A stretch of 64,000 nucleotides of DNA from Atrina japonica. Taxonomy: Eukaryota; Mollusca; Bivalvia; Pterioida; Pinnidae. The stretch is taken from contig BROG01000920.1 of NCBI GenBank assembly GCA_030159075.1, positions 62,001 through 126,000 of the forward strand, written 5' to 3'. Of the stretch, positions 1-64,000 are shown piece by piece. Below the pieces are notes generated by a model. It had not been told where the DNA came from and searched no databases. It saw only the letters and a list, made by a program, of their open reading frames with translations. Both the position numbers and the translations under genes were made by a program. Within the stretch, counting starts at the first letter, position 1, and every line of letters begins with the position of its first letter.

Positions 1-272
1 TGTAAAATAAATAACAGTTTGCAACAAACTGGTGTAACGACACATAACCCAGACCTATACTAGATACGCTTCTGACACGACTATACCAATTAACATCAGT
101 ATCCAATTTGCTAAACATGTTACGGTAACCATAACAAGATCTAAGAATACAATTTTCAGTATACTTGTCATATAAATACCGTGAAGCCAGTTCCTTTAAT
201 ACGTACGGATTTTCAGTTTAGTTATGAATTCTGTCGAGAATGAGCCAAAAATGAATCAGACACTTTGTCTGA
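1..272. other. Unassigned flank
   Basis: AT-rich DNA with no open frame, RNA gene or repeat that I can recognise. The retroelement remnant that begins at 273 may extend into it, but I see no conserved motif here. Confidence 0.4.
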
Positions 273-1000
273 ATGATTGTTGAAAAAATATCAAATTCGA
301 AACTAAGAAAATATAAAGCCACAAATAACAATACAGTTTTTATTTGCAAGACACATTACCATTGTTACCTATTAGATGAAATAGGGTTTAATACGAATTC
401 CGGTTATTTTACATGCGCACATAGCCCACTTTTAAAGGACGAAATTCTTCAAAATCATGTATCAGTGTGTCATATACTTACATTGGATACTAGAACTTTA
501 CAAAGCTCCCAGTCAGAGTCAACGTGATATCCAACAAACGTCCCATCAAACCTTTATCTTTACTCTTTACCAAAATACTAACAGCAGTTAAGCAATACTT
601 CACAGTAACTGTTGCATATTCCAGAAATGGTGTAAAGCAGTCGTGGATAATAAAAAGTTCCGAACAGTTTTTAGAAAAAATTCATAGCCTAGTATCAAAA
701 TATACATCTGTTCTACTCTTTATACAGCAATTCCGCATAGAAAATTAAAGGGGACTCTTAGCATCATCGGCAACTGCTTTTCTTTTTATTTTATTTTTAA
801 ACATATTTATTGCCATTAAACGCAAAGGATAGGTAACAAGTTTTAAGCCAGATATACCCGCAAATTTAATCACCTAGTCATTGGTTATTATGATACTTAT
901 TTCATCCAATACGACTCTGATTCAACATATAAATACACTGAGGTTGAAATAAAAAGATACTGGAGTTTTAATAGACATTATATAATATTTAGTCTTTGGA

Positions 1001-1412
1001 GACCAGAGCCCAAAGTCACCAAATTTACTCAGTACTCAAGCTCAACTAACTTTTCTTGATTTTAAGGAAAAAACAAGCAAAATTCATTCTGTTATTGGAC
1101 ATGTTTGTATATTGATGGTATACAATTGTAAATAATGGTGGAAGTTATTGCTCATTTGAAGAAAACTTCAGATATATCAAAAACTTGTTTGAATACGTAC
1201 TCACATTTTGAGTACTGTACTCAACGAATTTATTCATTTTTTACAGGAATATCATAAATGTGACACCAAAAGTTATGTGTGACTGATGTAAAATTATAAC
1301 ATGTTCACTATTCACTCTAATTCAAAGTTTTATGAGCGATTCTGTAGTCAAAGTAATAAAATAAAAGTTGAGCTTGAGTATTGGGTGAATTTTGTGACTT
1401 CGGGCCAAGGTC
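1001..1412. mobile_element. MITE-like element with 47-bp terminal inverted repeats
   Basis: 1001-1047 and 1366-1412 are inverted repeats of each other, 39 of 47 positions matching by eye. Both contain the core AGTTGAGCTTGAGTA or its complement. The interior has no coding potential. The element sits in the gap of the reverse-transcriptase remnant, so it probably inserted there. No convincing target-site duplication was seen, so the true ends may lie slightly outside these limits. Confidence 0.55.
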
Positions 1413-1723
1413 TTTCAGAAAACCTTGGACATTTGTGCTCCTTTATACATATGAAGCAGATTCTATTCATATGCTTCTGAAAGCTAGTGGGGGCCTATAA
1501 TTCGTCATTTAGATATATCGCCGACATTTTGTTAATTAACAATATCAGATGCCATACGTATGTAAATGCGATATATTCAAACGAACTCCTAAAAAATGCA
1601 CCACAAAATTAACACTTCCAACTTGGACATTTTACTTACTATAGACACAGGCGGGATATTAACATGCCAACCATTCTATACGACAAACCCGATGATTTCG
1701 GCTTTCCCATCGTCAACTTTCCA

Positions 1724-1811
1724 CATTTAAAGAGTAATAACCCTCCATCGCCAGCATATGGTTTTTATATAAACCATATTCAGGCGATGGAGGGATGTTG
1801 CTCCTTAAATA
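1724..1811. repeat. Inverted duplication inside the retroelement remnant
   Basis: Arms 1724-1764 and 1771-1811 are inverted copies (about 80% identical) around a 6-nt loop. Arm 1 is normal retroelement coding sequence (NFPHLKSNNPPSPAYG). Arm 2 is its reverse complement, placed before the coding sequence resumes. The intact-order copy at 62190-62250 lacks arm 2, so this is an added fold-back duplication. Confidence 0.7.
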
Positions 1812-2103
1812 TATATCACAGATGATCCGACATGCCAGACCTGTCCAAGATATGACTATTTCATGATCAGATGCAAATTGAGTACCGATAAGTTGTTGTC
1901 ATAACTTGATATCAGATAATACGTTTGATATCATGGTTTAGCAAAATTTACAGTAATTGTTGGTATTATAGAATTGTTTGCAGTAATTATGTTTATTCAA
2001 ATGAAATGTTGAATTACCTGTTCGATATGGATTGTTGGGTCGTCTTTGCCATCTACCAATTGTGACGAGTATTTTGTCCCTCACTTATTTCATTTGAATT
2101 TGA

Positions 2104-2295
2104 TTGCCCCATGGCATCTGATCTGGATTTTTACAGGTCCGTGCTTGTCCAATGGCATCTGATCTGAATTTTGATAGGTCCGTATTTGTCCAATGGCATC
2201 TGATCTGGATTTTTTTATAGGTCCGTGCTTGTCCAATGGCATCTGATCTGGATTTTGATAGGTCCGTATTTGTCCAATGGGTACCAGATTTGGAT
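2104..2295. repeat. Short tandem array, 4-5 copies of about 38-41 bp
   Basis: Units run from CCAATGGCATCTGATCTGG to AGGTCCGT(G/A)(C/T)TTGT, differing by small length changes. The same landmarks (GGCACCTGATC, AGGTCCGTGTTTGTCC) occur once at 62570-62620 in the other retroelement copy, so this is a local expansion of the retroelement 3' region. Confidence 0.75.
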
Positions 2296-2299
2296 ATTG

Positions 2300-4490
2300 T
2301 CACCTAAACAACCTGAGTGTTAACTCGAATAATTGCCCTCTCTGTCCACTAATTGTGGATCGGTGGACTATAACGACTGATACCTGAATGTTGATGTTTT
2401 AGTCATACTTGCTAACTCTCCCGTTTTCCGCGGGAGACTCCCGATTTTGGCCCTGTTTCCCGACCATTCTTTAAAAACCCATCTTTCTCCCGTATTTTAA
2501 TATGTCCTTCCAAAAACGATAGATGTCCCAAAATTTGAAAAATGACACGCAAGATTTCCACCGCATGGAACAATATACTAGCTTTCAAAAATGTTTTGTA
2601 ACCAATCAGAGGGTAGTTTGTATCCCTCGTTGTTGTTTGATTGGTTTTAGCTGTCATGGACTGATGGAGTACCAAGGGCAGCCTCGATGCCTCATATGGG
2701 GAAATAAGTTATCAAACAATAATTTCTGGAATTGATATCAATTTAGACAAAAGAAAAACAAAAATATATTTACTGTATATTGATTAAATTCCACTGAAAG
2801 GACAGACACCACCAAATATTTTCCCATAGGCCTCAATGCTAATTTACAAATTGAAACTTCAGGTCACTCTCACTCCCGTGTTTATTAAATCTGGGTCAAA
2901 TAAGTACCCTGTGCTGAAAGATCAATATTTTTGATAACAAAATATGCAATCAAAAGTATAGGTTGCCGTTGCATTTTTACTTCAAATTTTACTTTGTTTA
3001 AATTTTCGTTGTATTCCGCACCAAAGGAAAATATCTATTCTCATACGACCCTTCCCTTTAAATTTTCAACCGTCAACACTATAATTTCAAAAGTACTACC
3101 AATATTAATGTATCTTTTTTATCACCTTAATTTCACTTATTAATGACAAAACTAATTTTTTGGGTGTCCAAAATGTCTGCGCCCATGTTGTAAACAAAGC
3201 AGCTGTTTTTCCTATAATGCCTCATTTCAAAAAGCTTCTGCCGTTTTTCCCGCCATTTCCCCCTTACTTCTGATATGGTAAATTATCAGGGCAACACCAA
3301 ACCCGATCGATGAAAGATTATACTATATAATATACAATATAAAATCTCAGTAAAATTAACAAAAACAAAAATGAATTCACAGTAAATTCATTGATTCCGT
3401 TGCAAATGCTTGACAACATAGAATATTCTGTGATTTCCCCTTCAATAGTATACAGTACATGTAAAAGATACTTTTTTCTAAAAAAAAAAAAAACAACATA
3501 ACAACCCCCCCCCAAAAAAAGAAAGAAAGATTCATCTATATAATAGGTTAATAATATAATAAAATTCACAATTGAGATACATAAATTAGTTTACATATTG
3601 ATTGATAACAACTAATTGACATATTTTAATTTTTACATTTATACAAGTAATAAATTAAAATAAAATACTTTATAATAAATTGTGAGAAATAGCATTTAGT
3701 GAAATAAGAGCTGGTCGTGCGCGGTCTGACTAACCTCTGGAAATTTTTGTCACGCGTTGTCTCCTCAATGAAAATTTTCAAATGTTGGCAAGTATATTTA
3801 GTGTATGTGATTTTTATGATCAAAGTTTTGTACAGTATTTCAGAATAAAACTTTACAAAATATATTCGATGGATATCTACGAAATTCAGAGTATATCTTA
3901 TAATTTGGTACATTTCGTTTACAAAAATATGTAATTGTACATCCTTACCTAATTCAAATCCCCCACCTCACTTCCATAATTAATAACACTTTACATACAC
4001 GTCAAAGGCATATAATTTTACAGATATTCGTATAAGATATAGAAAACTGTTTACGACCTCAAAAGGTTCATTATTGTAATACCAATAACATTTTGGTTTA
4101 GTTTATTAAGATTCAAGATTCTTTATTCCTCTTTAGGTTGACAATTCAACATTGAAACCATATCATAAACATTTGAACATAATCAAAACTACAACTTTGA
4201 TGACATAAAATTATACCTATTTGTGATGCAATGCATATAACATCAAAAGCAGACTGAGGATTCAAAGTTGGAGTAGGCGCAAAAAAATTTGCAAAATTTG
4301 TTTTTAATTTTCCGACTTTTTATAGAAAATTAAGGGTTTTACAACTATTTTTTAAACTTAAGAGACACGATCTCCCCGGTTACTTCACATAATTTTTATT
4401 GTTGGATTAATTGTCAGGCAATATTCATTAGGGATCGTTTTTTATGCATCTAATAAAACAATATTTTTTTTTCCATTTGGGAGCCTGTAC
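2300..4490. other. Unassigned intergenic stretch
   Basis: No gene recognised. The part from 2410 to 3290 (starting CTCCCGTTTTCCGCGGGAG, itself partly palindromic) looks like a dispersed repeat, but I cannot name it. At 3480-3515 there are adjacent homopolymer runs of A and C. The remainder is AT-rich with only short chance frames. Confidence 0.4.
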
Positions 4491-4497
4491 AAGCGAG

Positions 4498-4672
4498 AGA
4501 ATCCAGTTACAATGTACCCAGAAAGAGACCATCAGCCATCCACAAGTAAACTGGGAAACATTCTCACAAAAGTAAGCTTAGGTTTCAGCAGGCTCGAACT
4601 TGTGCTGACAGAAAGTGAGAGACATGATTTCAAGCAAGATGCTCTGACCACTCAGCCCCTACATGCTGAGAA
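4498..4672 (-). mobile_element. tRNA-derived SINE, Ser/Leu-like head
   Basis: Reading the minus strand, GGGGCTGAGTGGTCAGAGC (A-box region) is followed about 50 nt later by AAGTTCGAGCCTG (B box). The long spacing is typical of class II tRNAs (Ser/Leu). The body then contains TTCCCAGTTTACTTGTGG and CTGATGGTCTCTT, which recur at 26284-26460 and 53496-53556. The tRNA-like part cannot fold as an intact tRNA, so this is a SINE copy. Confidence 0.6.
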
Positions 4673-5554
4673 AACCGTCAAACGAAAATATTTTTACCGA
4701 TATGTAGGGAAACCTTAATACATAATACTAAGTCAGTAGTCCAAGTCGGTAAAATCCAAGATATACGGACAAAGCCTGGTTGGATCCAGGGTTTCGAGTT
4801 AGAGGAAAGAAAGAGTATATAATTGTTTTCGCCGAGCGTTAAATATCTTTATTATTTCTTGTTGCTGTTTTATTATTTCTTTTTCTAAATCTCCCTATAG
4901 ATATAAAATCGTTAATCGTTTGTTATTTCGATTTATTTTTGTATAGGTCACTCAAAAAAAAATTTCAATGTCAAAAACCTATTTTTCTATAAAAAAAAAT
5001 TAATATTATCAAATAATGACAGAAAAACCCAAGTTTTGTTTATGAGAGCAAATGCAATTTTATGGACATGAAGTATTTCCTCATAATTAACAAAGGAAAA
5101 CAAAATAATGAAAATTACACTTATATAAAAACCATATCTTTGGGACACAGGCCCTACCTATACAATTTTAATGTTCACAGTGATGTAAACAACTGTTTAA
5201 CTTTAGGGCTATATTCCATATTTGTTCCTTTAAATGTTTGTGTTTTTTCTGTTTAATTATCTCAAAAACAATCCGTCCCGTCCGCGGACGCTAAAGTTAA
5301 ACAGAGAAAAAACTTGGAATGGCCTTACTTCAAGCAGCGATATGATTATAAAGCTTTATGTATCGTTGATATTAGGCCTATATCAACGTAGAGATCCATG
5401 CAAGCCATGTCTAAGTTAGGTGCGTAGTAATATCCGCCGCAACTTTTCCTGATCCATGTTCTAAACTGCCTATCGGAGTTACGTATAGGCCTTTAACTTG
5501 TACAGAGCACCATGACGATAGATGTATGCCATTACGCAAGTCAAACAAGGACGT
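4673..5554. other. Unassigned intergenic stretch
   Basis: AT-rich sequence upstream of gene 1 with only short chance frames. No recognised repeat or gene. Confidence 0.35.
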
Positions 5555-5562
5555 TGACGTCA
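5555..5562. promoter_or_regulatory. Perfect CRE palindrome (distal)
   Basis: TGACGTCA is the full cAMP-response-element palindrome bound by CREB/ATF family bZIP factors. It lies 313 nt before the gene 1 start codon, in a locally CpG-containing stretch. Confidence 0.45.
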
Positions 5563-5847
5563 TCATTCTGGCTGGTGCGATGACTCTATCGCCGGATGTC
5601 GAAAGATAGATTGCTAAATCCATTTAAACATAGGGAAATTCCTGAATTGTGAATACGTAAGAATAAAAGCAATACGATTAATGACCTTTAAAAAAAACCT
5701 GCACGCACTCAATGTGATTTAAAATGTTTATTAAGTACACTATTGCTAGATATTTCCAAAATATTCATTTTTAAATACGAAGCGTCTCAGAGAAAAGAGG
5801 TCAACTTTGTTTACCTCCCTTCATATTAAATGGAATGCGCTGTGTAG

Positions 5848-5855
5848 TGACGTCA
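5848..5855. promoter_or_regulatory. Perfect CRE palindrome (proximal)
   Basis: A second exact TGACGTCA, 19 nt before the gene 1 ATG. At this distance it would sit in the core promoter or the 5' untranslated region. With the copy at 5555 it suggests CREB/ATF control of gene 1; factor binding is inference. Confidence 0.5.
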
Positions 5856-5874
5856 TCGGTAAAACAGAAACAAG

Positions 5875-18477
<12,603 letters not shown>

Positions 18478-18925
18478 GATATTGAAATCCATTTAATGTG
18501 TTTTGAACAATATACATCGGTGTATTAAAGAGTATTCTGTGATATTAAACATGTGGAATCACAATCATTAAACTAGAAGGCTTTTGTATATGAATTAACT
18601 GCTTGAATTATATTTTTTTGGTAAACTCTGATCCCTTCTTTTCTTCCTCTCACTTTCTTTCTTATTCCTATACTGTAAATGAAGAAATATTATTATGGGA
18701 ATAATTTTTGTGATGAAGAGAAACTTGAGAGTCATCATCAATATTTACTCAACACAAATATGTAGATATTTTATTACAACTTCATTTTTTTGCATAAATT
18801 AACCCCATTTGAAGAGTTTTGAATAGAAAAATTACAAAATTTATCCCAATGAATATTTCTACACTTGCAGTAAATTTAGAACTTGGCAAGTCCTTTAATA
18901 TCATCTTGGCACTATAAATAGTTTG

Positions 18926-18931
18926 AATAAA
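18926..18931 (+). promoter_or_regulatory. Candidate polyadenylation signal, gene 1
   Basis: AATAAA 449 nt after the gene 1 stop. Another AATAAA is at 19344-19349. Which one is used cannot be told from sequence. Confidence 0.3.
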
Positions 18932-19496
18932 AATGACTTTACCATGTTAGCATTTGTACTTCAGTTTTGGATACTATACTTTAAATTGTTATTAAAACAT
19001 TCTGTGATATGTATAATTCATGTCTCAAAGCAATGTGAGCTGTAACTTCTTTGTCATAATAACTTTATGTGGATAAGAGGTTGTATTGTATTCATAGTAT
19101 TAATAATGATTATATCAGAAATTTTATCACCACATATACCAGTTTTTGTCACTTATCTATTTAACAGATATTTCAGGTTATACAAAAGTTTTGTTTTTCC
19201 AGTTACTCCACCAAGCTTATGGTATATATTTTTGAAGCAGCTTTGCTGACTCAAGCAAATTCTGAAAATCAAGCAGTTAATGCTGTTGAAGAATGTCTTT
19301 CATGTAATTATGGGAAACAATCAATGGAATTCAGTTAAACATAAATAAAGTCAAAAAAGCTCATTTAGAGTGAAAATGATAAAAGATACAGCTCACATTG
19401 CCTATAATACTTGGTGATATCTGGTGTTGCTATATACAAAGTTTTTACTGTTTTGACAGTGAAACTTCTCTGGAGATGCCATCCCATCTCCCACTT

Positions 19497-19499
<3 letters not shown>

Positions 19500-19551
<52 letters not shown>

Positions 19552-19573
19552 TAGACATATATATATATATATA
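19500..19573. repeat. (TA)n tract, left flank of the 603-bp element
   Basis: TA dinucleotides with one interruption (GACATAGACA near 19549-19558). Confidence 0.9.
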
Positions 19574-20173
19574 GGGCCAGTAATTATCCGGGATCATGGA
19601 ATCGCGGATGGAATCACAAAAATCTGAAATGGAATTTGAATTTCTGAAAAATCTTTTCAAAAAGCCAACACCGTATAAAATTGTGAACTTATTTCTGTTT
19701 CTGTGTGTTATAGACGGCATTCACTTTATTGACAACTTTTTCTCACGTAATTTGCATCAATTTTTGTATTTAATCCTCATTATTTCTTGCATTGAAGCAG
19801 AGACATAACCACACCTTCACAACATCAGAAGATGGCATTCTCATTCGTGTCGTGTTAACATACCTATCATCTTTATAATTAATAGTATAATTTCACCATG
19901 TAAATCTCTTAAAAAGTTTTGCAACATACCGCTTGACAGCAGGTTTTCGGTAACAACAAAACACATATACAGAGCACATCTTTAAACTGACTTTTTGACA
20001 GCAATATGGCTGAACTTAGTACTGCAGAATATTAAAGGTATCATTATGAGTCTATCGATTATTAAATATTCTTTATCTGCTTTATGCGTTTTAGTATTTA
20101 TCTAATGAAACCTGTAAAAAATGGAATTTACCTAATCTTGAATTGAGGCAAATTTTAAATGGAAAATCACTGG

Positions 20174-20176
<3 letters not shown>
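19574..20176. mobile_element. Candidate TIR element inserted in a (TA)n tract
   Basis: It starts GGGCCAGTAATT and ends AAATCACTGGCCC, inverted terminal repeats, with a long (TA)n tract directly against each end. That fits an element with TA target preference landing in a microsatellite, which then flanks both sides. It contains a 70-codon open frame (19596-19808) with no recognised motif. Non-autonomous if real. Confidence 0.55.
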
Positions 20177-20267
<91 letters not shown>

Positions 20268-20268
20268 T
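20177..20268. repeat. (TA)n tract, right flank of the 603-bp element
   Basis: About 45 TA dinucleotides with one C interruption near 20252. Confidence 0.9.
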
Positions 20269-20269
20269 C

Positions 20270-21255
20270 TTTTAAATGAGATGTTTGTAAAGGATTTCTT
20301 CAATTTATGTACTGTACTGGTCACTGACCAATTCTCGCCAACTCGAGTTTTTTCACTTGATATTTTCTGGTTTGTTGAAGAAATAATTTTTACTTTCTGT
20401 TGGTTAGTCAAAACAGGGTCTTGTCTTGGAAACACAAAAAAAAAATCAGAAAATATGTGTGTGTTTGCACGTTCTATGCCAATTCAAAGCAGTTGGTGAG
20501 AGTTGATAGTTGGCGAGAATAGGTTGATGACCTTCATACATGAAAGTATATGTGGTATAACTATTTTTTTCAAATGTGCTTTTGCATGACATATGGTCGT
20601 ATACAAAAAGTGCTCTTTCAATACAGTCTATATGTACATGTATTACTCAATAAGAGATCCATGAATGGTAATTTTATTTGTTTTGAAAGCATGATTAATT
20701 TAACAATTCTAGACCTAAGTTAACTTTCAAATATTGTGAAGACTTGATAGTCAAATACTCCAACATTGTATATTTTACAAAACTTTATCCCCGAGTGACC
20801 TTAATTTAGTACAAACTTTAATATATAGTTGTTTAATAGTTATATTCAGTATTAAAGCATTTGGTTGTAGAAGTATATGTGGAAGTTTGACTTAGATTTA
20901 AGATTTTGTAATTGTTTTGGAGGGTCAGTCCTGCAGCAGGTAGTGTAGGCAGCTCTACTAAGCACAAGATTACTTTACACTTGAGAAAGTATGATTTTTG
21001 GCCAAACCTTTTTATCTGTAAAATATTTCCTTTGATACAGGTACATGTAATTATGACTTTTGTGTGATAAGTGTAAAATTTTACTAACATTTTCATGCTT
21101 AGAGACATGTATATTGTTTGAAATGTTATTTACTGTTTTGCACAAAATGAATATGTAAATATAGTGCAAACAGATTTGTCAAAACTGCGCAATAGAACAA
21201 TCATAATGTGCATATTGTCTTACCGGGGTAAAATTAAACTGAGAATCTGTCATAA
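20270..21255. other. Unassigned intergenic stretch
   Basis: No gene or recognised element. Short chance frames only. Confidence 0.4.
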
Positions 21256-21261
21256 AAACAA

Positions 21262-21500
21262 GTCATTCAACAGTGATAGCATGTGTAGGCAAGTATCTTT
21301 TAACAGTGGTGACATATGTAGGCAAATGTCATTTAACAGTGGTGGCATATGTAGGCAAGTGTCATTTAACAGTGGTGGCATATGTAGGCAAATGTCATTT
21401 AACAGTGGTGGCATATGTAGGCAAGTGTCATTTAACAGTGGTGGTACTTGTAGGCAAGTGTTGTTTAACATTGTTGCAAGTGTAGGCAAGTGGTTTAACA
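21262..21500. repeat. 33-bp minisatellite, 7 copies
   Basis: Unit GGTGGCATATGTAGGCAAGT plus GTCATTTAACAGT. Because 33 is a multiple of 3, several frames stay open (for example an 11-residue SFNSGGICRQV repeat), but nothing suggests expression. Confidence 0.92.
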
Positions 21501-21529
21501 ATGGTGTCTAGTGAAAGACAGTATGTGAC

Positions 21530-22165
21530 GTATAGAAGTAAAACAGTATGTGACATAGGTCCCACAATACTTGTTGCATGACATAGTATTTAGGGATGTG
21601 ACATACAGTGTAAGACAATATGACATAAAGGAGTAAGACATAATATTACATACAGCACTTAGTGCATGACATAGAATTTAGACAAGTGACATACAGCACT
21701 TAGTGCATGACATGGAATTTAGACAAGTGACATATAGTACTTGGTGCATGACAGAATTTAGACAAGTGACATCCAGCACTGAGTGCATGACATAGAATTT
21801 AGACAAGTAACATACAGCACTTGGTGCATGACAGAATTTAGACAAGTGACATCCATCACTGAGTGCATGACATAGAATTTAGACAAGTGACATACAGCAC
21901 TTGGTGCATGACAGAATTTAGACAAGTGACATCCATCACTGAGTGCATGACATAGAATTTAGACAAGTGACATATAGTACTTGGTGCATGACAGAATTTA
22001 GACAAGTGACATCCATCACTGAGTGCATGACATAGAATTTAGACAAGTGACATACAGCACTTGGTGCATGACATAGAATTTAGACATGTGACAAAGACAG
22101 TATGTAACATAGGAGTAAGACAGTGTGACTTACAGCACTTAGTGCATGACATAGTATCTAGGGAA
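21530..22165. repeat. About 40-bp minisatellite, about 15 copies, dimeric
   Basis: Two alternating forms: GACATAGAATTTAGACAAGT + GACATACAGCACTTGGTGCAT, and GACAGAATTTAGACAAGTGA + CATCCATCACTGAGTGCAT. The alternation at 21740-22060 gives a higher-order period of about 80 bp. Confidence 0.9.
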
Positions 22166-22509
22166 GTGACATATAGCAGGCGACCGAATGTGACATATAG
22201 ATATTCTGACATGATATGACAAATAATAGTCAGTGTGCATGACTGACAGCATTCTGATCAGACAAACATTACTTATGTAGAGCATGACATAGAAGACAGA
22301 CATTGACATGACATGCAGTATTTAGAATGCATGGCATGTCATATGAATGACATACATAGACATACTTTAATTATCTTGTATAGCTATACATTAAGCAGGA
22401 ATCATTGTACATGTCACAGGCATAAAGCAATGAGGTATAGAGGAGTACACAGGTGTTCATGATTTATGTGATTCAGCATTGTAGGGTTAGACTCTGTACT
22501 TTAAACTTT

Positions 22510-22975
22510 AGACTGCATGGCAATACAGCAGTGAGACACATGTGTATACATATTCAGTCCTCTGACTGTGTATGATGACTGGAGTAAGACACACGTGTAT
22601 AAGTTATTTAGTCTTCTGACTGTATGATGACTGCAGTGAGACACATGTGTATAAGTTATTTAGTCCCCTGACTGTATGATGACTGCAGTGAGACACATGT
22701 GTATAAGTTATTTAGTCCTCTGACTGTGTATGCAGTGAGACACGTGTATAAGTTATTTAGTCCTCTGACTGTGTATGCAGTGAGACACATGTATAAGTTA
22801 TTTAGTCCTCTGACTGTGTATGATGACTGCAGTGAGACACAGATGTGTATAGGCATTTAGTTCTCTGTGTGACAAGACTGCAGTGAGACACATGTGTATA
22901 AGTATTTAGTCCTTTGACTGTGTATGATGACTGCAGTGAGACGCAGATGTTTATGAATATTTAGTCCTCTAACTG
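22510..22975. repeat. About 40-55-bp minisatellite, about 8 copies
   Basis: Units contain GCAGTGAGACACATGTGTAT, AAGTTATTTAGTCCTCTGAC and TGTGTATGATGACT. Copies differ by loss of the TGATGACT part. Confidence 0.9.
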
Positions 22976-23324
22976 TTTGTGAAAAGGTTATAAGCCAAAG
23001 ATTTTTGTTGGATGATATTTATATGCAAAATAACTTCAGTGAGACAAAGTGCAAGAAGTTCAATTATTAAGTTAATGTAATGCAAGCAGAGTACATTATA
23101 AATAGTAGGGGTAAAGTTAATGACATACTGCAGGCAGAGGGTAATATACTTGACATACTGTAGTCAGAGTACATTTTTCAGAGTACGGTTATATTACATG
23201 ACATACTTGGTTGTATCACATGACATACTTGGTTGTATAACTATCACATGACATAATATAGTCAGAATACATGTAACAGGCAGAGAAGGCTACATTATAC
23301 ATGTGCACACATTAGGGGTATATC

Positions 23325-24200
23325 ACATAGCATGCAACAGACAGAGTACATGATACATGATAAGGGGTATAGCACATAGCATGCAACAGACAGAGTACAT
23401 GATAAGGGGTATAGCACATAGCATGCAACAGACGGAGTACATGATACATGCTAAGGGGTATAGCACATAGCATGCAACAGACGGAGTACATGATACATGC
23501 TAAGGGGTATAGCACAGAGCATGCAACAGACAGAGTACATGATAAGGGGTATAACACATAGCATGCAACAGACAGAGTACATGTACATGATACATGATAA
23601 GGGGTATAGCACATAGCATGCATCAGATGGAGTACATGATACATGATAAAGGGGTATAACACATAGCATGCAACAGATGGAGTACATGATAAGGGGTATA
23701 GCACATAGCATGCATCAGATGGAGTACATGATACATGATAAGGGGTATAACACATAGCATGCAACAGATGGAGTACATGATAAGGGGTATAGCACATAGC
23801 ATGCATCAGATGGAGTACATGATACATGATAAGGGGTATAACACATAGCATGCAACAGATGGAGTACATGATACATGATAAGGGGTATAACACATAGCAT
23901 GCAACAGATGGAGTACATGATAAGGGGTATAGCACATAGCATGCATCAGATGGAGTACATGATAAGGGGTATAACACATAGCATGCATCAGGAGAGGTAC
24001 ATGATTAGGGGTATTGCACATAGCATGCAACAGACAGAGTACATGATATATGATAAAGGGGTATAGCACATAGCATGCAACAGGAGAGGTACATGATGCA
24101 TGATAAGGGGTATAACACAGCATGCATCAGGAGAGGTACATGATAGGGAGTATAACACATAGTATGCAACAGATAGAGAAGATGATACATGATAAGGAGT
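23325..24200. repeat. 36-50-bp minisatellite, about 20 copies
   Basis: Units contain AAGGGGTATAGCACATAGCA, TGCAACAGACGGAGTACATG and an optional ATACATG insertion. Minus-strand frames stay open (221 codons at 23312-23977) only because the unit lacks the complements of stop codons. Confidence 0.93.
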
Positions 24201-24209
24201 ATAGCACAT

Positions 24210-25010
24210 ACTAGAAGCTAAGTACATAAAATTTATGACATACAAATTGTCATAAAAATATGACACACAGTTTACATATTGACATGATAAATAGAACATC
24301 TTATTTCATATCACTTTCTCTGTAAAGATATACAATGCTGCAGTCACAGATCATGTAAAAATCAATGTTACCAATAGTCCAGTGTCCAAGTTGCAAAACA
24401 GTCAAAGATTTCAGTTTAAATTTTGATTTGCAAACATTTCATATTTACTGTATCTCCAAAATGAGTTTTTACAGTGAGAAACACTTGATGTACATGAGAT
24501 GTAAAATATCCGATTTTAGTGTGTGCCTGACTTATCAAGATGAAATTGACTTTTGTCTTTAGCTGTTTTTGTGATCATGGGCTAGCTTGGATAGAGTTTT
24601 AGATGTGTTTACAGCTCTGTAGAAAATGCAAATACAGTAATTCTCAGTTCTTGTTGATGATAATGATCAATTATGATTCTTTTTAGGGCAGTTTTCATTT
24701 GTTACAATTGTTGTGGGCACTAAGTATTGATTATGCCCTTATATAACTTTTGTCTGTGTGTAAATTTATTATATTACCAAAAAGCAACTTGGTGAAAAGT
24801 GTCTACTAAAACCAGTCACTGATTGATTGTCTTGTATTACTTTTGAGTATTTTTTTATATGAAAAAACAAAATAAATCATTTAACAAAAAATAACTTACT
24901 TTTTAATTATTTTTAGATATGACGTGTTTTATTGTTTTTTTTTACACTCTGTGAAGAATATTTCACATAGCCTACAGTGGAATCTAACATCTTGAAATTC
25001 ACCCATATTA
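24210..25010. other. Unassigned intergenic stretch
   Basis: AT-rich DNA with no recognised gene. CAGTGGAATCTAACATCTTG near 24976 resembles a transposon end, but no partner was found. Confidence 0.35.
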
Positions 25011-25017
25011 ATTCAAG

Positions 25018-25720
25018 ATACCGTGTTAGACCCATTCAGCACCCGTCTCCTTCCCATGATCGAGAATCTTTTCTAGTTGGTTGACAAGGAGATGTGGACC
25101 TTAAAAACTGTAAGTAACAGTTTATCTGTAGCCTCAAGCAACAGAAGAATGTTGATAGCTGTCCTCGGTCATAACTACAACAACTTTAACACTTCGCCTT
25201 ATAAAAATTTAACTGTTTTAAGTCAATTTGGCTATTAATTGATTCCATTAAGTTCCCACACCTTTTTCCTGATTTGTGCAGTACCTGTGGCACTTAATGG
25301 TTTGAATATGGTAACTGAAGTTTGAGATGACGAGTATTTACTCCATATGTTGATATTTTGGACAGCAAATTTTGTTCAGTGTAAGTGAAATTTGGAGATT
25401 AAAACTTTTGAGTTATAGTATTTGACCAAAAAGAGCCCAGGGTGCTAAAAATAGAAAAAATGGACACTTATTTGGAGTGGGACCAATTAAGAGTCAAATT
25501 GATTTAAAATAGTTGATTTTTCTATAAGGCATGGTGGTCAAGTTGTTGTAGTTGTAACTGAGGAAACCTATCAACATTCAGCTGTTGCTTTGGGGAGGTT
25601 GGGGCTAGAGATAATTTTATACTTGATTTTTCTAGCCCATATGTCCTTGTCAGCCAGCTAGAAAAAAAAAAGGAAGGGCGTTTATAGGGACATGGGCGTT
25701 AACTAGATAGAATACGGTAT
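25018..25720. mobile_element. 703-bp fold-back element with long inverted arms
   Basis: Outer ends ATACCGTGTTAGACCC and AGATAGAATACGGTAT are inverted. The arms 25147-25245 and 25481-25580 are inverted copies at roughly three-quarters identity (landmarks CATAACTACAACAACTT versus AAGTTGTTGTAGTTGTAAC). The centre is unique AT-rich DNA. No transposase, so a non-autonomous DNA element. Its TIR resembles the 80-bp palindrome at 30557-30636. Confidence 0.65.
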
Positions 25721-26283
25721 ATCTGGAGTAAAAGTAGTACATGTATAAATGAAAAGTAAAAAGAATTGGCGATTTGACTATGTCATAACCAGAATTAGAA
25801 TTTAGACTCCTTCAGTTTTGATATAACAAGATTCCACTATATAGTAAGACACCACTAGCTATTGGTGAAGAGCCTCAATGCTTCATCTGTTCTGCGGTCT
25901 TTTGTCCATGCAACAAGACTTTGTCATTCAAAACCTGCATTGACATTGGACCTAATTAATGGTTCATTGTCTCACCTGAAAAAACCTTTGGCATTTACTT
26001 CTTAATTCCAAGTGCTTGGCAAAGGAACATTCATAAACTTTCTAAAAAGTCTTAGGAATTTGACAACATACTGGATATTAAACCTGGGACCTCCTGCTTG
26101 GGAGATGAATGTTCAGACTGTATGTATGTTTCAGTCCTGCATGAGTTAGTAATTTGCACAGACTTGATGACCGTCACATGTAATTGTTACTTCCTTTGAT
26201 TTCATTTAGACTTCCTTTGATCAGTGATTTTCTCAGTTACCTTAACTCCCATTTCAATAATTTGGAAGCCTTAACTGGTATAT

Positions 26284-26460
26284 GTGGGGCCTCTGCGGAT
26301 GACTGTTTAGAGCATTGTGCTTTGAACTATTTAGTCTCTCACCTCTGATCAGAGCAGGTGCAAGCCTCATTGTAAACTAAACTGATATTTGTGAGAAAGT
26401 TTGCCAGTTTACTTGCGGAAGTCTGATGGTCTCTTCCTGCTACATTGTTAATGAGGTCTC
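26284..26460 (+). mobile_element. tRNA-derived SINE, same family as 4498-4672
   Basis: The degraded head includes CTCTGCGGATGACTGTTTAG and GAGCATTGTGCTTTGAA. The body contains GTGAGAAAGTTTGCCAGTTT, ACTTGCGGAAG and CTGATGGTCTCTTCC, the same order as in the minus-strand copy at 4498-4672. Confidence 0.55.
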
Positions 26461-26464
26461 TTCT

Positions 26465-27050
26465 CCACTAATAAAAACTGGCCACCACCATATAACTGTG
26501 GCCTTAAACACTATTCAGAATTCAAATTCTAGTATTTGGTAAGTGTACAAACACGCACAAATGGATGGAGACAGACATTGAACTATGTCTTCAACTAAAC
26601 TCTGTTGTTCTCAATTTTCTTGGGGGTGGGTGGGTGTTAACCAGATGCTGTACACGTATGTGTGAAAATGGTGTGTTCATTCAGTGTAAAGAATTGGATA
26701 TCATCCATGATTAAATTTTTATATATCTAGCTGATAATAACACAATGTAGGGAATTTCATATACATTTTGATATAATGCAAATTTTGTTTATGTTCATAC
26801 ATACTTAGAAAACACAAATCAAAATTTATTTTCTGAAATGCAGGGCAAACACTTTTGAGATAAACTGGAAAAAAACTAAGCTTAGTCAAAAGCCATGAAA
26901 TTCAAAATATATAGACAAATCCAGGGCAGATCTACATGTATGATTCGAAGTTAGAGGGAAGGAAGAGTTCAAGTTGTTTTTGCCAAGCATAGCGAGGCAC
27001 AAAAATTTTGGTAATGTATTTTTATAATTTTTCCAAATTCCTGTTTAAAA
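26465..27050. other. Unassigned intergenic stretch
   Basis: No gene recognised. Confidence 0.35.
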
Positions 27051-27053
27051 GTA

Positions 27054-27226
27054 CTGCGAAACCTCACTATTAAGACCACCTGTCTAACTCAAGTTGTCTG
27101 ATTAGTGAGGTGATCTCTTAAGTAAGGTTCTGTACTGATTCAACATTAATTAAGAGACTGGAAATTCATGGTCTTAACTGTGAAGTGGTCTACTAAGCGA
27201 GGTGTTCTTTAGGTATGGTTCCATTG
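27054..27226. mobile_element. MITE-like repeat ('taagaccacctg' family)
   Basis: Left end CTGCGAAACCTCACTATTAA then GACCACCTG; right end GCGAGGTGTTCTTTAGG then TATGGTTCCATTG, partly inverted to the left. The inner alternation of GGTC and GACC motifs is shared with 15824-16004, 33490-33663 and 59093-59272. Confidence 0.5.
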
Positions 27227-27738
27227 TATTGGGGTTTTAATAATTTTTTGTCAAATTCTGGGCTTTTGAGTTTATTTTAATTTACTGTACATATAGTAAA
27301 TCCATGGAGTCTTATAACCTTTTCTTGACCTGGGCGAGTTTAACATTTAGGTAATAAATCATATCATTAAAATTACACTGACTTAGAGTAATTGCATCTA
27401 TTTGTTGTCATACATAACAGTGTAAAAAAAACAAATTGAAGAATAAAATATCTATATGGTGAGCGAAGTGAGTGGAAAATTTTTATACATAAATCAATTT
27501 TCACCACAATTTTCATTCCAGTTAAGGTCAGATTATTTATTTTCTTCCTAGTCGAGGACAGATTAATTATTTTCAAAATCTGCCAGCCCCCTCCAAATGA
27601 AATGGTCGTCCCTTACTGTGGTAGCCTACAAATAAAGCATTTTTTTCCCATTTATACATTCATTTTATCTATCTAATCTAATTTTCATCAGTATCGCAAC
27701 AATGTTTTTATTTTTTTTAATTTTACTAGGTGATCTAA

Positions 27739-28002
27739 ATCCGGAAGAGTTGCGTATTCGAACGTATTTGGTTTTACAAATTATATTTCTATATAAATAT
27801 CCGACTTAAAACCTGTTCCACAAGCGACGTTAGAAGTCACATTGTTTGAGCTACCCGGCATTGGTTTCCGCCTCATTTACTTTGTGAATGGTCGATTTAA
27901 TGTTATCTGATTGATTATGAAAGATTGCTTTTACATGCAAATGTGCTGTAGTTGATTTTTGCATTCAATGCCGGAATATTGAACTTTTTAAGTAAATGCA
28001 AT
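27739..28002 (+). promoter_or_regulatory. TMTC3: Candidate promoter and untranslated first exon of TMTC3
   Basis: The first TMTC3 coding exon is preceded by a splice acceptor (30787-30795), so an upstream non-coding exon is expected. A CpG-richer stretch begins here with an ETS-like CCGGAAG at about 27740. At 28003 there is a near-consensus donor, AAT|GTAAGTATG. The pairing of this exon with the acceptor is inference. Confidence 0.3.
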
Positions 28003-30180
28003 GTAAGTATGTTTGGCACTGGCGTGGCAGGTATACAAAGTGTTACTGAAACTTTGAAAAGTATTGTTGTAAATCGTAAAGAATGATTCACACTGGAACA
28101 CTTTCAGAGTATTATTTTATTGTGACCTAATTATATGGGTATCTATTGTCATCCACTTACTATGATAAATTAATATAGCCTGCAGTAGCAGGACATACGT
28201 AAGATTGCATAGTTTATTTTTACGAGTCGATGTTCAACTCAGTTATGTTGTCATAAGTGGATTTCATGGGATCAAGTCAAAGCACATTTTGCAGTAGAAC
28301 ATTATATTGAACATTATATTGATGGAAATTACTCATATATGTGCATTTCAGCGGCAGCACGATTTACCCAAAACAAAAAAATATTCCATCAACTTTTTAA
28401 AAAATATATAAATGAAATTAGCATGTATAAAAAGTTTTAGTATAAAATGACCATCCTAGCTACATCATTCTCACTTAAATTAGGCCATTATGTATTTGAT
28501 GTACACATATATGATGGTTTGTTGTAATTGTGCACACCTAAGACAAATTTGGTCAAGCTGTCGCTATAAATTAAACATTTTGAAATGATTCAAAACATTA
28601 ATTGAATACATCAAACATCAGGCAAAACAATAACAAAACATATTATTCAGTAATCAATAAACCATAGCAAGATCTAAGATATGCACACCCCTGTGTTCAG
28701 TGAGTGTTCACCATCTTGTTGTAATTGTGCACATGCTCAACTATAGGTCTTTCCCCATATTAACTTTTTCATCATGTTTGATTATTAAGCATTGTTTAGA
28801 CAGTCTATGTGCTTTATGAAGGACTCAATCATAGGTTGGGAGATTGTGACTTTTATTGTGATTGACAGTGAACGGAGTTCATCTTGCTGACATTTAGTTA
28901 CCTCTGTTGGCATCGAGTGATAATATATGTTGTGTGAATTTGTGGGCATTGGCTTAATGTTATTGATTCTTACATAAAAATACTTACTTTCAACTGATTT
29001 CAAAAGAATTTACTTTTTCTGACCCTTGAAGTTTTAGGACTTCCAAGTATGATGTCAGACAGTGGAATTTCCTCTGTGCCTGTTTTGTCTTTATCTGTCC
29101 CTTGAGTCCAAGGTACAGAACATCAGTCTACAACTCTGAGATGTTGATTTAGCATGGGAAACTGTCAGCCAAAATTTATTTCTGGGGATATCAGAGGCTT
29201 GGTTGTAAAAATCAAGGATTACATACTATATTTAATTATTATTCAACTTTTTTAATTTCGGAGGGAGTGACGCTTGTGTCATAGATGATATAATAACAGA
29301 ACTATGCACGATTTTCCAATCATTTTCATATAGGTTTAATTTCACAAAATGAATTGTCTTTTATATTTCCTATAAAGTACACCTTCAATTTGATTTCTAA
29401 AATTAAACTTTGAAATACAGTTGAACCAGAGAAAACATCTTATCTGCTTCTGAAATATGGTCTTTTAAGAGAGCAGGTCTCTCAAAAGAGGTTTTATTTA
29501 ACCAAGTGGCTTTCGGATTGTGGTTTATGAAGACAGATTCTACTGTACATGTACAAATGGAGCCTGCTCTTTCACAGATTGTCAAGTGTGAGATCAAATG
29601 TTTATTTTCACTTCCACTTGACAAGTTAAACCTAACTACCAGCACATCATTTAATTAATCTAGATAATCAAAAGGCCTATAATCGGACATTTTTGTATAG
29701 GCTTTATATACTGTATAGAGTGTACTTGAAAGTTTTCGTCCTTTTAGGACAGAAAACGTATCCATTTACCATAGTCTTAAATTCGCCCTTAATTTCCATT
29801 GCTTCATGGATAACATTTGTGGCCATGCTTGAATTATTTTGCTTGAAAATTTCATTCATTTTCATTTTGAATTCACCTTCCCATCTAAGGGTCAAAACAA
29901 GCAGAAATTCAACAGCAGTGAAAATATTAATGTATGCAGCAATTTAAATACATGTACCAAAAGGAACTCGTAAAGCATCATAAATGGCATACATATAGCT
30001 TTTGTTCACCTCTGTTAGTTATCAATGGGGATGAAATACATTGTCACATGTACATTGCAATGAATGATATTTTCTCAGTAAAAAGAAACATTTTAAAATA
30101 GAAAAAAATGCTAAATAGAATTTTACAATATTTAAATTTAAGTGACAACTGCCAATAAAACCACCTGCCTTAAACAACTT
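28003..30180. other. Possible TMTC3 5' intron
   Basis: AT-rich; contains a dispersed 'ttcgccct' repeat at 29750-29895 and a relative of the 'ggtctctcaa' family near 29413-29530. No gene recognised. Confidence 0.35.
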
Positions 30181-30189
30181 ACGAATGAT

Positions 30190-30410
30190 CTTTTTTGTAA
30201 GACCTAAGGACCACCTGCCTCGTAAGACCTTAGGACCACTTGTCTTGAAAGACTTTAGGACTGTTTGTCTTGAAAGACTTTAGGACCACTTGTCTTGTAA
30301 GACCTTAAGACTGCCTGTCTTGAAAAACTTTTGGACTGCCTGTTTTGAAAGAGTTAGGACCACCTGTTTGAAAAACTTTAAGACCACCTGTCTTGAAAGA
30401 TCTTATACGG
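30190..30410. repeat. About 32-bp minisatellite, 7 copies
   Basis: Units of the form AAGACTTTAGGACCACTTGT + CTTGAAAGA. The unit resembles the ends of the 'gaccacctgtctt' MITE family, so it looks like an internal expansion of such an element. Confidence 0.85.
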
Positions 30411-30556
30411 ATTTGTTCCCTCTTGAGAGATCACATTTCAAATCCAAGGTGAAAAGGCCGGCCAGGATGATCCATCAATACAGATTCCATGCATAACTAT
30501 CCATTTATTACATTGAATGTAATGTAAATGACATGTAAGCACATTCTTTATTTTGA

Positions 30557-30636
30557 TACCTTATTCGACCCAATATGCACCCTGAGCAATAAAAAATGGG
30601 AAAAATGGGTGGGCACTTATTGGGTAGAATACTGTA
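30557..30636. mobile_element. 80-bp palindromic MITE remnant
   Basis: Starts TACCTTATTCGACCCAATA and ends TATTGGGTAGAATACTGTA, inverted with 3-4 mismatches. Its ends resemble those of the 703-bp element at 25018-25720. Confidence 0.55.
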
Positions 30637-30804
30637 TTTCTTTATCATCTCACTCTGATTTAGAAATCTAGATCTTCATTTAAAGGTGGCATATACTTGT
30701 ATAGAAAAGTTTCTTTTTAATGGTGATAGCGTGTCACACAAATTCAATAGTTCTTGTCAATCAGATGTTGTTAATAATTGTGTAATTTTTTTCAGTATAA
30801 CAAA

Positions 30805-30990
30805 ATGGAGAAAACAACAATTTACTCCGCTGTTATTATTGTCGCTGTGGCCGTCTGTTATTATAACTCTATGGAGTGTGGGTTTGTTTTTGATGATATC
30901 TCTGCAGTGGTTGAGAATAAAGACCTTCGTCCAAGGATACCTGTCTCTACTCTTTTTTGGAATGACTTTTGGGGTACACCAATGCATTTG
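30805..30990 (+). CDS. TMTC3: TMTC3 coding exon 1
   Basis: Residues 1-62: the first membrane helix, then GFVFDD (Asp30/Asp31) and [10 protein letters not shown]. An acceptor (TTTTTTTCAG, ending 30795) lies 9 nt before the ATG, so translation starts in the second or later exon. Donor TTG|GTGAGT, phase 0. Confidence 0.93.
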
Positions 30991-33900
30991 GTGAGTTTGA
31001 AAAATTTGAATTATTCATTTTAAATAAGGGAAATATATATAAATACCAAGAATTTGATACATCTTATTTTGAAATCTTTCCTTTCATGTGTAGATTAGAA
31101 CTTATTTTACAGTTATGAAGATTTATAATGCATGTAATTAATACATGTATATAGGTGAATTAAAGCAAAATCTATCATTTTCACTATCATTTAGCAAAGC
31201 TTCCTTTCTTCCATTCATCCTTCATTTCATTTGTCCATACTTCTTCATGTACCCGAGATATGTAAATGTTATGATATTGCATACTCAAATTCTGGTCATT
31301 TAGTCAAATTTGAGTACAAGTAGGTTTATAATATGGTTGTCTTGACATATAAAGTCAGAAAAGAAGAGAACTCTGATATTTTTAATTACTGTAGTTGCTT
31401 TTTGCTTTATATTTCTAAACTATTTAAACTTGATTGTACTAAAAGGTAAATTCATTGATATGTACGTGTATTATGATGAACACAAGACAGTGCTACTCAT
31501 TGTAAAATTATCATTTAAATTGTTAGTCCATTATTCTTTATCTTTATATTTTTTGTGTTTTAGGAGAGAAGTCACAAGTCATATCGTCCTTTGTGTGTTT
31601 TAACTTTCCGCTTCAACTATTATTTCTCGGAGATGGAGCCAATGAGTTACCATCTTGTAAATGTGGTTCTTCATGCTGTTGTTTGTTTGCTGTTTATGAA
31701 GTAAGTGGCACATAACAATACAAAAACTATTTCATTTAAAGGTTTTGGTCCAAAGAATTTCATAAAATTCTATTTATTTATGTGTTTTTTGGAAAAAAAA
31801 TTAATTTGAATTGAAAAAGTTGAATTCAAATCTTCAAGTTGATGTAGTTATGTTCAACTTGTCAAGTGGTGCCAACTATAGTACAATGTACGACCAAGCA
31901 TAATTTTGAGATGACCTGGCTCAATTGGTAGTGTGCTCGACTCTTGATCATTAGGTTGTGACTTGAAGTCCAGTTTGCGACAGGTCGGATTCCTGTCCTT
32001 TGGATGAATCGGTAAAAACCCAGGTCCTGTGTCACAGTAGGTGTCGGCACATTAAGGAACCCTCATTGCTCATTGACCTTAAGTGCATATGCCAAACTTT
32101 GAAACCCTTCATCGGCATTGGCGACGTCTCCATATGATTGAAAGATTCTTGAGTGGGACGTTAAACAACAATACAACCAACCAACCAAATATAATTTTTG
32201 TCTGACTACCCGTCCAAATTATTACCATAAACAGGAAATTATGAGAAAACAAAATTTTGACCTGACTAACTGACAGTCGGTGAGCATCTCTAATGAAATT
32301 GATTGCTTTATCAATGCTTTATTGGTTTACATACGATACTTTAATTTGTCATCATATGTTTGTAGTTTTACTGTTATGTGTATTTGTATATAGATGTAGT
32401 GGTATACAGTCATTATTTTTTAGTGATGGAGAGGTACACCTACTTGTTTATGATATACCCTGTAAAAGACTACAGACTTTCAGCAAGTAAACTGTCAGTC
32501 TTTTCCACAAAAATATCTTAGATCAGAGTAAGGCTCGCTGACTAGAGTAAGAGATGGATGACCTCTACAAACTGCATGGATTTTATATGTATACTTTTCA
32601 TTGAATAAAGAAGCCCTTATAGATACATATAAGTTAGCAAAGAGGCCCTTAGATAAGTTAGCAGAGACACCCTTAGATAAGTTAGCAAAGGGGCCCTTAG
32701 ATACATGTAAGCTAGCAAAGAGGCCTCTTTATTTGTATAAGTTAGCAAAGAGGCCCTTAGATAAGTTTGCAAAGAAGTCCTTAGATACATGTAAGTTAGC
32801 AAAGAGGCTCTCTATATTTGTATAAGTTAGCAAAGAGGCCCTTAGATAAGTTTGCAAAGAGGTCCCTAGATACATGTAAGCTAGCAAAGAGGCCTCTTTA
32901 TTTGTATAAGTTAGCAAAGAGGCCCTTAGATAAGTTTGCAAAGAAGTCCTTTAATACATATAAGTTAGCAAAGAGGCCTCTATATTTGTATAAGTTAGCA
33001 AAGAGGCCCTTAGATAAGTTTGCAAAGAGGTCCCTAGATACATGTAAGCTAGCAAAGAGGCCTCTTTATTTGTATAAGTTAGCAAAGAGGCCCTTAGATA
33101 AGTTTGCAAAGAAGTCCTTAGATACATGTAAGTTAGCAAAGAGGCCTCTATATTTGTATAAGTTAGCAAAGAGGCCCTTAGATAAGTTAGCAAAGAGGTC
33201 CTTGTATAAGTTAGCAAAGAAGTCCCTATACTTGTATAAGTTAGCAAAAATGTCCTTAGATAAATTATCAAAGAGGCCCTTTGATAATTTAGTAAAGAAA
33301 CCCTTATATAAGTTAACAAATAAGCCCTGAGATAAGTTAGCAAAAATGCCCTTAGATAGATTGTTAGTTAGGCTTAGCAAAGAGGTCCTTAGATAAGTTA
33401 GCAAAGGGCACTTAGATAAGTCAGCAAAGTCAACCTAAGATAAGTTAGCAAAGAGATCCTTAGATAAATTAGCAAAGAGGGTCTTAATTAAGTTAAGAGA
33501 TCACCCAAGCCACCGTGAAAGTGATGTTTCTCAAATTAGTCTAGTTTGTCTCTCAAAAAACATTTTACCCATAGAATGATGGAGTAGATTTCTGAAATTT
33601 CATCTTTCAAGGCAAGTGATCTATCCCAAAAGTAGTCTCTCAAGACAGGTCCCACTGTGATCTGATTTGAACTGTGTACATTATACATGTTATAATAACA
33701 CTTAAATATGACTATTTTATGTTTTTATTTAGAGTGTGTAATATGTTCATGAAAGAATTTACCAGTTTCCTGGCAGCTCTGATGTTTGCTGTTCATCCAA
33801 TTCACACGGAGGCTGTGAGTATTTGCAAGATAAAAAAAAGACGAATTTTTTTTTGAATTTAGTGATTTCTGTATCATTCATATAATTTTAAGCAGATTCT

Positions 33901-36900
33901 TGTTAAGATTTTTTGTGGTATAGGTATTGGAGCTGTTATACGCATATATATGACAGTCACAGATTTTCCACCTTGTTATAAAGGTCGAATTAAGAACCAT
34001 TCCCAATGGAAAAATTAGAATTTTTTCCCAATTGGCTGTCAAATTTTCCCAATTGAAGTCAAATGACAATGAATTTGGAAATTCTTGTATTTTCAAACAG
34101 TTTTGTGTGTTTTTAGATTTACTAATTTCAATAAAATTTTGATCAAATTCTCAATTTAAAAGCCCTCAGAACCCACTTCCAAAAGAGTGTAGAAAATCCC
34201 TGATTGTACTGTGCTCTTACTTCTATACTGATTACAGTTTGCCTGTTCATTTTGAACATGCCCAGGTTGAAATACAGAGATCTTTCTAAGCTCACTTAAG
34301 CTTGGACCAACAGATCATGTGAGCTATTGTTCTCACTTGACTATGCTTGATGTTTCAAGATTCTTTTCCTCTGAAATTACTTATCAAATCTAAATAATAA
34401 TTATCAGTAGGATATTATCTTTAAAATATGTTATATGACCTCTTATCAAATATGGCAGTCTTGGCTAAAATTTAACACTTTAATTGGACTTATCTCCAAA
34501 CGTATGTAGTAGTTGTCAAAAGTCATTACGTCAGAATCTTGGAAGCATCTAGTTTTATAAATATAACTCTGAAAGCATACATATATATGTCATGTTCATA
34601 CATTTAAAGATGACACTTGTATCAATAGTTATCATTTTCAGATAAAAACATATGATTACCATTCATATATATATAACTTAAGTTTGTTTGATGCAGGTAA
34701 CTGGAGTTGTCGGCAGAGCTGAAGTTTTGTCCTCCATATTTTTCCTAGCCGCTTTAATGACATATTCTAAGTGTACAGCTTACCATTCTACTACAAGTTA
34801 GTTTGATTTTTGTTTTTCTTTCCTTTATTTTTCTCTATCTTGCTCTCATGCTCTCACTGTTGTCTCTCTCTCTCTTGCCCTCTTAAATTTTCTCTCATTT
34901 TATTTTCTCCCTCTCTCTCTCTTTCCCATTTCACACTTTTGTTTTTCTTCTTGTTCTCTCTTTCCTTCTTCTTATTTTTTCCCCACCTCTCTCTCTCTTA
35001 AATGTATAATTTCTGAAATAATCTTTGACAAATATGTTCTGATAAAGATTTAGATAATGAATGAGCAGTTGAAATTTTAAAGTACATGTATATCTATAGT
35101 CTGAATTGTAAGCAATATCAATTAAAGGGAAATGATCTGTATCATAACAACAGGCTGTTTAATTGAGAAATGTAACTGCAGAAGGTGGATTACAATGATA
35201 TAGGTACATGAATCTGATGATCTTTTCAGAATGGCCACCTCTGATTGGTACAGTTGTCTTGGTAACCATAGCAATGCTGTGCAAGGAACAAGGTATCACA
35301 GTGATTGGTGTTTGCTGTGTGTATGAAGTCTTCATAGCTCAAAGGGTAGGTCTGCTTGTACATTTCATTTGTTTTACATTTGATTTGTTTTATTTTTGTT
35401 TTATGTCCAGCCATGAATTTTTCACCATTATGGAGACACCACCAGCTAAAATTTCATAAATTTGGAACAGTGTGATGGATTTATGCAAATGCAATGAGAG
35501 TAATATAACATGTCACTGGACTTTCCTGAGAGACCTGTGACTGTCACCTCTGATGCTGAGCACTTGTCATGACCTTTTTAAAGACTTATGTTTAAAGTGT
35601 TACCTGGAATCATTCCCAGAGTCTTACGTTTGTGAGATGAATGCTTGAACCACTTCATTCATATTGAAATCTAAGGTTGTATGTTATAATAAAAATAACG
35701 ATTCTTTCCAGACTCATAATCAGTAGAATTATAGCACCAATATATGTTTATTAGCTCACCTGAGCCGAAGGCTCAAGTGAACTATTGTGATCACTCCCCA
35801 ACTGCCATCCGTAAACTTTTCATATTTTCGCCTTCTTTTCTGAAACCACTGAAGGGATTTTGATGAAACTTTACAGGAAGCAAGTGCTCAACGTCCTTTA
35901 CCAAGTTGGTAGTTTTCAGCCAGATTGGCCCTGGGGTGAATCTGGGGTGGGGCAAAATAAGTCACATGACGTACCCCTCTTTAAAAATCTTCTTCTCCAG
36001 AACTGCTGCATGAATTGAAAAACGGATTGTTTCCTAGTGATCTACATGAATTTGTAGTGTTAAGCCAGATCGACCCAGAGGTGAATCTGGGGTGGGGCAA
36101 AATAGGTCACATAACGTATCCCTCTTTAAAAATCTTCTTCTCCAGAACCGTTTCATGAGTTGAAAAACAGGTTGTTCATGAGTGATCTACATGGAAGTAT
36201 GATTTAAGTTTTTTATTTTTTATAGAAATCAGAATATTAATTTTTTATGTGTTTTTGAGGGCTTTTCAGACTTTGTCATTTTCATTCATTTTTGCATGAT
36301 TTCCTCAATTATCTCCCCTTGCATTCACTTTGATGTATTTACTTAATGTGTTTTACGTGTAATCAGGTGAAAAAATGTTTTTTTGTGTAGGAATTTTGTC
36401 GAAATTTCAAGAATTTTTTAATTAATAAGACTGCCAAAAAAAAAGAGGAGGGGGTGTATTTTTCACACTATCAGCTTTTGTTTCAAACCCACTGGTGGAG
36501 TTATGATAAAACTTTAAAGGAAGCAAGTACTTATGGTCTTCTACCAAATTTGTAGTTTTCAGCCAGATCGGCCTAGGGATGGATCCAGGATGGGGCAAAA
36601 AAAGTTACATAAGGTACCCCTTATAAGGCAATATTGTTTCTTAGCCAAATCAGCTTACATGTACATAATCTTCTTGGTCTTCTATCAACATTTGTAGATG
36701 GTTCTTAGGCGAGCATTTGAGGCTGTCTTAGGCCTCTTGTATTATACCTCTTCATAATTTCTAGGGTTTTCATTTGGTCAATTAGTAGTTTTAACTGGCA
36801 CAATATTACTAGGGTGATATTGTTCAGCAGGGTGATATTTGAATAAATATCACACGTACAGAAATGAATGTGCATAAGGTTAATTTTCTGCAAGTATGAT

Positions 36901-39900
36901 GAAAAGGGTAACCTCTGTTGACATCATTTGAATGTTTTGAGTGTTGACTGAAATATGCATGATCACCTTAATATTATAGTGACACTGATTTATAATGTTT
37001 TGATTATTTATCAAGTGAAAAATATGCTCTTGAATACAGTGAAATGTTAAAATAAAATAGATATAACATAAATATAACATTCCCGAGAGTTTCTCTCAGT
37101 TGACAAAGTATTTTCCCAGAGTGACATCATCCACTACCACCTTTTCAGGATTGTTACATTCTTATAATAGCAGTGATACTAATATGAATATGAAATTTTT
37201 GTTTTTGTTATTGCTGACAACTCAGTTCTTTAAAATATTAAAGCAGGTATCCAGTATTATTACATGACTCTCTTATCATCTAGTTTCTGATTGGATCATT
37301 TCATACTTTCTGTTCTCATTCAATTGTTATATTAATCCATAAATTGCTTCGTAGGTTGATATAACAATCCAACACACCGAGGTTGTACCCAAAAATAGCA
37401 CAAAGGAATTCCCGAACTTTGGCACGCTCAGCTGTCTAGCTATATTTAGTGTCAAGGAAGTGCATTCAAGATGACAGACGATGAGAGTGTAAACAAACAT
37501 TTTCATTTTGCCACTATTGACGATGATGATGTCCAAACATTATTGGAAGAGAAGGATTCTAAAACTTTTAGACGTGCAAAACATTTAGCCATTGAAAACT
37601 GTTATATATTATTTGTTCATTCTGAATAAGACCACAATACATGGTTAGACTCCCACATCTTAGGTCTACTGATATTTGTGATAAGATCACAATATGTGGC
37701 TACCACATCTTAGACCTACTGATATTTGGAAGATAAGCATATTGATGTCAAAGTAATTAAATGTCATGTAATAAAATAATTAACGACCTCATTTTTGGTT
37801 AATACATGGAGTTATCAACCCAAGAAAACAATATTTTCATTATGCCCTTGGCATTGGGAAAAATCACTTTCTTGGGTTGATAACATCATGTATTAACCTC
37901 ATAATATTATTATTCAGGCACTCTATATTGTAGGCTACATTTTCTGAGCTGTGGAAGATTCTAACCAGTTTTGTGAAGGGCAAACCAGTTATACCTGCCT
38001 GGCTAAAGAATTCCATTGTAAGGGCAGCTTTCCTTGTTGGCACAACATTATTCTTGTTGTTTGCTAGAGTCAAGGTCATGGGAGCTCAACTTCCTGTCTT
38101 TACAAGGTAAGACGATACAGTGTCAACGATACAAGTGATCTTATTTATTAAGAAGTTTTATTGTTTTTGGAGTGTTTTTCAATTAAAAGGAGATGGCCAT
38201 TTTTTAATGATGGACTAGAAAACTAGGTTAGAATATATTGCGGGGACATTGTAGCGTAATTGGTATTTTCCACCATCATTAAAAAACTACCTGCCACTGT
38301 AAAACTGAAAATTTAAATTATTTCATATACTTTGTTTCCATCAGTATGCTGAAGGTTAGCTGAAATATTTCATCTATTTATTGTTTTTCATTTCAAAACT
38401 TCTTCCAATACCCTTTTTTCTTTCAGTTTTGACAACCCTGCATCTATGGAACCAACACCAGCTCGGCAAATGACATATAATTACCTTCTGCCAATAAATG
38501 TGTGGCTCCTCCTATGTCCCTCTGGTCTTTGCTGTGATTGGACAATGGGAACCATTCCTGTTATAAGCTCGATCTTTGACCTCCGTAACCTCATTACTGT
38601 GACATTTTATGCTGCACTAATGTATTTCATCAAATACATGCTTGAGGAACAAAGCAGTAGAAATCGAACCATCATAATGGTAATTGTATGGGTTATTATT
38701 TACTTCAGATTGTACAACTACATGATATATTATGGTATGAGTGTTGAGTGTTTGATTAGTCAGCTATGTTTTAAAGTAAGTATTATACACATTGGTTATC
38801 TGTCAGTTCTGCATGTTTAGTGAGTCCACAGTATTTATGAGTGTAACGTGTAATGGATATATGCATGATATGTTTCAGTATACAGTGTTAGATCAGTCAG
38901 TGATTTTTGTGTAGCATTAAATACACCGTGGGTTTTATGCAACATTGTTGTGTGTTTGATGAGTCAGTTGTGTAGTAAATATTGTGTACTCAGTGCATAT
39001 TTCTCAGTGTTTGTGTAAGATGAGTGTCAGTGGGATTTGTTTTGCGAGTATAAGCTGTATGTTTCTGTATTGTGTATTTGATCAATCAGTTGTGTTTGTG
39101 TAAGACGAGTGTCAGTGGGATTTGTTTTGTGAGTATAACCTGTATGTTTCTGTATTGTGTATTTGATCAATCAGTTGTGTTTGTGTAAGACGAGTGTCAG
39201 TGGGATTTGTTTTGCGAGTATAACCTGTATGTTTCTGTATTGTGTATTTGATCAATCAGTTGTGTTTGTGTAAGACGAGTGTCAGTGGGATTTGTTTTGC
39301 GAGTATAACCTGTATGTTTCTGTATTGTGTATTTGATCAATCAGTTGTGTTTGTGTAAGACGAGTGTCAGTGGGATTTGTTTTGCGAGTATAGCCTGTAT
39401 GTTTCTGTATTGTGTATTTGATCAATCAGTTGTGTTTGTGTAAGACGAGTGTCAGTGGGATTTGTTTTGCGAGTATAACCTGTATGTTTCTGTATTGTGT
39501 ATTTGATCAATCAGTTGTGTTTGTGTAAGACGAGTGTCAGTGGGATTTGTTTTGCGAGTATAACCTGTATGTTTCTGTATTGTGTATTTGATCAATCAGT
39601 TGTGTTTGTGTAAGACAAGTGTCAGAGGGATTTGTTTTGCGAGTATAACCTGTATGTTTCTGTATTGTGTATTTGATCAATCAGTTGTGTTTGTGTAAGG
39701 CGAGTGTCAGTGGGATTTGTTTTGCGAGTATAGCCTGTATGTTTCTGTATTGTGTATTTGATCAATCAGTTGTGTTTGTGTAAGACGAGTGTCAGTGGGA
39801 TTTGTTTTGTGAGTATAACCTGTATGTTTCTGTATTGTGTATTTGATCAATCAGTTGTGTTTGTGTAAGGCGAGTGTCAGTGGGATTTGTTTTGTGAGTA

Positions 39901-42900
39901 TAACCTGTATGTTTCTGTATTGTGTATTTGATCAATCAGTTCTGTTTGTGTAGTGAGTACTGTAAATCTAATTTTATTCGTGAAAAGTTTATTTACACAT
40001 AATTTCACGAGAGCTCTCGAAGTATGATTATAGTTTGACGAAATGGGCATTCAAAATTTTGAAAATTTCATTTCATTGATAAATGATATTTAGAAATTTC
40101 TAATTTATAATTTAGAAATTTGTGTATCACAAAAATAAAGTCCTGTGAAAATTTCTGAATTTACAGTAAAACATTTATTGAGTATATCATGCATGTTTTA
40201 GTGTTGTGTGCTTGATCAGTTAGTTGTCTGTGTAGTCTGTGTAGTGAGTATATCATTTCATGAATATAACATATATGTTTCTGTGTTGTATGCTCAATCA
40301 TTCATTTGTGTGTATTTTGTTATTACAGTACTTTGAACATAGTGTTAAATGTGGGTGCATTATACTCATTGACTGTATATTTTTAAACATGCAGAGTATT
40401 CATGTATTTCTAATTTTTTCAGAGCTTGACACTTATGATTTTACCCTTCATACCAGCATCAAATCTATTTTTTCCTGTGGGTTTTGTGGTAGCTGAGAGA
40501 ATATTATACACACCGAGTATGGGCTTCACAATGCTGGTATCATTAGGATTGGAAATTCTCCTGGAAAATAAACAGTGAGTGGTGTGATAAAATTCACTTT
40601 TACCTGTATGTGTGATTAATGTATTTGTAGTAGTGATGTACCTTTACTGATTGTCAAGTACTCATTTACTGCCCCTGTTTAAGTCTTAGTCATTTTTGCC
40701 CTGAGATGAGAGGGCAAGTTTAAAATGAAGGAAAAACTTTCAAATTAAATAAGTGAAGCATGGACATTCATGCAATCGATGTAACTGTGGTAAGTAAGGG
40801 CAAGATAAAGAAAATATATTTTCTGTCATACAAGGGCAAAAATAACCAGGGGCAATAATTTCGAAGTATAGTTTTGTACATTGTATATAATGTCAGGGTG
40901 GTTCATCATATCATTCCTTTCTCTGTGGTCACTTGACTCAACTAAGTTGTTTAAGATAGTTATGGCAATGTTTTGCTGCTCTGACGCTTGAAGTATTAAA
41001 TATTTTAAATGTCACATGAACAATATTTTTGTCCATAACCCTGAATAATAATGTGGGCAAACTGACATAAGATACAGTATGATAAAATCTAATCACACTC
41101 ATTCACATAGGGATGCTGACAAAGGGTCCAGTATAATCAAGTCTGATACAGTAAATAACCAACTTGGTGTAATAACTGAATGTGTCTGAGCAGTCTTGTG
41201 TCAAGAAATCTTTTAGATTAGAACTGCATTTAATTACAAAATCTTTGGCTTATGTTTATAAACAATGTGATAAAGCTAAATCAGATGTCTATTTTACTAT
41301 ATTGTTCCTGATTCTTTCATATTCTTTTTTTCAGAAAATTAAAGCCTTTACTATGGGGGATGCTAGGATTACTATTGGTTACTCATTGTACCAAGAGTGT
41401 TGTCAGATCAAAAGAATGGTAAGTAATTGTTCATACTCATGTCATTTATCAGGGTTCAACAATCATGGTTGTCCAACTACCCTGTACAGGTAATTTCATT
41501 TCCAAAACAGAGGATGATAGTCAGACCTTTGAGGACAGTCAGCAGCCGGCCTGGCTCAGTCAGTAGCACGCTCGACTCTTGATCATGAGGTCTTGAGTTC
41601 GAGTCCAGCCGGCGGCAGGTTGGTTTCCTGTCTTTCGGATGAGACAGTAAAACTCGAGGTCCCGTGTTGCAGTTGGTGTCGGCACGTTATAGAACCCTCT
41701 CTGCTCAATGGCTGTTAGTGCCGAGCTTAGGCCAAAATTTGAAGCCCTTCACCAGCATTTGGTGATGTCTCAATATGAGTGAAATATTCTTGAGTGGGAC
41801 GTTAAACAACAATAAACAAACAAACAACAAATGAGGACAGTCAGTCATTAGCATCTTGTTTACCAGGCAAAATGGTTGACCCTTGGGGTCGGTCATTCAT
41901 TTACATTTTGCTGACCAGTCATACCTGTTGATCCTGGGGGACAGTCAGTCATTTGCATCTTGTTGACCAGTCACACCTGTTGACCCTGCGAGACAGTCAG
42001 TCATTTGCATCCTGTTGACCAGTCATACCTGTTGACCTTGGGGGACAGTTAGTCATTTGCATCCTGTTGACCAGTCATACCTGTTGACCTTGGGGGACAG
42101 TTAGTCATTTGCATCCTGTTGACCAGTCACACCTGTTGACCCTGCGAGACAGTCAGTCATTTGCATCCTGTTGACCAGTCATACCTGTTGACCTTGGGGG
42201 ACAGTCAGTCATTTGCATCTTGTTGACCAGTCACACCTGTTGACCTTGGGGGACAGTTAGTCATTTGCATCCTGTTGACCAGTCATACCTGTTGACCTTG
42301 GGGGACAGTTAGTCATTTGCATCCTGTTGACCAGTCATACCTGTTGACCTTGGGGGACAGTTAGTCATTTGCATCCTGTTGACCAGTCACACCTGTTGAC
42401 CGTGCGAGACAGTCAGTCATTTGCATCCTGTTGACCAGTCATACCTGTTGACCTTGGGGGACAGTCAGTCATTTGCATCCTGTTGACCAGTCACACCTAA
42501 TGACCCTTGGGGACAGTCAGTCATTTGCATCCTGTTGACCAGTCACACCTAATGACCCTTGGGGACAGTCAGTCATTTGCATCCTGTTGACCAGTCACAC
42601 CTAATGACCCTTGGGGACAGTCAGTCATTTGCATCTTGTTGACCAGTCACACCTGTTGACCGTGCGAGACAGTCAGTCATTTGCATCCTGTTGACCAGTC
42701 ACACCTAATGACCCTTGGGGACAGTCATTTTCATCTTGTTGACCAGTCACATCTGTTGACCTTAAGGGACAGTAAGTCACATCAGTTGACCTTTGGGATG
42801 GTCAGTCATTAGCATTTTGTTGACCAGTCACACATGTTGACCTTTGGGGACAGACAGTCATTTGTAACTTGTTGCACAGTCCCATTTAGTCAGTGATATT

Positions 42901-45900
42901 TTCTAATACATGTACATCATGTGATCTTTCTGTTTAGGACATCAGAGTACAGTTTATTTATGTCAGCTTTGAAAATCAACACAAGAAATGCAAAGTTGTT
43001 CAACAATGTCGGACATGCTTTGGAAAAGATCCCAAAATATGAAGAAGCTTTGGAATACTTCATCAAAGCCGCAAGGTGAGAGTTATGTTTTCCTATTACA
43101 ATTGTTGCCATGCTTTACTTTTATTATAAGTTTTTACTATCAAGTTGTCTGCCCTTTGTTGTTGAGATCTAATTATTCGTGTTCTTTTTGGCCATCAGAA
43201 AGTTTTATAGTACCATGTATGATACCATGTCTAAGTGATAATGATCTTCATGTCAAAATTGTGGCATGTCACCTGTATCTTCTAATGTAGACTCTATACT
43301 AAACTTATATCAACAGTACTTCATGTAGTCTCTATACCAAACTTATATCAACAGTACTTCATGTAGACTCTATACCAAACTTATATCAACAGTACTTCAT
43401 GTAGATGCTATACCAAACTTATATCAACAGTACTTCATGTAGTCTCTATACCAAACTTATATCAACAGTACTTCATGTAGATGCTATACCAAACTTATAT
43501 CAACAGTACTTCATGTAGACTCTATACCAAACTTATATCAACAGTACTTCATGTAGACTCTATACCAAACTTATATCAACAGTACTTCATGTAGACTCTA
43601 TACCAAACTTATATCAACAGTACTTCATGTAGACTCTATACCAAACTTATATCAACAGTACTTCATGTAGACTCTATACCAAACTTATATCAACAGTACT
43701 TCATGTAGACTCTATACCAAACTTATATTAACAGTACTTCATGTAGATGCTATACCAAACTTATATCAACAGTACTTCATGTAGACTCTATACCAAACTT
43801 ATATCAACAGTACTTCATGTAGTCTATATATCAAACTTATATCAAATGGTATATCTTGTAGTCCCTATAACAACTAAAGAACAAATAGCAGTTCATGTAG
43901 ATTAGGAACCTTTAATGTTCAGTGAAAAAAAAACCCTAATGATATAACATGTTATTAGTAGTTTTGATGTACAGGATAAATTGAAATATACCTTGTTACC
44001 ATAGATACCCATAAAAGTTGTTTATATAGAATAGTTAGTCTGTTTTAAAAAAAAACTGTTTTGGACTTAATCAATTTTCAATTTCAAAAGAAGACTGTTA
44101 GTGGTCAGGTTAAATGTGAGGATGTCAAATATATAGGTGTGAGGTGAGCTTTGTGATCTTGGATTACTCTATGAAGGTGTGTGGTGAGCTTTATGATCTT
44201 TGATTACTGTATGTAGGTGTGAGGTGAGCTTTGTGATCTTTGATTACTCTATGCAGGTGTGAGGTGAGCTTTGTGATCTTTGATTACTGTATGTAGATGT
44301 GAGGTGAGCTTTGTGATCTTTGATTACTCTATGCAGGTGTGAGGTGAGCTTTGTGATCTTTGATTACTTAATGTAGATGTGAGGTGGGCTTTATGATCTT
44401 TGATTACTCTATGTAGGTGTGAGGTGAGCTTTGTGATCTTTGATTACTGTATGTAGGTGTGAGGTGGACTTTGTGATCTTTGATTACTCAATGCAGGTGT
44501 GAGGTGAGCTTTGTGATCTTTGATTACTTAATGTAGATGTGAGGTGGGCTTTGTGATCTTTGATTACTCTATGTAGGTGTGAGGTGAGCTTTGTGATCTT
44601 TGATTACTGTATGTAGGTGTGAGGTGGACTTTGTGATCTTTGATTACTCAATGTAGGTGTGAGGTGAGCTTTGAGATCTTTGATTACTCAATGTAGGTGT
44701 GAGGTGGACTTTGTGATCTTGGATTACTCAATGTAGATGTGAGGTGGGCTTTGTGATCTTTGATTACTCTATGTATATGTTAGGTGAGCTTTGAGATCTT
44801 TGATTACTCAATGTAGATGTGAGGTTAGTTTTGTGATCTTTGATTACTGTATGTAGGTGTGAGGTGAGCTTTGTGATCTTTGATTACTGTATGTAGATGT
44901 GAGGTTAGTTTTGTGATCTTTGATTACTGTATGTAGGTGTGAGGCGAGCTTTGTGATCTGCATTTACTGTATATTTCAGTGTACAACCTGATGACATTGG
45001 AGCACACATAAATGTAGGGAGAACGTATAGCAACATGAATATGACTGATGAGGCAGAAGGAGCATATAGGAAAGCCATGGCTCTCTTCCCACCTGTCAAA
45101 CCAGGTATGTTAATGCTTTGTAATATTCAATAATTTACTGGGCATGTACTTATATCCCCTTTATTATAACCCCACCTCTATTTACCTCTTCTTTCATCCC
45201 TGGAATTTGAAAGTTGGTTTGGTTAAATAATTGTCAACAAACATTAATGGCAGATTATATCTTGTGGTTTCTTAATGTTTATGATTATTGTTTAAATTTG
45301 GTATCATCATTATGTACAAGGAGTGTTCCAAAAATAATGTCATCTGTGCATTTTCTCACAGAAATTGTGCAGTGTGAACTCAAACTCTCCTTGTTTCCAT
45401 AGAGATATCACTGAAGCAAAACACAGGTAAAAATCTCACTCACAAGTACACTGGCATTTGTATGGTGTACATCAATTTGTAGCGTATTCATTACACTATA
45501 CACAAAATGACTGGTAAAAGAGCAGAAAATGTGCTTGAAATTAGAGTCTGCATAAAAGGTAAGTCGCTACTTGGCATAAAACCTGTAGATATTTACAGTG
45601 AAGTGTGAGATATTTATAGCGAGGGTCAAATGTCTCACAGGTCTATTTGTAGGTAGGTAGCTAAATTTAGGCTGGACAGCAGCAACTTAAAGATTCTATT
45701 CATCCAGGTCATCCTGCAACAATTACTTCTAAAAGCAACATAAAAAAAATCTGTATTATCCTTAAAAAAGATGCCTGATACACAGTGAGGCAGTTAGTCA
45801 AGTTTACAAACTTGTTTAGTCTCCCACAAAACCTCTTGTTTTGATAGCTTTATATGTTGCTTTAAGTCTTCTACACACTGCCTCTGGGTAGTAATAAAGA

Positions 45901-48900
45901 CATGATCTGATTTGCTCATAAGTCACTAGTCCTAATTCTTTGTAAAATGGTCACAAGTCATAAGTGTGGTCTTAAGACTAAGTTTAAGACTTAGGACCTT
46001 TAGTAAAACAGGCCCCAGGGTATCTTAAGACAAGGATATCTTTCTAAAGACTGGTGTATATAGGATTTGCCTTATTTTCTTTATCACTGGTACCTAAATA
46101 CTGTTCAAATTTCACTTTTATAAAATAAGCAAATTTTTTTTTTTCTTACAGGGAAAAGTTACAAAGCACGCATTGCTCCAAATCATCTGAATGTGTTTTT
46201 AAACTTAGCATCTCTAGTGTCCAAGAATCAGTCTCGTCTACATGAAGCAGAAAAAGTAAGTATGGAGTGACAGAAATGCAACATTTAAATTAAAAATATA
46301 TTACAAATATTTGATTTTATACCAACAAATATGATTGTTTAAAATACAATTATGACTGCTCATGATTGCTCCTTTAGTTAAAGCATTACAAATGTGAGGT
46401 CTCAGAAATACAATATTGACTGTTCATGATTGCTTGATTAGTTAAAGCATCTGCTACACAAATGTCTGGTCATGTAATTACAATTATGACTGTTCACAAT
46501 TGTTGAGAACATTTGCCACACTAATGGGCAGTTGTTAGTTTGATTCCTGATATTAGCTCACACCTAGGCTTCTTTTAAAAAGATAGTCAGTGTTCCTTTG
46601 CTTTTAGATTGGTTCAAGTTCATAGCACAGATCAAAGTGTGGTGCAGTTCATCCTTTGCTGTCTCTTTAAGTGGAACAGCTTCTAAAAAATAGATGATTT
46701 ATTTACAACACAGTATACAGTGAAAGAAATTATGCAAAGGCTGTATTGGTGTTAGTGCTTTCACATAAGTTATAAATTAACAAAAAATAACTTAATTAGT
46801 TACCCATAGGTTCCTAGGCGGGATTTTAGTTCTGCATTGTCTCTTAATGTCCTTCCATTCATCCACTGTTTTGTATTGTCCAGGCTATATCTTCCAAACT
46901 TTCTCATTTCTTCAACTAGGACAGATTGTCACATACAGAATTTGCACTCCTATACCACTCTTATTTTTAGAATAATTCCCGTTTGTTAATTTTATTTGTC
47001 CAGGTGAATTCTAATTCTTTTCTTCACTCAGGGTCCTCATATTTGGTACAGGTATTCATCCTAAGTACACCGCGTGTAACATAGATAAATCCTACCACCC
47101 TTATTTATAGAGTTGTTCCCCTTTTTTGATTTTTCATACTTTTTTGTGTGTTTGTAGCTCTTGAGAACAGCCATTAACATGCGACCAGATTATGTCAAAG
47201 GTTACATCAACAGAGGTGATTTATTGGTCAAGTTAGGAAAGTAAGTTTTTGTTTTAATGGTGTTTTATGCCACACTCAATTTTAGCTTGCCAGGACGAAA
47301 GTCCTGAGACCTAATGTCATACCCCTTGCGTTGTTGTTGTTGGCGTCTGTAGACAAGAAATTAACTTGGCCAATATATTTTTATGCCCCCGGCCTGAAAG
47401 GTCTGCTGAGGGCATATAGTGTTTGGATCATCCGTCTGTCTCACTGTTTGTCTGTCCATAATTCCATCCCGCTTGCATATAAAATGTAATATTTCAAGTT
47501 TGGATAGTGATACAGTAACCAGATTTGGACTGTAAGTTCATCTAAGGGTTGCTCATACTTCACTGACATCACATTCCCCTGGGGGTGTGGTCAAAATGTA
47601 GGATAATGCAATATTTAAAGTTTCGATTGTGATACAGTAACCATACTTGGATTGTAAGTTCATCTAAGGGTTGCTTACACTTCACTGACCCTGGGGTACA
47701 CTTTACTGACATCACATGGGGGTGGGATGGGTTAATTTTATTTGCCAGCATAGAAATTTGTTGGGACTAGGGGCATTTATGTTTCATTAACCACAAGGGA
47801 CAATGCTTTGATATTTCACATATAGATGACCAGAATTTCCATTTGGTACGGAGACTTTTGGCCTAGTGACCTTGGACATTGACCTACTTTTTAAAAACTG
47901 TAACCTTAGCTATAATCTGTTAAACCATGAAGGATAAGGCTTTGATATTTTGCATATAAATTTCTTATGATCAGAGCTTTCATTTAGTACCTTGCTTTTT
48001 GTGCACTGACTAGAAGTGAGAGAGTACTTGATTTAAAGATAATGCTCTAAAGTTAAAACCACTGTCTAACATGATTTGATATGTGTTTTTCTTATCAGTA
48101 AGAACTAGGATGAGTTGGATTATTGTAGGGATCTACATGAGGGATTTTTTTCACTTGTCCAATTGGACAAGTAATATAAAAAAGTAACTTGTTTGAATCA
48201 CAAATCCATTTGTCCGTAATTTACAAAGAAAAAATAAGATTATTAACATTTGAATCAAACAAAACAAATGGATATGATCATATTGATATAAAAGTGCTCA
48301 CTCCTATTAATTAATGCATAAATTTTATCCAATTCACTCTTTGTTGAGCCTTAAAAAATTCGTTAAACATGACCATCCAGGATCTGTTACGGTAAAGGTT
48401 AGGAAAATGGCGCCACACTTCTATCGGGTGAAACTCTAAAATGAGGTCTTTTAAAATCTTTCCCAATTGTTTCTTTGCATTTTTAAAAGGATGTTGAGGT
48501 AATCTTTTACTATATAGAATATATTTGTGTGCCGTAAAGTAAGGAAGATTTTAAGAAAAATTATAAAAAATCATCTGGGAACTGTACCAGTTCAGTAGAA
48601 TCTCGTTATCTTGAAATTCATGGGACCTCAAAGTTCTCGAAACCTCGAAGTTTTGTACAGGTCCCGATTTTTTTCCTTCATAAATTAAGTAAATTAACTC
48701 TTGATCTCTTGAACGTCAAAACCTGTAAGTTTTTGAAACTTCGAAGTCAATTGGAAGTCCCGATTTATATATTTCTTTACATTTCACTCTCGAAACCTTG
48801 AAGTTTGAGTAATTACTGGTAAATTCATTAAAAGTCAACGCTGTAAGCCTTCCTTACTTGGAAGATTAAACAATAGATGTTTTGATAAACGCGTGACAAG

Positions 48901-51900
48901 TAGTCCCTGATCTAATCCAGTAGTGATTGACAGGATTGTTAATTAACCAAAACAGAAGAACTGTTAAAAAAGTGTCTTAGACTACAGTGTTGAGTACAAG
49001 TGTCACAGCCAAGTCATTTTTAGATCTAGTGGGAATGTAGATTACTGAAGTAGTAGTGAATGCTACTGCAACATTATGTACCTGATATCCAAATTGGGTA
49101 CATAATAACATATTTACACATTTTCATTTTTGAAAATTAATTAGGGGATTGTTTATGACAAAATTCATACGAATTATGAAAACAAAATCCCCTATTTTGT
49201 GTAGTTTTAAGAACCTATATCGATCAAAATGCCCACTTCCGGAACTCCCGAAACCTCAAACTCTTGAAACCTCGAAGTTTTTTGGTGGTCCCCTAGACTT
49301 CGAGGTATGGAACTTACCTTTAGACCTGTATCAATTCTTTATCATCAATATGTAATTTTACATTCTATAGACCTGTATCACTTCTTTATCATTAATATGT
49401 TATTTTACATTCTATAGACCTGTATCACTTCTTTATCATTAATATGTTATTTTACATTCTATAGACCTGTATCAATTCCTTATTATTAATATGTTATTTT
49501 ACATTCTATAGACCTGTATCAATTCTTTATCATTAATATGTTATTTTACATTCTATAGACCTGTATCAATTCCTTATTATTAATATGTTATTTTACATTC
49601 TATAGACCTGTATCAATTCTTTATCATTAATATGTTATTTTACATTCTATAGACCTGTATCACTTCTTTATCATTAATATGTTATTTTACATTCTATAGA
49701 CCTGTATCAATTCCTTATTATTAATATGTTATTTTACATTCTATAGACCTGTATCAATTCTTTATCATTAATATGTTATTTTACATTCTATAGACCTGTA
49801 TCAATTCTTTATCATTAATATGTTATTTTACATTCTATAGACCTGTATCAATTCTTTATCATTAATATGTTATTTTACATTCTATAGACCTGTATCAATT
49901 CTTTATCATTAATATGTTATTTTACATTCTATAGACCTGTATCACTTCTTTATCATTAATATGTTATTTTACATTCTATAGACCTGTATCAATTCTTTAT
50001 CATTAATATGTTATTTTACATTCTATAGACCTGTATCAATTCTTTATCATTAATATGTTATTTTACATACTTTGTGACCTGTATCAATTCTTTATCATTA
50101 ATATGTTATTTTACATACTTTGTGACCTGTATCAATTCTTTATCATTAATATGTTATTTTACATTCTATAGACCTGAGGATGCAATCAAGGAATACCGTA
50201 CAGCTTTGTCATATGAAAATGACAATGCAGATGTATATTTTAATGTAAGTATGTTTTGGAAGTATTATATCCCTGTTATTTAAACTCTGAGTATGACTTA
50301 ATATTCTCGCACCTGAGAGAGACAGATCTCGTTTTTTATCAGTACTGCAAAATTCTATCTGGAACTGCTGATCCAGAACACTTTGTATCCCTACACATGT
50401 TGCCTGCACTGTTTGTAATCATGGGGGGTTCAAGGAGGTTTTCGGTATTATTGGGTATTATATCTGTACATAATGTTTATCAGACAATTATTTTACCTGT
50501 ATAACACCTGCTCATAATTATTGTTGGGACAGTGATTTTACCTGTGTATGTTCAGGATAAAGATACAGCAGCTGTGAATTTCCTGACATTTAGATCTGTG
50601 GTTTTGTATACAGGATAGGGACTCATGTGACATTAACGACATTTTGGTCTCATGTTTGTATTAACTTGATTGGTCCATATTTCTGGTCTCATGTTTGTAT
50701 TAACTTGATTGGTCCATATTTCTGGTCTCATGTTTGTATTAACTTGATTGGTCCATATTTCTGGTCTCATGTTTGTATTAACTTGATTGGTCCATATTTC
50801 TGGTCTCATGTTTGTATTAACTTGATTGGTCCATATTTCTGGTCTCATGTTTGTATTAACTTGATTGGTCCATATTTCTGGTCTCATGTTTGTATTAACT
50901 TGATGGGTCCATATTTCCGATGGCACTTCACTATTAGCATTTTCAAGGTGTCCTGTCAACCTTTTAACACTTATGCTAAGTTTGGATGCCATGGGTGGTC
51001 AAAATCTAAGTTTTGGTACCATCAGTTTGGTGTACTGCCATCTGAACCTAATTGTCTTTTATATCTGTAAGTAATTATAAATGGGGTCATTTACAGAGAT
51101 CAACAATCATGAATATTTCCAATTGTCATGAAGGACAAGTAGTATTGAAATCTACCTGTATCAGTGCAAAAATGACTTGTCTGAAAATCAAGTGTAACAT
51201 GTAAAGATATTGTTTTGTGTTTAAGCAAGTATAATTTTTTTTGAATTACTTTTTGTCTTCAACAATTTCACTTGTTCTGTCGGACATTTCAGAAGTAACA
51301 TTTACTTGTCCAACCACAAAATGCACTTGTTCCAGACAACTGGACAAACCAGATTGTTGAGCTGTGCATTAATGTGGTCATGTCTTCATCTATACAACTG
51401 TTATTCATACTCTAACTGAGAAGATGACTTAACATATTGTTATAATCACAATGTCTGTAATTGACCTATCGCCAAATGCCCCACATGGAACCTTTTGGCA
51501 AACTTTTCCATTATGACAATTACAATTGAATGACGTCAAAAAAGCACATGAACAGCCATGTGTCAGACACCTGGGGATAGGTCAGTTTTAATCATCTGTA
51601 TTATAATTGAAATAATGAATTTGATGTTGTATGTTTGTTTGTTTTAGATTGGAGTAGTATCATTGGAGCTTGGGAGAACCAGGGATGCTAGAGAAAACTT
51701 CGAACTAGCCTTACAAATTGATCCTGATCATGAGGTACAAATGAGTTTATCATACTGTATACAGGGTCATTTTTCACCCTGTGTTATTTTTGCCCTATTA
51801 AACATGCAAACAGTTTTGCCCTGTTTTAATTAGTCCATGCTTGTTACAATTCCATTCAAGAAGCATGTGTGTAATGTGTATAACAGTCAGAGATTTTTAT

Positions 51901-54900
51901 CAGTGATTAGATAAGATTAAATATGATTTGAATATTTTTATGTTTTATTCAATAATCAATACTTGTGCATATCTACTTTCTGTATAGGCACATTAATTTT
52001 TTTAAACAATTCTGTATTGTTTAAAATGAAAAATTTAATAGATATTCTCTGCAATTAATAAAAGTAGATGAATTTACCGTTTTGAATTTGCCCAATAAAA
52101 CGGGGGCGAAAATTTCCCTGTATACAGTAATTTCTTTTCCTAATCATTGTTTCTTGCTACATATATGAAAGTCTTTATCTCTTTAAAACATTCTATCTTC
52201 CATGCCTTTCATTTGTCTCTATCTCTCATATCTGTCTTCCATGCCTTTCTGTCTCTATCTAACAAAGTCCGGACCATGGATGCAGGGCCATATGAATGGC
52301 CCAACATCTGTTGATGGTGGGCTATTCATATGGCCCTGCATCCGAGGTCTGTCCGTCGTCCATCCGTCTGTCCATTGTCTGTCCTGAACAATTCTTGTTA
52401 CTGCTATTTCTCAGAAAGGACTAAAGGGATTTCCTTCAAATTGAACATGAAGGTCCCCCGTGAGGTCTAGTTGTGCATATGACATTTGCAGAGAGATTGG
52501 ATTCCAACATGTCTGACATATGGCCATCTTGCATTTTTACAATGGAAGTATGTATTTCTCAGAATGTACTGAAGGAATCTTTTCGAAATTGATTATGGAG
52601 GTTCCCCCTGAGGTCTAGATGTGCATATTACATTTTCAGAGAGATCATTAACCAAGATGGACACCTGTCAGCCATATTGAATTCCATTCTCTCTTAAAAT
52701 GTAATATGTTCAGTTCAAGTTCAGTTTCGCTATAATTGTGTGAAAAAAGTATTTCACAGAAATATGGCTTTAAGTTCAAATTCAATGTTAAGACACAGAA
52801 TAAGAGAAAAGAAGAGAAAAGAACAGTCTGTCATAGATCAGACATAGAACATTTCATGGTGAGCCCAAGATCCCTCTGGGATCTCTTGTTCTCATTGTCT
52901 TTTTATCTGCTCTCTCTTTCTTGTCTGTCTCAAACTTTCTGTCTGTCTGTCACTGTCATCTCTATTTTCCTCCCCATCTCTCTACCTGTCTTCTTCCTGT
53001 CTCGCTTTCTTTCTCTCCGTGTCTCTATCTAGGTTGAATATTGTATTAGAAATTGATATGAATGGACCTTTGAACAAAAATTATTTTTTCAATATTTATA
53101 GTCATACTGCTTCTTAAATAATGTTGGTTCTTGAATATTTTATATCTCGGGGGGGCTATTTAACCATGGTGTATCTCTATGTAATGTTAAACCGTTCCAT
53201 TCTAGCAATCACTATACAATTCTGCCATTATGATCCAAGAATCTGGAGATGGACAATACTGGCCAGTTGCCCATGAAAGGTACTGATTATGATTCTGTTT
53301 TTGTTTGTAATATATTGGTGTGGATAAAACAGCATTGATGTTGTTTGACCTTAATTTATAATTCCTGATTAACTTGTATATAATCATTATTTCATTTTTT
53401 GGCGATTTTTTTTTTGCCACACTGAACAATTTTTACTTATACTGTGTTGGCCAGATTTTAATAGTGGTGGGGAAATCCTGGTTATAACTTAATCAGGAAA
53501 AGACCATCAGCCTTAACTGGGAATGTTCCTGACATAATCAGCTTAGGTTCTGTGTGGACTTACAGTTATACAGTATATCACAGTATTCACACAAGATCAA
53601 GAAATAACTAGAATTAATAATATTTACATACCAACTGTTATTTCCTTCACTGCAAGTATACAGACTGGTTGCATTGAATATTTAATGCTGGACACATAGC
53701 TATTCAGCTGTTACGTCATATGAAAACCTCCCCCCACAAAGTGAATTATATAGAATGAATTTTGTATCCAACTGACTACAGTTTCACAGAAAATGGTAAA
53801 TTATATAAATATAAGGATTGTTTTTCATATTTAGAAAAAACATGGAAAGTACATGCAATGACTCATGGAATTTTTTTTTACATGAGTCATTGCATGTACA
53901 TTCCATGCTTTTTCCAAAAATGGAAAACAATTCTCAAATGGCAACTTTCATATGTGAATGTAATGTATCCTAGTGAATCAGTGATAATTTAGAATCCAGT
54001 TCTGTTTGAAAGTTGAAAAATTTCTCAACATGACAGTTTAGTTGTAGAAGGTCAGTGGGATTATATTGTACTTTGGTTTTCTCCTACATCACTAAAACTG
54101 CCTGCCACTCTATAACTGAACAGTTGTTGAGTGTGGCATTAAACCCCATTAATACAAACAAATCAACATTATACCGGTATTTATATCTTTATTAAAGCAG
54201 TCATGAAATAGATTGATCTGTTTTGGTATTTTTCTGACTTAAGAGTAAACGAATGGTATTGAGTGATTAAGTATATTCAGATGTTTAGGGTTGTACTAAT
54301 TATTTATTTTCTATAACAACAGTGTAGGTATAATACATGTATATACAAAATTATTATAAGATAAAAATACAAACTTGTGTATCTTATCTAGACTGAATAA
54401 ACTGATAAAGAAGAACCCACAGGATGCCAAGGTGCATTTTACCTTAGGCATGTTACAGATGGACATGAAAGACTTTATTGCTGCCGAGAAAAGCTTTAAG
54501 AACTGTGTGAAGGTAAGTAAGAATCTACAGGTGTTGATGTATACAGGGCCTTAAGTCGCCAATTTAATAGTGTTGATGTTGTGAAGGATGATTGGGAATA
54601 TATTTTTTCTTTTTGGAAAAATAATGTTTTTGGACTTACTGTTTTTTGCATGTATTCAGATCAGTGTTAAGTTTTTGATACAGATTTGCTGTTCAGTTGA
54701 TATTGGTGCTAGCTTGGTGATTTTTGGTCTGGATAATTCTTGGGGGGATAGCATTGATGTTAAGAAGTTTGATTGGGAGCATTTGTTTGATTTTTTTGGC
54801 ACATATTTATTGGTGTGTGATAGGGCTCTTGGTGTGTCCTGTCCCAACCCCCCCCCCAAAAAAAAATTTGTATTTTTACTTATAACTTAAAAGCCATTCA

Positions 54901-57900
54901 CAGCCTCACCCTAAAACCATGTATATTATTGATTGTTATAGGGAAACACAGTCAGTGGTGTATGGAGTCCTTGGGGGTCCTTCCCCACCCTTTAAAATGT
55001 ATATTTTTACTTAAAAACCATTCACAGCCCCACCTTTAAACCATATATATTATTGATTGGTTTTTTTTAAAACACATTCATTGGCATATGTGGGGGTACT
55101 GCCCAAACCCCTGAAATATATATATTTTTACTTGTAACTTAAAATCTGTTCAAAGCCCCATCTTTGAATTATATATATTATTATTGATTTGAGATAATCT
55201 AGTGGTGCATATAGGGGTCCTGTCCCTACCCATGGATTATATATTTTAACTTAAAACTTGAAAAACATTCACATCCCTGATCCTACACTTATTAATACTG
55301 CATGTTGCAAGTATACTTTGCCAAATAAAATGTCAAAGCAGGGACCAGCAGGACATATAATTATCTTGTTTTCAAATAACTAATGCTTTTAATAATGCAA
55401 AGAACTCGTCAGTATTCTATTCTTTAGAAGCTTATACTTACATATAATATATCTTCATATCTACAGTATGATCCCGTGTTCCGCAGTGCTCTGTTTAACC
55501 TGGCATTGATGTACGCTAACTACATGAATCAGCCCATGTCAGCCTTACCATACCTAGAGACACTGTTGAAGGTCAGTATACAAATAAAAACCCCAGAAAG
55601 GTCTACTTTGCAGTTTTTGACATGAAATAATCATATGTCTGGAAGTTTTCATCAGTTGATTTTTGTTCACCAGTCATTCAACAGGGAGACTTGGCCTTTG
55701 AAAGGGATACAAAATCACTCAGTTTTTTTTTATTGAGGTGAGCTCTATCTATGTAGCTTATGTCAAGTATAAATTGTGCAGTTAAACCCAGATATATTGA
55801 ACCTTGATACATTGATATCTGCTTTATTTGAAGTGTTTTTGATTCCTCAGCCTAATTCTGAAGCATTCTATCCCCTTCAATTTCAGTATATCTTGGTTTG
55901 ACTGTGGTCACTAATGCTAAACAAAAAGAGTAACTTTCTCTAGAGATATTTGACAGAAAGGAATTCTCTTAGAGTGACCAGAGTGACCAAGCACAGTGAA
56001 GCTCTGTCAGAGTGACCAAACACAGTTGAGCTATGTCAGAGTGAACATACACAGTGGAGCTATGTCAGAGTGAACAAACAAAGTGGATCTCTGAAAGCGT
56101 GACCAAACAAAGTGGAACTCTGTCAGAGTGACCAAACACAGTGAAGATCTGTCAGCGTAACCAAACACAGTTGAGCTATGTCAGAGTGCTCAAACACAGT
56201 GAAGCTCTGTCAGTGTGACCAAACACAGTTGAGCTATGTCAGAGTGAACAAACACAGTGGAGCTATGTCAGAGTGAACAAACACAGTGGATCTCTGAAAG
56301 AGTGACCAAATACAGTGAAACTCTATCATAGTGACAAAACACTGAAATTTCTGTTCAAAGTGACCAAACACAGCTGAGCTCTTACAAAGTGACCAAACAC
56401 AGTAAAGTTCTGTAAGAGTGACCAAACTCAGCCGGCCTCTGTTAAGAGGATTGGATTAGAGCCCTCTCAGTGACCAGAATTGAGCTGTCTCTGAGTATTC
56501 TAAAAGGGTGGAGCTCTGTGAGAATTACCTGACAAAATGGAGCTCTGTTAGAGTGACTCAACATAGTGAAGCTCTCCCATAATGGCCTGCCAATGTATAG
56601 ATCGTTTACAGTGACTAATCAGAGTAAAGCAGTCTCATATCTGACAATGCTGAGCTCCGTTAGAGTGACTCAACAGGGTGTGACTCTTTTATAATGACTT
56701 GACAAGGTGGAGTTCTGTTAGAGTGACACAATAGAGTGATGCTCTCTCAAAATGATTTGACAAGGTGGAGATTTGTTAGAGTGACTCAACAGGGTGTTGA
56801 TCTTTCATAACAACCTGACATAATAGAACTCCCTGAGAGTGACTCAACAGGATGAAGGCCTTTCATAACAATCTAACATGATGGAACTCCCTCAGAGTGA
56901 CTCAACAGAGTGAAGCTCTTTCATAACGACCTGACACAATGGAACTCCTTTAGAGTGACTCATCAGGATGAAGCTCTTTCAGAGCGACTGAACATCATGT
57001 AACTCCCTTAGAGTGACTCAACAGGGTGAAGCTCTTTCAGAGCGACTGGACATCATGTAACTCCTTTAGAGTGACTCATCAGGATGAAGCTCTTTCAGAG
57101 CGACTGGACATTATGTAACTCATTTAGAGTGACTAATCAGGGTGAAGCTCTTTCAGAGCAACTGGACATTATGTAACTCATTTAGAGTGACTCAACAGGG
57201 TGAAGCTCTTTCAGAGCGACTGAACATCATGTAACTCCCTTAGAGTGACTCAACAGGGTGAAGCTCCTTCATAATGATCTGACACGATAGAACTTCTTTA
57301 GAGTGACTCAACAGGGTGAAGCTGTATCATAATGACCTTACATTGTTGAACTTCCTTGGAGTGATTCAACAGGGTGAAGCTCTTTCATAATAACCTGAAT
57401 GCAGATATACTTAGTACCATTTACAAAAGTTATAGTTGTTATATAACCTATATCTGTAACAATCAGTAGATTAATTTATTTTTGTATGTCTATGGATAGA
57501 GGTGAGTAAAATTCACTCCTCACTAAAGACAAAAGAAATGAATCAAACTGTTTTGTAATGTGTGGCTAAGGATTGAAGGAATCTAAATCTCACGTGCAGA
57601 TACAAGAAATACTCCTTGACTCAGTTTACCAATCAGAAGATTCAACTTTGACCAATCAGAATAATTTTATACAAATATCACTTATATATGACTAATCGAA
57701 CACTCCCATAATCCTTCAATTTATAATTGTTATATAGATACATTTCACATTCATTTCGACCATTTTGTAACAGAAATTAAGTTTAGTCATCATGGTGTGG
57801 TTTATTTCAGAATTATCCGGATCACATAAAGGGTTTAATGTTGATGGGAGATATTAATGTGAACACACTGAAAAAACTTGATGCAGCAGAGCAGAATTTT

Positions 57901-58134
57901 CTGGAAGTTCTGAAATATGACCCAAAAGATGTGCAGGCCAATCACAATCTTTGTGTTGTGTATGTAGAGCAAGGTGATTTGATAAGGGCTGAGAAATGTT
58001 TAACAAAAGTACATGAAATGGCACCAAAAGAAGAATATATTATTCGACATTTGAACATTGTCAGAAGTAAACTAAACCAAGCAATACAAAAGAGAAATGA
58101 AGAAATGGAGAAACAGAAGAATAAAAAACAATAG
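30805..58134 (+). CDS. TMTC3: TMTC3 orthologue, transmembrane and TPR protein, 19 coding exons
   Basis: Joining the 19 exons listed separately gives 838 residues with every phase consistent and every intron GT-AG. Order: first membrane segment (about 5-22), the luminal GFVFDD with Asp30/Asp31 that marks this GT-C-type family, HKSYRPL and [30 protein letters not shown], the DUF1736 region with [10 protein letters not shown] and [29 protein letters not shown], then TPR repeats from about 430 to 800. The TMTC family are ER proteins that O-mannosylate cadherins; TPRs face the lumen (established for vertebrates). The match is to TMTC3 rather than TMTC1, 2 or 4 by the FWGTPM and [11 protein letters not shown] stretches. 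The tail ends 20 residues after [10 protein letters not shown], shorter than the vertebrate protein (about 915). Introns are loaded with minisatellites. Confidence 0.95.
31564..31700 (+). CDS. TMTC3: TMTC3 coding exon 2
   Basis: [20 protein letters not shown] and then [18 protein letters not shown]: luminal loop followed by the second membrane segment. Leaves two bases (phase 2). Confidence 0.93.
31908..32196 (+). mobile_element. tRNA-derived SINE in TMTC3 intron 2
   Basis: Head: GACCTGGCTCAATTGGTAGT (A box), GACTTGAAGTCC (B-box position). The tail is CTTGAGTGGGACGTTAAACA followed by ACAATACAACCAACCAACC. The copy at 41543-41831 aligns along its whole length. Imperfect flanking ATAATTTT could be the target duplication. 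Confidence 0.75.
32618..33480. repeat. 24-27-bp minisatellite with higher-order structure, TMTC3 intron 2
   Basis: The basic unit is AAGTTAGCAAAGAGGCCCTT + AGAT, with TTTGCAAAGAAGTCC and TATTTGTAT variants arranged in a repeating order of about 85 bp. On the plus strand 32818-33330 stays open (KLAKRPLD repeats) because the unit is a multiple of three; there is no evidence that it is translated. Confidence 0.93.
33490..33663. repeat. Degraded 'ggtctctcaa' family repeat
   Basis: Right end TAGTCTCTCAAGACAGGTCC then CACTGTGATCTG; left end AAGAGATCACCCAAGCCACC. Similar to 59093-59272. Confidence 0.4.
33733..33814 (+). CDS. TMTC3: TMTC3 coding exon 3
   Basis: [20 protein letters not shown] then HPIHTEA, the conserved end of membrane segment 3. 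Acceptor TTTTTATTTAG, donor GCT|GTGAGT, phase 0. Confidence 0.92.
33820..34690. other. TMTC3 intron 3
   Basis: AT-rich intron with no recognised element. Confidence 0.4.
34697..34796 (+). CDS. TMTC3: TMTC3 coding exon 4
   Basis: [20 protein letters not shown], a strongly conserved family stretch, then a variable loop. The donor is ACA|GTTAGT, slightly off consensus; one base carries over. Confidence 0.9.
34801..35000 (+). repeat. Polypyrimidine stretch in TMTC3 intron 4
   Basis: CT-rich sequence with several (CT)4-6 runs right after the exon 4 donor. Simple-sequence DNA. Confidence 0.8.
35230..35345 (+). CDS. TMTC3: TMTC3 coding exon 5
   Basis: [20 protein letters not shown] then [18 protein letters not shown]: two hydrophobic segments around the conserved CKEQGITV. 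Phase 0 at the end. Confidence 0.93.
35752..36740. mobile_element. Dispersed repeat element of about 1 kb (TMTC3 intron 5)
   Basis: It opens TTAGCTCACCTGAGCCGAAG with the palindrome GAGCCGAAGGCTC and ends near AGGCTGTCTTAGGCCTCTTG, a pair I remember as framing a repeat widespread in bivalves. Inside, a segment of about 170 bp (AATCTGGGGTGGGGCAAAAT as landmark) is present twice, with a third decayed copy near 36590. Non-coding. Confidence 0.6.
37471..37629 (+). pseudogene. N-terminal fragment resembling DUF3504/Crypton-type genes
   Basis: A 52-codon frame with an acidic start ([20 protein letters not shown]) followed by [20 protein letters not shown]. The 'LL..KDS..T.r' pattern resembles the start of mobile DUF3504 proteins as I remember them. 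It ends before the domain proper, so it is at best a fragment. It lies in TMTC3 intron 5 on the same strand. Alternative: a chance frame. Confidence 0.3.
37797..37898. mobile_element. Hairpin MITE just before a TMTC3 acceptor
   Basis: Arms 37797-37827 and 37868-37898 are inverted repeats (29 of 31; core TTATCAACCCAAGAAA) with a 40-nt loop. The end is 35 nt before TMTC3 exon 6. Confidence 0.75.
37934..38106 (+). CDS. TMTC3: TMTC3 coding exon 6
   Basis: [20 protein letters not shown] then a membrane segment [20 protein letters not shown] and QLPVFT. This starts the DUF1736 region. The acceptor is ATATTGTAG; leaves two bases. Confidence 0.9.
38427..38679 (+). CDS. TMTC3: TMTC3 coding exon 7
   Basis: [20 protein letters not shown], then [20 protein letters not shown], the signature of DUF1736 in TMTC3, followed by a membrane segment and a charged loop EEQSSRNRT. 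Donor ATG|GTAATT, phase 0. Confidence 0.94.
39013..39947. repeat. 85-bp tandem array, 11 copies, TMTC3 intron 7
   Basis: The unit starts GTGTAAGACGAGTGTCAGTG, passes GAGTATAACCTGTATGTTTC and ends ATCAATCAGTTGTGTTT. Copy starts fall exactly every 85 bp from 39013 to 39863, with only point differences (for example GCGAG/GTGAG, AACC/AGCC). Decayed relatives flank it at 38890-39012. Confidence 0.97.
40423..40574 (+). CDS. TMTC3: TMTC3 coding exon 8
   Basis: [20 protein letters not shown] then [12 protein letters not shown], conserved across the TMTC family. Acceptor TTTTTTCAG, donor ACA|GTGAGT; leaves two bases. Confidence 0.94.
40580..41330. other. TMTC3 intron 8
   Basis: It includes an inverted relative of the 'ttcgccct' dispersed repeat at about 40690-40855. 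Nothing else recognised. Confidence 0.4.
41335..41418 (+). CDS. TMTC3: TMTC3 coding exon 9
   Basis: [20 protein letters not shown], the last membrane segment, then KSVVRSKEW leading into the TPR part. Donor ATG|GTAAGT; leaves two bases. Confidence 0.92.
41543..41831 (+). mobile_element. tRNA-derived SINE with 13-bp target duplication
   Basis: Head with A box CTGGCTCAGTCAGTAGCACG and B box GAGTTCGAGTCC (41595-41606), body GGTCCCGTGTTGCAGTTGGT, 3' end CTTGAGTGGGACGTTAAACA and an AAACAAAC tail. The flanks TGAGGACAGTCAG (41530-41542 and 41832-41844) are identical, a clear target-site duplication. Same family as 31908-32196 but better preserved, so younger. Confidence 0.9.
41832..42890. repeat. 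52-bp tandem array, about 20 copies, TMTC3 intron 9
   Basis: The unit is GGACAGTCAGTCATTTGCAT + CCTGTTGACCAGTCAYACCT + GTTGACCTTGGG. Variants with TAATGACCCTTGG and GTGCGAGACAG occur in patches, indicating multi-unit duplications. Copies near the ends are more diverged. Confidence 0.95.
42938..43075 (+). CDS. TMTC3: TMTC3 coding exon 10
   Basis: [20 protein letters not shown] then [20 protein letters not shown]: the first TPR, with its consensus small and aromatic positions. Donor CAAG|GTGAGA; leaves two bases. Confidence 0.94.
43287..43850. repeat. 38-bp tandem array, about 14 copies, TMTC3 intron 10
   Basis: Unit ACTCTATACCAAACTTATAT + CAACAGTACTTCATGTAG. Very uniform apart from ATG/ACT/TCT variants at the start. 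Confidence 0.96.
44115..44965. repeat. 40-bp tandem array, about 21 copies, TMTC3 intron 10
   Basis: Unit GTGTGAGGTGAGCTTTGTGA + TCTTTGATTACTCTATGTAG. About ten copies keep GAG|GTGAGC, a near-consensus donor. The array ends just before exon 11. Confidence 0.96.
44980..45104 (+). CDS. TMTC3: TMTC3 coding exon 11
   Basis: [20 protein letters not shown] then [19 protein letters not shown]: second TPR. Acceptor TATATTTCAG; one base carries over. Confidence 0.93.
45316..45870 (+). pseudogene. Decayed mariner-type transposase fragment
   Basis: A TA followed by ACAAGGAGTGTTCCAAAAAT resembles a mariner left end. From 45507 the frame reads [15 protein letters not shown], then [22 protein letters not shown] and VAKFRL, matching the N-terminal helix-turn-helix part of mariner-type transposases, with stops and a frameshift. 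[11 protein letters not shown] follows in another frame. The catalytic part and the right end are missing. It lies in TMTC3 intron 11. Confidence 0.6.
46152..46255 (+). CDS. TMTC3: TMTC3 coding exon 12
   Basis: [20 protein letters not shown] then [12 protein letters not shown]: third TPR, with RIAPNHLNV matching TMTC3. Acceptor TTTTCTTACAG; phase 0 at the end. Confidence 0.93.
46260..47150. other. TMTC3 intron 12
   Basis: AT-rich intron. A degenerate repetition (AATTATGACTGTTCACAATTG-like, cut short here) occurs at 46350-46500. No gene. Confidence 0.4.
47158..47240 (+). CDS. TMTC3: TMTC3 coding exon 13
   Basis: [20 protein letters not shown] then DLLVKLGK: next TPR. Donor GGAAA|GTAAGT; leaves two bases to be completed by exon 14. 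Confidence 0.93.
47384..47830. repeat. Dispersed repeat, 'atgcccccgg' type
   Basis: Starts TTATGCCCCCGGCCTGAAAG and includes the GTCTGTCTCACTGTTTGTC stretch common in molluscan repeats. It contains an internal duplication (CAGTAACCA(G/T)A(T/C)TTGGA-TTGTAAG... near 47515 and 47635). Ends not defined. Confidence 0.4.
48597..49320. mobile_element. Possible pogo/Tigger-like non-autonomous element
   Basis: The left end CAGTAGAATCTCGTTATCTT resembles pogo-type ends. Repeated CTCGAAACCTCGAAGTTTT motifs occur near both ends (48640 and 49260) in forward orientation. The right TIR was not identified with certainty. Non-coding. Confidence 0.35.
49318..50171. repeat. 47-bp tandem array containing the exon 14 acceptor
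   Basis: Unit TCTATAGACCTGTATCAATT + CTTTATCATTAATATGTTAT + TTTACAT. Fifteen copies of TCTATAGACCTG start every 47 bp from 49364 to 50022; two copies then read ACTTTGTGACCTG; then the real TCTATAG (50165-50171) precedes exon 14, which starts ACCTGAGG. Each intact unit therefore carries a branch-like ATTAAT, a T-rich run and a TATAG acceptor. Confidence 0.97.
50172..50244 (+). CDS. TMTC3: TMTC3 coding exon 14
   Basis: [20 protein letters not shown] then VYFN: a TPR helix pair. It begins at the end of the 47-bp array; its first five bases, ACCTG, are shared with every array unit. Donor AAT|GTAAGT, phase 0. Confidence 0.92.
50643..50915. repeat. 39-bp tandem array, 7 copies, TMTC3 intron 14
   Basis: Unit GGTCTCATGTTTGTATTAAC + TTGATTGGTCCATATTTCT. 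Almost perfect copies. 39 is a multiple of three, so one plus-strand frame stays open. Confidence 0.96.
51648..51734 (+). CDS. TMTC3: TMTC3 coding exon 15
   Basis: [20 protein letters not shown] then ALQIDPDHE: next TPR. Acceptor TTTGTTTTAG; donor GAG|GTACAA; 29 codons exactly. Confidence 0.93.
52262..52895. mobile_element. Dispersed repeat element in TMTC3 intron 15
   Basis: Starts near AAAGTCCGGACCATGGATGC with GGGCCATATGAATGGCCC palindromic, and ends GCCCAAGATCCCTCTGGGAT then CTCTTGTT. Inside, TTTCTCAGAAAGGACTAAAG is echoed at 52555. Layout resembles 35752-36740. Non-coding. Confidence 0.5.
53206..53279 (+). CDS. TMTC3: TMTC3 coding exon 16
   Basis: [20 protein letters not shown] then VAHER: end of one TPR and a linker, matching the 'NSAIVMQESG' region of TMTC3. 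Acceptor CCATTCTAG; leaves two bases. Confidence 0.92.
53496..53556 (-). mobile_element. SINE body fragment (same family as 4498-4672)
   Basis: On the minus strand, AACCTAAGCTGATTATGTCA, GGAACATTCCCAGTTAAGG and CTGATGGTCTTTT follow the same order as in 4498-4672. Confidence 0.5.
53834..53914. repeat. 81-nt near-perfect hairpin, TMTC3 intron 16
   Basis: Arms 53834-53867 and 53881-53914 pair at 32 of 34 positions (core CATGCAATGACTCATG) around a 13-nt mostly T loop. Weaker inverted similarity continues outward for about 50 nt on each side (AAAACAAT-type blocks). Could be the core of a fold-back MITE or a pre-miRNA-like hairpin. Confidence 0.8.
54392..54512 (+). CDS. TMTC3: TMTC3 coding exon 17
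   Basis: [20 protein letters not shown] then [20 protein letters not shown]: a full TPR. Acceptor TATCTAG; donor AAG|GTAAGT, phase 0. Confidence 0.93.
54520..55460. other. TMTC3 intron 17
   Basis: A degenerate threefold repetition of about 130 bp (landmarks AAAACCATTCACAGCC and ATATATTATTGATT) lies at 54840-55270. No gene. Confidence 0.5.
55467..55571 (+). CDS. TMTC3: TMTC3 coding exon 18
   Basis: [20 protein letters not shown] then [15 protein letters not shown]: a TPR matching the '[12 protein letters not shown]' stretch of TMTC3. Donor AAG|GTCAGT, phase 0. Confidence 0.94.
55960..57390. repeat. Old, diverged tandem array, TMTC3 intron 18
   Basis: Two sub-arrays. 55960-56440: about 30-bp units GTGACCAAACACAGTGGAGC + TCTGTCAGA. 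56500-57390: units GTGACTCAACAGGGTGAAGC + TCTTTCA, combined into a higher-order unit of about 58 bp (adding CGACTGAACATCATGTAACT). Copies differ strongly, so it is older than the other arrays. Confidence 0.88.
57811..58134 (+). CDS. TMTC3: TMTC3 coding exon 19 (last)
   Basis: [20 protein letters not shown], the last TPRs with [17 protein letters not shown], then [20 protein letters not shown] and a Lys/Glu-rich end. Stop TAG at 58132-58134. Confidence 0.95.
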   Translation, partial: NYPDHIKGLMLMGDINVNTLKKLDAAEQNFLEVLKYDPKDVQANHNLCVVYVEQGDLIRAEKCLTKVHEMAPKEEYIIRHLNIVRSKLNQAIQKRNEEMEKQKNKKQ

Positions 58135-58189
58135 GGTCCATAAGGACTGTAATAACATTGATGAATGATTAACTTTATAGGTTGCTAGA

Positions 58190-58540
58190 GAGTGTTTTTG
58201 TATTTAGAGAGTATATTTTTGTTAGAGAGTATATCTTGATTCTAGAGAGTATATTTTGTTGTTAGAGAGTATATTTGGAATTAGGGAGTATATTCGGTGT
58301 ATGAAAGTATATTTTGTTGTTAGAGATTATATTTGGAATTAGGGGGTATATATGCAGTGTAAAAGAGTATGGTATTTTTTGTTGTTAGAGAGTATATTTG
58401 GAATTAGGGGGTATATATGCAGTGTAAAAGAGTATGGTATATTTTGTTGTTAGAGAGTATATTTGGTATAAAGGAGGAGTATATTCAGTGTAAGAGAGTT
58501 AATTTTGTTGTTAGAGAGTACTCTCAGCATATTTAAGGGG
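58190..58540. repeat. Imperfect tandem repeat in TMTC3 3' UTR
   Basis: About seven units with GTTAGAGAGTATATTTGGAA, TTAGGGGGTATATATGCAGT and GTAAAAGAGTATGGTATATT in mixed combinations, starting 55 nt after the stop, so probably transcribed. Confidence 0.8.
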
Positions 58541-58721
58541 TATATTTGTTTATCACAATACATATTATGTTGATATGATCACTTCATTTGTCAGTTAACA
58601 AAGACTGTATTGTCTACTTGTAACTTTGTCAACACAGCAAGCTATCTCACTGATAGTCTATGACGCTCATGCCAATACCTTGTGTTTGTTTACGTCCATC
58701 TATCCTAACTAAAAGTTATAT

Positions 58722-58830
58722 GCTTAGATTATTGATATATCATATTTTGATTTAGTTATACACTTATATTATTGATATATCATATTTTGATTTAGTTATA
58801 CACTTAGATTATTGGTATATTATATTTCAG
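58722..58830. repeat. 40-bp repeat, nearly 3 copies
   Basis: TTAGATTATTGATATATCAT + ATTTTGATTTAGTTATACAC, repeated with few changes. Confidence 0.85.
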
Positions 58831-59092
58831 TTTAGTTTTGTATTCAATGAATTTCAGTCTGCACACATTTCATCAAAAATGAAATTTTAGATCTGCACTC
58901 ACTGGATTCTACCATGGCAGGTGAGAAAACTTGGCTCCATGAAGGTCAGATAAGTATGTAGTGTATAGAGAATTTACTTATCTCGTGAGTTTGCACCATT
59001 TCCGCATATTTTGTTTGTTTCCATCACACATAAATATAATTGTTGCTGTATAAAATAGTTTACATTCCTATGGTCTCTGTAGTGTTGTGTTC

Positions 59093-59272
59093 AGCAGAAC
59101 CTGTCTTGAGAGACCACCCCATTTACCATAGAAATGTAGTGTCAGAATAGGTGGTCTCTGAAGACAGGTGGCCTCTTAATAGAGGTCATAATTGAAAAAC
59201 TGTTTAACCAAGTGATTGGATTAATGTGGTCTTTCAAGGCAGGTGATGGTCTCTCAAGACATGTTCAGCTGT
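59093..59272. mobile_element. MITE, 'ggtctctcaagaca' family
   Basis: Left AGCAGAACCTGTCTTGAGAG then ACCA; right GGTCTCTCAAGACATGTTCA then GCTGT, inverted. Inside GGTGGTCTCTGAAGACAGGT. Best-preserved copy of this family in the window. Confidence 0.6.
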
Positions 59273-59279
59273 ATTTAGT

Positions 59280-62150
59280 TGTGTTAGACATTATATGTTT
59301 AAGTATAAGATCAAAGTGAGACTTTTCATTTGTATACAGTATATGTTTAAGTACTAGTTTCAATAGAGATACTTTTACATTTATATAGATGCTTTGATTG
59401 TCATTATATTAAACAAGAAAGCTGTGAGTGGAACTTGGATATTTGTTAGGAAACAAAAGGCCAATGTTTATTTAAATTTGTTCATGTTGCTTTTTTTTTA
59501 TACATTTTAATTTTTCCTTTGAATTGTTTTGTTTATCGATATAACCTTTCTGTTTCTATTGAGATTAGATATTTTTGTTTTTTCTTTTTTTTTAAAAAAA
59601 TACGTCATTGTGTATATGGCTTTCCCATCAAGTTAAAAGCTTAAAATATTTGATGATTAGAATGATTATGTAGTAATTAAAATGACTTGACACCAATCTC
59701 AAACCATGTCTAAGAACCATTCTTTCAAATGCCAGAGGGCATCTTTGGGAAAGTGGTAAGAGAATCTTTAAGCCACAACATCTTTCACTTTAGTTAGTGT
59801 GGCCCAAACCTACTGGTCACCACAATATAACTGAAAAATAGTTGAGTAAGTTGTAATTTATTATCATATTTGTTTACTGGTTTATCATTTTATATCAGTC
59901 TAATCACATTATAGATGTACTTTAAAAATTAGATGTTGAAATATTGACAGTTTTTTATATTTCAAATTTGAATTTTCAAATGTTTTGTATTTTGACTTAG
60001 ATCTTTTTTATTTTGTAAAAATGAATTTTCCTAGGTGTCAGAAAATTTAAGAATGTGACAAAGTGTCAATAAATCAAAGTATATGAATAATCAAATGATT
60101 TTAAGAAAATCACTATTTTTGTATTTTTTAGTATTGTTGAATTGTGAAGAACAGGTAGTAGTGCTCAGTTGTATTTTGATGCCAAGGATGGGGAAATATT
60201 GTTTTTGGTTTGCTTGTTTGTTTGACGATTTGAAACATTTTGGTTACATATAGGTCATTTATTTCCTTAAATCTAAACCAAATTTGAAAATTGAAAGCTG
60301 TAGTATGAGTTGAAGTGTGACCAAAAGTTGACAATAATTGCCATTTATTGAATGTTAAAATTAATGAATGGCATAGTTATTGAAGTGTATCTCAAACACT
60401 TTGTATTACAGCATCTCAAGTATTATTACGTAATATTTTTGCATACTCACATACAGTATAGTGCAATCAATTTACCAACAAACCTAGTATGTTTCCCATT
60501 AGTTTCTACATAAAATCATCTTTTCTGGAATTATTTTCCTGGGTCTATTTTTTGACCATCTAAAAAATTATTTCTCTTAGAAATTAATCCATATAGTTTC
60601 TTCTCATAAATGACTGAATATTCTGTGATTCTAAAATTTCGAGATACAACACTAAGTTCTTTATAACAATAATTTGTTGGAGAAATTTACTGAGAACAAA
60701 GAGGGGATTAATGTTGCAAAATCCATCAATGAAGAATAAATGTATGTAACTTCCTAACTAACAACAAGGTTAAAATAAAAATGTAAAGAGGTCAATTTTT
60801 GTAATCTTAATAAAGGTGTTTAAAAGTTAAGAAAATTAACATAAAAATGAAGTCACTGAAAAGTAATTTAAATAGATTGTATTATATATTAAAAATAATG
60901 GAGACCATGACATTTGTTCATGAACTTATGGCAGGACACTAGGTTATTACACAACAATAGATTGTACTGTTGACTGTATATATCATGTCATTGTAATTCT
61001 GCAACAATCTATAGATTATGTAGAAAAACTACATTAGTTCAGAAACATATTTTTGAATTTGCATGTGGTCCCTTTGAAAGGAGGTTGTTTTTTTCAGCAT
61101 AATCATAGTGATGTTAATTCATATATTTATAGGTGAATTCGTATGTTTTATGTTGCCAATCATATTTGTTTCATAGGATCTTTGCATTGATTGTTAAAGT
61201 AAATTCTCACCAATAATACAGACTTGGTATAAAAAGAAATATAGTACAGAGTTTCTGTGAATAAAAAACGTTTCTTTATGCCATAGCAGAGTTCCTTGCC
61301 AGCAATGTTTGTTTTAATTCATCACTTTGTCTTTCTGTAACAAAAGATAACATTTAATCACTATTCAAATTGAATTCTTTTTTTTTTCTAGAATTGTTGG
61401 CAGATTGTAAACATTATACATTAGTCTATTGTCCCATTGACATAACTTGGTGGGGTGGAGTAACCTTTTGGTTGCCATACGAATGATTACAGATTCTACT
61501 CACTTTTTGGTATTGACAAGCTTCACATAAAAAAAAAGTTTATTTCCCACTGGATACTTGTAGGTACAGTGACAATTATGCTTTATTGCTAAAATTTCAA
61601 CTCCTTCAGGTCAAGAGTGTTCATCAGACCCCCACCACGCCAGGTTATACAGATTTTACTCTACTCATCAAATGCTTGCACTTGAATTTACTGAAAATTG
61701 CAATTGGTTTCTCAGAAAAAATTTACTTTTGATTTATGCCGTTTTTTAATGGTTTGCTGTTTTTATCAACATTCCCTGAATGGCAATCCTGTATAAGGTA
61801 TATACTTATCAATGAGTGAATTTCTTGCCCATGAGCTGATAACAATGGTGCTTCAAATTAGTTTCCGTGGTGCTACATGTAGGTAAATGATAGTCATCTT
61901 TGGCAAATTTTAGGTAAAAATATCCATTTACAAGTTAAGCATTCTATGACTGTATTTAGATATTGTGACTGGTCCAAGGTGACAAGGTGAAACAACAAAA
62001 GCCAGTGATGTGCTGCTGAGTGATATGGTCTCAATGTAATGCTTTCCTCTCTTATTTGTTTTGCTTTCCTCTCTTATTGATAATCGTCTTTTGAAAGATA
62101 GTGTTGTAAACTAAAAAATAAAAAAAAATCAATGTTACTGTTAACATTTG
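59280..62150. other. TMTC3 3' flank
   Basis: AT-rich DNA with no recognised gene. Part is probably 3' UTR; where it ends is unknown. Confidence 0.4.
60068..60073 (+). promoter_or_regulatory. TMTC3: Candidate polyadenylation signal, TMTC3
   Basis: AATAAA about 1.9 kb after the stop. Others lie at 60735-60740 and 60809-60814. Use cannot be decided from sequence. Confidence 0.25.
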
Positions 62151-62151
62151 C

Positions 62152-62640
62152 CCATACGACAAACGCGACGATTTCGGCTTTCCCATCGTAAATTTTCTAC
62201 ATTTAAGTAGTAATATCCCTCAGTCACCCACATATGGAGTTTATATTTCACAAATGATCAGATATGCCAGGGCGTGTACAACATATGAAGATTTCATATA
62301 CAGAGGTAAACTACTCACTGACAAATTATTGACACAGAATATCGAAAACTGCGTTTAATGTCAACGTTCCTAAAATTTTACAGTCGGTATAATAGTCTTG
62401 TTTGCAACTACTCTGTTTCACTAAGTGAAATGTTGAGTTGCCTTTTCGTTGGCGGTTGTTGAGACGTCTGTACCAATTGTGACGAGGATACACTCCTCAC
62501 TTGTTTCATTGGACTTGACTGTGGATTAACGGCAGGTGTGACCGGTCGACAGGGGATGCTTACTCCTCCATGGCACCTGATCCCACCTCTTGGTTTCCAG
62601 AGGTCCGTGTTTGTCCATTTTTACCAGATTTGTATCTATG
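62152..62640 (+). pseudogene. 3' fragment of the same reverse-transcriptase retroelement
   Basis: 62152-62358 reads PYDKRDDFGFPIVNFLHLSS, then YGVYISQMIRYARACTTYED and RGKLLTDKLLTQNIENCV, the C-terminal region of the reverse-transcriptase family at 273-2040, ending at a TAA that interrupts homology. Homology continues in other frames to GTGACGAGGATACACTCCTC and the 3' tail GGCACCTGATCCCACCTC. It is 5'-truncated, as usual for non-LTR copies. Confidence 0.7.
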
Positions 62641-62644
62641 TCCT

Positions 62645-63130
62645 GGACATTCTATTGATTTATACTTTGGTATCTGAAATTTTTATATTGCTGACCCAAA
62701 TGAGCCTCAGATAACTTGTAAAGTCTATTTAGATTTTAATTCAGTCACATTTTGCTGGGTCATCTCTGTGGGATTTCTGCCAAAACTATCATATCTTTGT
62801 TTGACAATAATTTTATTAGATATTGTTTTGGACATTTTATTATCCGTGTTTATCAGAGGCAGTGCTTCTGTTTTATCAATATGATGTTTTGTCATATTTG
62901 AATTTTTGTATGTTTGTATTTTGACAAGTTTTTATTCAAACAACCACAGAATGTAATCAAACCAAAACAAGTACTATATATTTTGCTGATATACAACCAC
63001 ATCATTGTTTTTGTATGCAGTCTGTCTATTTTGTTAACAGTAAACAACATGTGTTATCTATTTGATTAACCACACTCAGTATGTGCTGTCTTTTTTATTT
63101 ACCACACACATTTCTTGCATATGTAATTAA
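62645..63130. other. Unassigned flank
   Basis: AT-rich DNA with no recognised feature. Confidence 0.4.
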
Positions 63131-63131
63131 C

Positions 63132-63275
63132 TGCACACAACATGTGCTATATATTCCTTCAACAACACATGTGCTATATATTCTATCAACCACACAACAT
63201 GTGCTATATATTCTATCAACCACACAACATGTGCTATATATTCTATCAACCACACAACATGTGCTATATGTTTTA
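63132..63275. repeat. 30-bp tandem array, about 5 copies
   Basis: Unit ACACAACATGTGCTATATAT + TCTATCAACC. Related looser copies precede it (63045-63130) and follow it to about 63540 (ACCACAC-containing). Confidence 0.88.
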
Positions 63276-63544
63276 TCAACCTTACCAGCTACACAAATGC
63301 ATTGTTAATACTTTAACCATACAGCCATCGTATTGTTTATATTCCACAGTGCACCACTGCAATATTACTGTACATTGCATCACCCTTCTTCTCCGAAATG
63401 AACAATTTATTCTGTCTACCACACTGCAGTCGTACTTGTGTACTAAATATTTCTTTAATCACACAATTGTTAAACTCTATGTATTCCTTTAACCACACTT
63501 GTCAAACTCATGTACTCTGTATATCTTTAACCACACAATTTTGA

Positions 63545-64000
63545 AAGTGTGCTACGTATTCCATTTATAATACTATATGTATCATTTGTATTAGCCTATG
63601 TAAGTCTTAAATAGTTCTACATCAAAAGTATCTTTTATAATTCTTTTATAATATGTCTTGATATTTTTCTCCTAAATTGAGGGAAAGCATAGGTTGTGTT
63701 GCTGAGTTGTTGATCTCAAATTTGTTTTTATATACATCTGTTTATGTTCATGTTTTGTACACATATTATGTATATTTCATACATCAAATAGCATCAGTAA
63801 TTAAATTAAAAATGTTTTGAGAAGCATTTATTACATTTTTGGTGGTGAAGTATGAGGATTTATCAATTAAATAAATTTGTTATTTTTAATTGTTATTTGT
63901 TCAGTGTGAACTATAACACTCCATGCTAAATCAATGTAAACTGATATTTCATTTGGCCAATCGAAATACTTTTAAAATTTTGGGACTACTTTTTCTCGTT
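63545..64000. other. Unassigned end of window
   Basis: AT-rich DNA. No gene or repeat recognised. Confidence 0.4.

What the first reader, a model, noticed from the sequence alone, without database searches (positions are those of the whole stretch)
49318..50171. Minisatellite that has copied a 3' splice site: 15 decoy acceptors in front of TMTC3 exon 14
The 47-bp unit includes TTTTACATTCTATAG|ACCTG, the same junction that opens exon 14 (ACCTGAGG). Fifteen intact copies, each with an ATTAAT branch-like motif and a T-rich run, precede the true site; the two units nearest the real exon have lost the AG (ACTTTGTGACCTG). From the exon 13 phase, splicing to any decoy reads K-P-V-S-(I/L)-(L/P)-Y-(H/Y)-stop, so all would give a truncated, probably unstable mRNA. 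Either the spliceosome reliably ignores 15 near-identical sites, or copy number tunes TMTC3 output. The loss of AG in just the last two units hints at selection against the closest competitors.
Basis: partly seen in the sequence, partly recalled or inferred. Interest (0 to 1): 0.78.

Follow-up and report, generated by a model that had tools for sequence, protein, structure and literature searches.

The report
Splice-site-copying minisatellite in bivalve TMTC3
In a bivalve gene, a short repeat has copied the sequence that marks the start of an exon many times over, a known curiosity described in lancelets that the splicing machinery most likely ignores, but which makes a neat natural test of how true splice sites are told from copies.

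Summary
A 47-bp minisatellite (49321-50176, 18.2 copies) runs across the 3' splice site of TMTC3 exon 14 and 5 nt into the exon. Fifteen copies carry TATAG|ACCTG; the two 48-bp units nearest the exon have lost the AG; the true site is 50172. Splicing to any of the 15 decoys gives an early stop. The genome is a bivalve's; its TMTC3 is closest to oysters.

This is the structure called a "mirage" in amphioxus: tandem repeats spanning an intron/exon boundary, reported there not to disturb splicing. A human donor-side counterpart is the ABCA7 VNTR. Best explanation: neutral, microhomology-seeded expansion of the acceptor, with the true site picked by exon context; decoys rarely used. A control fits this: 171 of 1537 other AGs across the gene score as high as the real exon 14 acceptor.

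The "selection against nearest competitors" is not supported: the two dead units are identical, most simply one event plus duplication.

New here: a second array in the same gene (40 bp, 44130-44972) lies in register with the exon 11 acceptor and carries 18 acceptor-like sites. Use of decoys, length variation and effect on output could not be tested. New member of a known kind.

The parts
49321..50176 (+). 47-bp minisatellite spanning the intron 13 / exon 14 junction, 18.2 copies
   Evidence: TRF; unit table. The 15 units from 49324 to 50028 have mean pairwise identity 97.1%.
49321..49370 (+). 5' edge unit; begins with TAGACCTG (edge junction TTTAG|ACCTG at 49324) and carries two edge variants (ATCAAT, TAATTT)
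49371..50029 (+). 15 decoy 3' splice sites TATAG|ACCTG at 47-bp steps (first base after the AG given)
   Evidence: 7 of 15 identical to the true site over the whole 47-nt unit, all 15 over at least 16 nt upstream and 5 nt downstream
50029..50124 (+). two identical 48-bp units ending TACATACTTTGTG (AG lost)
50125..50171 (+). last unit, identical to consensus; holds the presumed branch-point-like motif, T-rich run and TATAG of the true acceptor
50172..50244 (+). TMTC3 exon 14 (73 nt, PEDAIKEYRTALSYENDNADVYFN), first 5 nt shared with the repeat unit, then GTAAGT donor
47158..47240 (+). TMTC3 exon 13 (LRTAINMRPDYVKGYINRGDLLVKLGK), donor GTAAGT
44130..44972 (+). 40-bp minisatellite in intron 10 (TRF 44130-44959), in register with the exon 11 acceptor: TTACTGTAT at 44844, 44884, 44924 and 44964; 18 acceptor-like AGs scoring at or above the exon 14 acceptor
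44980..45104 (+). TMTC3 exon 11 (SVQPDDIG...), acceptor TATATTTCAG

Best explanation
A neutral, mirage-type minisatellite. Two copies of the 8-mer TAGACCTG lay 47 bp apart, one in the intron and one across the exon 14 acceptor; slippage or unequal exchange between them duplicated the interval [branch-point-like ATTAAT, T-rich run, TATAG, ACCTG] and the array grew to 18 copies. Because the array ends 5 nt inside the exon, copy-number change in register leaves one junction against exon 14, so the array is tolerated. The spliceosome uses 50172 because only there is the acceptor followed by the real 73-nt exon and its strong donor (exon definition); decoys are followed by U/A-rich, purine-poor sequence and lie 216-874 nt from the donor. 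Rare decoy use yields a stop-containing mRNA open to decay. Shown: anatomy, register, reading frames, composition. Inferred: origin, splice choice, neutrality.
For: The partial unit left over in the array is exactly the 8 bp TAGACCTG found at both edges. The own-genome DNA search found this one locus in the 832-Mb assembly; the only other hit is a 67% match to a different AT-rich array, seen in part (that search skips very common words). A protein search found no second TMTC3 copy among 12 matches: five exons at this locus, the next best 39% on another contig. The reading across exon 13/14 is intact. Exon 14 is 56% purine with 3 GA[A/G] motifs against 33% and none in the same length after the first decoy, the one decoy compared. 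Pseudo-acceptors as good as the exon 14 site are common across the gene: 171 of 1537 AGs, 71 of them with a branch-like YTNAY at 18-40 nt (exonic AGs included, true acceptors and the 47-bp array excluded). In amphioxus Adh3 and globin genes, mirages were reported not to interfere with regular splicing (PMC3087553 section 16; restated with TnC in a passage of PMC3902484). Minisatellites (3 or more copies, unit of 15 bp or more) make up 9.5% of 218 kb of this contig (43 arrays), so such events have ample opportunity (inference).
Against: No transcript of this species was found: the best protein hits are 71% (full length) and, for the exon 11-15 fragment, 62% over 90% of the query or 84% over 28%, so correct splicing is not shown here. 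In human ABCA7 a VNTR that starts at a donor site does change splicing of the next exon with length. Two of 13 arrays in the gene lie within 10 bp of an acceptor (0.13 expected, p 0.0074), which could hint at something other than chance, though the threshold and the extension of one array were chosen after the fact.
Confidence: 0.75

Rival explanations
1. Length-dependent mis-splicing: the array lowers TMTC3 output in proportion to copy number, by decoy use or by skipping of exon 14. Both give a premature stop (skipping reads AAA TTG GAG TAG).
For: All 15 decoys and the skip give a stop (exon 15 start). 14 of 15 decoys score the same as the true acceptor, and the exon 14 acceptor ranks fifth from the bottom of the gene's 18. 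In ABCA7 a VNTR whose first two bases are the exon 18 donor correlates with exon 19 skipping and lower expression.
Against: In amphioxus, mirages gave normal mRNA. In ABCA7 the decoy-like event itself, retention of one repeat unit, was not affected by VNTR size. Equal-scoring pseudo-sites are common in this gene anyway. No expression or genotype data exist here, and no second haplotype was found in the assembly.
Confidence: 0.14
2. AG-exclusion funnel: loss of AG in the last two units was favoured because it clears 143 nt upstream of the true AG, so that branch points in any of three units lead to the same, correct AG.
For: The distance from the true AG back to the previous AG is 143 nt against 47 for each decoy, the longest of the gene's 18 acceptors. 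Linear search from the branch point to the first AG is an established model (PMC1431707 passages).
Against: The two dead units are identical, so there is most simply one event, not two independent losses. A pair of dead junctions falling next to the last unit by chance is about 1 in 16 (inference). Conversion from the dead units into the last unit would destroy the true acceptor, which makes them a hazard (inference).
Confidence: 0.07
3. Assembly artefact: the array or its variants are produced by misassembly.
For: Tandem repeats are prone to it; in the amphioxus globin study one mirage appeared aberrantly assembled in the draft. No reads were available here.
Against: Contigs average about 350 kb (832 Mb in 2347), suggesting long reads; the array is only 856 bp; variant units are interspersed rather than blocked; flanks continue the gene in order.
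Confidence: 0.04

Closest known systems
'Mirages' of amphioxus (Adh3, globins BflGb6 and BflGb9, TnC; PGBD5 as an imperfect case)
   Same: Minisatellite-like tandem duplication across an intron/exon boundary; many units carry splice signals; the authentic junction forms part of the transcripts; internal homogenisation with cluster boundaries excluded (PMC3087553, section 16 read and further passages; PMC3902484, one passage).
   Different: Mollusc instead of lancelet; only 5 exonic nt in the unit; about 18 copies against 6 and 3 in the two BflGb6 haplotypes; length instability and RT-PCR not tested here.
ABCA7 intron 18 VNTR (human)
   Same: Minisatellite whose unit includes a real splice site; 25-bp unit, 592 bp in the reference; a cryptic donor gives retention of one repeat unit (abstract and sections 18 and 21 read).
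   Different: Donor side, C-rich, with data tying length to exon 19 skipping and expression (the one-unit retention was not length-dependent); no such data here.
[quoted passage not shown]
   Same: A minisatellite supplying splice-site copies in a transcript (only the title seen, in the reference list of PMC2572611; the paper itself is not held).
   Different: Donor sites, and by its title the copies are used; here acceptors, use unknown.
Exons with large AG exclusion zones / distant branch points
   Same: AG-free stretch of 100 nt or more before the 3' splice site (143 nt here; PMC1431707 passages).
   Different: Here the zone consists of repeat units, each with its own near branch-like motif.

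Membership tests
Mirage (amphioxus-type boundary minisatellite) | Tandem repeats span an exon-intron boundary | tested here: met
   Array 49321-50176 crosses the junction 50171/50172 by 5 nt.
Mirage (amphioxus-type boundary minisatellite) | Repeat units carry AG/GT splice signals | tested here: met
   15 units with TATAG|ACCTG; 14 of 15 score as the true site.
Mirage (amphioxus-type boundary minisatellite) | Gene reading intact when the edge junction is used | tested here: met
   Exon 13-14 reading aligns without gap to oyster TMTC3.
Mirage (amphioxus-type boundary minisatellite) | Concerted evolution inside, edge units excluded | tested here: inconclusive
   97.1% mean identity inside; 5' edge unit and the two units before the last differ, but the last unit equals the consensus.
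Mirage (amphioxus-type boundary minisatellite) | Length instability between haplotypes or somatically | not testable with these tools
   No second copy or haplotype found in the assembly; no reads.
Mirage (amphioxus-type boundary minisatellite) | Regular splicing in spite of the repeats | not testable with these tools
   No transcript of this species found.
ABCA7-type splicing-modifying VNTR | Unit includes the real splice donor | tested here: not met
   Here the acceptor is included, not the donor.
ABCA7-type splicing-modifying VNTR | Array length correlates with exon skipping or expression | not testable with these tools
   Needs genotypes and RNA.
Distant-branch-point exon | AG exclusion zone of 100 nt or more | tested here: met
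   143 nt.
Distant-branch-point exon | Branch point mapped far upstream | not testable with these tools
   Needs lariat mapping; a near branch-like ATTAAT is also present.

The most novel reading that the evidence does not exclude
The TMTC3 array is a copy-number rheostat: equal decoys compete with the exon 14 acceptor, drain pre-mRNA into decay, and fast repeat turnover makes TMTC3 output heritably variable; the intron 10 array does the same at exon 11, and the AG-free last units set the floor.
Probability: 0.07. Interest if true: 0.75.

Novelty: new member of a known kind. Interest (0 to 1): 0.4.

Why it matters
It extends boundary-copying minisatellites, described in lancelets and (donor side) in humans, to a bivalve, with a clean natural layout: 15 competitors close to or identical with the true acceptor on the intron side, differing in what follows. 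RNA data from this species would directly measure how much of acceptor choice rests on exon context. A second, more diverged case in the same gene suggests that such arrays may recur in minisatellite-rich genomes; their frequency was not measured.

Tried and rejected
Selection on the last two units: rejected as the leading reading because they are identical. Transposon or dispersed satellite as source of the unit: not favoured, since the own-genome search gave one locus plus a 67% match to another array. A degraded inverted-repeat element ends just upstream of the array (arms 48637-48651 / 49297-49311); its end is not part of the unit. RNA folding of 49935-50244: z -1.20, nothing notable. General attraction of arrays to splice sites: first test negative (1 of 13 within 10 bp, p 0.23; 2 of 13 within 50 bp, p 0.33). 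After extending the intron 10 array by register, 2 of 13 lie within 10 bp of an acceptor, p 0.0074, post hoc. The 13 arrays were picked by hand from TRF rows of 100 bp or more, some merged; two shorter rows in these introns (34023-34064, 35359-35392) were left out. A scan without homology of 86 array ends (43 arrays, both strands) in 218 kb gave 2 hits, one of them the exon 14 array, against a background of 2.8%, so no excess. Acceptor-like sites repeated through an array are not special: 7 of 20 window arrays, a hand-made list from TRF, have 0.69 or more per unit on the + strand, 0 of 20 on the - strand. Species name: not settled; a search with the window's 308-aa ORF at 17551 gave two unnamed hits of 46-52%. 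A survey of mirages through another gene family in the genome was tried but never answered by the server. Literature: seven searches listed no mirage-type report in a mollusc within the held library, but only one search carried a mollusc term (bivalve), so this is no proof of absence. An eighth search was for AG exclusion zones. PMC2812944 was opened at outline level only and is not used.

Full report
What was checked. The window belongs to an 832-Mb, 2347-contig assembly (G000, contig C920). The gene is TMTC3: the joined exon translations match oyster TMTC3 best among named hits (Magallana gigas 71%, Crassostrea virginica 69%, Mytilus californianus 66%). Eighteen exons were placed on the window by tblastn and one more (exon 9) by local alignment, nineteen in all. 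The species was not identified; by this protein it is a bivalve nearer to oysters than to mussels or scallops.

The array. TRF gives a 47-bp unit, 18.2 copies, 49321-50176, 96% matches. Reading the junctions in order: an edge junction TTTAG|ACCTG at 49324; fifteen TATAG|ACCTG from 49371 to 50029; two TTTGTG|ACCTG at 50077 and 50125; and the true TATAG|ACCTGAGG at 50172. The two dead units are 48 bp and identical; the last unit is identical to the consensus. So the array passes through the acceptor and 5 nt into the exon. Exon 13 ends ...GGAAA|GTAAGT at 47240, and exon 14 is 50172-50244, 73 nt; together they read VKLGKPEDAIKEYRTALSYENDNADVYFN, in gapless alignment with VKQGQKEEALKVYKTALQYEPDNADVLYN of oyster. 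Proline at the junction column occurs in 34 of the 102 aligned rows, own included, though not in the oysters (19 of 120 homologues dropped for lack of an anchor), so ACCTG is an unremarkable exon start.

Consequences. All 15 decoys give K-P-V-S-(I/L)-(L/P)-Y-(H/Y)-stop; the edge junction gives a stop after about 30 codons. Skipping exon 14 would read AAA TTG GAG TAG (from the sequences). These mis-splices are all unproductive.

How unusual is it? Three controls. First, strength: with a matrix from other acceptors of the gene, 14 of 15 decoys score the same as the true site; 178 of 1538 other AGs in 30991-57810 (exons included; true acceptors and the array excluded) score as high or higher. With a second setting it is 171 of 1537, 71 of them with a branch-like motif at the right distance. 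Equal-looking pseudo-acceptors are ordinary. Per length the array is denser: 15 in 0.85 kb against about 6.9 per kb elsewhere. Second, placement: the gene's introns hold 13 arrays of 100 bp or more covering 7471 of 24815 intronic bases, so an array edge within 10 bp of some splice site is expected 0.26 times. Third, decoy content: 7 of 20 listed arrays in the window carry 0.69 or more acceptor-like sites per unit on the + strand. What stands out is the exact register with the real site, not the presence of decoys.

A second case. The 40-bp array of intron 10 (TRF 44130-44959) continues in register to the exon 11 acceptor: TTACTGTAT stands at 44844, 44884, 44924 and, before the real AG, 44964. 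Of 11 array units compared with all 18 acceptors, this one matches its own acceptor region with score 36 against at most 20 elsewhere, and the intron 13 array 90 against 25; of the others only one ranks first, by a single point (18 against 17), and on the donor side one ranks first with 20. The intron 10 array carries 18 acceptor-like AGs at or above the exon 14 score; three were read in frame from exon 10 and all three meet a stop. Here the real acceptor has diverged (TATATTTCAG against TATGTAG), so the array stops 7 nt short of the junction. Counting it, 2 of 13 arrays lie within 10 bp of an acceptor (expected 0.13, p 0.0074); the extension and threshold were chosen after seeing the data.

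Origin. Both edges of the array carry TAGACCTG, and the partial unit is exactly these 8 bases. This fits slippage or unequal exchange between two short direct repeats, one of them across the acceptor (inference). Because the array includes the junction, gain or loss of whole units leaves a junction at the exon (inference).

How the right site is chosen. Decoys and true site are alike for at least 16 nt upstream (7 of 15 for the whole unit) and 5 nt downstream. The difference lies beyond: a 73-nt exon with 56% purine and a GTAAGT donor against repeat sequence with 33% purine (the first decoy measured); the nearest decoy would make a 216-nt exon. Exon definition is therefore the most likely discriminator (inference from general knowledge of splicing). 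The AG-free stretch before the true AG is 143 nt, the longest of 18 acceptors, which under the first-AG search model (PMC1431707, passages) would let three branch-like motifs serve the true AG. I read this as a by-product: the two dead units are most simply one event copied.

Known relatives. [quoted passage not shown] the authors state that Adh3 data and their RT-PCR suggest no interference with regular splicing, that copy number differs between haplotypes (6 and 3 in BflGb6), and that cluster boundaries escape homogenisation (PMC3087553 section 16). PMC3902484 adds TnC and the imperfect repeats of PGBD5 (one passage). In human ABCA7 the first two bases of a 25-bp VNTR are the exon 18 donor, retention of one unit occurs but does not depend on length, and exon 19 skipping rises with length (sections 18 and 21). 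So both outcomes, silent and regulatory, have precedent; the amphioxus cases are reported as silent.

Limits. No transcript of the species was found: full-length search best 71% (best 120 of 3090 listed), fragment search best 62% over 90% of the query, and one 84% match over 28%. No second haplotype was found. Genome-wide frequency of such arrays was not measured because the genome search was mostly unreachable. A scan without homology of 86 array ends in 218 kb found no excess.

Noticed in passing
window 44130-44980: Second boundary-linked minisatellite (40 bp) in register with the exon 11 acceptor, with 18 acceptor-like AGs. It also holds 10 copies of the donor-like string GAGGTGAGC, though only 3 GT sites there reach a donor score of 7.
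   Followed up: partly
window 30991-57810: TMTC3 introns look rich in minisatellites: 7471 of 24815 bp in 13 hand-picked arrays, some with only about 2 copies, against 9.5% in 218 kb of the contig with a stricter rule of 3 or more copies. The two figures are not on the same footing.
   Followed up: no
window 48593-49320: Possible remnant of an inverted-repeat element ending just upstream of the 47-bp array (arms 48637-48651 and 49297-49311); its start CAGTAGAATCTCGTTATCTTGAA resembles pogo/Tigger-type termini (recalled, not tested).
   Followed up: no
window 2104-63281, 20 arrays: Seven of 20 listed arrays carry 0.69 or more acceptor-like sites per unit on the + strand, none of 20 on the - strand. 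The asymmetry is unexplained; it may reflect base composition of the + strand on which the matrix was trained.
   Followed up: no
window 17551-18474: 308-aa open frame with two unnamed homologues (46-52% identity) that have no Pfam domain listed; conserved unknown protein.
   Followed up: no
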